Part shown: positions 1 through 64,000 of the stretch, piece by piece
Layout of the letters: each line of letters opens with the position of its first letter
Position numbering within the stretch: the stretch's first letter is position 1
NCBI GenBank assembly: GCA_021323705.1
Contig: JAJPKL010000023.1
Coordinates: forward strand, 1 to 64,000
Direction: 5' to 3'
Source of the DNA: Nitrososphaerota archaeon
GTDB taxonomy: Archaea > Thermoproteota > Nitrososphaeria > Nitrososphaerales > Nitrosopumilaceae
Length of the DNA stretch: 64,000 nucleotides
Notes under the pieces: generated by a model
Database searches by the model: none
Told to the model about the DNA's origin: nothing
What the model saw: the letters and a program-made list of their open reading frames with translations, nothing else
Position numbers and translations under genes: made by a program

Positions 1-3000
1 GTTGATGGAGAGTCAGTTACGCTTACTGTATCCTGTATCATGTTACCATTCTCTACCTTGTCAGACAGCTGTGACGCAAGCGAGTCTTGCACTGATACCG
101 AATTGAATGTGCTAGTGGTTACAGTAGGATTGTCACTTATTGCTACTGTATCCTTTACAGACGAACCGGTAGATGTGGTAATACTAAAAGAAATTGAATC
201 CTTTGGTTCCTGTCCTGTAGAAACCTTCTCGCTTGGTTGTATGGTATCTGTTATTGTAGTAGCTGGATCGTTTGCAACAAACCAAGGTCTTGATTCAGTA
301 AAGCTCTGGTTATTACCGTAGGTTATCTTGGCTGGCCCAAATACATAGAGTTTTGGAAACTCTAGGGGCACAGAGTATGAATACTTTACAGATGTTTTGT
401 TGCTAGAAGGGATAAGGTCCCATGTCAACACCTGAACACCACTGGAGTTCTGTACATTTGCATTAGTTACAACCTTGATGTCGGATGGGACAAATTCCTG
501 GAATCTGATTTTTCCAGCATTTACATTGGATACTATATCTATCTGCGCATTAAACAAGTTTGGATTGTTTATTGGGTCGATCTTTGAATCCATCGTTCTT
601 GTTATATCAAACGGATAGTTCTGTGCTACAAGAAATGATGTTGAAAAGCTTGTCACACCAGAGGGAGTACGTGCTACCACATTTACTGTATAGTTTCCTT
701 CAGAACTTGTTTGGTATGTTGCATGATACAGACCACACTGTGTTCCCTGTTCAATCCCCGCTCCTGTTGAAAGGACGGATATGCCATCAGTGGGACTTTG
801 TATCTGCATAGCTATGTCAGAATTGCATACTGGATGACCACCGTTGTCTAGCACTACAATTGTAATGTTGGCAGTCTGTCCTGGTTTGTAAGTGCTCTTA
901 TCTGTATTTAGCGATACTAGCCCCCACGTGTAACTTTCTTGCGCCAAGTATGTCTTGCCTCCTTTGTTTAACAACATCTTGATAACATACTTGCCAGGTG
1001 TCAACTCCCGTAATGGAGATACCAAGATTGTATATCTTCCGTCTGCTATCTGAGATATGACAGGTTTTACTCCGACTGGTTTGCCGTGAGGATCTTCAAG
1101 CTGGACTGATACAGTCTCGTTTGCAGAGATCCATTGTCCATCTTGCACCATGTAATTTGTCTCATCTGTACGGATTGAACCAAGGGAATCATGAGAAATT
1201 ACATGCTTAGTTCCAAGATCATGTATGAGAGAACGAACCTCTTGCTTTATCTGCATTGTGTTGTTCATTATGGAGTCTAGTTCAACCTTTGATGTACTGT
1301 CTGAACCATTAATTTGCTCTACCAAGCTTGCAAGCTCTTGTTTTATCTGTATAATTTTTTGATGTATGTTTTGTGTAGAGTTTGTGGCAGTACCGTTTGA
1401 AATTACTGCATCAATTTTGTCTAATTTTGTAATCTCTTTTTGCGCATAGTTTACCGTTTTGTGAAGTATTGTCGAGTTTTGATAGTATTGGAACACAAAT
1501 TGAGGGCTTTGTGTTACAAGATAGTTTGCTTGTCGCGATTCTACAACCGGATTTATGGTATAGTTTAGTTCCGCGGTATCATTGAGGATGGTGGAATTTG
1601 CTGTTATACGTGACACAGTTACCTCGTCATTTAGTAATAATCCATCAACTAAATGCTGATCCTGTGCTACGCTCTGCCTTGGGTAAAATGACGGCAATTC
1701 TTGACTGAATATCTGGTAAACTTGATTTGCATCAAGCGTAGATTCGTAGAGGTCTATGTTGCTTATGAGGCCTGAGAACTGGTCAAGGCTCTCCTTTCTT
1801 ACGCTATCGTAATAGGCACCAATCACTATGTTACCGTTGGATGTTATGTTCCCTGCAGTCTTTGTGCCAATCTTTCCATCTACTTGAATTGTTAATACGT
1901 TGGTCAATTCAAGAGAGGATCTGAGTGTTCCGTTGACATAGAGCTGCATAGATGAGCCATTGAAAGTAGCCGCGATATGTGTCCAGTTTCCAGAGATTGG
2001 AACAGTGGAATTTATCGTATTCCATTTAATGCCATCAAATATAGAAAATGTTGCAAGTTTTGTTGGTGGGACTATATTATTTACGGATAGGCTGAACTGC
2101 TTTTCTGCGCTGATTATAGTAAATTGAGGAGCTCCTTGGCTATAGTCTGGTTTTACCCAAGCTGAGAGTGTCAGATGGCTTAGGTTTCGAGTGGAGTTGA
2201 GGTTTTCAGTGAGATATCCATTTCCCTGCAACGAAAGTGCAGACTTGTTTTCGACATTTTGTATGGTCACCTCTCCTACGCTATTAGTTCCGTTATTGTT
2301 ATCTGTAAATGTCCAAGACTTGGTAGCGTTTGGAATTGTTATGATAGAATTTGTATTTGTTTGTGTTGCATTTTCAAATCCAGAGAAATTCAGAGGTTGT
2401 GTAGAATTTGAAAAGTTATGAAGATCAAGTGTCTGAGTAGCGTTTGAGAATCCAGTAAAGTTTAGAGGTTGTGTAGAATTTGAAAAGTTTTTCAAGTTTA
2501 GTTGGGTTGAGTTTGAAAATCCTGATGCGTTAAGCGTGTTGTTATTTTCCTCTTCTGCAGATGCCTGTTTCATGTAGATTCCAGAGATTGAAAGCGGTGT
2601 CGTGACAGCAGATGTAACAAGTATTATCATAAAAGTAAGAGAGAAAAAAGATTTTGATTTTATTCTGGTATTTCCAGAACAAATAATGACAGATCCCGAG
2701 ATAGGAACGAGTATCAAAAGTACAGAATATTTTTCGTAGTTTGTATCAGGAACTAGTTTCAAATTGTTGTTATCCATATTTTTCTGTCCCAACATGTTTG
2801 GTGTCAAATTAGGATTGGAAAAGAGTACAGACAGTACATTGCTGATTATTCCTCCAAGATCAGAATTTTTCTTGTCGCTGACATCCAAAACTGCAATACT
2901 GTTTCCCAGTTCAGAAAATTTGCCAGTCTGTGATTCTATCATTGGATCGTATCTTACAAGTGCTTTACCGTTAAATCGCAGTCTTTCAGCGTTGAATATC

Positions 3001-3287
3001 TTATCCATAGTTGTAACTGAGTTTGTGTTTCCTTTTACAACAATAGTGTTTAGCTTGTCAAACTCTCCAAATTTGGAATCGTCAGAGATGTTCTGTGTAT
3101 AGTATGGTTTACCATTAACTGTAACTGTGACACTTTCAGAAACCTGTACCCTGTCCCCTTTGGAAAATGCATTAGCGTCATGAACCTTCAAATCAAAATC
3201 GTTTGGAAAAGACGCCTCAATATTTGCAAATGGGGGAATTGCTAAAAGTACCATTATAACAAGGCAAATTTTTGGCCACCTAGCCAT
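1..3287 (-). CDS. Large exported surface protein with LamG-like domain (3' end cut by window edge)
   Basis: The minus strand is open from an ATG at 3287 to the left edge, giving at least 1095 residues with no stop; I spot-checked the frame over much of its length. Residues 1-25 look like a signal peptide (basic start, hydrophobic core). Two hydrophobic stretches lie near residues 186-205 and 213-232. An Asn/Phe/Ser/Thr-rich repeated stretch (NFSNSTQPLNF-like units) spans about 255-300. A concanavalin A/LamG-like domain covers about 345-520, a probable coiled coil about 575-690, then Ig-like beta segments. The visible C-terminal part carries repeated DTVSVTDSP-like units, common in thaumarchaeal surface proteins. 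The many N-x-S/T sites suggest glycosylation. Function is unknown; adhesion or cell-envelope structure is inference. The true C-terminus is outside the window. Confidence 0.85.
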   Translation of the reverse strand, partial: MARWPKICLVIMVLLAIPPFANIEASFPNDFDLKVHDANAFSKGDRVQVSESVTVTVNGKPYYTQNISDDSKFGEFDKLNTIVVKGNTNSVTTMDKIFNAERLRFNGKALVRYDPMIESQTGKFSELGNSIAVLDVSDKKNSDLGGIISNVLSVLFSNPNLTPNMLGQKNMDNNNLKLVPDTNYEKYSVLLILVPISGSVIICSGNTRIKSKSFFSLTFMIILVTSAVTTPLSISGIYMKQASAEEENNNTLNASGFSNSTQLNLKNFSNSTQPLNFTGFSNATQTLDLHNFSNSTQPLNFSGFENATQTNTNSIITIPNATKSWTFTDNNNGTNSVGEVTIQNVENKSALSLQGNGYLTENLNSTRNLSHLTLSAWVKPDYSQGAPQFTIISAEKQFSLSVNNIVPPTKLATFSIFDGIKWNTINSTVPISGNWTHIAATFNGSSMQLYVNGTLRSSLELTNVLTIQVDGKIGTKTAGNITSNGNIVIGAYYDSVRKESLDQFSGLISNIDLYESTLDANQVYQIFSQELPSFYPRQSVAQDQHLVDGLLLNDEVTVSRITANSTILNDTAELNYTINPVVESRQANYLVTQSPQFVFQYYQNSTILHKTVNYAQKEITKLDKIDAVISNGTATNSTQNIHQKIIQIKQELASLVEQINGSDSTSKVELDSIMNNTMQIKQEVRSLIHDLGTKHVISHDSLGSIRTDETNYMVQDGQWISANETVSVQLEDPHGKPVGVKPVISQIADGRYTILVSPLRELTPGKYVIKMLLNKGGKTYLAQESYTWGLVSLNTDKSTYKPGQTANITIVVLDNGGHPVCNSDIAMQIQSPTDGISVLSTGAGIEQGTQCGLYHATYQTSSEGNYTVNVVARTPSGVTSFSTSFLVAQNYPFDITRTMDSKIDPINNPNLFNAQIDIVSNVNAGKIRFQEFVPSDIKVVTNANVQNSSGVQVLTWDLIPSSNKTSVKYSYSVPLEFPKLYVFGPAKITYGNNQSFTESRPWFVANDPATTITDTIQPSEKVSTGQEPKDSISFSITTSTGSSVKDTVAISDNPTVTTSTFNSVSVQDSLASQLSDKVENGNMIQDTVSVTDSPS

Positions 3288-3402
3288 AGGTATACTTTAG
3301 GTTGACAAATCATTAGATGGACGGAAAAATAGGGCTAAAAGATGGATCCGGACTGGAAAACACTCGTGTAAGACTTTCCAGATTGGAATTACTAAAAATG
3401 AC

Positions 3403-4278
3403 CTAAATTGTGATTTGCCAAGTTACCTGAATGGTATCTCCCGGATTAAGGGATACGGCTGGTGACAAGCTTGCCTCCGCGACCAGTATAGGGCCTGTAG
3501 GACCAGCCGCAGTTGCCTTATTGTTTCCACCAAACATGGCAAGTCCTGAAATGACCAGCTTTTGACTTATGTTATTTGTAAACACAACTGTCTGTTGATC
3601 GTTGACACATGTTCCAGATGACGGCGCTGTGCCATTGCTATTTGGACTGCAACCACTAAACAACTGTGTAGCCAGTACATATGTGCCTGAAGCAGTGTCT
3701 ACTACTCCAGATGAAGCTCTTAATTGTCCTGTACATGATGTTGCACTAACACAAAGTGTTGCAATGAAATTGTTTGTTCCAGATGGATACTGAGCCGGTG
3801 CTGAACCAAAATTAACTACACATTTAGTTGTGGAACCAGTTCCAGTAGTTTGTCCCACTAACTGGTTGGTACTTGATACAGAGCAGTCTGCTGCAGTTGG
3901 CTCATTTGTGTTTGCTGCAGAGCCGTTGATAAATTGAATCCAATATGTTGGCGTTGCACCTACTATAGATACTGTTGGGTTTTGTATTGCACCAGTAGCA
4001 CTTCCTGCACAAAAACCTGTTTGAATGCAGAAAAACGCGGCGCCTGCGGTAGTGATTATGTTGTTAGTTGTATGTGTCCCAACCAAGTTTCCATTTTTAT
4101 CATGAACTGTAACTGTGACAATATCTTTTGGTACGGGTGCATCAGTAAGTCCGCCAGTTGCAAGTGTGCTGGACATAACTTGACCATTCGAATGTACTGC
4201 GATAACAAAATAGCTTACAAGACCAGTCGTAAGTAAAGAGACAGCTATCAAAATTAGTAGGTATCCCTTCTTTTCCAT
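3403..4278 (-). CDS. Exported cysteine-rich surface protein
   Basis: This encodes about 291 residues from the ATG at 4278, which I prefer over the ATG at 4335 because it places a compact signal or anchor (MEKKGYLLILIAVSLL) at the N-terminus. The mature part is rich in Thr, Ser, Gly and Asn and holds about ten cysteines, several as close pairs (FCIQTGFC, LCVSATSC), suggesting disulfides outside the cell. It ends in a beta-rich stretch with PGDTIQVTWQI. I do not recognise the family; it resembles single-pass pseudo-periplasmic or S-layer-associated proteins of this phylum. It follows the larger surface protein in the same orientation with about 115 bases between them, so the pair may be a surface locus. 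Confidence 0.75.
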   Translation of the reverse strand: MEKKGYLLILIAVSLLTTGLVSYFVIAVHSNGQVMSSTLATGGLTDAPVPKDIVTVTVHDKNGNLVGTHTTNNIITTAGAAFFCIQTGFCAGSATGAIQNPTVSIVGATPTYWIQFINGSAANTNEPTAADCSVSSTNQLVGQTTGTGSTTKCVVNFGSAPAQYPSGTNNFIATLCVSATSCTGQLRASSGVVDTASGTYVLATQLFSGCSPNSNGTAPSSGTCVNDQQTVVFTNNISQKLVISGLAMFGGNNKATAAGPTGPILVAEASLSPAVSLNPGDTIQVTWQITI

Positions 4279-4526
4279 TTCTTCTAGCTTTTGACTTTGA
4301 AAGAAGATAAAGGTTATGTTAAAAAAATTTAACACACACTACATAATATATTGAAGACTAGATTGTTTGCTTTACATTTGATACAGAAATCCCTTTAGGA
4401 TATTTGATTAGGTATATTTTTTGATTATATGCAGAGGGATATACCTAAGGGCGTTTTTATCAAACCTTCATTTGAAACCAACAAAAACAACTTACAAGTT
4501 AAATTTGTCATAACCAATTCGCAAGC

Positions 4527-5282
4527 GTGGCAAAAATAGCAATTTTTGATTCAGGATTAGGATCCATCTCCATAATAAAACCAATTCAGAAAAAACTAAA
4601 GTCAGAGATAATCTATTTTGCTGACCAGAAAAGCTATCCGTATGGTACAAAGTCGTCAAAGGAACTTGGAAAAATCATCAAATCAACTATCAAAAAATTG
4701 GAAGAAAGGTTCGAGCCAGATTTGATAGTGGTTGCATCAAACACTCCCTCCCTTTTGCTAAATCCAGAAAGGCAATCAAAAATTTTAGGAGTTTATCCAC
4801 CTCTAAAGGAAGCTACAACGATGACATCTACAAAATCAATTGCAATTCTTGCAACTAAAACAGTTATCAAAAGCAGAAAATTACAAAATTATATCAATCA
4901 TCAAGTTCCTATGAGAATAAAAGTTACCAAGATTAACGCCACACCGCTTGTAGATCTTGTAGAATCTGGCAAGTTTATTTCTGAAAAAGAATTTTGTAAA
5001 AAAAAGATTAGAGAAAATCTAGATCTAATTCAAAAAAGAGGAATCGACACAGTAACATTGTCTAGTACTCACCTTCCGTTTCTTTTGCCACTCCTTAAGG
5101 AAACTTTTCCCAATGTAACATTTCTTGATCCAGCAGACTCTGTAGCTAATAAGGTTGCAAGTTTGCTAGTTAATAGAAGATCAAGTGTATCTCAACTGAA
5201 GATTTTTGCGTCAGGAAATACCAAAACATTTCAGAAAAAACTTCAAAAATTGGGAATCAAGAATAAAGTATTTCAATTATGA
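4527..5282 (+). CDS. Aspartate/glutamate racemase-fold protein lacking both catalytic cysteines
   Basis: This 251-residue protein starts at GTG 4527, with a TTAAAT-type box about 27 bases upstream that fits a leaderless transcript. It looks like MurI: an FDSGLGS motif near residue 7 and a YPYGTKS motif near 38. Glutamate racemases use two cysteines, in ACNTAS and GCTHYP motifs. Here the matching segments read ASNTPS (Ser71) and SSTHLP (Ser180), so both are serine. Racemisation by the usual two-cysteine mechanism is therefore unlikely, and archaea have no peptidoglycan needing D-glutamate. It may bind a ligand or have another activity. It converges on the cobalamin gene cobM, overlapping by 6 bases. 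Family membership is well supported; function is not known. Confidence 0.85.
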   Translation: MAKIAIFDSGLGSISIIKPIQKKLKSEIIYFADQKSYPYGTKSSKELGKIIKSTIKKLEERFEPDLIVVASNTPSLLLNPERQSKILGVYPPLKEATTMTSTKSIAILATKTVIKSRKLQNYINHQVPMRIKVTKINATPLVDLVESGKFISEKEFCKKKIRENLDLIQKRGIDTVTLSSTHLPFLLPLLKETFPNVTFLDPADSVANKVASLLVNRRSSVSQLKIFASGNTKTFQKKLQKLGIKNKVFQL

Positions 5283-6047
5283 AAGTACTTTGGCTTTTCT
5301 GTATCCATGACTAAAAGTTTTGTCGTATAGCCTAGAATATTCATAGTGTTTTGGATTTACTATGTCACCAATGATTATGATTGCAGTCTTTGTAATTTTT
5401 TCGTCCCTTATTTTTTTTGCAATGTCTCCAAGCGTTCCTGTTATCACCTTTTCATCCTTCCAGCTTGCCCGATAGACGGCAGCTACCGGAGTTGATTTTT
5501 CATAGCCTCCCTTGATAGCATCCTTCACAATATCTGAGATTAAATGAACACTAAGATAGAATATCATTGTGGCTTTATGTTTTGCAAGCTCTGAGATCTT
5601 CTCTCGTGGTGGAACCTTTGTTCTTGATTCTGCTCTTGTTACTATGATGGTTTGAGTAACACCCGGCAGAGTAAGCTCACATCCCAAGGCAGCAGCAGAT
5701 GCAAGAAACGAGGTGATTCCTGGCACTACCTCGTATTCAATTCCTTCTTTTCTAAAGTTATCAATCTGCTCTCGTATTGCGCCATAAATGGATGGATCGC
5801 CATCATGCAACCTGACAACTAGCTTTCCTTCCAATGCGTTGTCACGTAACACTTGAAAAATCTCTTCTCTTACCAATTTTGCAGCATCATACAGTTTGGC
5901 CTTTTTGCACAGCTTGACTATCTCATGTGGAATCAACGATCCGGAATATACCACAACATCGGCTTTCTGGATTAATTTTTTGGCCTTTACCGTTATGAGT
6001 TCTGGGTCTCCAGGGCCGCACCCTACAAAGTATACCTTAGATACCAC
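5277..6047 (-). CDS. cobM: Precorrin-4/cobalt-precorrin-4 C11-methyltransferase
   Basis: This 256-residue SAM-dependent tetrapyrrole methyltransferase adds a methyl group at C11 in corrin ring synthesis. The N-terminus has the VGCGPGDPELITVKA glycine-rich signature, followed by YSGSLI and a HDGDPSIYGA motif near residue 80, all typical of CobM/CbiF. The length is normal. It overlaps the upstream cbiL by 11 bases, so the two are translated from one message, with cbiT just upstream. Together they form a partial cobalamin operon; the remaining cob/cbi genes must lie elsewhere. De novo B12 synthesis is well established in Thaumarchaeota. Confidence 0.93.
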   Translation of the reverse strand: MVSKVYFVGCGPGDPELITVKAKKLIQKADVVVYSGSLIPHEIVKLCKKAKLYDAAKLVREEIFQVLRDNALEGKLVVRLHDGDPSIYGAIREQIDNFRKEGIEYEVVPGITSFLASAAALGCELTLPGVTQTIIVTRAESRTKVPPREKISELAKHKATMIFYLSVHLISDIVKDAIKGGYEKSTPVAAVYRASWKDEKVITGTLGDIAKKIRDEKITKTAIIIIGDIVNPKHYEYSRLYDKTFSHGYRKAKVLS

Positions 6048-6762
6048 GCTTTACCACCATGATTGAAAAATACTTGCTGGTCAGCGTGTCCTTTGTGACC
6101 TCGCCAAGAGTTAGTTTCTTGACAATCTCTTCATTTGTTCCAACATCTTGGGCTATAGCAAAAAGCGAGCTGTCAGGAAAACCAGCCTCCTTTAGTAAAG
6201 AAATAACCTGATCAAAGTACCTTCCATCCTTTAGAAATATCATGGTGTCACAGTTCTTTGCGGTTTCCTTGACCCTAGACAAGTCATAGCAGGCAGGTAT
6301 TACTGCGACCGTTTCATCGCCTTCTGCTATGCTTATTCCCACCTTGGAAGCAAATGCAAACATGGATACTATTCCTGGAATGACTGTTATCTTGATCTCG
6401 GGATATTTTGATTTGAGTTCACGTTGCAGGTATATCCATGTGCTGTATAACGAGGGATCTCCTACTGTAAGGTATACAACGTTCTTTCCTGTTTTTACTC
6501 TATCAGCTATCACGCGCGCATTGTTTTCCCAAGTGTTTTCCAGAGTCTCCCTATCTTTTACCATGGGAAATACCAAGTTTTCAACAACGGGTTTTTTAGA
6601 GCTGTCAATTAATTGTGATATTATAGAATATGCAATGCTTTCCTTACCTTCGCGCGAGGTTGGGCACATTATTACGTCTGCATTTTTAATGGCCTTTACC
6701 GCTTTTACTGTAAGAAGATCGGGATCACCAGGACCGCATCCTACACATGTTAGTTCAGCCAT
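6037..6762 (-). CDS. cbiL: Precorrin-2/cobalt-precorrin-2 C20-methyltransferase
   Basis: This tetrapyrrole methyltransferase of about 241 residues acts at C20 of (cobalt-)precorrin-2. It begins MAELTCVGCGPGDPDLLTVKA and has a GDPSLYSTW motif near residue 100, the CbiL/CobI signature that distinguishes it from CobM. I chose ATG 6762 rather than ATG 6777: a TTTTAATTA box lies about 25 bases before 6762, fitting leaderless transcription, but only about 10 bases before 6777. That box also suggests the cbiL-cobM pair has its own promoter, although cbiT sits only about 30 bases upstream on the same strand. Confidence 0.92.
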   Translation of the reverse strand: MAELTCVGCGPGDPDLLTVKAVKAIKNADVIMCPTSREGKESIAYSIISQLIDSSKKPVVENLVFPMVKDRETLENTWENNARVIADRVKTGKNVVYLTVGDPSLYSTWIYLQRELKSKYPEIKITVIPGIVSMFAFASKVGISIAEGDETVAVIPACYDLSRVKETAKNCDTMIFLKDGRYFDQVISLLKEAGFPDSSLFAIAQDVGTNEEIVKKLTLGEVTKDTLTSKYFSIMVVKRGI

Positions 6763-6795
6763 TTGAAGAAAAACCACACATTACCTAATTAAAAT

Positions 6796-7386
6796 CTAGA
6801 TTCGTGTGGCAGAAACTATAGTGACTGGATTTCTGGCAAGCATCATGGTGCCTGTTGATGTCCTGCGACTCTTTGATATTGTGACTTGGGTGATATCAAC
6901 TGATGAAAATGAAAGTTTTTCCATGGTTGAAATCACTGAATATAGAGTTTCAATCAAGATAGTCCCTATCACAATGCGTCCACCTTGCTTGAGTTTGCCT
7001 TCACAGAGTTTTATTATCTCAGAAGTTTCTCCCCCTGTTCCTCCTATAAATATGACATCAGCTAAAGGAAGGTCGGTTATTTTTTCTAATGCATTTCCTG
7101 AAATTACTGTAACGTTTGAGATGCCAAATTTGTTCAAGTTTTTCTTGGTAAGTTCGATTGCTTTTGGATCAATATCAATTGCAAAAATTTTTCCTAAAGG
7201 TCCTATTTGATAAGCGGCTTCTACAGACACCGATCCGCTTCCACATCCAATATCATATACTATCTGACCTTCACAAAGCCTACTTTTACTAATTTGGATT
7301 ACACGTGCCTCTTCTTTAGTGATAGGTACTTCATCTGCTCTGTCAAATAATTCATCCGGAATGCCTGGTGTTTTGTGTTTCCACAT
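6796..7386 (-). CDS. cbiT: Cobalt-precorrin-6B (C15)-methyltransferase, decarboxylating
   Basis: This 196-residue class I SAM methyltransferase methylates C15 and decarboxylates the C12 side chain of the corrin precursor. Near the N-terminus it has the family's GIPDELFDR and PITKEEARV segments, then the SAM loop YDIGCGSGSVSVEA near residue 43 and AIDIDPKA after strand 2. In Euryarchaeota and here CbiT is a separate protein, not fused to CbiE as in CobL. It is the first gene of the cbiT-cbiL-cobM group read on the minus strand. Confidence 0.93.
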   Translation of the reverse strand: MWKHKTPGIPDELFDRADEVPITKEEARVIQISKSRLCEGQIVYDIGCGSGSVSVEAAYQIGPLGKIFAIDIDPKAIELTKKNLNKFGISNVTVISGNALEKITDLPLADVIFIGGTGGETSEIIKLCEGKLKQGGRIVIGTILIETLYSVISTMEKLSFSSVDITQVTISKSRRTSTGTMMLARNPVTIVSATRI

Positions 7387-7455
7387 TTACCTTGATGGAT
7401 CCTGGCTTTGCTATTTAGCACTAACTAATGGTTCTGACTTTATGAAAGACCTACA

Positions 7456-7881
7456 CTAATGCACGACGATAGAACTGACGTCAGCATGAATAATCGTGTT
7501 TATCAAAATCCAGCTGAATATGAACATCAGAAAATAGCTTCCATATCCAGTAGTGACAAGTTTTCGTTTGTCTGATGGCAAGAGAGGCACTCTAAAGGAT
7601 TTGGCAATCCCATATGATACGATAAACAATACAATCATTATTCCAAATCCCATTAACATCCTCTGGGTTACATCCATTGGGCTTCCAAGTATAGCAGAAA
7701 TGGTTCCGGCCAGTATTCCCAAGCCTACACGTAGCCAGAATACCTTGTTAAGACCACTTCTCATCTTTGATTCGTCAGTCTCAGTAACACTTGGCTCCTC
7801 TGGAGGAGGAGTATCCTTTGTAGGATTCTCGCTTGGTTCGGGTTTTTTGTTATCGTCTTTTTTCTTTGGATGTCTAACCAA
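7456..7881 (-). CDS. EMC6-like small membrane protein
   Basis: This 141-residue protein has a charged, proline-rich N-terminal tail (residues 1-40, many Lys, Pro, Glu) followed by three predicted membrane helices at about 46-66, 73-92 and 112-134. The order (helix with a GILAGTISAILG core, second hydrophobic helix, KRKL loop, glycine-containing third helix) resembles the EMC6/Rab5-interacting family, whose archaeal members are thought to be ancestors of an ER membrane insertase subunit. The match is from memory of the family pattern. It is divergent from rqcH, with about 156 bases between them. Confidence 0.6.
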   Translation of the reverse strand: MVRHPKKKDDNKKPEPSENPTKDTPPPEEPSVTETDESKMRSGLNKVFWLRVGLGILAGTISAILGSPMDVTQRMLMGFGIMIVLFIVSYGIAKSFRVPLLPSDKRKLVTTGYGSYFLMFIFSWILINTIIHADVSSIVVH

Positions 7882-7985
7882 TAAATTTTCAAACTCATTC
7901 AGTAATGCCTGTGTAAATATTTACCGTTGGATGTTCAGGCGTGAATTATTGGAATTTAATGCAAAATAGTGCAAAGTTCATAACA

Positions 7986-8006
7986 TTTGCTATCCATAAT
8001 AGCAAA
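7986..8006. promoter_or_regulatory. Perfect inverted repeat upstream of rqcH
   Basis: TTTGCTAT and ATAGCAAA form an exact 8-bp inverted repeat around a 5-base spacer, 31 bases before the rqcH start. It could be an operator for a dimeric regulator or a small RNA hairpin; the sequence alone does not decide. Confidence 0.45.
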
Positions 8007-8037
8007 GAGTATAATTTTGGATGGATAACGGAAAAGC

Positions 8038-9966
8038 ATGACTCTTGCAGGAATTGAGATTTGTTATCTGGTAAATGAGATAGCCAATAAAACACAGGAT
8101 TACTATGTCAGCAATATTTACGGTATAACACGCAATAGCTTGCTCTTCAAGCTGCATCATCCTGAAAAACCAGACATATTGCTCATGTTTTCCACATTTG
8201 GACTCTGGATTACTGGTATAAAGATAAGCCAGATGGAAGAAAACAGGCTGGTTAAGAGACTCAGAAATGATCTTTTGCGTGCAAAAATCATTGATGTTAA
8301 GCAGATTGGCAGTGAAAGAATAGTCCAGATCACTTTTAGTGGCTTTAATCAAGAATTTGTTCTAATTGGAGAATTTTTTGGCGATGGAAATATCATATTG
8401 TGTAACAAAGACTTGAAGATCTTGTCATTGCTTCACTCAATTGATGTAAGGCATAGAAAACTAGGGATAGGTCTAACATATGTTCCTCCCCCGTCGAGCG
8501 GCTTGAATATATTTCAAGTTACACAAAAAGATCTAGAAGAGATAAGAGCTACATCTACTGCTTCTGTACGATGGATTGGAAGAACTCTGGGTCTGCCCTC
8601 AAAATATGCCGAGGAGATAATGAAAGTTGCTGGCATAGATGGCCAAAGATTAGGTAATGCGTTATCTGATGATGAAGTTTCCTCAATATATCTTGCCATG
8701 AAAGAGGTGGTTGAGAAGGTTGCATGCGGCAAGCATGATGCATACATTGTTCGAGATGATAAAGGTGCGGATGTATATCCTATACCGCTAGGTGATTTTT
8801 CAAAAAGAAATGTTAGCAAGATATCCAGCTTCATGGAAGGTTTGGATTCTCTATTTTCTGAAAATCTTTTGGAACAAGGAAAAACAACGCGTACCGATAC
8901 TGTAAGTCAAAAGATAACAGAGCTTGAACACAAACTTGAGGAGCAAAACAAAGCAATTTCCCTAGTCAAGCAGAGGGCCGAATCCATATCCAAAGTTGCA
9001 AAAGCTCTAATGGATTCTGTATCTATTGGAGTCACCACGATTGACGATTCAAGAATTTTATCACTATTGCAAGGATGCAATTCCTCATTAGTAAGAGAAA
9101 GCGGTGTATTCATGATAGATGTAAATGGAGATAAGATAAAGATCAATCCAGAGGCGTCAATTCAAGCAATAGCTTCAATCTTATTTAATGAATCAAAGCG
9201 GCAACTAAAAGCAATCGATACAATAGAGATGGAAAAAATCAAAACAGAGAAAAATCTGGATGCGTTCAGAAAACAAGCTTCCATAGCACAAAACTCTGTT
9301 GTTTTTGCAATACAAAAAAAGAGGGAATGGTATGAAAGGTATAGATGGTTTTTTACTTCAGATGGCCTTTTGGCAATTGGCGGACGTGATGCATCCTCTA
9401 ATTCTTCAGTAATCAGAAAACACTTGGCTAAAAACGACAAAGTCTTTCATGCTGAGATAGTTGGATCACCATTTTTCATTCTAAAAGATAGTGAAAATGG
9501 CATAGCATCTAGCATAACAGAAGTTGCACAGGCTACAGTATGTTTTAGCCGGGCTTGGAGAGAGGGACTATACGGTCTAAATGCATATTGGGTAGAACCA
9601 GATCAGGTAAAGATGGCTGCACCAACAGGGCAATTTCTTGCAAAAGGTGCGTTTCCAATAGAAGGCACTAGAAATTTTATTCAAGTTTCCAACCTCCAGC
9701 TTGCTGTTGGGTTGTATCAGAAAGGAGAAAATTATGCAATAATGTCCGGCCCTCCCTCTGCAGTAAAAGTTCAATGCTTGTTTTACGTGATCATAGAACC
9801 GTCAGGAATTGATATGACAGAGCTTGCAAAAAAGATAAGATTGGAATTTCTAAAACTTGCAGAGAATCAAGATGTTGTCAAGGCATTTAATATTGATGAT
9901 TTTATACGGGCGCTTCCTGCAGGCGATAGCCACATAGTGGAGTCAGGTATTGGTCAAGGATATTGA
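8038..9966 (+). CDS. rqcH: NFACT/RqcH-type ribosome quality control protein
   Basis: This 642-residue protein belongs to the Rqc2/Tae2/RqcH/FbpA family. The N-terminal NFACT-N domain (about 1-165) opens with MTLAGIEICYLVNEI and later holds LLHSIDVRHRK and TYVPPP. Helix-hairpin-helix and coiled-coil segments follow at about 185-430. The NFACT-R domain starts near residue 428 with REWYERYRWF and IGGRDASSN. A C-terminal domain follows from about 560. Family members bind 60S/50S subunits carrying stalled peptidyl-tRNA and recruit tRNA-Ala for C-terminal tailing; that activity here is inferred. It overlaps the downstream nuclease gene by 4 bases, so the two are translationally coupled. Confidence 0.93.
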   Translation: MTLAGIEICYLVNEIANKTQDYYVSNIYGITRNSLLFKLHHPEKPDILLMFSTFGLWITGIKISQMEENRLVKRLRNDLLRAKIIDVKQIGSERIVQITFSGFNQEFVLIGEFFGDGNIILCNKDLKILSLLHSIDVRHRKLGIGLTYVPPPSSGLNIFQVTQKDLEEIRATSTASVRWIGRTLGLPSKYAEEIMKVAGIDGQRLGNALSDDEVSSIYLAMKEVVEKVACGKHDAYIVRDDKGADVYPIPLGDFSKRNVSKISSFMEGLDSLFSENLLEQGKTTRTDTVSQKITELEHKLEEQNKAISLVKQRAESISKVAKALMDSVSIGVTTIDDSRILSLLQGCNSSLVRESGVFMIDVNGDKIKINPEASIQAIASILFNESKRQLKAIDTIEMEKIKTEKNLDAFRKQASIAQNSVVFAIQKKREWYERYRWFFTSDGLLAIGGRDASSNSSVIRKHLAKNDKVFHAEIVGSPFFILKDSENGIASSITEVAQATVCFSRAWREGLYGLNAYWVEPDQVKMAAPTGQFLAKGAFPIEGTRNFIQVSNLQLAVGLYQKGENYAIMSGPPSAVKVQCLFYVIIEPSGIDMTELAKKIRLEFLKLAENQDVVKAFNIDDFIRALPAGDSHIVESGIGQGY

Positions 9967-10451
9967 GCACACATAAGCCTAGTTTTGTTGTAGATGCAAT
10001 GCTTGGAAATTTGGCAAAGAAGCTACGCCTTCTTGGTTATGATTCCAAGTATGACTCTTCAGTTGAGGATTCAGATTTAATTAAGATCGGCGAGAAACAG
10101 AGAAGAGTTATAGTCACAAAAGATGAAAATCTTTCCAAGAGTGCTGAAAAAACAGGCGTCATGTCAGTTCTAATAAGGGGAAATGACGAGATTGAGCAGA
10201 TTGTTCAGATTGCAAAAAAGATCGGTCTTTCTGATTTTATAATTGATACCAACTCTGCAAGATGTGTAAATTGCAACGGAAAACTTGGATCTATTGATAA
10301 GATAAGAATAATGAACAAGATTCCCTCTGGAATTTATGAAAGGCAAGAGAAATTTTGGATGTGCAATGATTGCAAGAAAATTTATTGGGAAGGAACCCAT
10401 TTTGAAAAACTTCAAGAGTTTGTACAAAAATTAAATCAGAGACTGAAATGA
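9963..10451 (+). CDS. Mut7-C RNase domain protein (PIN-like, zinc ribbon)
   Basis: This 162-residue protein starts at TTG 9963, inside the rqcH stop (TTGA overlap). The N-terminal part (about 8-90) is a PIN-like Mut7-C domain with acidic residues Asp11 (FVVDAMLG), Asp36/Asp38 and Asp54 (VTKDENL) in the expected order. The C-terminal part is a zinc ribbon with Cys101/Cys104 and Cys134/Cys137, followed by the family's YWEGTHF motif. The fold predicts a metal-dependent ribonuclease. Sitting between rqcH and an AMMECR1 gene, with 4-base overlaps on both sides, it is likely made in step with them, which hints at RNA cleavage linked to stalled translation (inference). Confidence 0.85.
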   Translation: MSTHKPSFVVDAMLGNLAKKLRLLGYDSKYDSSVEDSDLIKIGEKQRRVIVTKDENLSKSAEKTGVMSVLIRGNDEIEQIVQIAKKIGLSDFIIDTNSARCVNCNGKLGSIDKIRIMNKIPSGIYERQEKFWMCNDCKKIYWEGTHFEKLQEFVQKLNQRLK

Positions 10452-11050
10452 ATTCCATTTCTGATTATGACGGCCATACCCTTGTAAAAACTGCCAGAAC
10501 CGCTGTTACAGAATATCTTAAAACTGGAATAAAGATATCACTTCCGGATGAATTTAGAACGAAATTTTCTTTTAACTCAGGAGTATTTGTAACACTAAGC
10601 AAAGGCGAAGAGCTTAGAGGATGCATTGGATTTCCTACTCCAGACAGAAAGTTGTACCAATCTCTTCTAGATGCGGCAATAGCATCAGCTACAGAAGATC
10701 CCAGATTCCTACCCGTATCATATGACGAATTAAACAAGGTTTCCTTTGAAGTAACTGTTTTGACCCCACCAGAGGTGATAAAAGTGCAAAACCCTTCTGA
10801 ATATCCGTCTAGAATTAAAGTTGGAAGAGATGGCCTTATTGTGAAATGGGAGTTTGGTTCAGGACTTTTGCTTCCCCAAGTTCCTGTAGAATATGGATGG
10901 AATGAGGAAGAGTTTCTTGCCCATACCTGTCAGAAGGCAGGAGCGCCCAAAGACCACTGGAGACAGAAAAGTACCATGATCTTAAGATTTGAGGGAATCG
11001 TTTTCAAAGAAACAAAGCCAGAAGGATCTATAATTCGCGTCAGTTTATAG
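10448..11050 (+). CDS. AMMECR1 domain protein
   Basis: This 200-residue protein covers the whole AMMECR1 domain. The invariant LRGCIG sits at residues 56-61 and is followed by SATEDPRFLPV and SFEVTVLTPPE, all family hallmarks. The domain is found in all three kingdoms, often beside or fused to Memo, but its biochemical role is not settled. It starts at ATG 10448, overlapping the Mut7-C stop (ATGA), and is the third gene of the rqcH operon. It converges with the aconitase X small subunit, overlapping by 6 bases. Confidence 0.92.
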   Translation: MNSISDYDGHTLVKTARTAVTEYLKTGIKISLPDEFRTKFSFNSGVFVTLSKGEELRGCIGFPTPDRKLYQSLLDAAIASATEDPRFLPVSYDELNKVSFEVTVLTPPEVIKVQNPSEYPSRIKVGRDGLIVKWEFGSGLLLPQVPVEYGWNEEEFLAHTCQKAGAPKDHWRQKSTMILRFEGIVFKETKPEGSIIRVSL

Positions 11051-11428
11051 AATTTTTCCCTCTATTGCATCAATTAGAATTTCTTGACCATCTTTTAGTG
11101 ATTCATAGTCTTTTTTTTCTGCCACTACTAGCGGAATATTTGAAATTGCGCATCCTGATGCAGTAGTAATGTCTGCATGCAGGCATACCATTGCAAGCGG
11201 TGCAGATTTGTTATATTTTAGAGAGTAAATGGTATAAGCACCAACACTGCTTCCCACACCGTTTGGAAAAACAAGAATCTTGTCTCCTATGAATTTGCCA
11301 AAAAGATCGTGTTTTTCATCCCTTACCCTACCTGTCTTTTTATCAATGCCACCAAGAAAATTCACTGGTTTTTGTGCACAGAGTACAGTACCTTTAACTT
11401 TGCCACGCACAATCACTTTTACATTCAT
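11045..11428 (-). CDS. Aconitase X swivel subunit (mevalonate 5-phosphate dehydratase, small)
   Basis: This 127-residue protein is a DUF126/aconitase X swivel domain, with the GKVKGTVLC start, a central LFGKFIGDKILVFP motif and GSSVGAYTIY. In archaea with the modified mevalonate pathway the two aconitase X subunits form mevalonate 5-phosphate dehydratase, which makes trans-anhydromevalonate 5-phosphate for isoprenoid lipids. It overlaps the large subunit gene by 4 bases, supporting a 1:1 complex. The assignment follows the family and the pairing. Confidence 0.9.
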   Translation of the reverse strand: MNVKVIVRGKVKGTVLCAQKPVNFLGGIDKKTGRVRDEKHDLFGKFIGDKILVFPNGVGSSVGAYTIYSLKYNKSAPLAMVCLHADITTASGCAISNIPLVVAEKKDYESLKDGQEILIDAIEGKIL

Positions 11429-12579
11429 TTTGTTTCCTCCTCAATAATTTTGTGCAAGCTTTTCAGATTAACACCCACTCCGTTTGATGTTCTCAGATAG
11501 TATGCTCCTTTGACACTATTTGTGATAACAGCATCAACATCATGCTTGTCTACAAGTGGGGTTAGACACGTACAACAATCATACAATATTTCTCCACCTG
11601 CTCCGCCAAGCTCTTTGTCATAACCCAAGGTTCTAATTTGACCCTGTATTGCCCGGGGACAGAAGATCATGCAACGTTTTTTAAATGATCTTCCTTTTAG
11701 CTTTGCAACCAGATCTGATATCTCTTCAAGCCCAAGTTGTGGACTGCCAAGTGTGATAATGTCACCAGACTCTGATGTATTCAGTTCGTCTTTGACCTTT
11801 GTCATCTCGGTATAATCAAAATCTATCTTTTCACCTTCTCCCTCACCAAGAGTGAACATTCCGCAACTTCCAGACGTGCCCATCCCAGCACATAGCGACT
11901 TGCAGCTGCGTTTATCAAGCCCTTTGGTTCCAGATATGGCAACTGAGCTTTCCGCCTCTTTTCCTGCAAAATATCCTAGCAGCCCGTACGTGAGTTCATC
12001 CACTGGCTCAGTTTTCATCCTAATGGTAAGCTTTGGATTTCTATTTTCTTCATCCCTTAGGTCAGAATGTGGGCTCTTGCCTGTAAGCGCACTGGCAAGA
12101 GCACTGAAAGCACTTTCTTTGTTAGTTTTTAGCGAAGAGATTGAATTTGCATAGATTGCTGCGTTGCTTTCTGCAAAGGAAACTTGAGTTCCCTTTTTTG
12201 GGAGTTCAAAGATCTCATATGGAATACATGAAAAGGATGGAATTACTCCCATCTTCTCATATGATTGCCTGATGCTTTGCTGTTTTGTTATAAACTCTTC
12301 ATCAAGATTAAACTTTGAAACAGTATCAGAATCAAATCCCATAGGGTTTACAGTAGTTTTTATCTTAAATTTTGCATCTTTACTAAGATGTGAAAGAAAT
12401 TCTTGGCCTGCATCTCCTATGGTATTGTAGTTTACTCCAGAAAGATGTGCCCATTCCACTGGGATTAGTTTGTCAGCCCCAGTGGCTTTTCCTATTGCTA
12501 CAAGTATTCTGTATGCAAGTGCGAGGGTCTCGCCGTGTTTTCCGTCAAGTGCAGCCTCTTCTTCTTTTGTTAGTTCCAA
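11425..12579 (-). CDS. Aconitase X catalytic subunit (mevalonate 5-phosphate dehydratase, large)
   Basis: This 384-residue protein is the aconitase X catalytic domain. It starts with the family's LTKEEEAALDGKHGE and has VEWAHLSGVNY near residue 40. Conserved cysteines that could bind the Fe-S cluster occur in the middle (CKSLCAG and SGSCGM segments) and in the CCTCLTPL segment near residue 335. With the swivel subunit just downstream it would dehydrate (R)-mevalonate 5-phosphate in archaeal membrane lipid synthesis. It diverges from nth with only about 54 bases between the starts. Confidence 0.92.
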   Translation of the reverse strand: MELTKEEEAALDGKHGETLALAYRILVAIGKATGADKLIPVEWAHLSGVNYNTIGDAGQEFLSHLSKDAKFKIKTTVNPMGFDSDTVSKFNLDEEFITKQQSIRQSYEKMGVIPSFSCIPYEIFELPKKGTQVSFAESNAAIYANSISSLKTNKESAFSALASALTGKSPHSDLRDEENRNPKLTIRMKTEPVDELTYGLLGYFAGKEAESSVAISGTKGLDKRSCKSLCAGMGTSGSCGMFTLGEGEGEKIDFDYTEMTKVKDELNTSESGDIITLGSPQLGLEEISDLVAKLKGRSFKKRCMIFCPRAIQGQIRTLGYDKELGGAGGEILYDCCTCLTPLVDKHDVDAVITNSVKGAYYLRTSNGVGVNLKSLHKIIEEETK

Positions 12580-12633
12580 TGTTACGTCTTTGTTATAACA
12601 GATATAATACTTGTTTGATTAATACGGCATCAG

Positions 12634-13293
12634 TTGGACAAGATAAAAAAGATTCTAGATGGGATGTTGAGAACAATGAATACGGTCAAGCCCCCCAGAA
12701 TGACTGCGTTACGTGAATTGCGCGAAGCTGAAAATGGAAGTCCTTTGAGCATTCTCATTGGCACCATACTTTCTGCACGAACAAGAGATGAAAACACATC
12801 TGCCGTAGTCAGGAAGCTGTTTACACGATACAAGACCGCACGTGCGTTGGCAAGAGCCAAAGTTTCAGATGTAGAAAAGATCATCAAATCTACGGGGTTT
12901 TATCATGTAAAGGCAAGGCGCATAATCAAAGTAGCTGCAATAATTGATTCAAAGTATTCTGGCAAGGTACCCCAAACGCTGGACAAGCTAATCGAACTGC
13001 CAGGAGTAGGAAGAAAGACTGCAAACTGTGTTCTAGTTTACGCGTTTGACAAACCTGCCATACCTGTCGATACTCACGTGCATAGAATTTCAAACAGGCT
13101 AGGGCTAGTTCAAACAAAGACTCCTGAGGATACAGAGGTGGAGCTTATGAAAAAAATACCAAGAGAACACTGGGTCCGGATAAACGATATTTTTGTTATG
13201 TATGGTCAAAATATATGCAAACCAATATCTCCAATGTGTAAAGTGTGTCAGATAAAGAAAGAGTGCGGCTACTACAAGACTATCTCTTCTTAG
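12634..13293 (+). CDS. nth: Endonuclease III (DNA glycosylase/AP lyase)
   Basis: This 219-residue HhH-GPD glycosylase starts at TTG 12634 and excises oxidised pyrimidines. The helix-hairpin-helix reads LPGVGRKTA with the catalytic lysine near residue 124, and the catalytic aspartate lies in PVDTHVHR near 145. Four C-terminal cysteines (195, 202, 205, 211; spacing C-x6-C-x2-C-x5-C) bind the [4Fe-4S] cluster of Nth. All key residues are present. It overlaps the convergent exported protein gene by 14 bases. Confidence 0.95.
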   Translation: MDKIKKILDGMLRTMNTVKPPRMTALRELREAENGSPLSILIGTILSARTRDENTSAVVRKLFTRYKTARALARAKVSDVEKIIKSTGFYHVKARRIIKVAAIIDSKYSGKVPQTLDKLIELPGVGRKTANCVLVYAFDKPAIPVDTHVHRISNRLGLVQTKTPEDTEVELMKKIPREHWVRINDIFVMYGQNICKPISPMCKVCQIKKECGYYKTISS

Positions 13294-13963
13294 TCTTTAT
13301 CAAAACCCCTATCAAGGCACCAGTCACAGCAACTGCAATAAACGGCATGTAAAAAATTGGATTTGCTGCAGGATCGCCTGAGACAATATTTATTGAAACA
13401 CTTCCAGAGGAGGTAGTCGGAGGATCAGAAGAAGAATCCAAGCCAGCCACCTCTACATCTCTTACTGTAAATCCTGCCACATCTAGGTTGTCAACAAGTA
13501 CTTTCTGACCAATTGTTGATGAGAGCCCACCGTTACTAGAGTGTTGTACTGTGACAATCTGGCCCGGACTCCAACCTCCAGATTTTTCTTCATGAATCAA
13601 AAAGTATCCATCTTCTGGAGTGTTCACGGCTAGCCACAACTTATGATCTGGTGGACTACCCATCCCAACTTCGATGAATTTTGCTTCTTTTGGATCCTCA
13701 TATAGTCTGATTATTGCACTTCCATTTGGATTTGAATATGTAAGTTTATTTTCCATAGTAAGTTGCCAATTGGTAACGTGTTCATGGGGCAGTTTGATGA
13801 TGGTAGCGTTGTCTCTTACAACATTAAATGCATTGAAAGGAATCTCCACTGTATCATAATGCACCGATTTATTCATAGTGGATTGTTGAGCATATACAGG
13901 TAAAAGTGGAGTCATTAGTAAAAGCACGAGTATTATACTTCGCACAAGATGAGCTGGGGCCAT
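13280..13963 (-). CDS. Exported single-pass membrane protein
   Basis: This 227-residue protein has a signal peptide (residues 1-25, cut after VYA-Q predicted) and a C-terminal membrane helix (about 200-222) followed by KTKKR on the cytoplasmic side. The extracellular part is beta-rich without clear motifs, ending in a Ser/Thr/Pro linker. This is the common type of C-terminally anchored thaumarchaeal surface protein; I do not recognise a family. It lies 12 bases downstream of sat on the same strand and may be read from the same message. Confidence 0.75.
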   Translation of the reverse strand: MAPAHLVRSIILVLLLMTPLLPVYAQQSTMNKSVHYDTVEIPFNAFNVVRDNATIIKLPHEHVTNWQLTMENKLTYSNPNGSAIIRLYEDPKEAKFIEVGMGSPPDHKLWLAVNTPEDGYFLIHEEKSGGWSPGQIVTVQHSSNGGLSSTIGQKVLVDNLDVAGFTVRDVEVAGLDSSSDPPTTSSGSVSINIVSGDPAANPIFYMPFIAVAVTGALIGVLIKTKKR

Positions 13964-13975
13964 TTCAATAAAAAT

Positions 13976-15106
13976 CTAGTCTACAAACGGATTATCATAG
14001 TTCATAAGGATCTTGAATACCTCAGGCCTAATCATGTATTCTGAGGGGCTTTGTTTTTCAAGAATCATTGTCCTAAGTTTGGTACCGCTAAGTTGTTCCT
14101 GAAATTCTTGCCCATGTGGACAATTTCTTTCACTTGCAAAGGAGAGGCATTTTCTACAGTAAAAGAATGCCGGATAGAATATGGGCTCAATTCCAATATC
14201 AGGATAATCGTCAAATATACGCTGGGAAGCAAAGGGATCATAATAGCTCCCTACACCAGCATGGTCTCTGCCAATTATGATATTAGTGCATCCAAAATTC
14301 TTTCGCATGATAGAATGGTGTATGGCTTCCTTTGGGCCGGCATATCTCATCTCTGTATGCAAGGTGGCAAGATTACATCTGTTCTGCGGATAATAATGTT
14401 TGATGAGAGTTTCATAAGCCGAGACTATAACCTCATCCTTGTAATCGCCTGATTTTTTCTTCCCTATCAGAGGATTGACGAAAAGTCCATCATGAGTGTT
14501 AAGCGATGCTTTTTGAAGCATTTCGTGAGCAACATGTGGCACGTTCCTGGTCTGAAAACCTACTATTGTCTTCCATCCAGCCTTCTCAAACATCTCTCTA
14601 GTCTCTCTTGGTGTCTTTCTGTATCTTCGAATCGGCGTTTCATCAGGCCTTTTGATATAGTCAATCTTGCCTCCAACCAAAAATTCATTCATGGACATAG
14701 TTTTTGCTACTCCTGGATGTTTCTCGTCATTTGTACCGTAAACTCCCTTTGCTGTTAGGCTCTTATCAAAAGTATAAACTTCTTCTACATGCAGAACTGC
14801 AAAATTTGTACCGTTAACACTTAGACCAACATCTTTTGCATCTTTCATTTTTGTAGCAGTTTCTTTGTCAACATCTAACACTATTGGGATTGTCCAAGGA
14901 AGGTCATTTGCCAGCCTTCCTTTTTTTATCACATTATCAAAATCTGCTTTTAGTAGAAATCCTTCAAGCGGACTAAATATACCATCAGCTATATTTTCAA
15001 TGTCATTTGCCAGGTCTGCATTGACTTGTACTGAAAAGAGATTGTTTTGGCTTTTATTTGTAATTCGGTTTACTAGTTTACCGCCATGTGGTTGTGCAGG
15101 GCCCAT
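13976..15106 (-). CDS. sat: Sulfate adenylyltransferase (ATP sulfurylase)
   Basis: This 376-residue homo-oligomeric ATP sulfurylase makes adenylyl sulfate from sulfate and ATP. It has the [11 protein letters not shown] active-site motif near residue 185 and GRDHAGVG near 280, with conserved MRYAGPKEA just before. [18 protein letters not shown] segment near residue 315 supplies cysteines like those of the zinc-binding site in archaeal and sulfur-oxidiser enzymes. With cysH just upstream on the same strand (20 bases), the context is assimilatory sulfate reduction. Confidence 0.95.
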
Positions 15107-15126
15107 ATCATTTACCTAGTATAATA

Positions 15127-15846
15127 TTATTTTCCATGATCCGCGTGCAATCCGCATTCTTTTTGTGGATCTGTTTCCCACCACCATCGGCCTGCTCTCA
15201 ATGGTTCTCCTGGTTTGATTGCACGTGTACAAGGTTCGCATCCTATGCTGGGATATCCCTTATCATGGAGTTTGTTGTAAGGTACATTATTTTTTTTGAT
15301 GTAGTCCCAAGTTTGGTCCCATGTCCATTCAATTATTGGATTTACCTTAACAATGCCATTATGTTGTGGATCAATCTCAATTTTTTGTGAGTTGGACCTG
15401 ACTTCTGTCTGATCAGCCCTTAGGCCAGTAATCCAACCGTCAAGGGTTGAAAGCATTTTCTTGAGTGGATGAACTTTTCTAATACCACAACATAATTTAC
15501 GATTTCCTATGCTTTGATAAAATAGGTTCATTCCATTTATACGAACCATTTGTTCAACTTCATTTGAATCGGGAAACATCACTTCGATGTTTGTGTTGTA
15601 CTTGTTTCTTATTTCGTCCATAACGTCATATGTTTCTTGATTTAATCGTCCCGTATCAAGCGTAAAGATCCTAGATTTTGGGTTTATCTTCATCATCATA
15701 TCAATTACAACAACATCTTCTGCTCCAAAGCTTGATGCCAACGCTAGTCTTGGATGAAGAGAAACTATTGCCCACTTGAGAATTTCTTGTGGGGTCGTTA
15801 GTTTTTTGTTTAGCTGCTGTATCTGCTCAGCAGTAAAGCTATGCAT
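15127..15846 (-). CDS. cysH: Adenylyl-sulfate (APS) reductase, assimilatory
   Basis: This 239-residue PAPS/APS reductase family protein makes sulfite from the product of Sat. A paired-cysteine motif (CCGIRK, near residue 119) and GCEPCTRA near 202 together form the [4Fe-4S] site that marks APS-preferring enzymes. The C-terminal ECGLH (about 230) carries the catalytic cysteine. A TATAATTATT box lies about 28 bases before the ATG, so transcription is probably leaderless; it diverges from the ThiI-like gene. Confidence 0.93.
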   Translation of the reverse strand: MHSFTAEQIQQLNKKLTTPQEILKWAIVSLHPRLALASSFGAEDVVVIDMMMKINPKSRIFTLDTGRLNQETYDVMDEIRNKYNTNIEVMFPDSNEVEQMVRINGMNLFYQSIGNRKLCCGIRKVHPLKKMLSTLDGWITGLRADQTEVRSNSQKIEIDPQHNGIVKVNPIIEWTWDQTWDYIKKNNVPYNKLHDKGYPSIGCEPCTRAIKPGEPLRAGRWWWETDPQKECGLHADHGK

Positions 15847-15903
15847 GAGAAAAAGCGTCAGTTTTGGTCATATAATTATTTAGGTTGATTTTCCATCCTA
15901 GAA

Positions 15904-15911
15904 TTATAAAT
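15904..15911 (+). promoter_or_regulatory. TATA box deciding the start of the ThiI-like gene
   Basis: TTATAAAT is centred about 27 bases before ATG 15934 and overlaps the earlier ATG at 15910. Archaeal TATA boxes sit about 26 bases before the transcript start, so the upstream ATG cannot be in the mRNA and 15934 is the likely leaderless start. Confidence 0.6.
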
Positions 15912-15933
15912 GAGTCAAAACATTGAAAACAAA

Positions 15934-17058
15934 ATGAGCGAGAAAACTGTACTAATTGTATTTCCTTCTGTTTTCTCCCTAAACAAGATGGACGATTTGG
16001 AAGAAAGTATCACACGTATTCTGAAAATCAAAAAACATGGTTTTGTTCACATACGAAAGAATGAATCTTTGATAGTGATAGAAACAGCTGATCCCGTTCT
16101 TGTTTCTTCTACAATTGGTTCATTATTTGGGGTTGACCGCATAGCTATTGCAAAAGAAGTTGTGAATCAATTTGAGATGGTGCTTACTACAATTGTGAAC
16201 ACTAGCATGAGTTTGTTATTAAATGGAGATAAATTTTACATCAAGGTTGAAGGAAATTCTCCAGATTATTTGCCAAAAGATTTGGAAGTTACAGCAACTG
16301 CAAATTTAATTGAAAAGTCCACAGACCTTGGAATAAAAGTAGGTTCGGAAGTAAATCATAACAGATTACTATACACTTATCTTACTAAAACTCATGCTTA
16401 CATTTGCATTTTTGTAGATAGAGGGCTTGGAGGCATCCCATACAATTCCCAGAGAGAGTCCATCCTTTGTTGTATGTTTGACGAATTATCTGCAATAGCA
16501 TGTTTACAAAGTATCAAAATGGGTTTTGATGCAAAAATAGTGATAGGATATTCAAATGATGCGGATCTTCTCAAGATGGCAAAAATGGTAAACAGGATAT
16601 TGTTATCAATAGTTCATGAAAAAATTACACTTTATTTCTGTAAAGTACACAAGACTCAAGATTTGCTAATGAAAACTCTGCTAACTACTTACCTTGCATC
16701 ATCCATTGCCAAATCTAAGAAAATCAAACATGTTGCATTACCAATTCTGCCTTTTGTGCTACCAGTCTGGTTTGTAGAAGATAATATCCAAGCGATTTTT
16801 GAGAACGGCCTAACACCCTGGCTTCCACTTTCTGGCATGGATGCTAGCATTATTGAAAACTCTAAACAGTTGGGATTGGAGAGATATCTTACAAATCTAG
16901 AGAGTTTGTGTAAATTGAAATTTGTCAAAAAAAATATCTCAAAAAAGAAAATTCGAAATGAGGTAGCTAGAACACTGAAAAGTTTCAAGTCGATCTCTGT
17001 CACAGTAGGTCCAAAAAGCGTATACGACATTATTGATTCTCTGAGAACCAATCATTGA
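15934..17058 (+). CDS. ThiI-like THUMP protein with a lost PP-loop
   Basis: From ATG 15934 this gives 374 residues (382 from the ATG at 15910, which overlaps the TATA box). The order of segments resembles ThiI, the tRNA 4-thiouridine synthase: an N-terminal ferredoxin-like region, a THUMP-like region (about 70-165), a RGLGGIP linker near 171-177 (382-residue numbering), then a Rossmann-like domain. In ThiI this domain begins with the ATP-binding SGGxDS loop; here the matching place (about 187-195) reads CCMFDELSA, with no PP-loop glycines. The protein probably binds RNA but cannot adenylate it in the usual way. It lies beside the sulfur genes cysH and sat. Family placement is from pattern, so moderately sure. 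Confidence 0.6.
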   Translation: MSEKTVLIVFPSVFSLNKMDDLEESITRILKIKKHGFVHIRKNESLIVIETADPVLVSSTIGSLFGVDRIAIAKEVVNQFEMVLTTIVNTSMSLLLNGDKFYIKVEGNSPDYLPKDLEVTATANLIEKSTDLGIKVGSEVNHNRLLYTYLTKTHAYICIFVDRGLGGIPYNSQRESILCCMFDELSAIACLQSIKMGFDAKIVIGYSNDADLLKMAKMVNRILLSIVHEKITLYFCKVHKTQDLLMKTLLTTYLASSIAKSKKIKHVALPILPFVLPVWFVEDNIQAIFENGLTPWLPLSGMDASIIENSKQLGLERYLTNLESLCKLKFVKKNISKKKIRNEVARTLKSFKSISVTVGPKSVYDIIDSLRTNH

Positions 17059-17089
17059 GAATTTAAGTGGGAATAATCTAGTCGCATCC

Positions 17090-18322
17090 ATGAAGAAGAT
17101 AGGCGGATTCATCAACCCGTGGGGTAACGGACATTTTACCAGAATGATGGCTCTAGATGATGCAATCCGTAAGAACGTAGATGATGAGTTTGAAATTCAT
17201 TATTCAAGCAGTGGAGAAATCTACCAAAAGCTTCTCAAGAGGTTTCCTACAAAAAAAGAGAATCTACACAACATAACAATTCCTACACCGGTTGATGGCA
17301 AATGCGGTCCAAGTGTCACTTTATCATTATTCAACTTTCTTCTTCCCGTTAAAGGAAGGCCTCCTCTTGTTTCAGTTATGGCAAGATATCTAATGGAAGA
17401 AGGAAAATTGTATGATAAGCAAAAATTTGATCTGGTAATTAATGATGGTGATGTAGGTTCAAACGTAGTAGCAGAAAAGCGGGGTGTCAAGTCAATCTTT
17501 GTTACAAACCAATTCAGACCACGATTATGGAAATCAAGGTCTTTTCTCTACCCTGGCTTGGTATACATATCAAAGCATATGGCCAAAGCTTCGAAGATAG
17601 TTGTTGCTGATTCTCCTCCTCCCTATACTATATGCGAATACAACCTGAATTTTCCTGAAAATATAAAGGAAAAAGTAACATATGTTGGACATTTTTCAAA
17701 CGGAAAAGTAGTAAACCATGGTCCCAAGTCCGACCTGGAAAGATTAGTTGAAAATGTTGATAGTTTTGGGTATTGGATGATAACAGGCAACAAGTCAACA
17801 AACGAGACAACTTCTAAAAAATATAGAAAAATCTTTCATACTGCAGAAATGAATAAGGAGAGAAGGATTGTATCGCATGCAATAAACGATCCTTCCTTGG
17901 ATAAAGTTCTAGGTAAGGACGGCAAGACATATTCAATTTCGGAAGCGTTTGAAAAACACGTAGATTGGATTCAGATAGATGTGGGATTTCTTTCCGAACA
18001 AGAAAAAGATACCGTCCTGAATATGTGCAAATATGCAGTGATAAATGGTTCGCACACAGCAATGGGAGAGATACTAGGTTCAAAAGCAAAGCCCATCATA
18101 GGCATTCCAGTTTATGATGAACATACAAACCAGATAAAATGGGCTGAGGAAAAAAATCTTGGCATTCTTGCTACCAGTATTAAGCAAACTACAAAGGCAG
18201 TTTCTAAAATACATGATGATTACAACGTGTATCAAGAAAATCTGATAGAATTTGCAAAGAATTATGATAGTAATGGAACTCTTAAAACTGCAAAGATTAT
18301 TTCAGAGATATTCGAGAACTAG
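17090..18322 (+). CDS. GT-B fold glycosyltransferase-like protein
   Basis: This 410-residue protein has the layout of MurG/UGT-like GT-B enzymes. The N-terminal NPWGNGHFTRM resembles the acceptor-side glycine loop. A NDGDVGSN motif lies near residue 122, and the C-terminal nucleotide-sugar half holds NGSHTAMGEILGSKAKPIIG near 325 and DEHTNQIKWAE. It resembles the MJ1255-type archaeal group of predicted glycosyltransferases. The substrate cannot be told; glycosylation of lipids or surface proteins would fit the many N-glycosylation sites in nearby surface proteins. It starts 31 bases after the ThiI-like gene. Confidence 0.75.
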   Translation: MKKIGGFINPWGNGHFTRMMALDDAIRKNVDDEFEIHYSSSGEIYQKLLKRFPTKKENLHNITIPTPVDGKCGPSVTLSLFNFLLPVKGRPPLVSVMARYLMEEGKLYDKQKFDLVINDGDVGSNVVAEKRGVKSIFVTNQFRPRLWKSRSFLYPGLVYISKHMAKASKIVVADSPPPYTICEYNLNFPENIKEKVTYVGHFSNGKVVNHGPKSDLERLVENVDSFGYWMITGNKSTNETTSKKYRKIFHTAEMNKERRIVSHAINDPSLDKVLGKDGKTYSISEAFEKHVDWIQIDVGFLSEQEKDTVLNMCKYAVINGSHTAMGEILGSKAKPIIGIPVYDEHTNQIKWAEEKNLGILATSIKQTTKAVSKIHDDYNVYQENLIEFAKNYDSNGTLKTAKIISEIFEN

Positions 18323-18357
18323 AAAGAATTATAATTTTTGAAATCATATTTCATAAT

Positions 18358-18424
18358 CTGGTACGCGGCATTTTTCGATGGGCGAACTGACCACAATGGG
18401 ATGAAGACATGGACCGCGTACCAG
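18358..18424. ncRNA. Candidate hairpin RNA with 11-bp closing stem
   Basis: CTGGTACGCGG (18358-18368) pairs exactly with CCGCGTACCAG (18414-18424), closing a 45-base loop. The element is GC-rich against an AT-rich background and lies between two plus-strand genes. The loop holds CTGA followed after eight bases by GGGATGAA, a D'/C'-like pair, but clear outer C and D boxes are missing. A short T-rich run (AGCTTTTAT) follows on the plus strand. It could also be a structured leader of the zinc-ribbon gene. The strand is not certain. Confidence 0.5.
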
Positions 18425-18469
18425 AAACTAGCCAAAAGCTTTTATGGATAACTCTTGTGATCGCCGTCA

Positions 18470-18691
18470 TTGACTGAGTGTCCAGAGTGTGCAGCCAAAC
18501 AAGTTCAAGTAGAAATGAAATTTGATCCCAACACGAAGCATTTCATTTGCAAAAAATGTGGTTTATTTGCTACTAGAGAACAGATAAGCGATATAAAATA
18601 CAGATTAAACAAACGTGAGAAGACTCGGGAAGACAAACATGATGAATATCGTGACTGGTGGCAGTCAAGTAAGAAGGACAAACAAGGCTAG
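18470..18691 (+). CDS. Small zinc-ribbon protein
   Basis: This 73-residue protein starts at TTG 18470. A CPEC pair at residues 4-7 and a CKKC pair at about 28-31 form a zinc ribbon of the type found in transcription and translation factors. The rest is a highly charged helix (many Lys, Arg, Asp, Glu), which suggests nucleic acid or protein contact. No further function is visible. The next gene begins 17 bases downstream, so they probably share a message. Confidence 0.75.
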   Translation: MTECPECAAKQVQVEMKFDPNTKHFICKKCGLFATREQISDIKYRLNKREKTREDKHDEYRDWWQSSKKDKQG

Positions 18692-18708
18692 TTACAGAGG
18701 TAGCAAAA

Positions 18709-19104
18709 ATGAGTAAAGAAATTCCAAAATGGGCGCAAGATGAAATTAAGAACGCAAAATTTGGCAAGCCAGATGCACTTACGAGAACTGGCTACATACT
18801 TGAGATATATGACAAGGAGATGAAGATAGATGCTCAGATTTACGAAGCATTAGAAGATGGAAGAAAGATTATTGAAGGTATGAATCTACCAAAAAAGATC
18901 AGGCCGACAGATCTTATGAAAGGTGTGGTGTATGAATTTACAATAAATTCCTCCAAGGCACCTCTAAGCAAAAAACTCATAGAATTTCTTAAAAAAGATA
19001 TGGATGTGGACATGGATGCAATATATCAATTTGAACTGGCTAATCTTGAGCTGATGGATGTAGATTCTGATTCGGCAGGCTCTGATGATTCTGAAGAAGA
19101 ATAG
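18709..19104 (+). CDS. Conserved hypothetical protein with acidic tail
   Basis: This 131-residue soluble protein has an alpha/beta middle (a TGYILEIYDKEMKID segment, then KKIRPTDLMKGVVYEFT) and an acidic C-terminal tail of Asp/Ser/Glu. I do not recognise a family. The strong amino-acid bias towards an ordered core and its tight linkage to the zinc-ribbon gene support it as a real gene. The acidic tail resembles those that contact basic partners such as histones or ribosomal proteins, but that is only a guess. Confidence 0.7.
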   Translation: MSKEIPKWAQDEIKNAKFGKPDALTRTGYILEIYDKEMKIDAQIYEALEDGRKIIEGMNLPKKIRPTDLMKGVVYEFTINSSKAPLSKKLIEFLKKDMDVDMDAIYQFELANLELMDVDSDSAGSDDSEEE

Positions 19105-19118
19105 TGTTGAATGTACCT

Positions 19119-19904
19119 TTAATTTGTTTTTGATCTTCTAAAAATTTTTCCTACTATTGGATTTATCAGATAGGGCAGAGTCTGTTTGAACCATATGGCT
19201 ATTCTCACTATCTGCGGAGTTACAATTTCAAGTCTGGGTGAAGAGGATGCTCTAACAACTGCCCTTGCTACCGTAACAGGGCTAAGGGCAGTAGTATACC
19301 TCGGCATCTTGTTAAATGAGCCATGTTCAAAGAAGTTGGTCCGAACCATTATTGGACTAACAACTGTTACCCCTACACCACTTCCTTTTAGTTCATGATA
19401 TAACGACTCTGAAAAACCCAACATTGCAAACTTGGATGCGCAGTAACCTGCCATTGCTGGAATTCCAAAACTTGCAGCAACAGAGGCTACGTTCACAATA
19501 TGACCAGACTTTTGCTGTAACATTTTTGGCAAAAAAGCCTTTGTGCAATATACCATACCAAGATAATTAGTTGCCATCTGAGATTCTACGTCCTCTACTT
19601 TTAATGTATCAAAGTTTCCATAGATTCCAAAGCCAGCATTATTTACAAGTATATCAACAGTGCCAAACTTTTCCAGTACTTGATTGCTCAATTGATTCAC
19701 CTGATCTTTTTTTGACACATCACAAACACAGACAAGAACTTTGGTTTGATATTTTGAGAGTTCTTCTGCTACCTCATCAAGTTTATCTTTGTTTCTTGAA
19801 ACTAAGACAACAGATGCACGTAATTTAGCAAATTCTAGTGCAGATTCTTTGCCTATACCACTTGATGCTCCAGTTATTACAACTATTTTTCCAGAGTAAT
19901 CCAA
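19119..19904 (-). CDS. Short-chain dehydrogenase/reductase
   Basis: This 261-residue classical SDR has the TGASSGIG cofactor loop at residues 11-18, NNAG near 88, and the catalytic Ser...Tyr-x3-Lys (VASVAA ... YCASK) near 140-158. SRNK after the second strand favours NADPH. The C-terminal basic, hydrophobic stretch (IWFKQTLPYLINPIVGKIFRR) resembles membrane-associated SDRs acting on lipids. The substrate is unknown. It converges with the acidic-tail protein, 14 bases apart. Confidence 0.88.
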   Translation of the reverse strand: MDYSGKIVVITGASSGIGKESALEFAKLRASVVLVSRNKDKLDEVAEELSKYQTKVLVCVCDVSKKDQVNQLSNQVLEKFGTVDILVNNAGFGIYGNFDTLKVEDVESQMATNYLGMVYCTKAFLPKMLQQKSGHIVNVASVAASFGIPAMAGYCASKFAMLGFSESLYHELKGSGVGVTVVSPIMVRTNFFEHGSFNKMPRYTTALSPVTVARAVVRASSSPRLEIVTPQIVRIAIWFKQTLPYLINPIVGKIFRRSKTN

Positions 19905-20022
19905 TAACGAAAAAATAAAGTGATGAAAATAAAGTGCTTTCTATGAGTGTACAGTGGGATATGATATAGGGAGGAACGCATAGGCGGTATCAAATCTTTG
20001 TATAAAAATATGCCTTGAAAAA

Positions 20023-21078
20023 CTAGGCTGCTTTTTGGCTTTTGATGCTGGGGTAGACTACTTTCATTAGAAACAACCAACTTATTACCAATCCTACATG
20101 GTAAGTTGCAATTCTCCAAGCTATAATGATATTCCACTGAAGACTGTCCTTTGCAGCTTCATATGTTAAAGTATTCAGATGTCCCAAATAAGCCCATATG
20201 GCAAATTCTGTCAGGCCTGAACCGCCAATAGTTACAGGCAGGTTCCCTACTGCATTTGCTGCCATTGTAGCCATAAGGGAGTGAAAGAAGTTTATCACAT
20301 ATCCTGCCCCATTTGCAATTATCATAAATGAAAGTCCGTAGAGAGACCAAGTAAAAACCGAGATTATCATTGATACTACAAAGGCTTTTTTGATTTGTTG
20401 GTTGTGTCTAGTTTCTCTACTCATGTCACAAATTTCTTTCATCCAAAGATTGGTTTTTTCAATATATTGCAAAGAGCGGTCTTTTCCCACTCTTGCAGCA
20501 ATTTTGGAGATCCACACTGGTACTTGAAATGTTCTCTTAGATGACAAGAAAAATAGTGAGGCCCACACTCCTGTGATAGGCAAACTAACTGCAAGTATTG
20601 CTATACCTACGACATAAGCTCCATAGGTAAAAGAAAAAGCAGCTGCTGAAATAGCAAATATTCCCGATACTAGAACCTCTGTTACTATTTCTACAATAGT
20701 TACATAGGAAGCCTTTCCCACCGGTATGCCTTTTTTATTTAACCACATGATCCTTACCAATTCGCCCCCTACAAAAGACGGCGTTGTAGATGTAACAAAC
20801 TCACTGCCTATTCTCACCGAAATCGTTTTCCAATTGGCGTCTATAGGTCCTAAAAACTTCCTAACCAGATAATTGAATTTCAAACCTTGAGTGAGTAGCT
20901 TGCATGCCATAGCAATGGAAGCACCAATGAATGGAACCATGCCTACTGCAAGCAGATTTGCAAGACTAACATTAAACGTAGCAGCGATGATCAAGAATGG
21001 TATTATACTTACAGGTATTGCCAATAGCTTCCAATTCATTGCCTGCTCTATCCATGGATGGAAATATAAGCCCACCAT
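20023..21078 (-). CDS. UPF0104/AglD-like flippase-domain membrane protein
   Basis: This 351-residue protein has about eight membrane helices and belongs to the lysylphosphatidylglycerol synthase transmembrane (UPF0104/YbhN/AglD) group. The TPSFVGGELVR segment near residue 100 and the TIGGSGLTEFAIW segment near 298 are typical signatures. Relatives include haloarchaeal AglD, needed for adding the last sugar in protein N-glycosylation, and MprF lipid flippases. Lipid or polyprenol-linked sugar handling is therefore inferred. The ATG at 21039 is another possible start. It diverges from the GPN GTPase, with 18 bases between starts. Confidence 0.8.
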   Translation of the reverse strand: MVGLYFHPWIEQAMNWKLLAIPVSIIPFLIIAATFNVSLANLLAVGMVPFIGASIAMACKLLTQGLKFNYLVRKFLGPIDANWKTISVRIGSEFVTSTTPSFVGGELVRIMWLNKKGIPVGKASYVTIVEIVTEVLVSGIFAISAAAFSFTYGAYVVGIAILAVSLPITGVWASLFFLSSKRTFQVPVWISKIAARVGKDRSLQYIEKTNLWMKEICDMSRETRHNQQIKKAFVVSMIISVFTWSLYGLSFMIIANGAGYVINFFHSLMATMAANAVGNLPVTIGGSGLTEFAIWAYLGHLNTLTYEAAKDSLQWNIIIAWRIATYHVGLVISWLFLMKVVYPSIKSQKAA

Positions 21079-21096
21079 AAAAATAGCTGATCTAAA

Positions 21097-21855
21097 ATGA
21101 AAGCAATCTTCATTGTAGGAACTGCAGGATCTGGAAAATCTCTTTTGGCCTCAAAGATTTTTGATTATTACACTAGAAATGGTCATTTTGTCGGCATGTT
21201 AAATTTGGATCCTGGTGTAGAAAATCTTCCATATACATGTGATGTTGATGTGAGAGACTATGTAGATATTGTATCAATAATGAAACAATATGATCTTGGT
21301 CCAAATGGATCTATGATTATGGCAAATGACCTGATTGCTTCCAAAATTGATGAGTTACAACGGGACATTGATGATGTTAATCCAGATTATCTGATAGTAG
21401 ATACTCCTGGTCAAATTGAGTTGTTTGCATACAGAGCTAGCGGACCATTTTTTATTCAAAATCTAAATACGGAACAAAAGACATCCATATTTCTTCATGA
21501 TGGCTCTCTTATTACGACAGCTACTAATTTTGTCTCAATAGCATTACTTGCAACATCTGTCAAGCTCCGACTTGGCTTGCCACAAATAAATGTAGTAACA
21601 AAAGTTGATCTTATCGAAGATAAAATTAAAGACATACTGAGGTGGTCTACAAATATGGCAAGTCTTGAAGAAGCAATTGCAAAAGAGTCAGATGGCGAAA
21701 GTTACATTCTTGCTACTCACCTTTTACGGAGTCTAAACGTGGGAGGGTTTGCTCAAGGATTGATTCCTATCTCAAATGTTACAGGTGATGGTATGGTCAA
21801 TCTCCACGCTGCATTAAGCAGGATTCTAAGTATGGGAGAAGAGATTGAAGATTAA
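21097..21855 (+). CDS. GPN-loop GTPase
   Basis: This 252-residue SIMIBI-class GTPase has a P-loop GTAGSGKS at residues 8-15 and the defining Gly-Pro-Asn insertion at 68-70 (LGPNGSM). DTPGQIEL is the switch II motif and VTKVDLIED the base-specificity motif. GPN proteins form dimers; eukaryotic relatives help assemble RNA polymerase II, and the archaeal role is not established. The stop overlaps the thrB start by one base (TAATG). Confidence 0.93.
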   Translation: MKAIFIVGTAGSGKSLLASKIFDYYTRNGHFVGMLNLDPGVENLPYTCDVDVRDYVDIVSIMKQYDLGPNGSMIMANDLIASKIDELQRDIDDVNPDYLIVDTPGQIELFAYRASGPFFIQNLNTEQKTSIFLHDGSLITTATNFVSIALLATSVKLRLGLPQINVVTKVDLIEDKIKDILRWSTNMASLEEAIAKESDGESYILATHLLRSLNVGGFAQGLIPISNVTGDGMVNLHAALSRILSMGEEIED

Positions 21856-22772
21856 TGGTTGAAAGTGTAACGGTAAGAGCTCCATGCTCTACTGCGAATT
21901 TAGGTCCGGGTTTTGATGTTTTTGGTTTGGCTCTTGATGCATATTATGATCAAGTCCAGCTGAAAAAAGAAGGCAAGGAAATCAGGATTCAAAGTATGGA
22001 TTCCATTCCAACAGAATTGGAAAAAAATTCTGCAGGACTTGTGATAAAAGAAATGGCCAGAAAATTCAAGATAAAGAGTGGCCTAGTCATAAAAATTAAG
22101 AAAGGTGTTCCACCAGGCTTTGGAATGGGCAGTAGCGCTGCATCAGCTGCTGCAGCAGCGGTCGCTTTTGATGCACTCTTCAAGTTAAAACTAGATGGAA
22201 ATAGCCTAGTTCAATATGCAGGAATTGGAGAGAGAGCCAGTGCGGGTTCTGTGCATTATGATAATGTGGCCGCCTCTGTATTGGGAGGATTTGTTATAGT
22301 TAGAACGGCCCCATTCGATGTAATTAGAATCTCTCCTCCAAAAGATTTGGTTCTCTGCGTAGCTGTACCAAAAATTCCGGTACCACAGAAAAAGACGGAA
22401 GTATCAAGAAAAGTTCTTCCTAAACAAGTAAAATTGTCAGATCATATCAAAAATCTTTCAAATGCATCTGCGTTAACTGCTGGATTTATGAAAAAAGATG
22501 TGTTTTTGATAGGTAGTTCCATAAACGATATCATAGTAGAACCCGCAAGAAAACATCTGATTCCCGGTTTTGACAAAGTAAAGAAAAATGCACTCAGAGC
22601 AGGAGCCATGGCAGTAACAATCAGTGGTGCTGGACCATCAATGATTGCCTTCACATCAACTTCCTCCAACCCTAAAAGGATATCAGATTCTATGAAAAAG
22701 GGATTTTCTGAAGCTGGTATAGATTGTACAGTAGCCATATGCAGGCCAAGTAAAGGAGCTACTGTTATCTAG
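21855..22772 (+). CDS. thrB: Homoserine kinase
   Basis: This 305-residue GHMP kinase phosphorylates homoserine in threonine synthesis. The N-terminal APCSTANLGPGFDVFGLAL is the homoserine kinase signature, the ATP loop PPGFGMGSSAASA lies near residue 88, and the third GHMP motif AVTISGAGPSMIAF near 258. The length is normal. It is translationally coupled to the GPN GTPase gene upstream and converges with the crotonyl-CoA hydratase gene. Confidence 0.93.
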   Translation: MVESVTVRAPCSTANLGPGFDVFGLALDAYYDQVQLKKEGKEIRIQSMDSIPTELEKNSAGLVIKEMARKFKIKSGLVIKIKKGVPPGFGMGSSAASAAAAAVAFDALFKLKLDGNSLVQYAGIGERASAGSVHYDNVAASVLGGFVIVRTAPFDVIRISPPKDLVLCVAVPKIPVPQKKTEVSRKVLPKQVKLSDHIKNLSNASALTAGFMKKDVFLIGSSINDIIVEPARKHLIPGFDKVKKNALRAGAMAVTISGAGPSMIAFTSTSSNPKRISDSMKKGFSEAGIDCTVAICRPSKGATVI

Positions 22773-23525
22773 CTATTTCTTATGTAGAAAAGAGCTCATT
22801 CTTTCTTCTCTTTCCTTAGTTGCAAAACATTGAGCCCAAGAGTAAATTTCTAGTTTGAGTCCAGTATCTAAGCTCGTATCCATTCCCCTGTTTACCAACA
22901 TCTTCGATATGCCAACTGCAAAGTTGCTATTTTTTGCAACATTTTTTGCATATAATTTAGTTTCAGAGATCAGGTTTTCAGATGAAAAAACTTTGTTAAC
23001 TAATCCCATCGACATTGCCTCTTCTGCGTTAATTCTTCTACCTGAAAAAATCAAATCCTTTGCTCTTGCAGGTCCCACTATACGCAATAGTCTTTGCGTT
23101 CCGCCCCATCCCGGGCATATACCTAAGGTAACTTCGGGTTGTCCTAGTTGTGCATTGGATGATGCAAATCTTATATCGCAAGAAAGTGCTAGCTCGCAGC
23201 CTCCTCCAAGTGCGTATCCATTTATTGCTGCAATTACTGGTTTTTCCAGTTTTTCTATTTTGTTTAGAACTTCATGACCCCTAAGGGCATATTTTTCTGC
23301 CTCTGTGGGTCCAATCTTACTCATATATTCAATGTCTGCTCCTGCGGAAAAGGCCTTTTGTCCAGCACCGGTAATTATAATCACTTTTGAAGAGTCCTTT
23401 TCCAATTCGTCTAAAACTGAGATAAACTCGTTCATTACTTCAAGGCTCATAGCATTTAGTTTATCTTCCCTGTTTATGGTGATCTGAATAACTTCATTCT
23501 CTTTTTTTACATTCAGGTATTGCAT
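22773..23525 (-). CDS. Enoyl-CoA hydratase family, probable crotonyl-CoA hydratase/3-hydroxypropionyl-CoA dehydratase
   Basis: This 250-residue crotonase-fold enzyme has the oxyanion hole SAGADI near residue 62, GGGCELALSCDI near 108 and QPEVTLGICPGWGG near 128, so both catalytic glutamates are present. In ammonia-oxidising archaea one such enzyme serves both the hydroxypropionyl-CoA dehydratase and crotonyl-CoA hydratase steps of the hydroxypropionate/hydroxybutyrate CO2-fixation cycle. The family call is firm; the exact substrate is inferred from lineage. Confidence 0.88.
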   Translation of the reverse strand: MQYLNVKKENEVIQITINREDKLNAMSLEVMNEFISVLDELEKDSSKVIIITGAGQKAFSAGADIEYMSKIGPTEAEKYALRGHEVLNKIEKLEKPVIAAINGYALGGGCELALSCDIRFASSNAQLGQPEVTLGICPGWGGTQRLLRIVGPARAKDLIFSGRRINAEEAMSMGLVNKVFSSENLISETKLYAKNVAKNSNFAVGISKMLVNRGMDTSLDTGLKLEIYSWAQCFATKEREERMSSFLHKK

Positions 23526-23614
23526 ACCAAAGAATTACGAGTCGGCAAATTAAACTTTAGAGTAAAAGGAAAATAGAAACCGAGTTATACGGCATTTCAA
23601 GCAATGGAATTGTT

Positions 23615-24442
23615 TTGAATCCACTAGGCTTACTGCCTGCAATTGGTGCAGCAATATGTTGGGGAAGTTTTTTTGTTCCTGTCAGAAAGGTCAAAGTTGT
23701 TGACATTTGGCAATTACAGGGAGCCACTGGAATAGGAGTTATCCTATTTGCCGTTCCGATTGGATTTTTGACAGGATTTCAAATTTTGCCATTTGGCCTG
23801 CTAAGCGGAGCTATATGGACAGCTGGAAATATCCTTGCACTTTATTCTGTGAGATTGATTGGGCTTTCCAGAACATCACCATTCCTTGCTGGATTTAGCA
23901 TTTTAGTATCATTTTTGTGGGGAATTTTGTATTTTAATGAGAAATTCAATTACATGATTCTTGCAATAATTGCAATAGGGTTGCTACTTGGTGGGCTGGC
24001 CTTTATCTCAAACACATCGAAAAATTTACCCATACGAAAGAGCGGGTACCTTATTGCAACGGCTTCAGGGCTCGTTGGCGGTTCTTACGTTGTTCCTCTT
24101 CAGGCTATCCATTCTCTTCAAGCCGGGTTCTTTTCTTCAAGTCTTGCTATTTTTGTAATAGGAATACCCTTGTTGCTGATTTCAAGAAGATTTACAAGGA
24201 AAGAAATGTTGGCAGGGGCTCTTTCGGGAGGTTTATTCAATATAGGAAGTTTGACTATTTTAATAGCTGTTGGACTGATTGGAATTACTGTTGCATATCC
24301 CATATCACAGACTGCAACACTTTTTGCAATCTCTTGGGGAATTTTATATTTTAGAGAAATTGTTCATAAACAGAATATTCTCAGGGTTATAACTGGAAGT
24401 GGTCTGATCCTCTGTGGTGCTGCGCTCATTACACTTGCCTAG
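23615..24442 (+). CDS. GRP/TMEM144-like ten-helix transporter
   Basis: This 275-residue protein starts at TTG 23615 and has about ten membrane helices in two similar halves, as in the drug/metabolite transporter superfamily. The start, AIGAAICWGSFFVPVRK, and repeated SFLWGILYFNE / AISWGILYFRE segments match the glucose/ribose porter (GRP, TMEM144) branch. Sugar or related solute uptake is the family role; the substrate is unknown. Nothing in the neighbourhood points to a sugar pathway. Confidence 0.78.
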   Translation: MNPLGLLPAIGAAICWGSFFVPVRKVKVVDIWQLQGATGIGVILFAVPIGFLTGFQILPFGLLSGAIWTAGNILALYSVRLIGLSRTSPFLAGFSILVSFLWGILYFNEKFNYMILAIIAIGLLLGGLAFISNTSKNLPIRKSGYLIATASGLVGGSYVVPLQAIHSLQAGFFSSSLAIFVIGIPLLLISRRFTRKEMLAGALSGGLFNIGSLTILIAVGLIGITVAYPISQTATLFAISWGILYFREIVHKQNILRVITGSGLILCGAALITLA

Positions 24443-24481
24443 TCAAGCAAATTTATTTGGTCAAGAATTACTGCACTCAAA

Positions 24482-25159
24482 TTGAAGGCAATTGTAGTTT
24501 TTAGTGGAGGCATAGACTCGGTCTGTACTGTGGCTTATTTACAGAAAAAGTACGATATTTACGGAATCACGTTTTCATACGGCCAGAAGGCCAATCAAGA
24601 ACTAAACATGGCTCGTTATTTTTCTAAAATATTGAAATTTCAAGAACATAGGATAGTCAATATAGAGTTCATGAAGACTTTGTATGAAAAGACAAACGCA
24701 CTGACATATTCAAAGATGAGCATACCTTCCAAGTTTGACTATTCTATAGTGGTTCCAATACGAAATGCCGTTTTTCTTTCCATCGCTTCGGCTTGGGCAT
24801 TTTCAAAAAGTGCAAATCTAGTTGCATATGGCGCTCACAAAGATGACCGTAGATATCCAGACTGTAGACCAAGATTTGCCAAATTATTAGCAGAGTCGCT
24901 AAATGAAGGAGAAGTTGATGGCATAAGAAAAGGTTTGAGAAAGAAGATAAAAATTTGGAGCCCCTTTATTGGAAATCTTTCTAAGAGCAATCTTCTCAAA
25001 ATCGGCTATGATCTTCTTGGAGATGAGATATTCAAAACTTGGAGTTGTTATTCTCAGTCTAAAATCCAGTGTGGAGAGTGTGAATCTTGCAACAACAGAA
25101 AAATAGCTTTTGAACAAGCTGGTATGGCGGATAAAACAAGATATAGGTTTGAAGCCTAG
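24482..25159 (+). CDS. queC: 7-cyano-7-deazaguanine synthase
   Basis: This 225-residue ATP-dependent enzyme turns 7-carboxy-7-deazaguanine into preQ0, the precursor of archaeosine in tRNA. It has the PP-loop SGGIDS at residues 8-13 and a zinc site of four cysteines at 189, 197, 200 and 203. It starts at TTG 24482. queE and folE lie about 1 kb away on the other strand, so three steps of the pathway cluster here. It converges with a small membrane protein gene, overlapping by 4 bases. Confidence 0.95.
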   Translation: MKAIVVFSGGIDSVCTVAYLQKKYDIYGITFSYGQKANQELNMARYFSKILKFQEHRIVNIEFMKTLYEKTNALTYSKMSIPSKFDYSIVVPIRNAVFLSIASAWAFSKSANLVAYGAHKDDRRYPDCRPRFAKLLAESLNEGEVDGIRKGLRKKIKIWSPFIGNLSKSNLLKIGYDLLGDEIFKTWSCYSQSKIQCGECESCNNRKIAFEQAGMADKTRYRFEA

Positions 25160-25407
25160 ATTTTTAGTGCGGGTCGTCTAAATAAGAGCGGCCTTACTAT
25201 CATATAGTATGCAAGAAATGGTATTCCGACAATACCCCAAAAGATCCAGTTTGTCATGTCTTGACTAAAACCGAGTTTTGTAAAATAATCCATTGAATTT
25301 ACTGCAACCAGTACTCCTACTGCCATTACAATAAAGAATTCAATCGCATACCATGCAAAGGCCGGCCATGAATCTTTTGGAACATGAACATTGTTATGTA
25401 CGCCCAT
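25156..25407 (-). CDS. Small two-helix membrane protein
   Basis: This 83-residue protein has membrane helices at about 17-37 and 54-72 and a basic C-terminal end. There are no recognisable motifs. It lies between queC and folE, on the folE strand but about 40 bases downstream of it, so it could be read from the same message. The family is not recognised; it is likely lineage-specific. Confidence 0.65.
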   Translation of the reverse strand: MGVHNNVHVPKDSWPAFAWYAIEFFIVMAVGVLVAVNSMDYFTKLGFSQDMTNWIFWGIVGIPFLAYYMIVRPLLFRRPALKI

Positions 25408-25447
25408 AACCGTCGTGAGTTGTATGTTATTATTTAATTTTTTAGAT

Positions 25448-26011
25448 TTATGCTATGTTCGAAGGGGAACGTCCGCTATAGATCATACTCAGAACGTCGG
25501 TTCTTGCTTCTTTTTTATCGTATATTCCTCTTGATGCAATAGTTGTTACCAGTGCATCATTTCTTACACCGCGCATCTTCATACAAAGATGTTCTCCTTC
25601 TGCTATGACCAAAACTCCCTTTACTCCTTCTGAGTGCAATTCATCTGCGATATTTTTTGTGATTCTTTCCTGAATCTGCAGCCTTGCCGAGTATTTTTCT
25701 ACTAAACGAACTAGTTTTGATATGCCAAATACCTTACCGTTTGGAGCATATGCTACTGTGATTTTTCCAAAAAATGGTAACATATGATGTTCACACATGG
25801 AATAAAATTGGATGTCTTTGGCTATAACAACATCAGAATCCTCAGAGAATTTTACTGAGAGTTCCGATTCTGCATCATATCCTTTGAAGATCTCTTCATA
25901 CATGTCTGCTATTCTACTTGGGGTATCTGCTAATCCTTCTCTTGTCGGATCCTCTCCTATTTCAGCGATTAGTTCGCGAATTAATTTTTTCACTCTTTCT
26001 TTATTCATCAT
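25448..26011 (-). CDS. folE: GTP cyclohydrolase I
   Basis: This 187-residue bacterial/eukaryotic-type GTP cyclohydrolase IA makes 7,8-dihydroneopterin triphosphate. Zinc ligands Cys73, His76 and Cys143 (CEHHML and HLCMKMRG) are all present, and the DTPSRIADMY helix is typical. Most Euryarchaeota use a different enzyme (MptA). Two ATG codons in tandem open the gene, overlapping the queE stop (ATGA), and a GGAG lies just upstream. Coupling to queE implies that the product feeds 7-deazaguanine and archaeosine, although pterin cofactors are also possible. Confidence 0.94.
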   Translation of the reverse strand: MMNKERVKKLIRELIAEIGEDPTREGLADTPSRIADMYEEIFKGYDAESELSVKFSEDSDVVIAKDIQFYSMCEHHMLPFFGKITVAYAPNGKVFGISKLVRLVEKYSARLQIQERITKNIADELHSEGVKGVLVIAEGEHLCMKMRGVRNDALVTTIASRGIYDKKEARTDVLSMIYSGRSPSNIA

Positions 26012-26721
26012 GGAGCTCCTATGAATTTGTGCAACTGAGGTACAATACGTACTTCTTTATAATAAATATGAACTGCATCATAAAAGTCAAGAAGCTGTTT
26101 CAAATCAGGTTCTGCTATTCCATATGTAGGCTGTATTATAAATCCTGCAATCTGAGTCTTCATCGGAATATCAAAAATGCTCTTGAGAAGATTTTTGAAT
26201 TGTTCAAGTCTAGTTCTTGAACTTACAACTATTTTGATATATGTTATTTTACCAGAATCAGTAGCAAGTTTTAAACATTGTAATTCATTTTCCAAAAGTT
26301 TAGAATAATGAGCTTGGTCTACAAATTCAGAGTCAGGTGTTTTGAATTCGATTTTAACGACATCAAAATATGGCAAAACCTGAGCAAATTTTACAGAATC
26401 AAAACATGAAGATTCTAGATATGTCATGATCTTCTTTTGTTGTACAAATTTTGCCAATTCAGATACTGCATCAGATTGAACAAGCGGATCTCCTCCAGTG
26501 AAATTGACCTTGTATGTATTTTTTATTAGGTTGTTTTCAATTAGCTTCTTTGCGTCATCAATTTGATACTCTTTTCCAGACGACATGGGCAACGACTCTT
26601 TTGTATCACAGTAGTAACATTTGAAGGGGCACCCTGCCAGCCTGACAAAAAGGGTCTTGGTGCCGTAGAGAATTCCTTCTCCTTCTATTGAAGTAAATAT
26701 TTCATACAGTCGTACTTTCAA
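26008..26721 (-). CDS. queE: 7-carboxy-7-deazaguanine synthase
   Basis: This 237-residue radical SAM enzyme converts 6-carboxytetrahydropterin to 7-carboxy-7-deazaguanine. The cluster motif CPFKCYYC gives Cys31, Cys35 and Cys38 in the CX3CX2C spacing seen in many QueE. The opening SIEGEGILYGTKTLFVR and the NFTGGDPL motif are family signatures. It is the first gene of a two-gene operon with folE. The intermediate enzyme QueD is not found in this window. Confidence 0.94.
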   Translation of the reverse strand: MKVRLYEIFTSIEGEGILYGTKTLFVRLAGCPFKCYYCDTKESLPMSSGKEYQIDDAKKLIENNLIKNTYKVNFTGGDPLVQSDAVSELAKFVQQKKIMTYLESSCFDSVKFAQVLPYFDVVKIEFKTPDSEFVDQAHYSKLLENELQCLKLATDSGKITYIKIVVSSRTRLEQFKNLLKSIFDIPMKTQIAGFIIQPTYGIAEPDLKQLLDFYDAVHIYYKEVRIVPQLHKFIGAP

Positions 26722-26804
26722 GTGTTCGATCTCTGTTTATTCATTATTTATTTAATTGGATTCTATGATGAACATATTTTACCAAAACGATTTATCTGAT
26801 TAAT

Positions 26805-26810
26805 GGAGGA
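26805..26810 (+). promoter_or_regulatory. Shine-Dalgarno site of the NHL protein gene
   Basis: GGAGGA lies nine bases before GTG 26820 and supports that start. Clear SD sites are rare in this window, where many first genes look leaderless. Confidence 0.6.
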
Positions 26811-26819
26811 AATCACATA

Positions 26820-29183
26820 GTGAGAAAAACAATTTTTTTGCTTGTTATTATAGCTGCTGTGATTTTTATCAGCTATCAACAAGCAGATGCCGTGACCATA
26901 AGTGCTGTTCCCAAATCTTCTGTTTTTGGTCCAAATGATTGGATAATTGTGAATATCAAAATTCAAGGATTTCATGGCGGTCCTGTATCTTGGATAGCTC
27001 ATAGACCAGATAATTCTACAATATCAGGTAATCTTACCCAAGTAAAATCAGATGGAACCTTTACACAACAGATAGTGAGAAATGCGTTTGACAATTATTT
27101 CGGCAATTGGTCTATAAACTACCGCTATGACAATGTAAATCAAACAGTTAATTTCAAGGTAAATCCCATTGTGTTAAATGTTTTCACTGACAAAGATACC
27201 TATTATGAGCCAAATGTAATGCATGTTAACATTACCACGTCATATTACATACCGGTTGCAAATCAAGCAGAATTTTTCCATCTAAATTTTTATGATCAAA
27301 AAGGAAATATTGTAAGTGACATTCCGCAAATTGATATAAGAGCTTTTCAACGTAGTGTAATTTTCAATTTTCATATGATAGGATTAGCAGACTATCATCC
27401 GCCTGGACTGTACAAACTGAAGATCCAGTATTATAATACGATAAAAGAAGTACCATTTCTTTTAGGCAAATATTCTGAGCTCATGCTAGTATCTTCGCAC
27501 ACAGATAAGAGTACGTACCAAGTAGGAGATGTGATTAATCTAGCACTTTCAGTCACTAGAGTTACACAGTCAGAAGGTACCTTGAAAATAACGGATCCGT
27601 CTGGAAATGTCATCACCCGACAATTCCAAGTATTTTCTGTACATACACCTTTGGTGTTGAACGGTATAACAAAGAGTATCGGCACATATAGCTATGTAAT
27701 ACAATATGCAGGAGTTAGCAATTCAGGTTCGTTCAATGTAATCGCAAGTCCAAGAACATTGCCTAACATTGAATTTGGCATATTTCCTGATAAATTCAAC
27801 TACAGACCTGGAGATATAATTCACCTTAAAATTCATACATCAGAGATAGTTGCAAATTCAGTAAACCTTTGGGTGATAGACCCAAATGGTGTAGAATATC
27901 CCAGAAAATCGTTATCAATGACAACACTTGATACAATACTGCCGTACAAGATAGGCAAGAACTATACAACTGGACATTGGGAAATTTATGCAGATTATGA
28001 CGGAATAATTAGAAATGCATCCTTTGATATCAAGGGATCACCGGTTGGCGAAAATGAGTTATTGAACGCTAATCAATTCAGCATACCAAAGTTTGTTTCC
28101 TATTTTGGTACGTCAACCTCTTTTAATGATCCAACTGGAATAGCTATAGATTCAGATAATGATGTTTATGTTGTTGATTCCGGTAATTCTCAAATAAAAA
28201 AATTTGATTCTAACGGAAAATTACTAGTATCTTGGGGAAGCGCAGGGTCAGGTAACGGTCAATTTATTCACTCAAATGGAATTTTTGTTGGAAAAAAGTA
28301 TGTCTATGTAGCAGACACTGGGAATGCAAGAATCCAGATGTTTGACAAGCAAGGTAATTTCATTTATGCGTGGGGAGGTTATGGAGATGAACATGGTATG
28401 TTCCATATACCAGTAGGATTATCTGAAGATGTCGGGCGCTATCTATTTGTTGTAGATTCTGGAAGAGATACCATACAGATATTCAATACAGAGCGTCAGT
28501 ATACTGATCAGATAAGACCCCTGCTCACAGATGGAGCTAATTTTACATCACTTAATGACATTTCCTTTGATGCAAAGAATGATTTCTATATCTCTTCGTC
28601 TGATAATAAAATATTGAAGTTTTCAGACATTGGAGATTTCATAAACTTTTTTGGCTCTAGTGGAACCGAGAATGGCAGATTCAACAACCCCACCGCAATA
28701 GCCATAGATGCAAAGGACAATTTTTATGTTGCAGATACCAATAATCATAGAATTCAGAAATTTGATTCCTATGGAAATTTTCTTCTAAGTTGGGGTTCGG
28801 AAGGAACTTTAGCTGGTCAATTTGAAGAGCCGATTGGACTTGCAACAGATTCTTTAGGAAATATCTATGTCGTAGACAAGAAAAATGACAATATACAAAA
28901 ATTTTCTCTATATGGAACGGAAAGTCGCACTGTACCTCATTGGGTTAGAGAAAGAATACTTTGGTGGTCTGAAAAAGCATTAGGCAAAGACGAGTTTGTA
29001 TTGGCAGTGAAATTCATGATAAATCAAGGTTTGATAAATGCCACTATAACAAATGACACATCAACAGATGTTCCTGATTGGATAAAAAATGTGGCTAATT
29101 GGTGGGCAACGGGTCAGATTGACGACAAAACGCTTGCTACTAGTCTTCAGTACCTTATTTCAAAAGGAATCTTTAGAATTTAA
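26820..29183 (+). CDS. Exported NHL-repeat surface protein with Ig-like domains
   Basis: This 787-residue protein starts at GTG 26820 and has a signal peptide (about 1-24, ending ADA). Residues 25-410 look like several Ig/MG-type beta domains. About five NHL repeats (units like DSDNDVYVVDSGNSQIKKFD) cover about 420-695 and would form a beta-propeller. The C-terminus (about 705-787) holds two copies of a tryptophan-rich module (VPHWVRERILWWSE and VPDWIKNVANWWATGQIDD) that recurs in thaumarchaeal surface proteins. NHL propellers bind proteins or sugars. The exact role is unknown. Confidence 0.85.
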   Translation: MRKTIFLLVIIAAVIFISYQQADAVTISAVPKSSVFGPNDWIIVNIKIQGFHGGPVSWIAHRPDNSTISGNLTQVKSDGTFTQQIVRNAFDNYFGNWSINYRYDNVNQTVNFKVNPIVLNVFTDKDTYYEPNVMHVNITTSYYIPVANQAEFFHLNFYDQKGNIVSDIPQIDIRAFQRSVIFNFHMIGLADYHPPGLYKLKIQYYNTIKEVPFLLGKYSELMLVSSHTDKSTYQVGDVINLALSVTRVTQSEGTLKITDPSGNVITRQFQVFSVHTPLVLNGITKSIGTYSYVIQYAGVSNSGSFNVIASPRTLPNIEFGIFPDKFNYRPGDIIHLKIHTSEIVANSVNLWVIDPNGVEYPRKSLSMTTLDTILPYKIGKNYTTGHWEIYADYDGIIRNASFDIKGSPVGENELLNANQFSIPKFVSYFGTSTSFNDPTGIAIDSDNDVYVVDSGNSQIKKFDSNGKLLVSWGSAGSGNGQFIHSNGIFVGKKYVYVADTGNARIQMFDKQGNFIYAWGGYGDEHGMFHIPVGLSEDVGRYLFVVDSGRDTIQIFNTERQYTDQIRPLLTDGANFTSLNDISFDAKNDFYISSSDNKILKFSDIGDFINFFGSSGTENGRFNNPTAIAIDAKDNFYVADTNNHRIQKFDSYGNFLLSWGSEGTLAGQFEEPIGLATDSLGNIYVVDKKNDNIQKFSLYGTESRTVPHWVRERILWWSEKALGKDEFVLAVKFMINQGLINATITNDTSTDVPDWIKNVANWWATGQIDDKTLATSLQYLISKGIFRI

Positions 29184-29392
29184 GAAGCGATTTGTGGTAT
29201 TTTTCTAGCAAATAATCCTGCAATGAATATCATCACGCCAAGGATTCCTATTAGGCTTCCAATAAACTCTATAGTATCACTAAGATCTGGCACTATTGGA
29301 GCAAGAAATACAGCAAGTATTGCGCCCACCACAATCATTGGAATGCCTATACCTATTGAGATCTGCTTTGATGCCATACGATGTGCTGCCAT
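29180..29392 (-). CDS. Small two-helix membrane protein
   Basis: This 70-residue protein has two membrane helices (about 10-31 and 40-62) separated by a short acidic loop. There are no motifs to suggest a role. It overlaps the end of the convergent NHL protein gene by 4 bases. It looks like a genuine short gene because both helices are well formed and the next gene begins cleanly beyond it. Confidence 0.6.
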   Translation of the reverse strand: MAAHRMASKQISIGIGIPMIVVGAILAVFLAPIVPDLSDTIEFIGSLIGILGVMIFIAGLFARKIPQIAS

Positions 29393-29463
29393 TAAAAATC
29401 TATATGAATTTTATGGAATTTTCATCAGATAAAGGGTCAATTTTAGAAACTATAGGAATTCGA

Positions 29464-30630
29464 TCAGTCTCTACCGTGTTTTTCCTTTTCTGATTTTTTT
29501 GTATTTTGATGGTTTTTTTCATGATCATTATTTTTTGAGTCATGTTCTTGCGTTACATTGTAGTTTTGGTGTGTTGGTGGTGTAGGTGTTGATACTGTAG
29601 TGTTCTCAGATGGAGGTGTTGGTGGTGTAGGTGTTGATACTGTAGTGTTCTCAGATGGAGGTGTTGGTGGTGTAGGTGTTGATACTGTAGTGTTCTCAGA
29701 TGGAGGTGTTGATACCTCTGCGACCCTTTCAGCCAGTTTTGCTTTTTGGTAAGTTTGGATAATTTTTATTAGATTTATTGCTTGGTCAACTTTTCCTTCT
29801 GCTACTAAATGCTTAAGCTCTGCCACCATGTCTTGGGGGCTACTGTTTATAGTAATATTCGAGTTATTTACAGTAGTATGAGGCTGGTTTGTCGGCATAG
29901 TGTTTTTTGGTACATTAAACTGTGTAGCGTTGTCTGGTTTGGTGTTATTATACTGAGTAGCATTATTTTGTTGTACAATATTAGATTGTGTTACATTTAG
30001 CTGTGCGATCTGTTTTTCTGTGAAATCTTTTGCTCTTTGTGAAATTTTTTCTTGTGCAGCTTCAGTAAGTGAATTGTGTGTAGCAGCAACAAAATCGTTA
30101 GCACTTTGAATTTGTTTTGAAGCATCGTCAAGGTTTCCTGAATCAATGTCTTGGTTTGCGCTTTGGAGCATTTCATCAAAGTTTGTAAAATTGATATTCA
30201 CATTATTTTGTAGTGCAATAGATTTTAGGAGGTTCCCCATATTTTCGAGCCTTATTATTTCACCTCGTAATTGATTTATCTCTGCTCTCTGTTGATCATT
30301 TGATGTTGATGTTGCATTAAGCGAATTTATTTTATCATTTGTTTCCTTGAAAAACTTCATGGCTGCAAGAAAATGTTGTTTAGCAGCACTAACATCTTGC
30401 TGAGACACAGCCTGTGATAATGCGTCAGTTTCATTGGAGCCTTGCTTGTAAAGCTGGTTAATGTCATCAGTCACATTATTAATTTGTGATATAGTAACCC
30501 CAAGGTTATCTCTTGCCTGAATTGCAATATTGAGTAGAGTATCTAGTTGGGGATCGGCATAGGACTTCATAGGAATAACAGAGATCATCGTTCCAACCAA
30601 AATTAAGAGAAATATTGATGATATCCTCAT
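29464..30630 (-). CDS. Exported helical protein with Pro/Thr repeats
   Basis: This 388-residue protein has a signal peptide (about 1-25, ending YA-D). A long helical, coiled-coil-prone region rich in Asn, Gln and Lys follows to about residue 200, then an Asn/Thr-rich stretch and a helical segment, then three copies of a 15-residue Pro/Thr/Ser repeat and a highly charged His/Lys/Asp-rich tail. The repeats look like a wall-spanning or glycosylated linker. ATG 30630 overlaps the stop of the membrane-tethered regulator gene, with a GGAGG about seven bases upstream, so the two are coupled. Function is not known; a role in sensing the envelope state is inferred from the operon. Confidence 0.75.
   Translation of the reverse strand: MRISSIFLLILVGTMISVIPMKSYADPQLDTLLNIAIQARDNLGVTISQINNVTDDINQLYKQGSNETDALSQAVSQQDVSAAKQHFLAAMKFFKETNDKINSLNATSTSNDQQRAEINQLRGEIIRLENMGNLLKSIALQNNVNINFTNFDEMLQSANQDIDSGNLDDASKQIQSANDFVAATHNSLTEAAQEKISQRAKDFTEKQIAQLNVTQSNIVQQNNATQYNNTKPDNATQFNVPKNTMPTNQPHTTVNNSNITINSSPQDMVAELKHLVAEGKVDQAINLIKIIQTYQKAKLAERVAEVSTPPSENTTVSTPTPPTPPSENTTVSTPTPPTPPSENTTVSTPTPPTHQNYNVTQEHDSKNNDHEKNHQNTKKSEKEKHGRD
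29569..29709. repeat. 45-bp tandem repeat, about three copies
   Basis: About three near-identical 45-bp units lie head to tail and encode the repeated SENTTVSTPTPPTPP unit of the exported protein. The near-perfect DNA identity points to recent expansion or ongoing homogenisation, so copy number may vary between strains. It is coding and has no spacers, so it is not a CRISPR. Confidence 0.85.
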
Positions 30631-31823
30631 TGTCTATCCTCCTCAACTTTTTGTAATTTTATTAGATTTTGTTGATCTACTTTTTCTATTTCGACAACTC
30701 CTTCCCTTTCTAATCGTTTTACCGCTCTCCATGTTGTGGTACGCGGCAAAAGGAATTTCTTGCGAAGTTCGCTTTCAAAAACTCTTCCTCCCTTTTCAGA
30801 GATAAATGCGATGATTTCCTTGTCTTCTTGTCGGAGCTCTGGTTTTAGTCTGAAGATTGTCTCTTTGTCTGGAGGGGTATAGTTATTCTGTGGGATTTGT
30901 GGTACTGGAATTTCTTTTGTGACAGTCTTTGTTCTTCTTAGTATAATGAATACAGTCGTTCCTGCTGCAGCGGCTCCGGCCGCAACCAAAATTGGAGTTG
31001 TGTTGGTATCTTCGGATGGTTTTGGTGTAGAAAGGGCAGTTTGTTGCTCCTGTACGGCTAGATTTTTAGCATCGTTTGCTAGCGCTTCTGCATCAGAATA
31101 CCTTCCTTGATTGAAAGCTGTATTTGCTTCATCTAGTTTTTCAGAAGCAAGTGGCGTCTTTATGTTCTCAGAGTTTACTGTATTAATGAAATCTCGAGCT
31201 TTTTGAATTGACAAGGTTGCGGTCTGACTAGTTCCTAATACTCCAAATATGTAGCTGATATCTGCAGGACCGCTTGGAAGCGAGATTAGAGATTGTCCGT
31301 CTACAACTTGTAAGTTTGATGGTGTTGTACTCATACCTACAATTACGGTATTTGCAGGCAAAAGCACAGAATAATCAATAGGAGAATCTACTCGAAATGT
31401 CCATGTCTTTCCATTTTTGGAAACGAGATCGGGTGTATCATAGTCCACTTTAATTGAAGAAGCCCCAAGAGTTTCAATGTCTGCATTATTTCCGTTCATT
31501 TTGCTTGAAAGCAACGTACCATTTTGATCTCGTATAACGAGGTTCTCAGTAGTGTTTCCATATAGGCCAAGTACAAAATCAGGAGATTGTGGATCTACAT
31601 CGCTTTGATAGAAGACATGCGTAGTGCCATCTGCATAAATGGTAAATTCAAGCGCCTTGGATGAGCTTAGTGCATACTGGATACATGAGCAAAAAGCAAG
31701 TGAAAAAAGGCAGACAGCAATAATTGGAGCCTTTAGCATTGCTGTCAGGATATAAGTAATCCTTACAAAAAGCATTGCTTCTGCTGGCGCTTCTGCTTGG
31801 ATCACCGAGATTTGCTGGTACAT
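30627..31823 (-). CDS. Membrane-tethered winged-helix transcriptional regulator
   Basis: This 398-residue protein has an N-terminal signal peptide or anchor, an extracytoplasmic beta-rich domain (about 55-260), one membrane helix near 272-292 with a basic inner flank (RRTKTVTK), and a C-terminal winged helix (about 325-390; GGRVFESELRKKFLLPRTTTWRAVKRLEREG). This layout matches predicted membrane-associated regulators of the COG2512 type: a one-component sensor with the DNA-binding part inside. ATG 31739 is another possible start, nearer the hydrophobic segment. It is 4 bases from the upstream HTH gene and overlaps the downstream exported protein gene by 4. Confidence 0.8.
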   Translation of the reverse strand: MYQQISVIQAEAPAEAMLFVRITYILTAMLKAPIIAVCLFSLAFCSCIQYALSSSKALEFTIYADGTTHVFYQSDVDPQSPDFVLGLYGNTTENLVIRDQNGTLLSSKMNGNNADIETLGASSIKVDYDTPDLVSKNGKTWTFRVDSPIDYSVLLPANTVIVGMSTTPSNLQVVDGQSLISLPSGPADISYIFGVLGTSQTATLSIQKARDFINTVNSENIKTPLASEKLDEANTAFNQGRYSDAEALANDAKNLAVQEQQTALSTPKPSEDTNTTPILVAAGAAAAGTTVFIILRRTKTVTKEIPVPQIPQNNYTPPDKETIFRLKPELRQEDKEIIAFISEKGGRVFESELRKKFLLPRTTTWRAVKRLEREGVVEIEKVDQQNLIKLQKVEEDRQ

Positions 31824-31827
31824 TCTT

Positions 31828-32115
31828 CTAGTACCTTAGGTTAAGTCCTTGGACTACACCCTGAAATCTCTGGAATTCCTGAAAGAACCTAATGCCCTTC
31901 TCTGTAATCCTAAACAGTCTATTTCTGTCAGCCTTCATTGATTCTACCAAGCCTGCATCTATCAGCTTCTGGCATTTTTCCAAGACTGCATAGTGAGAAA
32001 GATTTGCCCTTCTTGAGATGGCGGAGACGATGACTCCTTGTATTCCACCATCCATAGTTACACCCAGGATATCAGCAATGATGCCCATTTCTGACCTGTA
32101 TTGTTGTTTTGACAT
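31828..32115 (-). CDS. Winged-helix transcriptional regulator
   Basis: From ATG 32115 this encodes 95 residues, a single winged-helix domain (RRANLSHYAVLEKCQKLIDAGLVES recognition part, then a RLFRITEKG wing). ATAAAATA on the minus strand is centred about 24 bases before this ATG, fitting a leaderless start; the frame stays open upstream to 32256, but that part is not protein-like. ATG 32121 is a close alternative. It resembles small archaeal HTH_45-type regulators. It is the first gene of an operon with the membrane-tethered regulator and the repeat protein. Confidence 0.75.
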   Translation of the reverse strand: MSKQQYRSEMGIIADILGVTMDGGIQGVIVSAISRRANLSHYAVLEKCQKLIDAGLVESMKADRNRLFRITEKGIRFFQEFQRFQGVVQGLNLRY

Positions 32116-32300
32116 TGGCATCTTATAGGATTGATATTTTATGAGGGACAGCATGAAACATCGTAGCGGAACGCCTAGCGGAACGGCTGTTTCATACCTT
32201 GAAATGGCCAAAAATGTGAGATTTACGAAGCGGGGGAGATATGTCTCACACATCATGTTGAACAGATTTTATAGGGTATAGTTATAGGTCTAGTAACAAA

Positions 32301-32306
32301 GGAGGT
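32301..32306 (+). promoter_or_regulatory. Strong Shine-Dalgarno site of the TRAM protein gene
   Basis: GGAGGT lies six bases before GTG 32313. It fixes the start and suggests high translation from a leadered transcript. Confidence 0.75.
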
Positions 32307-32312
32307 GCAACG

Positions 32313-32657
32313 GTGAGCTTTAACGACTCTGGTTTTGGTGAAAGCCCAAGCCAAGGATACAGTGGAAATAGAGGTTATGGTGGAGGTCGAAGATTCGGCG
32401 GCGGACGACGATTCGGCGGCGGACGACGATTTGACGATAATAGACCAAAACCAGTAGAAACTGGAAAAGAATACGATGTATCCATAACAGAAATCAGTAG
32501 AAAGGGAGACGGTATCGCAAGAGTAGAAGGTTTTGTCATATTCGTCAAAGGCGGGCAAGTAGGCCAGAACGCAAAAGTAAAGATTACGCAAGTTGGCGGA
32601 CGCTTTGCTACTGCTGATGTAGTAGGCGAAGGAACCCCCCAACCAGCAGCAGAATAA
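32313..32657 (+). CDS. TRAM domain RNA-binding protein with RGG-like tail
   Basis: This 114-residue protein has a disordered Gly/Arg/Phe-rich N-terminal part (about 14-42; GGGRRF repeats) and a TRAM domain (about 50-108; EYDVSITEISRKGDGIARVEG then KVKITQVGGRFATADVV). TRAM proteins act as cold-shock-like RNA chaperones in archaea. The RGG-like tail is an extra that would strengthen RNA binding or promote condensation. Start GTG 32313 has a strong SD. A GCCT-GAAA-AGGC hairpin followed by T-rich DNA lies just after the stop and may terminate transcription. Confidence 0.88.
   Translation: MSFNDSGFGESPSQGYSGNRGYGGGRRFGGGRRFGGGRRFDDNRPKPVETGKEYDVSITEISRKGDGIARVEGFVIFVKGGQVGQNAKVKITQVGGRFATADVVGEGTPQPAAE
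32394..32429. repeat. Two exact 18-bp tandem copies in the TRAM gene
   Basis: TTCGGCGGCGGACGACGA occurs twice head to tail, encoding the FGGGRR units. It is much more GC-rich than its surroundings and looks like a recent duplication of the RNA-binding tail. Confidence 0.8.
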
Positions 32658-32688
32658 ACTGTTGCCTGAAAAGGCGTTCTCTGATTTC

Positions 32689-33072
32689 TTACAAATTACG
32701 AGTTTTCTTTTTTATTTCTTCTATAATTTCTAATTTCCTTGCAATATCCATATTAGGTTCCATGGTAACATACACCGTTTTGCGTTTTGGATATACAACT
32801 ATTTGTGTAACCCTTTGGCGTTCTATGTGCACATAATTAACAGGCCCTAAGCTTTTGTCAAATTGTTTTCGGATCTTTCGTCTTACAGCTACCTGTTTAC
32901 AAAAATGTTCTTCCTCTTTTTGGGATTTGAGCGAAGTTTTACCCTCTTTCATTATAGCTTCTGATATATTCCCTTTAAGATCTATTATTGCGGCAAATCG
33001 CATCATTGGATCTAGTTTTAATATAGATTCAACGATGGGAAGAAGATTTGCCTTGCTGTTGCTTTTTTTCAA
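32689..33072 (-). CDS. Conserved hypothetical protein (roadblock-like start, DUF6659-like)
   Basis: This 127-residue basic protein contains FAAIIDLKGNISEAIMKEG, like the first strands of small roadblock/profilin-type sensor proteins, and a later TQIVVYPKRKTVYVTMEPN segment. It resembles a family widespread in Thaumarchaeota (I believe DUF6659), where many paralogues occur. No function is known. It converges with the TRAM gene, 31 bases from its stop. Confidence 0.65.
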   Translation of the reverse strand: MKKSNSKANLLPIVESILKLDPMMRFAAIIDLKGNISEAIMKEGKTSLKSQKEEEHFCKQVAVRRKIRKQFDKSLGPVNYVHIERQRVTQIVVYPKRKTVYVTMEPNMDIARKLEIIEEIKKKTRNL

Positions 33073-33223
33073 TTAACGAAAACCAATGCCCTAATTCTAA
33101 ATATATCTTGGTTTAAACTGTATGATCGCCAAACATGCCTAAAAAGGGCCTTTTTTCCGTCCTAAGCATCTAGTTCATCTATTAACTTTTTATATATTAC
33201 ACATTACACTAGTCATAAGCAAT

Positions 33224-33826
33224 ATGTTTGAAAAATTCCGAAAGAAAAAGGATGAATTTAAGCCAGATTCTACTAAAAAAGATGGGGAGGATTTTTCGAC
33301 GCAGTACCAGCCACAGGAGGAGCTGGAACCTGAAAAAACAGCCGAAGTCATAGAGCAGTCACGCCCAGAACCTCCCAAAGTTATTGAGCAACAACCTCCA
33401 GAACAAGTAAAAATACCGGAGCCTATGCAGCAAAGGACAATGAGTACAGAAGACATAGGTATTAGAGCCCTCATGGACAAGCGAACCAAGCTTGAAGAGG
33501 CAATTGACTACGTAGGATTAATGATTAAGAATTTGAAGGACAAAAGAACGAATTTAGAGAAAAACATAGAGGATGAATCTGTCGATATTAAGAATTTGAA
33601 AGAAAAATTGGTTAAGGTTGGGCAGTATATTGACGAAGAAAAGCAGGGAATAAAGGCCTTGCAACAAAAGAGAAGCGAGGTAGAAAGGGAAGCAGATGAT
33701 GTTGCCACTATTATCAACAGCCTTCGTGAAAAGATATTAGGTATTGATAGAATAGTAAACGAGGAAGGCAGCAAGATAGAGAAATTCAAGGACTCTAGAC
33801 CAAAGTCAGAGTCCTCTTTCAGCTAA
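33224..33826 (+). CDS. Coiled-coil protein
   Basis: This 200-residue protein has a Pro/Glu/Gln-rich disordered N-terminal third and a long heptad-rich coiled coil from about residue 80 to 195, with repeated spacing of Ile, Leu and Val among charged residues. A TTTATATA box lies about 30 bases before the ATG. There is no catalytic motif. It could be a structural or scaffold protein. It overlaps the convergent next gene by 4 bases. Confidence 0.7.
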   Translation: MFEKFRKKKDEFKPDSTKKDGEDFSTQYQPQEELEPEKTAEVIEQSRPEPPKVIEQQPPEQVKIPEPMQQRTMSTEDIGIRALMDKRTKLEEAIDYVGLMIKNLKDKRTNLEKNIEDESVDIKNLKEKLVKVGQYIDEEKQGIKALQQKRSEVEREADDVATIINSLREKILGIDRIVNEEGSKIEKFKDSRPKSESSFS

Positions 33827-34200
33827 AAGGTAAATCCTTCTTTTAGCATATTGCCCAAATTGTCTTTTATCTCCTCTTCTGAGGATAGCGAGTCTAGATC
33901 TCTGATGAGTACCTCAGTTGCAAGACACTGGTTTTTTGAAAACTGGTAATAACAATCCAGTTTTTCCTGATAGGTTTTTGCATTATAGTACGTAGACCAA
34001 AAGTTTTCGGTAGAATGCTGCACATATAGTAGAAATTTTTGAATCACAGTCTCAATTTTGGGAGATGGATTATCTTTCATCAAACCAATTAGAATTTGTT
34101 CCAATTTACTATCCAAGTTGGACTCGTAAATTAATTGGTAAATGTCTACATTTTTTGTCACAGTTTCTTTATGCGACTGTATCATAAAAGCTTTCATCAA
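33823..34200 (-). CDS. Hypothetical helical protein
   Basis: This 125-residue soluble, mostly helical protein shows no recognisable motif; it has several Tyr, Gln and Cys residues (DCYYQFSKNQCL). ATG codons at residues 1, 2 and 6 make the start uncertain by a few residues. It lies at the end of a region of small lineage-specific genes. I see no evidence for function. Confidence 0.6.
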   Translation of the reverse strand: MMKAFMIQSHKETVTKNVDIYQLIYESNLDSKLEQILIGLMKDNPSPKIETVIQKFLLYVQHSTENFWSTYYNAKTYQEKLDCYYQFSKNQCLATEVLIRDLDSLSSEEEIKDNLGNMLKEGFTF

Positions 34201-34286
34201 TAATTTTCAAAAAATTCTCTACTAACATGTAACAACTCCATCTATTGTAAAGAAAGAAGAATTTCAGCTATGAAATAGTCACAATA

Positions 34287-34294
34287 CTTAAATA
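34287..34294 (+). promoter_or_regulatory. TATA-like box of the structured RNA
   Basis: CTTAAATA is centred about 25 bases before the point where the paired RNA region begins (about 34315), the spacing expected for an archaeal promoter. Confidence 0.5.
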
Positions 34295-34314
34295 ATTTGC
34301 ATGTGTATATATTG

Positions 34315-34503
34315 TCCCTGCAAAGGAATATCCTCCCAAGACAGGCATCATGCAGCAAACGTGTGATACGGTAAGGCAAACCCTACCGTAAAAGAACCCA
34401 GCGGAGAAATCCGAAGGGAATGACGACAATGGTCGTCTGTCTTTGAATGCTTGCATTCTCACGCAGTGTGTAAATCACACACAACTGCATGATAGAGTTT
34501 TTT
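34315..34503 (+). ncRNA. Structured non-coding RNA, class unknown, about 190 nt
   Basis: This intergenic stretch folds densely on the plus strand. A 7-bp stem joins 34367-34373 to 34384-34390. A 4-bp stem with a GAAA tetraloop covers 34402-34413. A 6-bp stem (GACGAC/GTCGTC) covers 34422-34437, and a 5-bp stem covers 34445-34458. A terminal hairpin at 34463-34488 is followed by six T. A TATA-like box sits upstream, so it looks like an independent transcript. Fragments recall RNase P (AGGAA..UCC, GCAGCAAAC) and the TPP element (GAACC...AAGGGAA), but the core motifs of both are missing. It could also be a leader of the MFS gene 83 bases downstream. Confidence 0.6.
34463..34503 (+). terminator. 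Hairpin plus T run
   Basis: GCAGT/ACTGC encloses GTGTG/CACAC, and after a short gap comes TTTTTT (34498-34503). It is placed to end the structured RNA before the MFS gene. Confidence 0.5.
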
Positions 34504-34585
34504 CCCAATTATCACAAAATAGACTAAATTATGCAAATTATTCAAATAGATTATACAATAATGCCATCTCTATAACTGTCTGAAC

Positions 34586-35854
34586 GTGCAACCAGTACAA
34601 TCACAAAAGTGGATGTGGTACATTCTTCCAGGCCAGATTTCTGTACAAGGTCTGAATATTGTAATTCCTTTGTATGTAATATCTCTTGGTGGCGACATAG
34701 GAGAAGTTGCAATAATCACTGCTCTTCAGAATGCTTCCATTGCCACAGGTTCTATTTTTTGGGGCAAGATAATCGATAGATTTCACGCCAGACGGTTTAT
34801 ACTTCTCATATCATTCTTTGTTGTTCTGCTTAGCAGTGTTGGCATGTATCTGACTACGTCGATTACCGCACTTTATGTCATTTCGCCCATACTTGGATTT
34901 TTTCTAGTTGGCAGAAATCCTGTAACTCAATTGCTTGTGATGGAATCTGTGCAGAAGAATCTTTGGAGTTGGCTTTTTGCAAGAACATCAATAATTAGTA
35001 CTCTTGGAATGTTAGCTGCGATGATAATTGGAACCGTTGATAGTCTCTATCTTGATCTAAGGCCATATTTTTTGATCTGTGCGGCATCAAGCGGAATAGC
35101 GATGGTTCTTAGCACAAGTGTTAAGGGTGCAGGATTCCATCTTGAGCGAAGTAGCGTGGCCCATTCCATACATGGCTTGCGCTACATAATGAGTCACTAT
35201 CATTTTGTCTTTCCAAAAATTCCCGAACTATATGATTTCAAGCACATAATTACAATATTTAAGGGAAAGATAAGCAATGAGATTGGAATTTTCTATATTG
35301 CAATATTCTGTTTCAATCTTGGGAGCAACATGTATTCAACAGGTTGGAGTCCTTTTCTTGTAAGCCGCCATTTTTCAAATTCTGGAATTTTCCTAAACTA
35401 CATGATTCAGATGGCTACTATGCTGCTTATCTTTTTTGTAGCTCCTAAAATAATTTCCAAGGTGGGGGAAGAACGATCTACGTTAATGGCATTCATGCCT
35501 AGAATTTTAGCTGTAGTAATTCCTGCTGTAACAATTCCAATAATGATAGGGAGTGTAGGTACATTGTTGGCCATCATTTCATCCTGTCTTTTAGTTATTG
35601 GGTTTTCTATTTTTAGTACATCAAGCTCAGTCATCTTTTTCAAAAGCATACCACAGGGTTTTGAGGGAAAGTATCTTGGAGTCAACAGTGCTGTGACCGG
35701 AATTGGCGTTTTTATGGGGGCTCTTATTACTGGAAATCTTACAAAGGCGTTTGGTTACTCTGCGCTGTTTTTCTCTTCTGCCACAATACTAGTTGTTTCC
35801 TTGATTTTATTTGGAATGTATTTCCGCTACAGACTATCGCACAAGATAGCCTAG
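34586..35854 (+). CDS. Major facilitator superfamily transporter
   Basis: This 422-residue protein starts at GTG 34586 and has about twelve membrane helices. The loop after helix 2 reads GKIIDRFHARRF, the MFS signature, and the two halves are linked by a longer loop near residues 190-230. The substrate is not evident. If the RNA upstream acts as a leader, its ligand could hint at the cargo, but this is unproven. It converges with cdvB, overlapping by 4 bases. Confidence 0.85.
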   Translation: MQPVQSQKWMWYILPGQISVQGLNIVIPLYVISLGGDIGEVAIITALQNASIATGSIFWGKIIDRFHARRFILLISFFVVLLSSVGMYLTTSITALYVISPILGFFLVGRNPVTQLLVMESVQKNLWSWLFARTSIISTLGMLAAMIIGTVDSLYLDLRPYFLICAASSGIAMVLSTSVKGAGFHLERSSVAHSIHGLRYIMSHYHFVFPKIPELYDFKHIITIFKGKISNEIGIFYIAIFCFNLGSNMYSTGWSPFLVSRHFSNSGIFLNYMIQMATMLLIFFVAPKIISKVGEERSTLMAFMPRILAVVIPAVTIPIMIGSVGTLLAIISSCLLVIGFSIFSTSSSVIFFKSIPQGFEGKYLGVNSAVTGIGVFMGALITGNLTKAFGYSALFFSSATILVVSLILFGMYFRYRLSHKIA

Positions 35855-36489
35855 ACGTAGCGGGCAGAAGCTGATTGATCGCCTGCAGGCATGGAAGGCA
35901 GCTTATCATTTACTGCTGCCTCTGCTACTGCTGCCGCTTCCTGGATTATTTTCTCAGATTCTTCGTCTGTGACTCCAGAGTCAATTCCAAAGTCGCCGCT
36001 GTGGAATGTATCTGTCATCAATCCACTGAGCATATCAGTCATTCCAGATAGTTCACGGTCTGCTTCTGGCATAAATTGTACTAGGGAGGATCGCAGGCTC
36101 TTCATCAAGCCAATAGTTGGCATGATTGTCACTACCGTATCTCCTAGATCGTGGAAGGTGCTGAGCCTGAGCTCGATTTGTTCAAGTGCTATTCTAGCAT
36201 TTCCAAGTAGTTTGGTAACTTTTCTAACTTCAGCTAATTCTTTTGATAAAACTCTACTAGCAGTAAGATCATGCTGTTGAGTGGCAACTACAATTCTTTT
36301 GAATAACTTTTCATCTCTTTGTTTTAATTTTGTAATCATTCCGTCAAGTTTTCCAATTTGAGTTTGGAGTCTTTTTACTGCTTGCTCCATTCTTGGCTTT
36401 AGAGGGCCTTTTGGTCTTAAGGCGTCGTTGATTCTTTCACCAACGCTTGGTGTCTGTGGTTTTTGCCAGTTCTTTGCAAATGTTGTCAT
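35851..36489 (-). CDS. cdvB: ESCRT-III-like cell division protein CdvB paralogue
   Basis: This 212-residue protein has the Snf7 layout: a basic helical hairpin (about 28-95; LKPRMEQAVKRLQTQIGKLDGMITKLKQRD), more helices to about 150 and an acidic C-terminal region. Thaumarchaeota divide with CdvA, CdvB and CdvC, and usually carry several CdvB copies. This one has no C-terminal winged helix for CdvA binding, so it is more like the CdvB1/B2 type that forms constricting filaments at the division site. A conserved MIM-like segment for CdvC (Vps4) is not obvious. Confidence 0.85.
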   Translation of the reverse strand: MTTFAKNWQKPQTPSVGERINDALRPKGPLKPRMEQAVKRLQTQIGKLDGMITKLKQRDEKLFKRIVVATQQHDLTASRVLSKELAEVRKVTKLLGNARIALEQIELRLSTFHDLGDTVVTIMPTIGLMKSLRSSLVQFMPEADRELSGMTDMLSGLMTDTFHSGDFGIDSGVTDEESEKIIQEAAAVAEAAVNDKLPSMPAGDQSASARYV

Positions 36490-37165
36490 GTGTACGACTA
36501 AAAAAATCTGTTATTAATTTCAGGTGTAAAATGTGGTTCACAGTATGCTAAATTTAGCTAACAAATTGCTTGCTTGAGATAGCCACTGCTGGATTCTTGC
36601 TAAAAAATCAAAATTTTCGGATAATCTAGCTGGATATATCCTAGATTCAATCCCCACTACAAAGATTTACTGCATTACTGGTATTGCAATATTTCTTTGT
36701 GGATGGATTTTCTTTATGTGAATTGCAAGCGCACTGCTTGACGGTTGCGATTCACAGCAAAGTGGACATTTTTCCATTTTATTTATTGCCTGTCATCCAG
36801 AACTAACGTATTTAAGGTTTTGGTTGAAGTGTTTTAACAACAAAAAGTTATCAAATTTTAAAAAATGTTTTTTCTGTTTTTGAAAAATAATTCTTATCTA
36901 CTCATTCATTTTTTAGAAATGATTTCATCTCATCTCTTTTCAAAACACAAAACTGTTTTCAAGTTACATTACAAAAAATTTGTTGCACCGATTTACGGAA
37001 TTGCCTTTCTCCATGAATCAACTAACACTGATCTAATTATTTCAATTATTATATGATAAAAAACAAAAAATTAGAAGTTATTCAATATATATTTTAAATT
37101 TTAATAATTTCACTTATAGTTAAACCTTTTTATCTATGTTAACCGAAATTCTTATAAGATATTAT
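36490..37165. other. AT-rich intergenic region
   Basis: Apart from the small zinc-finger gene at 36667-36777 and the TFB promoter near 37126, I see nothing clear in these 676 bases. A 63-codon plus-strand reading frame at 36865 has low-complexity, AT-driven composition and was not accepted. Confidence 0.6.
36667..36777 (-). CDS. 36-residue C2H2 zinc-finger protein
   Basis: This minus-strand ORF of 36 codons starts at ATG 36777. It holds Cys4-x2-Cys7-x12-His20-x4-His25, the exact spacing of a classical C2H2 finger, with IKKIHP after the helix as in other archaeal one-finger proteins. A TTAAAT box lies about 40 bases upstream on the same strand. Small single-finger proteins are common in Thaumarchaeota and are thought to bind DNA or RNA. 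It is too short for most gene callers, so it may be unannotated. Confidence 0.65.
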   Translation of the reverse strand: MEKCPLCCESQPSSSALAIHIKKIHPQRNIAIPVMQ

Positions 37166-38080
37166 ATGACTCGCGAATCTTTTGGCTCTGGTGGACGCTG
37201 TCCACGTTGTGGAAAAGGTCCAATGGTTACAGATAGTACCACAGGCGAAATGTTTTGTGGCGGATGTGGATTTGTTATGACAGAACGCGTCGAAGAATCT
37301 GGACCAGAATGGAGATCTTTCTCCAAAGAAGAGCACGAGGACAGAAGCAGAACAGGAACTCCAACATCACTTGCAATGCACGACATGGGATTAGCAACAA
37401 TCATTGGTCCTGCAGACAAGGATGCATCAGGAAAACCACTTTCCGCATCAATGAAGAGTACCATTGAACGACTTAGGACTTGGGATAGCAGGAGTCAAGT
37501 TCATGAACCAGTAGACAGAAACTTCAGACAGGCTTTCAGTGAGCTTGATAGATTAAAGGACAAACTTGCACTGTCCGATGCAGTAATAGAAAAGACTGCA
37601 TATATCTATAGAAAAGCACTTGACAAAGGTCTTGTAAGGGGAAGATCTATTCCCGGACTCGTAGCAGCTGCACTTTATGCAGCATGTAGAGATACAGAGA
37701 CTCCAAGAACTCTAACAGACGTAGCAAGCGGAATTAATATCAAAAGAAAAGATGTGGCCCGATGCTATAGACTCTTACTTAGAGAACTTGATCTCAAGAT
37801 GCCGGTAGTTGATCCAATAAAGTGTGTCGCAAGAATTGCAAGTAAGGCAGGATTAAGCGAAAAGACAAAACGAAAAGCTTTACAGATCCTAAAGGATGCA
37901 GCTGAGATCGAGATTTCAGCCGGAAAGGATCCGATGGGACTTGCTGCTGCTGCTTTGTATCTCTCTTGTGTAATGAATGGAGAGAACAAAACACAAAAAG
38001 ATGTTGCACAAGCTGCTGGAGTAACTGAAGTAACAATTCGAAATAGATACAAGGGACTAAAAGAATCCCTAAAGCTCTAA
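37166..38080 (+). CDS. tfb: Transcription initiation factor IIB
   Basis: From ATG 37166 this gives 304 residues; an ATG at 37136 lies too close to the TATA-like box near 37126-37134 to be used easily. The zinc ribbon uses Cys12, Cys15, Cys31 and Cys34. The B-reader/linker region follows (GPEWRSF, RTGTPTS), then two cyclin-like repeats (about 100-195 and 200-300), with a helix-turn-helix near the C-terminus (TQKDVAQAAGVTEVTIRNRY) for the BRE. TFB recruits RNA polymerase to TBP-bound promoters. Thaumarchaeota usually carry several copies; this one looks complete. Confidence 0.95.
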   Translation: MTRESFGSGGRCPRCGKGPMVTDSTTGEMFCGGCGFVMTERVEESGPEWRSFSKEEHEDRSRTGTPTSLAMHDMGLATIIGPADKDASGKPLSASMKSTIERLRTWDSRSQVHEPVDRNFRQAFSELDRLKDKLALSDAVIEKTAYIYRKALDKGLVRGRSIPGLVAAALYAACRDTETPRTLTDVASGINIKRKDVARCYRLLLRELDLKMPVVDPIKCVARIASKAGLSEKTKRKALQILKDAAEIEISAGKDPMGLAAAALYLSCVMNGENKTQKDVAQAAGVTEVTIRNRYKGLKESLKL

Positions 38081-38203
38081 ATTTTTTTAAAATTAGTTTC
38101 TAATTTTACTACTGTCAAATGAGTAATCAAAAACAATCAAACAAAAAATTTTTCAATATCAATGATTCCAGAATTATTTCATCATAGTTATAGAATGAAA
38201 AAG

Positions 38204-38288
38204 GGCGTGGCCCCAATCGCAGACATTCAGAGATTACCTCTTAAGAGCCGCCCACAGCGGTCACATATATGGTCTGCGAAGCCACGCC
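38204..38288. ncRNA. Candidate cloverleaf-like RNA in a convergent gap
   Basis: GGCGTGGC (38204-38211) pairs exactly with GCCACGCC (38281-38288). After a small internal loop, TCGCAGAC (38217-38224) pairs with GTCTGCGA (38272-38279). Inside are two hairpins, AGAG/CTCT (38229-38241) and CCGC/GCGG (38248-38260). The 85-base element is GC-rich inside AT-rich DNA and lies between convergent tfb and response-regulator genes, so it cannot be a leader of either. It lacks tRNA T-loop and anticodon features. The rest of this 414-base gap is AT-rich and featureless. Strand unknown. Confidence 0.6.
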
Positions 38289-38494
38289 TACCGAGCAGTA
38301 GATTTTACATCTTTCTGCATCAGTTAATATATAAGATCAAAGTATTTAGGATTTATTATATAATTTTTGATATTTTTAACACAATTTATTAAATTTTTTA
38401 AAATAAAGGTTGTTTAAACTATAATTAGAAAGTATAACATTTACAATATTTACACAGATTGAAAATACATGGGTCTGACTGTCCTTTCTTGATT

Positions 38495-38896
38495 TTATTT
38501 TCTTGCAACAGATTCCAATTTTTCCAATTCTTGTTCTATACGCCCAACTAGCTCAGACAACGAACAAGGTTTTGGGATAAAAGTTCGTTCATCTAATTCG
38601 GGAAGTGCTTTATGAAATTCATCTCGATATTCAAGATCATGTGCAGTACAAAAACACATTTTCACGTAGTGATCTAATTTTCGTATCTCTCGATACAACT
38701 CAAAGCCATTCAGTTTTGGCATCCTGATGTCAAGAAGGCACAGGGAGTATTCAGAAGGTTTGTAGTTAGCCAACGCCAGAAGAGGATCTGTGTATGCATC
38801 AACAGAAAATCCTCTTTGTTCTAGCCCGTTTTTCAATGAATAAACAATATCATCCTCATCATCAACTACGAGAATTCTTGGTTTGTGTGTTTCCAT
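38495..38896 (-). CDS. Single-domain response regulator
   Basis: From ATG 38896 this gives 133 residues, a lone receiver (REC) domain. The acidic pair lies in VVDDEDD (about 9-14), the phospho-acceptor aspartate in CLLDIRMPKLNG near residue 56, and the conserved lysine in FIPKPCS near 108. The frame is open upstream to 39142 but that part is not protein-like. With no output domain it would act like CheY or in a phosphorelay. Its kinase is not in the window. Two GATCTAGA copies lie 11-28 bases upstream. Confidence 0.85.
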   Translation of the reverse strand: METHKPRILVVDDEDDIVYSLKNGLEQRGFSVDAYTDPLLALANYKPSEYSLCLLDIRMPKLNGFELYREIRKLDHYVKMCFCTAHDLEYRDEFHKALPELDERTFIPKPCSLSELVGRIEQELEKLESVARK

Positions 38897-39013
38897 AGTA
38901 TTTTTTGATCTAGATGGATCTAGAAAAGCACAACGACTGATTCTACTAGTATAATCTACTATAATGGAGTATCGCGAATAGACATATAATATTCCAAATA
39001 AAATTCTAAACAA

Positions 39014-39754
39014 ATGAAACTTTCTGGAAAAGTAGCCATTGTGACAGGTGGTAGTAGAGGAATAGGAAAGGCAACTGCTAAGATTTTTGCAAAGGAAGGA
39101 GCCAAAGTAGTAATTACAGCAAAGGACGATAATAGACTCCAATCCGTAGCTAAGGAATTAGGAATAGTTAGTTTTTCTGGGGATATAAGAAAAGAACAGG
39201 ATGTTGAAAATGTTGTAGCAAAAACTTTGAATAAATTTAACAAGATAGACATACTAGTAAACAATGCAGGCATATTTCCAGAAGTTAGGCCGTTACATGA
39301 AACTTCGGAAGAAAAATGGAATGAAGTTATTAATGTGAACTTGACAGGCCAGTTCCGTTTTACAAAAGCAGTTATTCCTCATATGATGAAAAATGGGGGA
39401 TGCATAGTTAATGTCTCATCAGATGCTGGACTCAAATCATTTGAAAATTTTGAAGCAGATTCATATTCTGTAACAAAGGCAGCTCTTATACATCTGACAA
39501 AGGCTTTGGCAATAGAGTATGCCAAGTACAAGATTCGCATAAATTGTGTCTGTCCAGGTATTGTTGAGACGGATATGACAGAACCCTACCTTAGAACAGA
39601 AGCAGATAGAGCAATGGCCATGGCTGAGCACCCCATAGGAAGAATTGGCTCCCCAGAAGACGTTGCAAAGGCTATACTATATTTTGCATCGGAAGACTCT
39701 TCGTGGATTACAGGTGCAATATTGCCTATAGATGGCGGAATGTCAGTAAAGTAA
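39014..39754 (+). CDS. SDR-family oxidoreductase (FabG-like)
   Basis: This 246-residue classical SDR has TGGSRGIG at 11-18, NNAG near 84, the catalytic Ser/Tyr/Lys (SSDAG ... YSVTK) near 134-157, and PGIVETDM near 180, closest in pattern to 3-oxoacyl-ACP reductase-like enzymes. Archaea lack the usual fatty acid synthase, so acetoacetyl-CoA or another ketone may be the substrate; this cannot be decided here. The C-terminal ITGAILPIDGGMSVK is typical. Confidence 0.87.
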   Translation: MKLSGKVAIVTGGSRGIGKATAKIFAKEGAKVVITAKDDNRLQSVAKELGIVSFSGDIRKEQDVENVVAKTLNKFNKIDILVNNAGIFPEVRPLHETSEEKWNEVINVNLTGQFRFTKAVIPHMMKNGGCIVNVSSDAGLKSFENFEADSYSVTKAALIHLTKALAIEYAKYKIRINCVCPGIVETDMTEPYLRTEADRAMAMAEHPIGRIGSPEDVAKAILYFASEDSSWITGAILPIDGGMSVK

Positions 39755-39796
39755 ATCAGCCATATCAAATTAATAGAACCTTGCTCACACTATTGT

Positions 39797-40021
39797 GTGG
39801 ATTCTAAAAGAAAACGCTCACTTAAGATAATCATTGTGTTAGGCATAGTCTGGTTTGCTGCTGCCTTACCAGTGCCGTTTTTGTGGTCAAATCCCGATCC
39901 ACAACATCCAGAACAATACAAGACATATCTAGAAATTGCTGCGATAGTTTCCGTTCCCTTCATTGCTATGGGGGTAGTGTGGACACTAAAACCAGAGCTT
40001 GCAACAAGGGGCTCTAGTTAA
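39797..40021 (+). CDS. Small two-helix membrane protein
   Basis: This 74-residue protein starts at GTG 39797. A basic N-terminus (SKRKRSLK) is followed by two membrane helices (about 11-30 and 44-63) around a proline-rich loop (SNPDPQHPEQYK). There are no functional motifs. It overlaps the convergent CARF-type regulator gene by 8 bases. It is likely lineage-specific. Confidence 0.6.
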   Translation: MDSKRKRSLKIIIVLGIVWFAAALPVPFLWSNPDPQHPEQYKTYLEIAAIVSVPFIAMGVVWTLKPELATRGSS

Positions 40022-40754
40022 GAAATTCAACTGCGCCATTTCCTTCAGGTGTAATTTTTATCCAACGTGTTCGACCTATTCTTTCAACATCAATGAATTT
40101 CCATTCGTTTAAGAGTGGTTGTATGATGTTTTTGTCAAGACTTGCAAATCTGGCCTGATCAAAGTTTTCTTCTTTTGCTTTGACCACAATTAGTTTTTTC
40201 TCTTCTGCAAGTTTTGCCATTTCCTTTTTTGTTATCTTGCCGCCGTGTTGTTTTATTATCTTTAATGCCTGAATCAAAGCTGGTTTTGGGGTATGAATTT
40301 CATATGCTGGGAGTTTCACTACTGTTTTGACACCAGAGGAAAGTTGTTCTCCTTTAACGCTCGAGTAGCTTTCAGGCTCGGCATAATAGGGAGTAAGCTT
40401 TGTCTTTCCCTGAAACATCATGCAGGCCATCATACAGGCGATTGCCTGAATTTTTGAACCAGAAGAACAATTTACAAAAATGTCGTTTCCCTCCTCTTTT
40501 TCTACGATTTCCCTGACTGATTTTAGTATCTTAAAGAGATCAAATCTATCTGAATATTCTGCATGAACTTCAACCTTCTCCTTTTTGAGTTGCATTCTTA
40601 TCTTTTCCATGTATCCTTGCGCCTTGTCTTTTGAGGGGTCGCCATGCATCAGGAGCCATACGCGGTCTGCCTTCATTTGCTTTGCAGGTATGGCAATCCT
40701 ATCAATTTCAAATCCTACTGGAGCAATATGCACTCGAAGGTTTACAATAGTCAT
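40014..40754 (-). CDS. CARF-like / HFX_2341-type winged-helix regulator
   Basis: From ATG 40754 this encodes 246 residues (ATG codons at 40775 and 40829 are weaker choices). The N-terminal half (VHIAPVGFEIDRIAIPAKQM, LMHGDP, then FVNCSSGSKIQAIACMMACM near 90) has the Rossmann-like pattern of the DUF6293/HFX_2341 group, which is related to CARF domains that sense nucleotides. The C-terminal half is a winged helix (KQHGGKITKKEMAKLAEEKKL; RTRWIKITPEG wing). It is probably a ligand-responsive DNA-binding protein. No CRISPR array or cas gene lies in the window, so a CRISPR role is not supported. Confidence 0.72.
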   Translation of the reverse strand: MTIVNLRVHIAPVGFEIDRIAIPAKQMKADRVWLLMHGDPSKDKAQGYMEKIRMQLKKEKVEVHAEYSDRFDLFKILKSVREIVEKEEGNDIFVNCSSGSKIQAIACMMACMMFQGKTKLTPYYAEPESYSSVKGEQLSSGVKTVVKLPAYEIHTPKPALIQALKIIKQHGGKITKKEMAKLAEEKKLIVVKAKEENFDQARFASLDKNIIQPLLNEWKFIDVERIGRTRWIKITPEGNGAVEFLN

Positions 40755-40894
40755 GATATTATGTATAGTTAACATACTAAGGTGATGATATATAATAATT
40801 GTTGATTCGCACACATAACCATGCAACAAAAATATGAACTAGAGCAAAACGAAGCCTTGTTTTATCCAAAGGTAAAGTCGATCTTCGAAGAGTA

Positions 40895-41437
40895 TTAATT
40901 TTTCATCCATTCAGTCTGTTCTAAAGAATCTATTGACTTGATAAGTTCATCAAGTTTTGTTACAACAGCATTGACTGCACGAAATTCTTCATACATCATT
41001 TTTTCTTCTTCCGGTGATAATACTTGTTTTTCTGCAATGTTAAAGAATTCATCTTCCTTTTTCATATGATCATCTAGATAGACTGCATAGGCTTTGAGAA
41101 ATCTTGCAACAGGCTCTCTTGCATCCTCCCCTTCCTTCCATTTTTGCAAGTGTTTTGAGATGTTGCCTGCAATGCGACGGCTAAACTCATGTTCTATCAT
41201 AAATGTCCGGATCTCTTCTTTTAAGGTACCATAACTTCCGACACAGGCAAAATATGCATCTTCTTCTCGTGAATAGTGAATGGCATCGAGAAATTCGAAC
41301 ATTATTGTGATCATTTTTTCGATATCTTGAAATGGAACGTCCTCCCCCGCATAGAGCTTCGTATAACATTGTACAACTATCTTTTCGAGACGACGAATCT
41401 GTCTATGATCATTGCGTAGTGTTTCAGTGGCGCTCAT
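40895..41437 (-). CDS. Hemerythrin-like HHE domain protein
   Basis: This 180-residue four-helix protein has the spaced metal ligands of the hemerythrin HHE family: His10 (NDHRQI), HYSREEDAYF near 55, EHEFSRR near 85 and DDHMKKEDEFF near 122. It would hold a di-iron centre for oxygen, nitric oxide or iron sensing or repair. In an ammonia oxidiser NO handling is a plausible role (inference). It follows the phosphoesterase gene on the same strand, 16 bases apart. Confidence 0.85.
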   Translation of the reverse strand: MSATETLRNDHRQIRRLEKIVVQCYTKLYAGEDVPFQDIEKMITIMFEFLDAIHYSREEDAYFACVGSYGTLKEEIRTFMIEHEFSRRIAGNISKHLQKWKEGEDAREPVARFLKAYAVYLDDHMKKEDEFFNIAEKQVLSPEEEKMMYEEFRAVNAVVTKLDELIKSIDSLEQTEWMKN

Positions 41438-41453
41438 TTGGCTTTACCATATG

Positions 41454-42290
41454 TTATGTATGTAAAGAAAATAAAATCACCTTTCTTGGTTCATGTTGAA
41501 CAATTGCAAAATGTGGAACCTCAGAATTTTTTACATAATGTCCTTCAGGACCTGCTATTCCCACTCTGATAAGATAGTTGTTGTCAGAATTGATTTCAAT
41601 CTCCTTTTTCTCTAGAATATGACCTGAAACCTTTTCTCTTATTGGTTTGAGAGCAGGATAAATGCGATGAATGATGCCATCTTGCATTATGGCCTCTTCC
41701 TGGTGCTGATGACCGCAAAAGATGATATGATTCTCTACATGCCTTTTAGCCTCTTCAAAAGCAGAAGAAGCCCTATAGTGGTAGCCAGCATAGGTAAAGA
41801 AATCAAATTCTTCTTCTGTCAGCCTCTGCCAAGACCTTTGGTACAACCATGCCTCATCCCGTACATTTTGTGGCATGATTTTCCTAGGATCAAGAGGGCC
41901 TCCGTGTACGCAGAAAAGATTGTATTTTTTATCAATAAATTCTTGATTTCCAAAAGTACCGTCGCTATTTTCTTTAAAAAAAGAGATATCGTCTCTAGTT
42001 AGTTTTGCGTGAGCATCCATAGATTCAAGTGAGCATGCACTGACTAGGCGGTTATACAGGAAACCCTCGTCGTGGTTGCCCATAACTGAATAAAAAGGAT
42101 AATTTTCTTGAAGTGCTTTTAGTCTGGAAAGAACCTCTCTCGGGTGGGTTCCTCGCTCTAAGACATCACCCAGATTTATTACTCGAGAGAACTCGCCGTA
42201 TCTCTTTTTGAATTCTTGACTAGAAACCATTCCCAGGATGGCATCCAAGGCATCAATGTCTGCGTGAATGTCAGAAAAAACTAAGTCCAA
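41454..42290 (-). CDS. Calcineurin-like metallophosphoesterase
   Basis: This 278-residue protein has the metal-binding motifs in order: SDIHAD (6-11), NLGDVLERG near 40, GNHDE near 71 and FCGHQHQ near 193. The first half resembles bacterial/archaeal serine-threonine phosphatase or diadenosine tetraphosphatase types, the second half is less conserved. The substrate is unknown. It sits upstream of the hemerythrin-like gene, probably in one transcript. Confidence 0.85.
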   Translation of the reverse strand: MDLVFSDIHADIDALDAILGMVSSQEFKKRYGEFSRVINLGDVLERGTHPREVLSRLKALQENYPFYSVMGNHDEGFLYNRLVSACSLESMDAHAKLTRDDISFFKENSDGTFGNQEFIDKKYNLFCVHGGPLDPRKIMPQNVRDEAWLYQRSWQRLTEEEFDFFTYAGYHYRASSAFEEAKRHVENHIIFCGHQHQEEAIMQDGIIHRIYPALKPIREKVSGHILEKKEIEINSDNNYLIRVGIAGPEGHYVKNSEVPHFAIVQHEPRKVILFSLHT

Positions 42291-42311
42291 TAGACTAATT
42301 TGGAATCTATC

Positions 42312-43424
42312 CTAATTTGTAACTTTTCTTGTATGTCTTACCACAAAAAGGCTTCCGCCTATAGCAGAAGCCGCACCCACAGATGCAATGATTGTAATCA
42401 TGGCCCACAAGTTATTTTGTTGATTTTGGATTGTTGTTGTGATGGCTCTTTGGGGGGTTGGAGGGGTCTGCTGGGATGACAAATCTACTTTATATGGTGT
42501 AAGAGATTCTGCGGTTTGTTCTTCTGTGACTGGCTTTGTTTGTTGTATTGATTGTGTTGATGGCGGTGGTATTGATTGTGGCGACTGCTGAGCTGATTGA
42601 GAATTGAACTGCTGAGATGCCTTTTGTATCCCTCCCTGAATTTGTTGCATCTCATCTGGAACTGGGGCGCCCATCTGGTGCGGGAGCTTACCAATGGTTG
42701 CCAACGCCTGCCTTATTTGCTCTGAATTCCATCCAGTGCCGATAATTTGCTGTAAAAAACAGATTCGCTTATCTGTCCATTTTGATATGCTTGTATGATT
42801 GAATTACCGTTGTCAGCTTCTTGTGGTGCGGATGGTGAGGAACCTGGTGTGACTGTAAATTGTACTGTTTTTACAATATAGTTTATCTGTGGTGCATTTT
42901 CTTCAGCCCAGCCAAATTTGATCTCATACGTACCGATAGGTTGGTCTTTTGTGTTACATAACGTAGAATATCTTTCTACGGTTTTGCCATTTACTACAAC
43001 ATCACATACGGAATTTTCAAAACCATTAAGATAAACTGGATTGGGATTTGTTGTACTATAATGAAAAGGTAATGATTCTATCTGCAAAATCATGATTTAC
43101 TGCTTCACCATGAGTGTAAATTGGAAAACAGTCTCCTCCTCCACATTGGCTTTGTGGAGTGACTCCAAACGATTGTGAGAATGGCAGATAAATGTAAAGA
43201 TCAGGGTATGGGTAGGACTCCTTTGAAATGTCTGGAATGTTCGATACTGTGATGGTTATTTGAGTTCCAGGCGGACCAGATGTTGGCGATATGGTAACTT
43301 GTGGGCTTCTCAGAGTGCTTAGATCTGATGTTGCATAAACAGAATTGAGAAGTGGTAGAACCATTACACCCATCAATGCAAAAATGGTTAGCCTTCTCAA
43401 TTCTAAAGAAAAATTTTGCACCAT
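42312..43424 (-). pseudogene. Frameshifted exported protein gene (two compensating indels)
   Basis: Three adjoining minus-strand reading frames make up one exported protein. The first (from ATG 43424, signal peptide then an IPT/Ig-like start with SPTSGPPGTQITITVS) stops at about 43056. The middle part runs in another frame from about 43093 to 42713. The last returns to the first frame to 42312 and ends with a Gln/Pro-rich linker, one membrane helix and a basic tail. Joining at TTTT near 43060 (one base too many) and TTTTTT near 42755 (one base too few) gives a smooth product (GQISESVF then LQQIIGTGW). It may be a decayed gene or two sequencing errors in homopolymers. Confidence 0.75.
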
Positions 43425-43494
43425 AACTAATAAGACTTGGGAAGAAATTATCAGCGAGAATCTTCTATACGAAACCGCAAGAGTTTTAGATTTT

Positions 43495-44421
43495 TTATAC
43501 ATCACTTTCTATCTTTAGGATAGAATTTTTTGGAACCTGCAAATCTCGGAATGTATCTGGGTTGATTATCTTTGCCAAGATTTCAAGTCCAGTTATAGTT
43601 CTTGGACCTGGTTTGCTAAAGTACTCATTTGCGTTTACTGCATAAACTTGGCTTTGTTTTACTGATCTGAGCGATTTCCATTTTTCCTTGTCTGCAATTC
43701 TGTCATATTCCTGAAGTGTGCGATTTATATCAAAACCACACGGCATAAGCACAATTATGTCTGGATCAAACTTGACTACCTCATCAAGATCCATTCTTCT
43801 TGATTGCTCACCTGTGACACTAATGCCGTTTATTCCTCCTGCAATCTCTACCATTTGTGGAACCCAGTGACCTGCAGTAAATAGCGGATCAAGCCACTCT
43901 ATGCAGAGAACTTTAGGTCGTGCACCTTTAGAAATATGTTGAATGGTTTTGATTCTGGCCCTCAGGTCAGACACAAAGCTTTGTGCTTTGCTTATCTTTC
44001 CAACCTTTCTTCCAATCTCAGATATATTGTCAAGTATATCATCTAAATTCTTTGGGTCTAAGATTAGAACTTCGGGTTTATCTTTAAGCAGCGCAACCGC
44101 TTTGTTAATTTCCTTGGTAAAAGGTGAACAAACTTCACAAATTCCTTGTGCTACTATGAGATTTGGATTTGCGTTTTTTAGTACTTTCTCATCTAGAACA
44201 TAAATGTCCCGTCCTGTCTTCATTAGATCTACCACTTTGTTGTCTATTTCTTGGCTTGTCATTTTTTGAGGATTAAAGACGGAATGGATCACTTTTGGCT
44301 TGCTTTTTGTGTCTGACGGATAATTACATTCATGCGTAACTGCTAACACTCTATCTCCCACTCCAAGTTCGTATAGTATTTCGGTAGCACTCGGAAGAAA
44401 AGAAACTATGCGTTGTTCCAT
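43495..44421 (-). CDS. BtuF-like cobalamin-binding protein without signal peptide
   Basis: This 308-residue protein is a helical-backbone metal-receptor/BtuF-type periplasmic binding protein: RIVSFLPSATEILYELG at the start, two alpha/beta lobes, and CIEWLDPLFTAGHW near residue 175. BtuF binds vitamin B12 outside the membrane, yet here no signal peptide or anchor precedes the domain, from either ATG 44421 or 44427. It may act in the cytosol, for example on corrinoids, or the export signal may be atypical. No transport permease is adjacent. Confidence 0.8.
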   Translation of the reverse strand: MEQRIVSFLPSATEILYELGVGDRVLAVTHECNYPSDTKSKPKVIHSVFNPQKMTSQEIDNKVVDLMKTGRDIYVLDEKVLKNANPNLIVAQGICEVCSPFTKEINKAVALLKDKPEVLILDPKNLDDILDNISEIGRKVGKISKAQSFVSDLRARIKTIQHISKGARPKVLCIEWLDPLFTAGHWVPQMVEIAGGINGISVTGEQSRRMDLDEVVKFDPDIIVLMPCGFDINRTLQEYDRIADKEKWKSLRSVKQSQVYAVNANEYFSKPGPRTITGLEILAKIINPDTFRDLQVPKNSILKIESDV

Positions 44422-44509
44422 CCTCATTTATGTTGTCGATGGCTTCTTTAAAGATACTTGAAATTGCCAAATCCTATTTCCTCAAAACTTAAGAATAGCC
44501 CTTTGCTCG

Positions 44510-45394
44510 ATGAGTCTGTTGGCTAGCTTTACGGTTATTGGTGGAACATCATCTGAGAGTCTTGCAAGAAAGATTGCGTCAAGATTAAGATCAAAATATA
44601 TCGGATGTGAACTTCGAGTTTTTCCAGATGGTGAGAGTAAACTTACTCTCAAGGCAAAACCTAGTGGCAAAATAATTGTAGTACATTCTGTGTATCCCCC
44701 CGTTGATACTAATCTAGTTCGTGCTTTAGCTCTTGTTTCCCAAGCAAGAAGATATTCTTCCCAAGTGTCTGCGGTAATACCGTATATGGGTTATGCAAGA
44801 CAGGACAGAGAATTTTTACCAAGTGAGGTAGTTACCATGTCTCTTGTTGCAAAGCTGTTCAAGGCTGCAGGAGCAAGAAAAATTGTAGTGGTCGATATTC
44901 ATAGTATGATAGCATTAAAGCACTTTACAATTCCTGCAAAAAATGTCAGTGCTATAGAGGAACTTGTAAAACATTTCAAAAAATCGTCTCTCAAAGATCC
45001 TCTTGTGGTATCACCTGACATGGGTGGCATTAAGCGAGCAAAAAACTTTGCAAGTCTCTTAGGTGTGGACTATATCGCATTGGAAAAACACAGAGACAGA
45101 AAGACTGGCGAGGTCTCAATAAAATCTTCAGAACATCGCGAGGTAAGGGGAAGGGACCTCATCTTGGTTGACGACATGATATCTACTGGAGGTAGTATAG
45201 TAAAGGCTGCAGAGTTTTTGAAGAAACAAAAGTGCGGTAGGATCTATGCATCGTGCACCCACGCACTTTTAATTGGTGATGCAGAAAAGCGAATCAGAAA
45301 AGCTGGAGTTACAAAAATAATTTCCACAAATACCATCCCTGGCAGAACAAGCATCATCGATGTATCACCTGTAATAGTCAAGGCAATTAGTTGA
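44510..45394 (+). CDS. prs: Ribose-phosphate pyrophosphokinase
   Basis: This 294-residue PRPP synthase has the ATP-binding FPDGESKLTL near residue 38, the RQDREF flexible loop near 99, the catalytic HSMIALKHF segment near 129 and the PRPP loop LILVDDMISTGGSI near 215. It makes PRPP for nucleotides, histidine and tryptophan. It is the first gene of a tight four-gene row; the next gene starts on the base after its stop. Confidence 0.95.
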   Translation: MSLLASFTVIGGTSSESLARKIASRLRSKYIGCELRVFPDGESKLTLKAKPSGKIIVVHSVYPPVDTNLVRALALVSQARRYSSQVSAVIPYMGYARQDREFLPSEVVTMSLVAKLFKAAGARKIVVVDIHSMIALKHFTIPAKNVSAIEELVKHFKKSSLKDPLVVSPDMGGIKRAKNFASLLGVDYIALEKHRDRKTGEVSIKSSEHREVRGRDLILVDDMISTGGSIVKAAEFLKKQKCGRIYASCTHALLIGDAEKRIRKAGVTKIISTNTIPGRTSIIDVSPVIVKAIS

Positions 45395-46330
45395 ATGCCG
45401 CATAATTTCTTTGTGTTATCTGGTGAACATCTAGAGCTTGCCCAAGACGAAGTTGTTTCGATTTCAAAAATCTATGATCAGTATACTGAACACGAATCAG
45501 AATCAAGACTGGTTATAACAAAATCTACTGTACCATTTGAGAAGATAGCTGGGAGAGCTGCTTTTGTAAGAATTGCCGGAAATATTTCAGGTACATTTGA
45601 TGATATATCAGAGATCGAATTGCATGTCCCAAGACCTGATGCATTTGCTTGCAGGACAATCAATCTTTCTTCAAAGAAGATAGACGGTGTTACTTTGGAA
45701 AGAGAAGTTGGTCCCATACTCAAGAAAAGTTGGGGCGCCAGAGTATCTCTTTCCAGCCCCTCTCTTACAATATACCTTATCCTAACAGATACTAAGAGAT
45801 ACGTGGGCTATTCAGACATGATACTTGAGCCGAAGAGGCCGGAGAAGATATTCAAGTATCCACATGAACTAGAATGGAAGCTTGCAAGATGCATGGTCAA
45901 TCTATCAGGCTTGAGGGAAGGCAAGACGCTCTGTGATCCATTTTGTGGGACAGGCACCATTTTGCTTGAGGCAGAATCTATTGGAATACGCTCTATTGGA
46001 ATAGATTTTGATGAAAAAATGTGTTATATCTCAGAGAAAAACCTGTCACAAAATGGATATGAATCAAGAGTTATCAATTCTACTTTTGATTATATACAAA
46101 AGATCAAGGACGATGTTGATGCAGTAGTTACTGATGTTCCATACGGTTCTGCTTCAAGATCATCTGTAGCTCCAAAAAAGCTAATCCAAGATTTTATTTC
46201 AATACTGCCAAAGAAGATGAAATTGGTCATGGTATACAAAAAAGGAATCGATCTTGATTATCTTGACAAAGCAAAGAAATACGAGGTCTACAGACATAAG
46301 AGTCTCACAAGGGTGATTGCAGTAAGATGA
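45395..46330 (+). CDS. THUMP-domain tRNA (guanine-10-N2) methyltransferase
   Basis: This 311-residue protein has an N-terminal THUMP region (about 40-150) and a C-terminal class I methyltransferase ([15 protein letters not shown] near 183, then DVPYG as motif IV near 247). The layout and length match archaeal TrmG10/Trm11, which methylates guanine-10 of tRNA. Motif IV is usually DPPYG; here the first proline is valine. It overlaps rnz by 4 bases, which links tRNA base modification and 3'-end processing. Confidence 0.85.
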
Positions 46331-47226
46331 AATTGGTGTTTTTAGGAACGTCAGCGGCCCAGCCAACTGTAGAACGGGGTATGACGTGCATCTGTCTTGT
46401 ATTGGACAAGGAAATACTCATGTTTGATGCAGGTGAGGGGGCTCAGATTGCATTCCAAAAGGCCAAGCTTGGTTGGAACAAAAAGATCAAGATCTTTGTT
46501 ACCCACCTGCATGGGGACCACTGCGTCGGAATACTGGGTTTGCTGCAGACAATGTCGTTGCAAAACAGGACAGAATCAGTTGACATCTTTGGTCCCCAAG
46601 GAATTGACGAATTCCTCGCAGCAAACCTCAAGATACTAAACTTTGGTCTTACTTTCCCTGTTAGAATAATGAAGGTAAAGGAAGGCCTAGTCTATGATGA
46701 TACTGCATATACGATTCATGTCTGCGAAGCAGAGCATTCCATTCCAGCCTATTCTTACCTCTTTATTGAAAAAGACAAGCCAGGCAAGTTCTATCCCGAA
46801 AAGGCAAAAAAACTAGGTGTTCCCGAAGGGAAACTTTGGCACGAACTCCAACAAGGCAAGGAGGTAAATGTGGGAGACAAGACAGTAAACCCCTCAGATG
46901 TAATGGGCGAGAAAAGAAAGGGAAGAAGGATAGGCATATCGGGGGATACAAGACCTACAACAAAGCTTGAAGAATTTTTCAAGGGGTGTGACTATATCAC
47001 CTTTGATTCGACATATTCTGATGTATTGCAAGACAAAGCAAAGGAAAATTTTCATTCAACATCAGTTGAAGCTGCAAAGCTTGCAAAAAAGGCCCAAGTG
47101 TCAAATCTTATTTTGACACATTTTTCGGCAAGATATGAAGATGCAGAAGAACTGGTTAAAGAGGCAAAGTCAATACATGGTTCAGTAATTGCTGCAAAAG
47201 ATCTACTAGAAATTGAGATCAAGTGA
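46327..47226 (+). CDS. rnz: Ribonuclease Z
   Basis: This 299-residue metallo-beta-lactamase-fold nuclease trims the 3' ends of tRNA precursors. The metal motif HLHGDH gives His60, His62, Asp64 and His65; further ligands lie in [14 protein letters not shown] and LTHFSARY. The GEGAQIA segment near 37 and the exosite region are as in tRNase Z short forms. It is translated with trmG10 (4-base overlap) and sits one base before the sirtuin gene. Confidence 0.95.
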
Positions 47227-47227
47227 A

Positions 47228-47950
47228 ATGTTTGAATCTCTTGCTGATAAATTAAAAGATTCAAAAAACATAGTTTTTGTTACAGGTGCTGGAATATCGC
47301 AGAAAAGTGGAATTCCAACCTTTCGAGGAAAAGACGGCCTGTGGAGAAAGTATGATGCAATGAAGCTAGCAACAGTAGATGCATTTTATGAAAACCCAAA
47401 ACTCATCTGGGAGTGGTATGAGGAAAGGCGACGTAATATCATTGCAGCAAAACCAAATGCAGGTCACCTTGCAATAGCAGAGCTTGAAAAATTCAAGACT
47501 GTTCATGTACTGACACAGAATATTGATGGCTTACACCAAAGAGCTGGAAGCACCAAAGTCTATGAGCTTCACGGAAGCATCATTACAATCAAGTGCACAT
47601 GGTGCGATTTCAAAGATGCCATAACATCGAGCTTTTCAGAGCTTCCTCCAATTTGCAAGTGCAAAAATATTTTACGACCAGATGCAGTATGGTTTGGAGA
47701 GCCTCTTCCACAGGACATATGGCAGACAGCAATACAGCAAGCAAGTTCCTGTGATGTAATGGTAATGGTTGGAACATCTCTTGCCGTATCACCTGCAAAC
47801 CTCTTGCCGGTATATGCAAAACAGAATGGAGCAATCCTAATTGAAGTAAATCCAGAAGAAACTATGATGTCTGCAAACGTGGACCTTTCAATTCGTTCCT
47901 CTGCAGCAAGGGCTCTCCCCGAGCTCTTATCAGTATTTCAGAGACAATAA
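47228..47950 (+). CDS. NAD-dependent protein deacylase (sirtuin)
   Basis: From ATG 47228, one base after the rnz stop, this gives 240 residues. NAD-binding motifs are GAGIS near residue 21 and TQNIDGLHQRAG near 95; the catalytic His lies in ELHGSI near 113. A zinc module uses Cys-x2-Cys (CTWC) and Cys-x-Cys (CKC), a slightly unusual second pair. Archaeal sirtuins deacetylate chromatin proteins such as Alba; Tyr and Arg residues for deacylation of succinyl-lysine (near ERRRN) hint at a SIRT5-like range. Confidence 0.93.
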   Translation: MFESLADKLKDSKNIVFVTGAGISQKSGIPTFRGKDGLWRKYDAMKLATVDAFYENPKLIWEWYEERRRNIIAAKPNAGHLAIAELEKFKTVHVLTQNIDGLHQRAGSTKVYELHGSIITIKCTWCDFKDAITSSFSELPPICKCKNILRPDAVWFGEPLPQDIWQTAIQQASSCDVMVMVGTSLAVSPANLLPVYAKQNGAILIEVNPEETMMSANVDLSIRSSAARALPELLSVFQRQ

Positions 47951-48093
47951 TACAAATTATTCAAAGAATTGGATAATGTTTTCATTGAATTGTTGTTGTG
48001 AAATAAAGAATTATTGAAAAAATAGAAATTATTTGTGATAATTATGATATATTGTTAAATATCATGAAAACATACAATAATCAATGATAAAAT

Positions 48094-48204
48094 ACGCAAA
48101 TTCTGGTGACTGAATTTGCGTGGCTCTGCGAAAAAGAGTACATGGTAGAACGCACAAAGGTGCGTGAGTGGCAAGAGAATGCTTTTGCCTATACAGAGCC
48201 ACGC
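48094..48204. ncRNA. Candidate structured RNA with alternative stems in a convergent gap
   Basis: GCGTGGCTCTG (48118-48128) pairs exactly with CAGAGCCACGC (48194-48204). Inside are ACGCAC/GTGCGT and GGCAA/TTGCC hairpins. Just upstream, ACGCAAATTC (48094-48103) pairs exactly with GAATTTGCGT (48112-48121), sharing GCGT with the large stem, so the two folds exclude each other. It lies between the convergent sirtuin and UPF0201 genes and is GC-rich in AT-rich DNA. A T-rich run (CCTTTTCTT) follows on the plus strand. The outer ends (GCGTGGC/GCCACGCC) match those of the RNA at 38204. The remaining parts of this 322-base gap show nothing else. Strand unknown. Confidence 0.6.
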
Positions 48205-48272
48205 CGTTACACCTTTTCTTAAAGTCCTACCAGAAAACAGGAAGGGCCTATTTTTTGGCAACACAATTTTTG

Positions 48273-48677
48273 TCAGTCTATAAATTCAGGAGCAAGCCAG
48301 TCGGCTATCTTTTCCAAATTTTTTGAATGTAAAATTACCTTGATTGGTCCCATTGGAGACTCTTCTGCTTCATCACATACAGCTACAACATCTACAAATG
48401 CTGCTTGCTTGTTGAGGTAAAACCAAGTAGTATCTCCCTCCGTGTTATATCGCATTTGTCGTCTATAGACTCTGTTTACTTTGCGCCTCCGTATAGTCTC
48501 CTGAATCTTTGACAGCGAATTCAAGTCTCTTGAGGTGGCCTTTATGCTTCCTTCCCTGTATTCATAATTTGCATCCAAGATTACATTTGATATGGCAGCC
48601 TTGATCTTGTCGTGGTCTTCAGACGGGTTGACTGCCGCATATGCCTCTATCTTGCATGCAACTTTGGGTACGGTCAC
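48273..48677 (-). CDS. UPF0201 RNA-binding-fold protein
   Basis: From GTG 48677 this gives 134 residues; the frame also opens at TTG 48686, but GTG gives the usual 4-base overlap with the UPF0200 stop. The protein matches the UPF0201 family (structurally ribosomal L5-like): KIEAYAAVNPSEDHDKIKAAISN and a YFYLNKQAAFVD-type core, near GPIKV. It probably binds RNA, role unknown. It is coupled to UPF0200, as often seen in archaea. Confidence 0.85.
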   Translation of the reverse strand: MTVPKVACKIEAYAAVNPSEDHDKIKAAISNVILDANYEYREGSIKATSRDLNSLSKIQETIRRRKVNRVYRRQMRYNTEGDTTWFYLNKQAAFVDVVAVCDEAEESPMGPIKVILHSKNLEKIADWLAPEFID

Positions 48678-49219
48678 TCTGTCCAACCTTTAATGATATT
48701 ATATGCGTTATCTACGAGTTGTTCGATTGTTAGGTTGTTATTGGAAATTGTCTCATCTGCAAGAGCAATTGATTCACTCATCCCAACCCCTATCTCCCTA
48801 GAATCCCTACTTGCAAATTCTTCCCTATCAGATGGAACATCAGATCTGCCACGGCGTGTGAGAAACTTGAATCTAGTATCACCAGATGCATGAATTGCCA
48901 AAACTTTGACTGTACCAATATTTTTTAGTACGTTAACTTCTGCAAGTGACCTTACGCCATCAACAAGTATAACATTGGATTTTGAATTTAATATATTATC
49001 TTTGATTAGCTCAGCCACTGCTCCCGGTCCATTCTTTTCTCTAAGCTCAAGCATTAGCCTTCCCAGATTCTCACCCGTAGGTTCTATCTTTCTTCTTGCT
49101 GCTTCTGCCCTTACTGCATCACCCATGGTTATTTTATCAAACCCCTTTGATTTGAGGGCCTCAGCTATGGTAGTCTTGCCGGCCCCCGGCATACCAGTCA
49201 GACAGACAATAAGTTTCAT
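48674..49219 (-). CDS. UPF0200 P-loop kinase-like protein
   Basis: From ATG 49219 this gives 181 residues, an adenylate/dephospho-CoA-kinase-like fold. The P-loop TGMPGAGKTT begins at about residue 8, and the lid region RRGRSDVPSDREEFASRD near 123 is the UPF0200 signature. A nucleotide or cofactor kinase activity is likely but not established for this family. It is the first gene of the pair with UPF0201 and diverges from thpR with about 70 bases between. Confidence 0.85.
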   Translation of the reverse strand: MKLIVCLTGMPGAGKTTIAEALKSKGFDKITMGDAVRAEAARRKIEPTGENLGRLMLELREKNGPGAVAELIKDNILNSKSNVILVDGVRSLAEVNVLKNIGTVKVLAIHASGDTRFKFLTRRGRSDVPSDREEFASRDSREIGVGMSESIALADETISNNNLTIEQLVDNAYNIIKGWTE

Positions 49220-49292
49220 AGTCACAGACTAATTCTTCCAGTCTATCAAGCTACCGGAAATCATTATAGACCGTGGGATCAGAGACCATCTA

Positions 49293-49832
49293 ATGCGTAC
49301 ATTTGTGGCAGTTGAGGTTTGCAATAAAGACACACTTGATGCCATAGCAAAACTGCAATCTGATCTGCAGATAAAGGCAAGCCCCGTAGCTAAGCAAAAC
49401 ATGCATTTTACACTACTTTTTCTTGGTGAGATAACGGAACAGGTGGTAGAGGAGGTAAAGAAGGCCCTTTCAAGCATTGTCTTCAAGCCAATACAGGCAA
49501 GTTTTACACAGCTTGGAGCATTTCCCAACCTCAAGTTTCCAAGAGTAATTTGGATAGGCGTTGATAAAACAGCTGAAACATATCTTGTAGACCTTGCCTC
49601 TCAAGTTGAACAAAAGCTTGCGCCCCTAGGGTTCAAGGCAGACAAGCCATTCAAAGCCCATATTACCATATTTAGAGTAAGAAACAAGGAAAACGGCATT
49701 TCAGGCAAGATAGCAAAATACAGCAGTCTAAGCCTTGGAACAGATACCATCACGGAGCTCAAGTTCAAGCAAAGTGTCTTAACTTCAAATGGGCCGATAT
49801 ATTCTGATTTACTGGTGGTAAAGGCACAATGA
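49293..49832 (+). CDS. thpR: RNA 2',3'-cyclic phosphodiesterase (2H family)
   Basis: This 179-residue 2H phosphoesterase has both catalytic motifs, HFTLLF near residue 36 and HITIFR near 124, and the family's start RTFVAVEV. It hydrolyses 2',3'-cyclic phosphate RNA ends, as are made by tRNA splicing endonuclease. It overlaps cca by 4 bases, so tRNA end repair and CCA addition are expressed together. Confidence 0.93.
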   Translation: MRTFVAVEVCNKDTLDAIAKLQSDLQIKASPVAKQNMHFTLLFLGEITEQVVEEVKKALSSIVFKPIQASFTQLGAFPNLKFPRVIWIGVDKTAETYLVDLASQVEQKLAPLGFKADKPFKAHITIFRVRNKENGISGKIAKYSSLSLGTDTITELKFKQSVLTSNGPIYSDLLVVKAQ

Positions 49833-51163
49833 GCCAAGTTTTGGAGCAGGCAAGGAAGATTTCGATTCCTACAAAACAAGAAGAGGAAAAAACAAGAGAG
49901 CTTGCAGATCTTCTGTTAAATCAGGTAAAAAATGAATCTTCAAAGTATCTAGAGGTAGTGTCAGTTGAGCTCGGCGGATCTTATGCAAAGGGTACTTGGC
50001 TTAGAAACCAGATGGATTTTGACATATTTATCAAGCTAAAAAATGACACCGACGAGAAAAACTTTGAAGATATTGGGAAAAAAATTGGTTTTAATTCAAT
50101 GAAAAAGTTCAAGCCGCGCGTCAGATACTCTGAGCATCCGTACGTGGAGGCTGAAATAAAGGGAACAAAAGTAAATGTTGTTCCATGCTACAATGTAGAA
50201 AAAGGCCAATGGAAGAGCGCAGCTGACAGATCCTCATTTCATACCAGATTTATTTTGGAAACATTTGACGAAGCCAAGAAAAATGAGGTGAGACTTTTGA
50301 AGAAGTTTCTAAAAGGAATTGGGATTTATGGTGCAGAAATTGCAAAGGAGGGCTTTGGAGGATATGTTGCCGAGGTTCTTGTTCACAACTATGGAAGTTT
50401 TCTTGGAGTTCTTGAGGCAGCATCCAACTTTGTTCAGGGGCAGGTAATAGGCAACCCCACAAAAAAATTTGAAACTGTTCTGGTATTGGTTGACCCCATA
50501 GACAGTAATAGAAATCTAGGTACAGCAATTTCTGCGCAAAATGTAGCAAGATTCATCCTTGCTTCCAGAGCATTTCTGAAAAAGCAGTCCTTGTCGTTTT
50601 TTGTTGGTAAAAAAAGAACTCCTAACAAGAAAAATTTGAAAAATACTCTAATTGTGAAATTCAACTACAAGTGGAGAAGCCCAGATATAATTTGGGGGCA
50701 GGTCAAGCGCGCTACCACTTCACTTGCAGGACAGCTTGAGCTTGGAGGGTTTGAGGTCATACGAAAAGCTGCAGTAACCGACGAGGAGTCGGAGGCTGCC
50801 ATGCTTTTTCTTTTGCGTCTGCCCGTAATTGAGAAATTTATAGTTAAAAATGGCCCAGATGTCTACAGAAAGTCAGATTCAGACACTTTTATTTTAAAAA
50901 ACTCTAAGAATATCATGACGTGGATTGATGAAAATGGACGAATACTTTCCATGCAGAAAAGAGAATTTTATGATGCAAAAAAATTCCTAGAAAATCTCTT
51001 GAAGAAAAAAACATTGCAATCAGGGATACCTAGCGGTATAATTCCAGATATCAAGCGCGGTTTTAGAGTAATACGTGGAGACCAAGCTGTAAGCAAATCC
51101 ATTAAAAAGGCATTGGCAGAGGTTACCTCTACCGATGGACTCGTTTTCAGTACCGGTAAGTAA
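49829..51163 (+). CDS. cca: CCA-adding tRNA nucleotidyltransferase (class I)
   Basis: This 444-residue archaeal class I enzyme builds or repairs the 3' CCA of tRNA. The nucleotidyltransferase motif GGSYAKGTWL begins at residue 49, with catalytic Asp63 and Asp65 (MDFDIF) and a third acidic residue in YVEAEIKG near 110. Its central and tail domains match the archaeal form in length. The kinase gene that follows starts 29 bases before its stop. Confidence 0.95.
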   Translation: MSQVLEQARKISIPTKQEEEKTRELADLLLNQVKNESSKYLEVVSVELGGSYAKGTWLRNQMDFDIFIKLKNDTDEKNFEDIGKKIGFNSMKKFKPRVRYSEHPYVEAEIKGTKVNVVPCYNVEKGQWKSAADRSSFHTRFILETFDEAKKNEVRLLKKFLKGIGIYGAEIAKEGFGGYVAEVLVHNYGSFLGVLEAASNFVQGQVIGNPTKKFETVLVLVDPIDSNRNLGTAISAQNVARFILASRAFLKKQSLSFFVGKKRTPNKKNLKNTLIVKFNYKWRSPDIIWGQVKRATTSLAGQLELGGFEVIRKAAVTDEESEAAMLFLLRLPVIEKFIVKNGPDVYRKSDSDTFILKNSKNIMTWIDENGRILSMQKREFYDAKKFLENLLKKKTLQSGIPSGIIPDIKRGFRVIRGDQAVSKSIKKALAEVTSTDGLVFSTGK

Positions 51164-51902
51164 ACTAGTCAAGGAACCGTATTCTCATATCCTAGGATAT
51201 CCCAGGGCTACGGAAAAAGAGCTCAAAAAGCGGGTTTTGGAGCTCAAAAAACTAGGAATTAACAGCGTTACATTTGGAGGTCCTACCATTCTAAACAACA
51301 TTCCAGTCTTAGGCAAGGGGTATGTTGGCGTTGTAGTGCTGTCTCGACATGGTAAGGGCCATGCAGCGCTGAAGATACGCAGAATAGATTCAAGCAGAGA
51401 CGAGATGAAGAGCGAAGCAAAACTTCTAAAGATTGCAAACACAGTAAATGTGGGTCCCAGAGTAATTAACAGCAGTAAAAATTTCATAGTAATGGAGTAT
51501 GTAGAAGGAGAGAAGATAATTGATTGGGTAAAGGAACTAAAAGGAAAAGGCAGTGCTAGAAAACTCAGAGGCATAGTTCGCAAGATATTAGAAGATTGTT
51601 ACAATTTAGATAATATTCATCTTGATCACGGCGAGCTAAGTTACATACACAAACATGTCATCGTTGGAAAATCTCCATGCATAATTGATTTTGAGAGTGC
51701 AAGTTTGAATAGGAGGACATCTAATGTGACTTCGGCAACGCAAAGCATCTTCATTGGTTCTGGACTCTCAAATATTGTTAAAAAAATTATAAAAATTCCA
51801 AATACGAAGAAGATGATTGAGTCATTAAAAAAATACAAGCATGATCAGTCTCGCAAAAACTTTGATAACGTACTGAAAATTTTGGGGTTGGACAAGGTAT
51901 GA
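51135..51902 (+). CDS. Predicted archaeal serine/threonine kinase (COG2112-like)
   Basis: This 255-residue protein kinase-like fold resembles the small archaeal group COG2112. LGKGYVGVV near 57 is the glycine loop, ALKIRR the ATP lysine, MEYVEGEK the hinge region, LDHGELS near 163 the catalytic-loop counterpart and IDFESAS near 182 replaces DFG. The catalytic loop therefore departs from HRD, as is common in RIO/Bud32-like kinases. The overlap of 29 bases with cca is long but the N-terminal PYSHILGYPR segment belongs to the family. It overlaps the CDF gene by 4 bases. Confidence 0.78.
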   Translation: MDSFSVPVSKLVKEPYSHILGYPRATEKELKKRVLELKKLGINSVTFGGPTILNNIPVLGKGYVGVVVLSRHGKGHAALKIRRIDSSRDEMKSEAKLLKIANTVNVGPRVINSSKNFIVMEYVEGEKIIDWVKELKGKGSARKLRGIVRKILEDCYNLDNIHLDHGELSYIHKHVIVGKSPCIIDFESASLNRRTSNVTSATQSIFIGSGLSNIVKKIIKIPNTKKMIESLKKYKHDQSRKNFDNVLKILGLDKV

Positions 51903-53257
51903 ATTTGCACAACATCAAAACAGATGCACTAAAAATTTCCTTGGGCATAATACTTTCTGCTTTTGTGGTAGAACTTTTCATTGGAATCTATTCAAACAGT
52001 CTTGCGCTTGTTACTGATAGTGTTCATGCAGTGCTGGATTCTGTTGTAACTGCCATACTGCTTGTAACAGCAAAATGGTCAACCAAGCCTCCTGACATAG
52101 AACACACCTACGGTCACGGCAAGATAGAGACTATGGGAAGCTTTCTTGGAGGCATCATAATACTCATCATATCCTGCTTTTTCATCTTTGAAGCAATCTC
52201 ACGATTGCAAGAGCCTCGGCCAGAGATCTTGCCTGGCATGATGGCAATAGGAGCTGCGATTTACACGCTCTGCTCAGATGTTGCAAGGATTGGAATCTTG
52301 AGCAAGGCACTAAAAAAGACAGAGGGGTCTGGACTTAGAGTCGATTTATACCACGCATTCATGGATATGGGGTCTACCTTTGTGGCACTTGTAGGCATAG
52401 TGCTTGTCATGGTTGGATTCTATCAAGGAGACTTTATTGCTGCATTGATACTGGGGGTCTTTCTTGCTGCATTGAGTTTAAAGCTCATCTACAAAACCGC
52501 AATGGAACTTACTGATGCGGTTCCAGAAAGCATGGTGAGAACTGTTCGTGACATTGTTAGTGGTACAGAAGGAGTTATGAAGACAGAATCTGTACAGATG
52601 CGAAGATCTGGAAGCGATATTTTTGCAGAGGTCACAATATCTTTGAAGGGTACATCCAGTTTTGAAGAGGCTCACAGGATAAGTGCAAACGTGGAAAAAA
52701 ACATCAAAGACCGCATTGCAAACAGCAAGGTTACTGTACACTTTGAACCTACTTGGAAAGACGTGCCAATTGATTACACAGTAAATAACGTTGCTTCATC
52801 GGTTGCAGGTGTCAAAGGCATACATAATGTTAGCTATTCCACTGCAAAAGATGGCGTCTTTATCAGCCTGCATGTGATGGTAGACAGAAACATGGCGCTT
52901 GAAGATGCGCACAAGGTTTCAGATGAGATAGAGGAGCAGATCAGAAAATCTGTGGAAAATGTGAACCACATAACGATTCACCTTGAGCCATATGTATCAA
53001 TTCCAAAAAGTGTCCCCATAGAAGACCTTACGATAGAAGAACAAGTAGCAGACATTATCAAGAAATATCCAACTGTCAAAAAGATTGGTCGAGTGATTAC
53101 TTTTCAGTTGCAAGACATTTTCAAGGTTGACATTGATTGTTCTTTTGATGGTAAGCTTACAATAGAACAGGTGCACGACATTATCTCTGAAATAGAATAC
53201 AAGATCAAAAATCAAGTTAAAAATGCCATAGTTACCATACATCCTGAACCAAACTGA
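51899..53257 (+). CDS. CDF-family metal cation exporter with three C-terminal domains
   Basis: This 452-residue cation diffusion facilitator has six predicted membrane helices (residues 1-200). Metal-site motifs DSVHAVLD near 41 and YHAFMD near 148 give the two H/D-x3-D pairs, which point to zinc, iron or manganese transport. Unusually, three copies of the ferredoxin-like cytoplasmic domain follow (about 208-288, 292-368, 378-452), each ending in a xHxEP-like strand (VHFEPT, IHLEPY, IHPEPN). Most family members have one. The gene overlaps the kinase gene and is one base from alkA. Confidence 0.9.
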   Translation: MNLHNIKTDALKISLGIILSAFVVELFIGIYSNSLALVTDSVHAVLDSVVTAILLVTAKWSTKPPDIEHTYGHGKIETMGSFLGGIIILIISCFFIFEAISRLQEPRPEILPGMMAIGAAIYTLCSDVARIGILSKALKKTEGSGLRVDLYHAFMDMGSTFVALVGIVLVMVGFYQGDFIAALILGVFLAALSLKLIYKTAMELTDAVPESMVRTVRDIVSGTEGVMKTESVQMRRSGSDIFAEVTISLKGTSSFEEAHRISANVEKNIKDRIANSKVTVHFEPTWKDVPIDYTVNNVASSVAGVKGIHNVSYSTAKDGVFISLHVMVDRNMALEDAHKVSDEIEEQIRKSVENVNHITIHLEPYVSIPKSVPIEDLTIEEQVADIIKKYPTVKKIGRVITFQLQDIFKVDIDCSFDGKLTIEQVHDIISEIEYKIKNQVKNAIVTIHPEPN

Positions 53258-53258
53258 T

Positions 53259-53867
53259 ATGTCTATACATGAAGGAGTGAGGTTTCTAAAAAGAGACCCC
53301 ATAATGAAAAAAATCATTAATTCCGTGGGAGATTATACCTTGAAGAAAAGGAATCATCATTTTGCAGTACTGGTTGAATCAATAATATCGCAGCAGCTTG
53401 CAACTAGGGCAGCAGAGGTAATCTTTAACAGATTCAAGGACCTTTATCCCAAGTTTCCAACTTCAGATGAAATTCTTGCCACAAACAAATCAAAGCTTCG
53501 CTCAGTAGGGCTTTCAAGTATGAAGATAGAATATCTCAAGGACTTGGCAAGGCAAATAGGTCAAGGCAAGGTAAGGCTTGACTTGTTATCAAAGATGACT
53601 GACGAGGAGGTGGTGGCTCATTTAACGCAGGTAAAGGGAGTTGGGAGATGGACTGCAGAGATGTTTCTTATTTTTTCACTCAACAGACCTGATATTTTAC
53701 CTATTCATGATCTCGGATTGCAAAAAGGTGTCCAAAAGGCATTTTCGTTGCCTGAACTTCCACAGCCAAAAGAGGTGGAAAGGTTAGGTATGAGATGGAA
53801 ACCATACAGAAGCATAGCAACATGGTATCTTTGGAAGAGCCTTCAGAAATTCGACAAAATAGGATGA
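53259..53867 (+). CDS. DNA-3-methyladenine glycosylase II-like HhH-GPD protein
   Basis: This 202-residue base-excision glycosylase of the AlkA type removes alkylated purines. FAVLVESIISQQL near residue 29 is the family's first signature, the hairpin reads QVKGVGRWTAEMF near 122, and the catalytic aspartate lies in LPIHDLGLQ near 147. It lacks the N-terminal domain of E. coli AlkA, as usual in archaea. It ends the thpR-cca-kinase-CDF row. Confidence 0.9.
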   Translation: MSIHEGVRFLKRDPIMKKIINSVGDYTLKKRNHHFAVLVESIISQQLATRAAEVIFNRFKDLYPKFPTSDEILATNKSKLRSVGLSSMKIEYLKDLARQIGQGKVRLDLLSKMTDEEVVAHLTQVKGVGRWTAEMFLIFSLNRPDILPIHDLGLQKGVQKAFSLPELPQPKEVERLGMRWKPYRSIATWYLWKSLQKFDKIG

Positions 53868-53895
53868 TCTTATTAGGAAGGACGATCATTAGTAT

Positions 53896-54168
53896 GCCAC
53901 GGCGTCGAATAATCTCGATACAGAAGAGGCAATACGACGTAGGATAGAGTTCTACACTAGTGATATTGTAGATAATTTCATCAAAAAACACGGTGCTCCA
54001 AAGACTAGAATTGCAATGCAGAACTTGGTTGCCTTGGCAAATGGTAGGTCTGATCCAGACAATTCGTCAATAGAACTGATTAGCCATGTTTATTTTCAAG
54101 TGCATCCGCAACAAGTAAACATAAGAGACAAGGCAAACGGCAAACTCATTGTATCAATTAGAAAATAG
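53896..54168 (+). pseudogene. 90-codon ORF with a damaged or non-standard start
   Basis: A plus-strand frame from 53896 to the stop at 54168 reads like a real protein (LDTEEAIRRRIEFYTSD, KKHGAPKTRIAMQNL, HVYFQVHPQQ). It has no ATG, GTG or TTG before residue 50. ATG 53894-53896 overlaps the frame by one base: a single extra G (ATGGCC for ATGCC) would give a clean start, with GGAAGG 12-17 bases upstream. So either one base was lost, by mutation or sequencing error, or initiation is unusual. I do not recognise the family. The rest of this 422-base gap shows nothing else clear. Confidence 0.55.
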
Positions 54169-54289
54169 CAAACTTGCAAAACCAAATAAATTTTTTAAAA
54201 ATTAATGTTTCAATCAGATGTCATAGTTTGAAAATTCAAATGAGTTAAGTAGGTACCGCTCTAGCAAGATTTCATAAGCCTGAGATAAA

Positions 54290-55990
54290 ATGAGTAACGT
54301 TCTAGAATATTTCCCGGGGGAGTTTGAGCCAAGACAGATACAAAAGGACATATTGCATGCAATAGAGCAAGAGCTCAAGTCTGGCTACAAGATTGTAGTA
54401 CTGTCGGCACCCACTGGAGTTGGAAAATCGCTAATTGCTGCCACACTTGCGAGGTATTATGGCAAGTCATTTGTGATTACTGCCTCAAAACAACTCCAGG
54501 ACCAGTACTCAAAAGACCTAAAATTCTTCAGTCCTGTCAAAGGCAAATCCAATTTTGCCTGCCTCAAACTAATGGAACACCAAGGAATACCAAAGAAAGA
54601 CACCAAAAGAGCAGTCCAAAAGGGATTAACATGCGAAAAGGGACTGTGCGAAGAGACCATAAAGGTCAAGGGAAAAGAAGTCAAGGAATTTTGCAAGTTC
54701 AAACCTAGAATTGGCGAACTTGAGCCAAATTCTAAGAGCCCTTACTGTTTCTATTATGAACAAAAATACCACGCGTTGGTCTCTGACCATTCCATATGGA
54801 ACTATGCGGCATACTTTCAGCTCATGAGATTTGGAAAAAAAGTATATGCGGATTATATCAACAAACCAATTGCAATATTTGACGAGGCGCATAAGATAGA
54901 AGATCAAATAATCCAGTTTATTGGAACAGACATCTACAACATACACATAACAGAGTGCGGAATTGATATCAAAAGCTACTCTCTTGATGATATTGAGCTT
55001 GTCATCCAGTTATTAGATGACATAGCAAGGTCATATGCCAAACAGATAAGAGATTTACAGGAAAGCAGATCATTTCAGATAAATCCCGATTATATGCTTC
55101 TTGCAAAACTAGAGTCGCGTTATGAGAGGATGGCAAACGCCCATGCGGAACTAGAGTCAAACAAGGATAATTTTGTCATAAATGATCCCTATTTTGACGA
55201 AAGAGGAAACTTGAGGTCACTTTCCATCAAGCCACTTGACATATCAAAGTATGTCAAGGCATTCTTTGGTATAGACACCCAAGTTTTCATGTCTGCCACA
55301 ATTGACAAGGCAAGTTTTTGTGAAAACACGGGGCTTGATCCATCAAAGGTTGCATTTGTAGATACACCACGATCTCCCTTCTTGCCAGACAAGAGAAGAA
55401 TCAACTTTCTAAATGTTAGAAAGCTTAGCTATTCGGCAAGTTGGAATGACGAGCGTACAGTAATATCAAAGATTGATGAAATTTTGTCTCAACATGAGCA
55501 TGAGCGGGGCCTCATACTTACATCATCTGAAAAGCGATGTCTAGACATACGAAATAATCTCTCAGAAAAAAATAGGAGTAGAATTAGAATTTGCCACAGC
55601 AGAAATGAAAATGGCATGACGCAAGATGAGATAATCCAAGAGCATGCAATGGATGAAAATGGTGTGTTATTGTCATCATCATTATGGGAAGGTGTTGACC
55701 TCAAAGATGATCTGTCCAGATTCCAAATCATAGCGAAGGCGCCATACCCCAACTTGAGTGAAAAAAGAACCAAGATCAAGATGCAGAAATTTCCTCTGTG
55801 GTACAAATCCCAGACGTTAGTAAAGCTATTACAGGGATTTGGCAGGTCAATTAGAAACGAAGATGACTGGGCAGTGACATATGTTCTTGATGAGGCCGCA
55901 AATGATTTGTTGTATCAATGCAAATCAATGATTCCCAAATCATACTATGACGTACTGGGATTCAAAAGCTACGTAGAGTCGGCAAATTAA
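54290..55990 (+). CDS. XPD/Rad3-like Fe-S helicase
   Basis: This 566-residue superfamily 2 DNA helicase has Walker A SAPTGVGKS at 39-47 and the DEAH box at 198-201. Between them lie cysteines 91, 115, 120, 135 and 153, enough for the [4Fe-4S] cluster of XPD-like enzymes. C-terminal motifs include SSSLWEGVDL near 457 and QGFGRSIRNEDD near 512 (motif VI). It unwinds DNA 5' to 3' and is placed with XPD/DinG relatives in repair. Whether it is the true XPD or a paralogue cannot be told. Confidence 0.9.
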   Translation: MSNVLEYFPGEFEPRQIQKDILHAIEQELKSGYKIVVLSAPTGVGKSLIAATLARYYGKSFVITASKQLQDQYSKDLKFFSPVKGKSNFACLKLMEHQGIPKKDTKRAVQKGLTCEKGLCEETIKVKGKEVKEFCKFKPRIGELEPNSKSPYCFYYEQKYHALVSDHSIWNYAAYFQLMRFGKKVYADYINKPIAIFDEAHKIEDQIIQFIGTDIYNIHITECGIDIKSYSLDDIELVIQLLDDIARSYAKQIRDLQESRSFQINPDYMLLAKLESRYERMANAHAELESNKDNFVINDPYFDERGNLRSLSIKPLDISKYVKAFFGIDTQVFMSATIDKASFCENTGLDPSKVAFVDTPRSPFLPDKRRINFLNVRKLSYSASWNDERTVISKIDEILSQHEHERGLILTSSEKRCLDIRNNLSEKNRSRIRICHSRNENGMTQDEIIQEHAMDENGVLLSSSLWEGVDLKDDLSRFQIIAKAPYPNLSEKRTKIKMQKFPLWYKSQTLVKLLQGFGRSIRNEDDWAVTYVLDEAANDLLYQCKSMIPKSYYDVLGFKSYVESAN

Positions 55991-56026
55991 TAATTCCCAA
56001 TCTAGAATCATTCAAAAGAGAAAAAG

Positions 56027-56329
56027 CTAGTGAGCGATCTCTATAGGGTTCTCAAGTTCTGATAATGTGAACACAAATCTAGATCCTTCGAATTCCGTTG
56101 TACCTTCTCGCTCCCAGTTTATCTTGTATGTCTTTGTTGTGTGCCCCCCAATTATTGAGATGTTTTTGGGTACCGCAGCATACAGCTTTTCGACCTTGTC
56201 CTTGTCGCGTGTCATAAGGAGGGATCTGCGCCTCTTCATGAGATATTTGACTGCCACGTTTTTGTGTTGGTGGCCCTCAACCTCTATCTTCTCATTGCCG
56301 AGGTCTATGGTAAATTTCCTTTTTCCCAT
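56027..56329 (-). CDS. Small basic hypothetical protein
   Basis: This 100-residue beta-rich protein has a basic middle (LMKRRRSLLMTRDKDKVEKLY) and no recognised motif. It appears to be a compact soluble domain; the basic patch may bind nucleic acid. It lies between the helicase and tRNA-Pro and converges with the helicase, 36 bases apart. Its even, non-repetitive composition supports it as real. Confidence 0.65.
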   Translation of the reverse strand: MGKRKFTIDLGNEKIEVEGHQHKNVAVKYLMKRRRSLLMTRDKDKVEKLYAAVPKNISIIGGHTTKTYKINWEREGTTEFEGSRFVFTLSELENPIEIAH

Positions 56330-56421
56330 GCTTATCTAAATAGCAATTTTCCTCAAAAAACGGCTTGACAAATTGGCATTAGCTTCTGCATTGAAAATAA
56401 TGACAAAATATCATGAGACAA

Positions 56422-56499
56422 TGGTGGGACCGGCCGGACTTGAACCGGCGACCTCTAGCACCCCAGGCTAGCATCATAACCAAGCTAGACTACGGTCCC
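56422..56499 (-). tRNA. tRNA-Pro (anticodon GGG), CCA encoded
   Basis: On the minus strand GGGACCG (56499-56493) pairs with CGGTCCC (56432-56426). The anticodon arm CTAGC-CTGGGGT-GCTAG gives anticodon GGG at 56464-56462, read as proline. The T arm has GCCGG/CCGGC with TTCAAGT. The discriminator base A is followed by genomic CCA (56424-56422). No intron is seen. All arms fit a standard cloverleaf. Confidence 0.93.
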
Positions 56500-56520
56500 T
56501 CAAGTTGCTGACTAGCATTG

Positions 56521-56530
56521 AAATTATAAA
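56521..56530 (-). promoter_or_regulatory. TATA box of tRNA-Pro
   Basis: TTTATAATTT on the minus strand lies about 22-31 bases before the tRNA 5' end, typical of an archaeal tRNA promoter. Confidence 0.65.
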
Positions 56531-56564
56531 TGGTAGGATCAGGATTGTACAAAAAATCTGTTTG

Positions 56565-57698
56565 TCACAACCACTTTTCTAGTCGTTCTTTTTCAAACTT
56601 TTCCTTTTCAGCAAAAGAGTCAGTTGAGGGGGGCTTGAGTTCTGTTACGGGTGTTGGGTCTGCGTACATGTCTACCCTAATGTATCCAGCAGTTTTTTTC
56701 CCTATCTCAAGATAACACCCACCTTTACCGTCAAAAGTGGCTGTTTCAGCTTCTTTTTTGATCTTTGAGATTATGTTTCTTGCTACAGTTATTCCCTCGC
56801 CTTCGGCAAATATTCCAGCCTTTGGCACTGCAATCTTATCTGTCACCATTATCTGATTTACATCACCTATTGCATACACGTTGTCAAATTTAGTCCTGCA
56901 AGTTCTATTTACTTCAATAAATTTGCCTAGCTGTGCCAATCCGCAATCTACTGTAACAAATGGAACCTTGTGCGGAGGAACTGCAATTAACAAATCAAAG
57001 TCTGCCTCTCCTGATTCAAACTTGAGTTTATTTTGTTCTACTGAGATAGTTTTACAATTTCCATGAAACTCGATATGTTTTGATTTTAGGATTTGCAAAA
57101 TGTCTTCGCTTACTTGTGGGCCTCCTGCCGGAAGCGTGATAGGAGTAGGGCTGTAAAAGTCCATTTGAATGGAATTGCTTGTTCCAATCTCTTCTAGGAC
57201 TGATCTTATCAAAAGCGCAGCCTCATATGGAGCGGGAGGACACTTGTATGGAAGGCCGGTAATTGCCATTGCTAGCTTACCTGATTTGAGATTACGAATT
57301 GCGTCACGAATCCTTGGAACATCGTTGAGGTCATACAATATGAGGCTGTTCTCTTTTAGACCCGGAATCTGCTCCGGTGCAAGCTCAACTCCCAGCGAAA
57401 TTATCAGATAATCGTAGTGTAATCTACGATAACTTGTCCTTACAATTTTGTTTTGCAAGTCTATCTTGGTTACATTTTCATTGATGAACTCAATTCCCTT
57501 TTTTGTAACATTTTCAAGTGGTTTCTTTGATGTCTCAAACTCTCTTGAACCTGCAATTATCCAAAGTTTTACCAAGTCCATCATGAACCAGTCTTTCTTG
57601 TCTACAATTATGATTCTGGTATCTTGAGTAAGATTCTGGCGTAGTTCATTTGCAGCTGCAAGACCGCCAAATCCCCCGCCCAAGATTACGATGTTCAC
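56565..57698 (-). CDS. FAD-dependent NADH/sulfide:quinone oxidoreductase-like protein
   Basis: This 377-residue two-dinucleotide-binding flavoprotein starts with the FAD loop GGGFGGLAAANELR (7-20), has the LIISLGVELAPEQ segment near 100, GLPYKCPPAPYEAA near 150 with one cysteine, and the second FAD contact YAIGDVNQI near 285. The pattern matches the SQR/NDH-2/FCSD group. SQR needs further cysteines that are not clearly present, so a type II NADH dehydrogenase or another electron carrier is as likely. Membrane attachment could involve the charged C-terminal helix. Confidence 0.82.
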   Translation of the reverse strand: MNIVILGGGFGGLAAANELRQNLTQDTRIIIVDKKDWFMMDLVKLWIIAGSREFETSKKPLENVTKKGIEFINENVTKIDLQNKIVRTSYRRLHYDYLIISLGVELAPEQIPGLKENSLILYDLNDVPRIRDAIRNLKSGKLAMAITGLPYKCPPAPYEAALLIRSVLEEIGTSNSIQMDFYSPTPITLPAGGPQVSEDILQILKSKHIEFHGNCKTISVEQNKLKFESGEADFDLLIAVPPHKVPFVTVDCGLAQLGKFIEVNRTCRTKFDNVYAIGDVNQIMVTDKIAVPKAGIFAEGEGITVARNIISKIKKEAETATFDGKGGCYLEIGKKTAGYIRVDMYADPTPVTELKPPSTDSFAEKEKFEKERLEKWL

Positions 57699-57721
57699 AG
57701 GTCTAATGCCAGAACGCCCTC

Positions 57722-58474
57722 CTATCTTTCTTGAGTTGTTGGCCTAATTGTTATCTCGTTGACATTCATGTGCGGGGGTGATTCTATTGCAAAAAGTATA
57801 GAGTTTGCAATGTCTTCTGCCTTCAATGCCTGCATCTCTTTGACAGACTTTACAAAAGCCTCAAGCGATTTGTCAGTAATGGTGTCTGTAAGTTCTGTTG
57901 CCACTACTCCAGGTTCAATTGTAGTTACACGTATGTTATTTCGGGTTGAGAGTTCCTGCCTCAATCCCTCACTAAATGCCCTTACAGCATATTTTGTTGC
58001 ACAATACACACTTCCTGCAGGGAAGACTACTCTCCCGGCAATTGATGAGATGTTTACTATATGACCAGACTTTTGTTTTAGCAGATGAGGAACTGCGGCT
58101 GCGGTACAATACAACACGCCCTTGATGTTTACGTCAACCATTCTGTCCCATTCATCAACTTTGAGATTTTTTACAAAGCTCAAGGGCATTAGGCCTGCGT
58201 TGTTAATTAGAATATCAATACGGTTCCATTTTTTTATTGCAGCATCGATTAAATTTTCACAGTCGCTTCGCTTTGTCACATCACATGCAGTGGTAATGCA
58301 TTCGCCACCCGCTTTCTCAATCTCTTTTTGTAGTTGTTCCAGTCTGTCTTTTCTTCTTGCTCCTGCAACAACCTTTGCTCCAGCCTTTGCAACTGCCAAA
58401 GCTGTAGCAAACCCAATTCCACTGCTTGCGCCAGTTATCACGACAACTTGCCCCTTTATCATGCTAGAAGTCAT
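57722..58474 (-). CDS. SDR-family oxidoreductase
   Basis: This 250-residue classical SDR has TGASSGIG at 14-21, ARRKDR for NADPH preference, NNAG near 91, and Ser/Tyr/Lys (SSIAG ... YCATK) near 143-161, with EPGVVATEL near 187. It resembles the YdfG/serine 3-dehydrogenase-like group with broad substrate range. It lies 23 bases upstream of the flavoprotein gene on the same strand, and the two may be co-transcribed. The ATG at residue 5 is an alternative start. Confidence 0.87.
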   Translation of the reverse strand: MTSSMIKGQVVVITGASSGIGFATALAVAKAGAKVVAGARRKDRLEQLQKEIEKAGGECITTACDVTKRSDCENLIDAAIKKWNRIDILINNAGLMPLSFVKNLKVDEWDRMVDVNIKGVLYCTAAAVPHLLKQKSGHIVNISSIAGRVVFPAGSVYCATKYAVRAFSEGLRQELSTRNNIRVTTIEPGVVATELTDTITDKSLEAFVKSVKEMQALKAEDIANSILFAIESPPHMNVNEITIRPTTQER

Positions 58475-58583
58475 TTTTCATCTGACCTTTTTGCGTAATT
58501 AAGTCTTGTCAATTAATTCCAATGATTATGAAAATTAACTTTGCTTCTTAACATTGATTTAGGATCATGCACGAATAGAAAAT

Positions 58584-58811
58584 ATGGAACAAGTCGACTG
58601 CGCATACTGCGGAGAAAAAACCGATCTGCCATTTCAGTGCAATTACTGCAGTGATAAGTTTTGTTCAGAACATAGGTTACCAGAGGACCACAGGTGTGTC
58701 AAACTTCATCAGATCAGAGCAAAAAGATTTGGAGAAAATAAAATTCAGAGAAGAAAAGGCATTGGAAGACAGGGTTTCATAAAACGAGTCTTTGGCAAGC
58801 TAGGTCAGTAA
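58584..58811 (+). CDS. AN1-type zinc-finger protein
   Basis: This 75-residue protein holds an AN1 finger: CAYCGEKTDLPFQCNYC, then FCSEHRLPEDHRC with the further Cys and His ligands, all at family spacing (residues 6-38). The tail is strongly basic (KRFGENKIQRRKGIGRQ), which suggests nucleic acid binding. AN1 fingers are shared by archaea and eukaryotes, where they join stress and ubiquitin/proteasome pathways. It overlaps the convergent membrane protein gene by 7 bases. Confidence 0.9.
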   Translation: MEQVDCAYCGEKTDLPFQCNYCSDKFCSEHRLPEDHRCVKLHQIRAKRFGENKIQRRKGIGRQGFIKRVFGKLGQ

Positions 58812-59077
58812 AGGGCTTTTTGTGGGTTGAGTTTTGACAGTTTTGCTTGGTAAAGCAGAGCAATTGCTAATGCTAAAAGCACACCAGCAGTGAGCCAGTG
58901 GGCCACATGCATGACAAGATAGGCTATTCCAAATCCAATGCATGATACTGCCTGTGTTAAGAGTTTTATCCAGTTTGGTATCTTGGCTACCCTGCTTATC
59001 ATTTCTATGGCAAACAAAGCTACAACGGGATAAATTATGATTTCAAAGTAGACATCAAGGTCTATACCATTGTGCAT
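58805..59077 (-). CDS. Small three-helix membrane protein
   Basis: This 90-residue protein has membrane helices at about 9-26, 33-56 and 58-76, with histidines in the second loop (MHVAHWL). It has no family I recognise. It follows the GINS gene on the same strand, 27 bases downstream. Confidence 0.6.
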   Translation of the reverse strand: MHNGIDLDVYFEIIIYPVVALFAIEMISRVAKIPNWIKLLTQAVSCIGFGIAYLVMHVAHWLTAGVLLALAIALLYQAKLSKLNPQKALY

Positions 59078-59104
59078 GCCATATCACCTGCATTTACCCA
59101 ATTT

Positions 59105-59662
59105 CTAGTCTTCCCAACTTATCTTTACTGCTACTTTTTTGGCAATAAGAGCTCGGGCATTCTCAAACGGTAGCGTTGCAACATCCTCAGCCTCAAAAGG
59201 GCCATATGTTTGAAGATCTGTTCCCACTATCTGGTCTATTGGTTTGAGGAATCTAACAACAATAGTTCTAGAACGGTGGTTTTTTGCTACAGTTTCAAGA
59301 AGTTTTAACCTTCCATTTAGTGTTGCAGAAAGAATTGTTTCTTTTCTTTGTCTTAATTCATCTTCGGAATCAAGGATGAATCTTTCTTCATCAAGTAGGT
59401 TGGAATAATCAAGTTCATCCATCCCTACTGCTTTTTCAATTCTAATTTTCAAAAGAAGTGACGTCATGTCAGTTATCATTTTTACAAGTGAGTCTTTGAT
59501 CTTTGATTCAACTCCATCATAGTCTTGATTTTTTAAATTTCCAAGAAATTCTGCTATGTTGTTATACAGTTTGGAATCAAGCTCTTGCACTGTATCATTT
59601 TCCACTTCTCGAAGTAGTAAGGCATACAATGAGTTTGCATCAATTTTTTTTATTTCCGACAT
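59105..59662 (-). CDS. GINS complex subunit (Gins51/Sld5-Psf1-like)
   Basis: This 185-residue protein has a helical A domain (about 20-130; SNLLDEERFILDSEDELRQRK) and a small beta-rich B domain at the C-terminus (IVVRFLKPIDQIVGTDLQTYGPFEAEDVATLP then NARALIAKKVAV), the order of Sld5/Psf1 and archaeal Gins51. GINS joins MCM and GAN/Cdc45 in the replicative helicase. Thaumarchaeota have both Gins51 and Gins23; only this one is here. It diverges from glnA, with only 35 bases between starts, so their promoters must overlap. Confidence 0.85.
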   Translation of the reverse strand: MSEIKKIDANSLYALLLREVENDTVQELDSKLYNNIAEFLGNLKNQDYDGVESKIKDSLVKMITDMTSLLLKIRIEKAVGMDELDYSNLLDEERFILDSEDELRQRKETILSATLNGRLKLLETVAKNHRSRTIVVRFLKPIDQIVGTDLQTYGPFEAEDVATLPFENARALIAKKVAVKISWED

Positions 59663-59697
59663 TTACACACCCAACAATACTTAAATCATAGACCCCT

Positions 59698-61182
59698 TTG
59701 TTTTATGATCAAGGTGCAAAATTGCCATATAAAGTGATTGGTGGAGAACCAGTACCAACTTCATACTCTGCCGACGAAGTTTTTGCAAAAATCAAGCACG
59801 ATCAAATAAAATTCATTGATTTACAGTTTACAGGTCTTAGGGGTAGGTTTCATCATACAACAATCTCAGCCAACCTCTTTACCCCTCAGCAAATGCAGGA
59901 CGGCCTGCCAAAGCTAGATGGTTCCTCAATTGTTGGATTTGCATCTATCCAAGATTCAGACATGGTGCTAAAACCAGACCCCAACACCTATGCAGTAATT
60001 CCATGGATGACAAATTCCAAGACAGCTAGGTTGATATGCGATGTGTATTGGGGATGGGGAAAGGGTAGGCTGGAAGCTGACCCAAGGGGCGTAGCACAAA
60101 AGGCAGAGAAACATCTGACTACACAGGGCTTTGACACAAGTTACTGGGGGCCGGAGGTAGAGTTTTTCGTTTTTGATAGGATTCATTGGGATGTATTGAC
60201 TCCCTACAAGGGCCAATCGTATTCAATCGAGTCAAAGGAAGCGCCGTGGAACCAGGAAGGAAAGGGATATCCCATGGCATTGAAAAAGGGATACTATCCA
60301 AGCACTCCCGCTGACACACTTACAGAATACAGAAATGATTGTGTAGAATGTTTGAACGAATATTTTGGAATTTTATGCGATAACCACCATCATGAGGTAG
60401 CAACCGCAGGGCAGTGTGAGATTGACATAAGATACGATACCTTGACTAATGCCGCCGATGGAGCTCAGACCTACAAGTATGTGGTAAGAAACATTGCGAC
60501 AAAATATGATAAAGTAGCTACGATGATGCCAAAGCCAATCTCAATGGATTCGGGCTCTGGAATGCACACCAATGTCAGCCTTTGGAAAGATGGCAAAAAC
60601 GTATTCTACGATAAGGATGATAAGGATGAGGTAAGCCAAGTAGCACGATATTACTGTGGCGGAATCATGAATCATGCAAGAGCCTTATCTGCAATTGTTG
60701 CGCCCACAACAAATTCTTACCATAGGCTAGTGCCAGGATATGAAGCACCGGTGTACATAGCGTGGAGCGCAAGTAACAGATCTGCAATAATCAGGATTCC
60801 AGCTCATTTCAAGGGGGAGAAGTATTCCAAGATAAAGAGGTTAGAATTCAGAGCGCCGGATCCATCTTCCAATCCATATCTAGTATTTGCTGCAGTTCTT
60901 GCTGCAGGACTTGATGGAATTAAAAAGAAGATGGATCCTGGAGACCCAGTTAATGAGGATATTTACAAGATGACCAAAGAGCAGAGGGATGCAAAGGGAA
61001 TCAAAGACTTGCCTGCCACTTTGGGAGAGGCACTTGATGAACTTGAAAGCGACAGAAAGTTTCTCAATTCAATATTTTCAAATGACACAATAGATAAGAT
61101 AATTGAGATAGAAAGAGCAGACGATCACGAGATCTCAATAAGACCTCATCCTCACGAGTTCTATCTTTATTTTGATATCTAG
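59698..61182 (+). CDS. glnA: Glutamine synthetase type I
   Basis: This 494-residue enzyme starts at TTG 59698 (no ATG is near) and makes glutamine from glutamate, ammonia and ATP. The beta-Grasp part includes FIDLQFTGLRGRFHH; the catalytic domain has YWGPEVEFFVFD near 150, the SGSGMHTNVSLW ATP motif near 285 and the RIPAHFKGEKYSKIKRLEFRAPDPSSNPYLVFAA region near 365-395. In an ammonia oxidiser this is the main ammonia-assimilating step. A tyrosine adenylylation site is not evident. Confidence 0.95.
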   Translation: MFYDQGAKLPYKVIGGEPVPTSYSADEVFAKIKHDQIKFIDLQFTGLRGRFHHTTISANLFTPQQMQDGLPKLDGSSIVGFASIQDSDMVLKPDPNTYAVIPWMTNSKTARLICDVYWGWGKGRLEADPRGVAQKAEKHLTTQGFDTSYWGPEVEFFVFDRIHWDVLTPYKGQSYSIESKEAPWNQEGKGYPMALKKGYYPSTPADTLTEYRNDCVECLNEYFGILCDNHHHEVATAGQCEIDIRYDTLTNAADGAQTYKYVVRNIATKYDKVATMMPKPISMDSGSGMHTNVSLWKDGKNVFYDKDDKDEVSQVARYYCGGIMNHARALSAIVAPTTNSYHRLVPGYEAPVYIAWSASNRSAIIRIPAHFKGEKYSKIKRLEFRAPDPSSNPYLVFAAVLAAGLDGIKKKMDPGDPVNEDIYKMTKEQRDAKGIKDLPATLGEALDELESDRKFLNSIFSNDTIDKIIEIERADDHEISIRPHPHEFYLYFDI

Positions 61183-61457
61183 ACTCTTCCTATCGCGGCA
61201 TAAATCAAAAACATGGCCAGTGCCATAATTACCAGACCGATGATGAGATAGGCACGTCTGTGTCTATTGCCAGTTCCTCCCTTGTAAAGAGAGACTGCGC
61301 CTGCCATGCCTATGAATAGAATTATTGTTCCAACTATGACTGGATCCCAAGCACTACGAGTAATAACTGGATAGAAGAGCCCGGAGAGCAGCGCAAAGAA
61401 AACTATTAGGTAGATGTATTTTGCGCCAGCCAAAATTTTGTTGCTGCCCAGCTGCAT
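61179..61457 (-). CDS. Small three-helix membrane protein
   Basis: This 92-residue protein has three predicted membrane helices (about 11-30, 38-57, 68-88) and a basic loop (GGTGNRHRRA). I do not recognise a family. It converges with glnA, overlapping by 4 bases, and lies about 50 bases downstream of the thermosome gene on the same strand, so it may be read through from it. Confidence 0.6.
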   Translation of the reverse strand: MQLGSNKILAGAKYIYLIVFFALLSGLFYPVITRSAWDPVIVGTIILFIGMAGAVSLYKGGTGNRHRRAYLIIGLVIMALAMFLIYAAIGRV

Positions 61458-61510
61458 ATGGTTGCCTATCTACACTAGTCAAATAAACTTTGAGAAGAGA
61501 GTGGATTTGC

Positions 61511-63199
61511 TTATTCCATGCCCATAGGTGGCATGCCCATACCGCCCATGCCTCCCATACCGCCCATTCCTTCCATGCCTCCCATACCACCTGGTGGAGG
61601 TCCTCCGGCGCTCTTGGCTACTGCAATTACATCATCAATTCTTAGAATCATTGATGCTGCTTCTGTTGCAGATGAGATTATTTGGTTTTTAACAGCCAAG
61701 GGTTCAAAGACATCGGTTGCGTGCATGCTGGCTACTTGGCCTTTCATTACATCGATGCCAGTCCACTTGTTTCCTTTAAGTTGTTTTGAACGTAATGATG
61801 CAAGTGTGTCTATTGGATCCATTCCCGCATTCTCTGCAAGTGTAATTGGAATCACTTCAAGAGAATCTGCAAACTTTTCAACAGCCAGTTGTTCTCGTCC
61901 TTCAAGCGATTTTGCCCATTCTCTTAGCTTTGTTGCAGCATAGGTTTCTGGTGCACCGCCACCTGCTACAATCATAGGATTTTCCATCACATCTTTGACA
62001 ACCATTAATGCGTCATGAACTGATCTCTCAACTTCGTCAACAACTCTTTGAGAACCACCTCTTACAAGAAGTGTTACTGCTTTAGGATGTTTGCAACCTT
62101 CTACAAAGACCCATCTATCAGTTTCTACTTTTCGTTCTTCTACTATTTCAGCAGAACCAAGATCTTTCTCAAATAGATCATCAAGATTTGTTATTATTCT
62201 TGCACCTGTTGCTTTTGCAAGTTTTGCCATATCGCTTTCTTTTACTCTTCTGACTGTAAGAATTCCTGCCTTTGCAAGGTAATGTTGTGCCATATCGTCG
62301 ATGCCCTTCTGGCAAAACAGGACGTTGGCTCCAGATGCAATGACTTTGTCAACCATGTTCTTTATCATTCTGTTTTCCTCATCAAGAAATGACTTCATCT
62401 GTTGTGGGTTCTGGATGTTTATCTTGGCATCAAATTCTGTTTTGTCAATCTCAAGTGCCGTATTGATTATGGCAATCTTTGCCCTCTCAATCTTCTTTGG
62501 CATTCCACTGTGGACTACTTCCTTGTCAAGAACAATTCCTTTTGTAAATATAGAGTCTTTAATTGACCCGCCTGCTTTCTTTTCTACCTTGATGTCATCA
62601 ATGTCTACTAGATAACCATCGTCTGTTTTTTCTGCAACGGCTACTACTGCCTTTACTATCATGTCTGCCAAGTTTGCAGAATCTCTTCTTACAAGTTTTG
62701 TCTGCATTGATGTTCTTGCTATTCTTTCAAGAACTTCCTTATCGGTTGCAGTGACCTTGTCTGCTATCTTTGCCAAAAGCTCTCTTGCTTTCTGGGCAGC
62801 CTTTCTGTAACCATCAACTATTATGGTTGGATGAACATCCTGTAAAATGAGAGATTCTGCGTTCTCCAAGAGCGCACCTGCAAGCACTACAGCAGATGTG
62901 GTTCCATCCCCCACCTCATTGTCTGTTGCTTTGGAGATCTCAACTAGCATTTTTGCAGCTGGGTGTTGAACATCAATCTCTTTCAGAATAGTGGCACCAT
63001 CATTTGTAATTGTAACATCGCCTAAAGAATCCACAAGCATCTTATCCATTCCTCTTGGGCCAAGGCTGGTATGAATAATCTCTGCAATTAGCTTTGCAGC
63101 TGTAATGTTATTTTTCTGAGCATCACGACCCTTGGTTTGGGTTGCGCCCTCTTTTAGTATAACAACAGGAATTCCTCCCGCTGATGCTTGAACTGACAT
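61511..63199 (-). CDS. thsA: Thermosome subunit (group II chaperonin)
   Basis: This 562-residue chaperonin subunit folds proteins in an ATP-driven two-ring complex. ATP-site motifs are [10 protein letters not shown] near 48, TNDGATIL near 65 and [12 protein letters not shown] near 98, with GGGAPETY near 405. The Gly/Met-rich C-terminal tail (about 540-562) is typical. Archaea often have two or three subunit genes; which one this is cannot be told. A CATAAAGAATA box lies about 40 bases upstream of the ATG. Confidence 0.95.
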
Positions 63200-63314
63200 G
63201 TTTTAGTTGAGAACGATTTTCCCTTATTATTCTTTATGTAGGCAGTTTGTGATGGATTGAATTTTCTGCAATTTTGAACGATATTTTAAATTAGGAAAGC
63301 CAATCGAACAAGTC

Positions 63315-64000
63315 ATGTCACGTTCTTCACCACGTCTTGCTTACAAAGAAGTGCTCTCCATGCTCAAGACCCATAACCAATGGTTTGCAGAATCTATCCC
63401 ATTAATTGCAAGTGAAAACATTCCAAGTCCGGCAGTCAGAGAAGCAACCATTTCTGACTTTGCAAATAGGTATGCAGAAGGGTGGCCAGGTGAGCGAGTC
63501 TATGCCGGATGCGTCTACATAGATAAGGTAGAATTCAAGTGCATGGAACTTGCTCAAAGACTCTTCAAGGCAGAGTTTGTTGATGTAAGGCCGATTTCAG
63601 GAGTTGTTGCTAATTTGGCAATTTATTCAGCATTTACCAACCCAGGTGATGTGATGCTTGCACCATCTATTCCCTCTGGCGGACACATATCACATGGCAA
63701 AAAAGAACATTCGGGTACGGCAGGACTGGTACACGGATTGGATATAGAGTTCTATCCATTTGATGCAGAAGAGATGGCAATTGATGTAGATAAGACAAAG
63801 CAAAAAGTGCAGGAGCTTGAGAAAGCGGGCAGGACTCCAAAACTTGCGATGTTTGGAGGTTCGGTGTTTTTGTTTCCCCATCCTGTAAAGGAACTTGCGG
63901 ATTTTCTGAAAAGTTACAAGATGTTCATAAACTATGATGGGGCTCATGTGGCTGGACTTATTGCAGGAGGCCAGTTCCAAGATCCGCTCAGAGAGGGAGC
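63315..64000 (+). CDS. glyA: Serine hydroxymethyltransferase (3' end cut by window edge)
   Basis: From ATG 63315 the frame is open to the right edge, giving 228 residues and 2 bases. IASENIPSPAVREA, the N-terminal YAEGWPGERVYAGC with the family's YxEGYPGxRYYxG pattern, RPISGVVANLAIYSAF and YDGAHVAGLIAGG (PLP-aspartate, near 213) identify GlyA. The PLP lysine lies beyond the window. It interconverts serine and glycine using a pterin one-carbon carrier. It diverges from the thermosome gene. Confidence 0.92.
   Translation, partial: MSRSSPRLAYKEVLSMLKTHNQWFAESIPLIASENIPSPAVREATISDFANRYAEGWPGERVYAGCVYIDKVEFKCMELAQRLFKAEFVDVRPISGVVANLAIYSAFTNPGDVMLAPSIPSGGHISHGKKEHSGTAGLVHGLDIEFYPFDAEEMAIDVDKTKQKVQELEKAGRTPKLAMFGGSVFLFPHPVKELADFLKSYKMFINYDGAHVAGLIAGGQFQDPLREG

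Follow-up and report, generated by a model that had tools for sequence, protein, structure and literature searches.

Three genes that follow one another without a gap raise the question of what a ribosome-rescue factor has to do with the two proteins encoded behind it. In the window, that is, the whole 64,000-nucleotide stretch of Nitrososphaerota archaeon DNA analyzed here, the open reading frames of rqcH, mut7-C and ammecr1 are all intact (Table 1). The earlier note had read them as three genes joined by two 4-base overlaps, and both the open reading frame coordinates and the junction sequence confirm this. Profile scores also bear out the identities it had assigned: 530 bits for RqcH against NCBIfam NF041120 RqcH_arch (equivalog-level, cut-off 400), 148 bits for Mut7-C against Pfam PF01927 (profile positions 2 to 145 of 146), and 180 bits for AMMECR1 against Pfam PF01871 (profile positions 1 to 168 of 168), with TIGR00296 also matched. 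Near the junction, the TTG at 9963 is the sole start codon 5' of the Mut7-C domain, and the genome carries a single copy each of Mut7-C and AMMECR1. Within the window's family, every intact triad that we examined overlaps at both junctions, with the exception of genome G066, where Mut7-C is truncated. Overlaps of exactly 4 bases occur only in the window's genus and in G027; the other triads of the family overlap by 8 to 26 bases. A translationally coupled operon is the best explanation of this arrangement. In the G066 locus (L287), an in-frame TAA interrupts Mut7-C, possibly as early gene decay.

Table 1. Features of the rqcH locus in the window
Feature	Coordinates	Strand	Description or basis
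EMC6-like/OPTI-like three-helix membrane protein, divergent	7456..7881	-	conserved rqcH neighbour; relatives' profile, Foldseek, EMC6 Pfam
rqcH	8038..9966	+	archaeal NEMF/Rqc2/RqcH family ribosome-rescue factor, 642 aa
rqcH stop / mut7-C start overlap TTGA	9963..9966	+	sequence
mut7-C	9963..10451	+	predicted PIN-like Rossmann core + Cys4 zinc ribbon, 162 aa, TTG start
mut7-C stop / ammecr1 start overlap ATGA	10448..10451	+	sequence
ammecr1	10448..11050	+	AMMECR1 family protein, 200 aa

The first protein also matches Pfam NFACT_N (PF05833) and NFACT-R (PF05670). Like the RqcH/Rqc2/NEMF family at large, it has both NFACT domains and the acidic-Arg motif. Its E93-R94 aligns with D98-R99 of yeast Rqc2, a motif required for tailing; the acid is thus Glu in the window protein and Asp in the yeast one. 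By aligning the archaeal RqcH relatives, we found an acidic residue (D/E) in 107 of 107 and the Arg in 106 of 107, a sequence conservation that fits a working RqcH. In contrast to eukaryotic Rqc2/NEMF, archaeal RqcH lacks the long C-terminal part, and the window gene shares an operon with Mut7-C and AMMECR1. The AMMECR1 protein, which belongs to a widespread and disease-linked family, retains the aligned motifs LRGCIG and LLLPQV, and its nearest solved structure is PH0010 (1vaj, E 1.7e-54).

Mut7-C had been described as a PIN-like RNase with a zinc ribbon. The zinc site stands: C101, C104, C134 and C137 (Cys4) are invariant across 30 relatives, as are the aspartates D11, D36 and D54. The PIN-like core fared less well. 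For the AlphaFold2 model (pLDDT 96), the best structural match is the C-terminal domain of MUT-7 (8q66, Z 9.1 over 143 residues; VIA-align), and response-regulator folds align to the core about as well as this best match. Foldseek ranked the PIN domains 1o4w and 3i8o first and third, and both hits are weak (E 0.01 and 0.04, with a TM of 0.28 for 1o4w). Because of these weak E-values and the comparable response-regulator alignments, a PIN-like fold of the model is plausible, not proven. The authors of the MUT-7 study likewise describe the PIN similarity as only distant, and report a contribution of the worm and human MUT7-C domains to RNA binding (PMC11347159). The fold and zinc site are common to the window protein, the MUT7-C domain of MUT-7/EXD3 (8q66) and the bacterial Ubl-Mut7-C proteins; however, the window protein is stand-alone and minimal, without an exonuclease or ubiquitin-like fusion, and differs further by its three invariant aspartates. 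In Nob1, which trims 18S/16S rRNA, and in other PIN/zinc-ribbon RNases, a PIN-like core is followed by a zinc ribbon. With its predicted PIN-like core, Mut7-C would resemble them in domain layout but belongs to a different family, and this analysis found no sequence match between Mut7-C and Nob1-type RNases.

Is the linkage more than a local accident? In 121 genomes from the phylum of the window (taken to be Thermoproteota from the named records of related loci; 66 genera, 31 families), we searched for each of the three protein families and tabulated the distances between HMM match edges, which count in some 0.7 kb from the tail of RqcH itself. Every one of the 121 has RqcH, 115 have AMMECR1, and 112 give a strong match to Mut7-C. 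A stretch of 6 kb holds all three genes in 65 genomes, covering 36 genera and 18 families; RqcH and Mut7-C lie within this distance in 78 genomes and 20 families, where simple arithmetic puts the chance for two random genes in a 1.8 Mb genome at about 0.7%. The earlier note had staked its case on a linkage conserved outside the strain, and the linkage indeed reaches across Thermoproteota and into Asgard archaea. It is real, old and wide, and the surveys at the level of the family, of the phylum and of Asgard archaea ruled out a chance overlap or strain-specific junction. We found no report of the RqcH-Mut7-C link in the searchable literature, though an earlier one may exist. Outside these groups, none of 70 Methanobacteriota genomes has Mut7-C, although the 30 of them checked for RqcH all carry it. 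In Halobacteriota and Thermoplasmatota, Mut7-C adjoins neither AMMECR1 nor RqcH, bar one Thermoplasmatota locus with RqcH some 5 kb off. Sulfolobus acidocaldarius and Haloferax volcanii, two species with genetic systems, carry Mut7-C as well as RqcH. No fusion proteins were seen among the loci examined.

Representative loci revealed a fuller order: RadA, a small TPR-like protein, the divergent EMC6-like gene, RqcH, CBS, PyrC (dihydroorotase), Mut7-C, AMMECR1 and an MJ1255/MurG-like glycosyltransferase, with at least one CBS protein and a zinc ribbon on some of these. The same order recurs in Asgard archaea, where RqcH is on the same stretch in 9 of 20 Mut7-C loci, either as RqcH-PyrC-Mut7-C-AMMECR1-glycosyltransferase with a divergent EMC6-like gene (L143, L145) or as RqcH-CBS-Mut7-C-AMMECR1 (L144, L153, L155). 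Since CBS and PyrC stand between RqcH and Mut7-C in the fuller cluster, the direct contact of the latter two is most simply a reduced form that, judging from the distribution, would have followed the loss of CBS and PyrC. The three-gene form is best read as a compact remnant of an ancient cluster common to Thermoproteota and Asgard archaea; a dedicated RqcH-Mut7-C-AMMECR1 system from the outset is ruled out by the intervening CBS and PyrC. In two loci, the CBS proteins between RqcH and Mut7-C end in a C-terminal zinc-ribbon-like stretch (L042:4937-5527, L036:4696-5280).

Such a cluster could also be passive, its common constitutive expression resembling that of old archaeal superoperons, with RqcH, Mut7-C and AMMECR1 serving unrelated processes. 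We regard this as a real though not the leading possibility, close behind the reading that we prefer. RadA, PyrC, CBS, a glycosyltransferase and sometimes a DNA ligase share the neighbourhood, and for PyrC, RadA and the glycosyltransferase no part in rescue is evident. Counted within 3.2 kb of RqcH, CBS (18 of the 30 families read) and TPR-like genes (16) are as common as Mut7-C (16); the EMC6-like gene is found there in 20 families, RadA and AMMECR1 in 13 each, and PyrC and the glycosyltransferase in 7 each. Moreover, Mut7-C or AMMECR1 has been lost or moved in several Thermoproteota in which RqcH stays, and each of the two is retained in some genomes without the other. Linkage in the ancestral cluster, with its PyrC, RadA, CBS and glycosyltransferase genes, thus need not mean a common pathway, and the housekeeping genes PyrC and RadA weaken any reading built on a pathway alone. 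However, passive inheritance fits less well with the families in which RqcH and Mut7-C stay together after most other cluster genes have dispersed (f8, f16, f19, f1). In f8, they are paired in 11 of 11 genomes, where EMC6L, CBS, PyrC, RadA and AMMECR1 are no longer near. An independent pairing of Mut7-C with Pelota in another phylum, described below, also argues against it.

The gene found most steadily next to RqcH encodes a divergent EMC6/OPTI-like insertase partner and had not been on the earlier note's gene list. A profile of 14 relatives retrieved OPTI (7tut_9) at E 9.5e-11 and EMC6 at 0.011, OPTI and EMC6 fill Foldseek ranks 1 to 4 for the model (E 0.02 to 0.5), and 9 of the 14 members match the EMC6 Pfam family, whereas the window protein alone reaches only 16 bits for EMC6_arch. 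OPTI is a partner of the TMCO1 insertase. The gene adjoins RqcH in 20 of 30 Thermoproteota families, in 9 of 9 Asgard loci with RqcH and in 5 of 10 Methanobacteriota; in the window's family it does so at every locus read through upstream, the one exception (L058) being a short contig that ends there. Four genomes (G084, G096, G060, G114) still hold it beside RqcH after Mut7-C and AMMECR1 were lost or placed elsewhere, so that the closest companion of RqcH is none of the genes first singled out with it. Archaeal EMC6-like proteins are known (PMC8675477), and the passages of this paper that we consulted do not mention a position beside RqcH.

These adjacencies, and their persistence in genomes of the window's family without the other two genes, would suit a functional unit of RqcH and the EMC6-like protein that rescues membrane-stalled ribosomes, with Mut7-C and AMMECR1 incidental. 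We hold such a unit to be unlikely as the whole account, although it is compatible with the preferred reading: the divergent orientation is weaker evidence of co-expression, and the gene was not found beside RqcH in families f8, f10, f19, f20, f23 and f25. The EMC6-like gene next to RqcH hints that rescue was tied to membrane insertion before eukaryotes arose.

The tightest pair in the cluster is Mut7-C with AMMECR1: in 69 of 121 Thermoproteota genomes, they share a strand and lie no more than 1.5 kb apart. They also occur without RqcH nearby, as CBS-Mut7-C-AMMECR1 in Hydrothermarchaeum, as Mut7-C-AMMECR1 in a Hadesarchaeon and in other loci, and they are jointly missing from G060, G096 and G114. 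One may therefore ask whether the two form a separate module, for example in RNA processing or the AmmeMemoRadiSam pathway, with RqcH as an upstream passenger. This seems improbable to us, for AMMECR1 is present without a strong Mut7-C match in G019, G090, G102 and the Methanocaldococcus control, and in family f8 the partner of Mut7-C is RqcH instead of AMMECR1. The pairing itself is already published: the table of Makarova et al. 2019 lists AMMECR1 (arCOG01336) as linked to a PIN + Zn-ribbon protein (arCOG04290), which we take to be the same Mut7-C family, and the entry includes no RqcH, EMC6-like or Pelota gene, whereas the window's pair extends upstream (PMC6393860). AMMECR1's firm genomic partner is Mut7-C. 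A new role for AMMECR1 in rescue had been suggested, and this part found little support: beyond gene position we found no tie of AMMECR1 to the ribosome, and the case for its share in the rescue mechanism is weak. In family f19 (L045 of G111, and G075 and G105), the cluster contains a divergent second AMMECR1 (76 to 82 bits), the canonical copy lying elsewhere. Some Mut7-C genes have nearby a radical-SAM gene similar to AmmeMemoSam_rS; we do not assign it as such, since it scores 68 against a cut-off of 220.

Pelota is the archaeal Dom34 rescue factor, and its neighbourhoods bear on the role of Mut7-C. In Halobacteriota, RqcH immediately precedes Pelota in 16 of 30 loci; over L201-L230 and L261-L270, this holds for about half of the loci read. 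In Thermoplasmatota, 6 of 40 loci (L185, L186, L198, L200, L326, L331) have Mut7-C immediately upstream of Pelota and on its strand. They represent three or more divergent lineages, with Mut7-C identities of 38 to 45%. The Thermoproteota and Asgard loci have no Pelota near the cluster. Since the pairs RqcH-Mut7-C, RqcH-Pelota and Mut7-C-Pelota were all seen, each side of this triangle occurs, in different phyla. The triangle suggests that Mut7-C belongs with the rescue factors, by an argument that is post hoc and in which Pelota is not the sole recurrent neighbour: in Thermoplasmatota, Mut7-C adjoins a riboflavin-pathway reductase as frequently as Pelota (7 of 40 loci), and in Halobacteriota 8 of 20 Mut7-C loci have endonuclease III nearby. 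The earlier note's proposal of a ribosome-rescue system with an RNase stands in part; the two Pelota pairings speak for it, while the broader housekeeping cluster and the persistence of RqcH without Mut7-C and AMMECR1 speak against it.

Taken together, the best-supported reading, to which we assign a probability of about 0.4, is a compacted operon remnant in which RqcH acts in rescue, Mut7-C is its RNase or RNA-binding partner, and AMMECR1 is a genomic partner of Mut7-C. Binding of split large subunits carrying peptidyl-tRNA is established for the NEMF/RqcH family, and the archaeal RqcH would bind them as its relatives do, an activity assumed by homology. Mut7-C may act alongside RqcH and Pelota as a PIN-like, probably metal-dependent RNase or as an RNA-binding protein, a role in rescue that we infer from the recurrent gene pairing and the conserved acidic residues. 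It would most likely cut or hold an RNA that the stalled ribosome leaves exposed, be it the mRNA or the tRNA part of peptidyl-tRNA; its nuclease activity, substrate and ribosome contact are all conjectural here. AMMECR1 is the old genomic partner of Mut7-C, and its presence may reflect co-expression alone. The no-go decay nucleases Cue2/SmrB are SMR-domain proteins, and they offer a proposed working analogy for Mut7-C as an RNase acting on stalled ribosomes, although the fold differs.

A more ambitious version of the preferred reading makes Mut7-C the RNase of archaeal rescue together with RqcH and Pelota, AMMECR1 its cofactor, and the EMC6-like partner its reach to the membrane. We consider this version quite unlikely as a whole; if it were true, Mut7-C would cut mRNA or peptidyl-tRNA at stalled ribosomes. 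Our search of the literature found no paper on a nuclease or release step for archaeal ribosome quality control, and the RqcH/Mut7-C/Pelota triangle provides a concrete candidate for the missing archaeal rescue RNase.

Two further genes of the window lie close to the operon. An aconitase X swivel gene (11045-11428, minus strand) is convergent with ammecr1 and overlaps its end by 6 bases, and an endonuclease III-like gene (12634-13293, plus strand) is located 1.6 kb 3' of AMMECR1.

Follow-up and report, generated by a model that had tools for sequence, protein, structure and literature searches.

A predicted structured RNA gene of a new, clade-restricted family in Nitrosotalea and four related archaeal genera

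Introduction

To our knowledge, few non-coding RNAs apart from the universal ones have been catalogued in ammonia-oxidizing archaea. A segment at positions 34315-34503 of a 64,000-nucleotide (nt) stretch of genomic DNA from this group (the window) had been predicted, from its letters alone, to encode an RNA of unknown class that is independent and densely folded. Does this segment encode a free-standing RNA, and if so, is the RNA new or a strongly divergent form of one already known?

The existence of an RNA gene at this location, composed of approximately 184 nt plus a run of thymidine (T) residues, is well supported. Comparison of its homologues shows selection for a folded product, whose gene has a predicted promoter signal of its own, and this predicted gene represents a new, clade-restricted and previously uncatalogued archaeal RNA family. 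We consider it likely that the locus is a free-standing gene of a new family, whose folded transcript acts in trans and probably together with a protein, and this conserved RNA of about 190 bases very probably has a real function. Our literature search returned no paper on this RNA, nor on any small RNA from Nitrosotalea.

Results and discussion

A segment with exceptional folding stability

The 189-nt segment has a predicted minimum free energy of -65.7 kcal/mol, compared with -41.8 +/- 4.1 kcal/mol for dinucleotide shuffles (z -5.81), and none of 200 such shuffles folds as well. When 577 scan windows of the 64 kb, each 190 nt long and mostly on the forward strand, were compared with 30 shuffles apiece, the one that begins at 34296 ranked second.

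The same scan also gives low folding z-scores elsewhere, -4.3 for positions 47976-48165 and -3.8 for positions 36576-36765, the latter of which lie in the gap between genes for a CdvB paralogue and TFB (190-nt windows, forward strand, 30 shuffles). Just downstream of the TFB gene, at 38202-38322 on the forward strand, is a second conserved structured intergenic element (GGGCGTGGCCCC..CGCAGAC..AGAGATTACCTCTT..GTCTGCGAAGCCACGCC..GCAGTAGATTTTACATCTTTCTGC; fold z -5.1), which has homologues at 13 Nitrosotalea loci with 71-81% identity, double changes at two pairs of its consensus fold, and no Rfam family.

Homologues are confined to five genera

A blastn search yielded matches in 33 of 101 genomes, namely the source genome, 29 genomes of the same genus (from 36 other species searched) and three from other genera. 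A covariance model (R1) extended this set to 43 genomes, each carrying a single copy, out of 250 searched in the family, in Nitrosotalea (g1; 33 of 37 genomes) and four related genera (five genomes of g6, three of g21, one of g8 and one of g9). The model matches positions 34315-34502 with an E-value of about 1e-58, the segment's own sequence being included in the model. Among named genomes, an exact pattern search gave Candidatus Nitrosotalea and related Thaumarchaeota, which identifies the genus as Nitrosotalea.

Wider searches did not enlarge this range. A model rebuilt to include the homologues found by R1 (R2), when run with laxer filters on 39 genomes, gave no additional convincing member, and a class-level search of 400 genomes found the RNA only in the same five genera. 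In other Nitrosopumilaceae, a relaxed model and a two-block pattern gave only weak or coding-like matches (GGTGACAAAGGT-type repeats), and viral contigs have no match to a conserved 24-base pattern of the RNA. The suggestion that this might be a new thaumarchaeal RNA is supported as to novelty, but too broad as to distribution: homologues with compensatory changes do exist, and they are limited to Nitrosotalea and its four relatives. Within Nitrosotalea, the RNA was undetected in one genome that is 96% complete (G014), where the CdvB paralogue (region of G014:C9:163801-164427, L188) is present without an adjoining RNA, MFS gene or 125-aa gene (described below). The RNA may be dispensable, or it may fall in an assembly gap.

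Compensatory changes define a nine-helix architecture

The consensus secondary structure comprises nine helices. A 5' hairpin (P1, with tip P1b) is followed by a domain that is closed by P2 and P3 and that carries the hairpins P4 to P7 and P8. The elements, all on the forward strand, are as follows.

34315-34503, forward strand: RNA gene (fold z -5.8, homologues, covariation, covariance-model match)
34317-34345, forward strand: P1/P1b 5' hairpin, CCUG(UC) AAA GGA..UCC CAA (GA)CAGG
34347-34355, forward strand: 5' strand of closing helix P2, AUCAUGCAG, which pairs with 34485-34493
34361-34366, forward strand: 5' strand of P3, whose partner is 34459-34464
34367-34390, forward strand: P4 hairpin, with double changes in 8 of 9 pairs and 11 double-change events
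34397-34418, forward strand: P5 hairpin, with a GAAA tetraloop at 34406-34409 in the source species; the most variable element
34422-34437, forward strand: P6 hairpin, GACGAC-AAUG-GUCGUC, six perfect pairs
34445-34458, forward strand: P7 hairpin, GAAUG-CUUG-CAUUC, with a conserved CUUU just before it
34466-34482, forward strand: P8 hairpin of the GUGUGU-AAAUC-ACACAC type, 85% of cells paired
34485-34493, forward strand: 3' strand of P2, CUGCAUGAU

Five local stems, including one with a GAAA tetraloop and one with six perfect pairs, had been recognized by the original prediction, and all are present as P4 to P8. They do follow one another, although short linkers separate them where a gapless succession had been described. 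The P1 hairpin and the long-range closing helices P2 and P3 had been missed. Six T residues do end the segment, but they follow the 3' strand of P2 rather than a terminal hairpin as had been proposed; P8 ends approximately 15 nt before them.

Covariation data strongly support this model. Among 29 homologues, 90.3% of alignment cells are paired and both sides have changed at 27 of 57 pairs, and none of 500 shuffles attains any of the measures. With 33 more diverse homologues, pairing is 88.6% and both-side changes occur at 33 of 57 pairs, a level again attained by none of 500 shuffles, whereas sliding the partners by one to three columns lowers pairing to 31-44%. Because related sequences can mislead such counts, we also placed the changes on an independent tree built from the neighbouring 125-aa protein. 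Parsimony on this tree requires 32 double-change events for the structure, compared with one to four for control sets of slid or randomly re-paired columns. Most of these events map to P4, P3, P6 and P1.

The helices differ in how they are conserved. P2 is paired in 98% of cells and is nearly invariant in sequence, with double changes in three of nine pairs. P1 (94% paired, double changes in four of six pairs), P1b (97% paired), P3 (88% paired, double changes in five of six pairs and five events on the tree) and P6 (94% paired, five double-change events) are likewise well maintained, and the sequence GACAA(A/U)GGU in P6 is almost invariant. Conservation of P5 and P7 is only partial: P5 is paired in 66-80% of cells and is replaced by longer stems in g6, g8 and g21, while P7 is paired in 73% of cells, has double changes in five of six pairs, and is deleted in some species. 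Conserved letters reside chiefly in P2, P6 and the P1 hairpin.

The P1 loop (UCAAAG) and the CUUUGA that precedes P7 might form a pseudoknot; 87% of cells pair, but covariation at these positions is no higher than in shuffles. A single suggestive compensation (UCAUAGG/CUAUGA) is found at locus L029.

Predicted signals for independent transcription

Candidate signals for the initiation and termination of transcription frame the folded region.

34288-34294, forward strand: TATA box of sequence TTAAATA at about -25, some 21-27 nt before the first conserved base of the RNA
34304-34312, forward strand: conserved proximal promoter element rich in A and T, similar to CGTATTAAT (TGTATATAT in the window), which adjoins the presumed start
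34498-34503, forward strand: T-run of six residues, the presumed termination site

The TATA-like box had been placed 25 bases upstream, in agreement with its position here. TTAAATA is present in all 33 aligned homologues at a nearly constant spacing, including a relocated copy in g9, and the proximal element, which may be the region that is initially melted, takes the form CGTAT(T/A)A(A)T in the majority of them. Likewise, four or more T residues follow the RNA in every one of the 33. Retention of both a promoter and a 3' end signal across homologues is the pattern of an independently transcribed ncRNA gene.

The RNA carries no conserved open reading frame (ORF), as had been predicted. Pairwise comparison with the window gives 244 insertions or deletions, of which 232 have lengths not divisible by three and would break any reading frame, and we therefore regard the RNA as non-coding. 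This finding also bears on whether the segment might be the messenger of a small protein that folds by chance, or an element that functions as DNA, such as an inverted repeat or the remnant of a mobile element. Small ORFs do occur on both strands, but they arise by chance, and P2 indeed forms a near-invariant inverted repeat that bounds the domain. However, the single copy per genome, the many internal compensatory changes and the fixed promoter and T-run argue against these possibilities, to which we assign a negligible probability.

The RNA is maintained independently of its neighbours

Genes adjoining the RNA were evaluated as possible partners or targets.

33823-34200, reverse strand: divergent neighbouring gene, whose 125-aa product belongs to no family in Pfam or NCBIfam
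34586-35854, forward strand: MFS transporter gene (MFS_1 match), downstream of the RNA

In g1, g6, g8 and g21, the RNA lies between the divergent 125-aa gene, which is syntenic with it in these genera, and the MFS gene, and these are followed by the CdvB paralogue and, where the contig extends far enough, by TFB. The 125-aa protein is conserved in Nitrosotalea and has homologues (30-42% identity) in several further genera of this family, where the gene has a different context and no RNA motif alongside. It is also missing from g9, which has the RNA. The gene and the RNA each occur alone, and the 125-aa gene was rejected as an obligatory partner.

The MFS gene begins about 82 nt beyond the RNA in the window, and this proximity raises the question of whether the RNA is a cis-acting leader, such as an orphan riboswitch or attenuator, in which a ligand-sensing domain refolds to prevent the T-run from stopping transcription of the transporter gene. 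A same-strand MFS gene follows the RNA in most g1, g6, g8 and g21 genomes, and such leaders typically combine a compact conserved fold with a T-run behind it, usually ahead of a transporter gene. However, constant linkage to a regulated gene, as expected of a leader, breaks down in several genomes. In G017, G018, G021 and G034 the MFS gene was absent by search, with at most short remnants left (loci L003, L004, L006 and L096, where decay of MFS beside a conserved RNA can be observed), and yet the RNA of all four matches the model, and the TATA box and T-run are intact in the aligned members of this group. These four species form one clade in the tree of the 125-aa protein, which suggests that the MFS gene was probably lost once and that the RNA outlived it, apparently persisting through several subsequent speciations.

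A further exception is the g9 genome (G044), in which the RNA has moved to a different contig. There, rtcA precedes it by about 300 nt, and it faces convergent genes on the opposite strand, with no same-strand gene behind it in the region read. The old neighbourhood, on contig C1 of this genome, retains CdvB and a 200-aa gene but lacks the RNA, the MFS gene and the 125-aa gene. Given also that a T-run closes the RNA in every homologue, a role as an MFS leader appears quite improbable, and the MFS gene was rejected as a required partner. The relocated RNA thus has an RNA-processing neighbour, because rtcA codes for RNA 3'-terminal phosphate cyclase (G044, L078:2-610 and L078:911-1103 for the pair), although this proximity is probably coincidence.

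The RNA matches no known class

At the gathering score, no Rfam family matches this RNA. At relaxed thresholds, one weak match appears on the opposite strand in flanking sequence, and the RNA itself is unmatched, as are six homologue loci. Likewise, ARAGORN reports only a tRNA-Pro (56422-56499) in the 64-kb window, and no tRNA or tmRNA at the RNA locus. Parts of the segment had been said to recall RNase P RNA and the TPP riboswitch, and its size class is similar to those of known archaeal RNAs, but a check against the archaeal RNase P, SRP and TPP models gave no match.

RNase P RNA is normally encoded by one gene per genome. The source genome has its own copy (G000:C9:64085-64361, 157 bits) and its own SRP RNA (G000:C44:40897-41209, 120.7 bits), both above the gathering score, and the new RNA is therefore neither a divergent nor a missing copy of either. 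It resembles archaeal RNase P RNA (RF00373) in having multiple helices closed by long-range pairing, but fails that model at both gathering and relaxed thresholds. Like archaeal SRP RNA (RF01857), it is a stand-alone structured RNA, but it is approximately 120 nt shorter and does not match the SRP model.

Signatures of other classes are also missing from the alignment. TPP riboswitches are marked by a CUGAGA core and a thiamine gene downstream. No conserved CUGAGA exists here, consistent with what had been noted from the single sequence, and the downstream gene is MFS or none. Box C/D guides have conserved RUGAUGA and CUGA boxes and a kink-turn; in some homologues AUGAUGA does occur, but as the covarying 5' strand of P6 (AUGACGA, ACGAUGA or UUGUUGA elsewhere in the alignment), and there is no conserved CUGA. 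H/ACA guides consist of a hairpin with a pocket and then an ACA box near the 3' end, whereas in all homologues the P2 strand is followed by a short linker and then by the closing T-run, with no such box at that position. Taken together, these observations bring the proposal of a strongly divergent known RNA close to refutation. What stands is an independent, densely folded RNA without a known class, as judged from its compensatory changes, its promoter and T-run, its independence from neighbours and its lack of an Rfam family.

The closest parallel that we found in the literature, by description only, is Tan1 (Candidatus Thalassoarchaea ncRNA 1) from marine group II Euryarchaeota. It is described as a 229-nt RNA of unknown function that has a complex conserved secondary structure and is highly expressed in sea water (PMC5069720). 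On that description, both RNAs are archaeal, lineage-specific, similar in length and complex in their conserved folds, but they come from different archaeal lineages, and the likeness is one of description rather than sequence. Expression data exist for Tan1, whereas the present RNA is known from sequence alone; on the other hand, compared with Tan1 as so described, it has more homologues and its covariation has been tested.

A proposed mode of action in trans

How might such an RNA function? One possibility is that it regulates by base pairing with mRNAs or rRNA, for example by using the UCCUCC of the P1 loop as an anti-Shine-Dalgarno mimic, or by using its CAAAGG segments. Sequence conservation is high in the P1 loop (AAAGGA-n-AUCCUCCCAAGA), and its UCCUCC is similar to the 3' terminus of 16S rRNA in archaea. 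However, some homologues carry AACUCCU, UCUCCUU, AUAACC or AACUUCC in place of UCCUCC and retain pairing with the opposite strand, demonstrating that pairing rather than sequence is conserved. Similarly, the P1b variants, as read by eye, are GGA/UCC, GGAA/UUCC, AAGG/CCUU, AGGA/UCCU and GGU/ACC. The specific proposal of anti-Shine-Dalgarno mimicry was rejected on this basis. Moreover, conserved unpaired stretches of more than five bases are few, and without a long one the RNA seems less suited to an antisense role. We consider a base-pairing regulator unlikely, and these same features favour a folded, probably protein-bound RNA.

We therefore return to the free-standing RNA that acts in trans. 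RNA polymerase would start near position 34315 and stop within the T-run, and the resulting transcript of roughly 185 nt would fold and act as a folded object. Most likely it would be the RNA component of a complex with protein, in which a protein would recognize the nearly invariant helix P2 and the hairpin P6. A ligand-binding or catalytic role is also possible. More speculatively, and with considerable doubt on our part, the RNA could form the core of an archaeal ribonucleoprotein of a new kind, or could itself bind a ligand or act as a catalyst, in either case being specific to the Nitrosotalea lineage of ammonia oxidizers and without a functional counterpart in any known RNA class.

Concluding remarks

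The covariance model and alignment are sufficient to define a new Rfam family. Its predicted members have an architecture of their own, occur as a single copy per genome, and have been retained despite the loss of a neighbouring gene in one clade and relocation in another lineage. The organisms concerned are ammonia-oxidizing archaea of acid soils (Nitrosotalea), and because cultivated species exist, both the expression of this RNA and its partners are directly testable.
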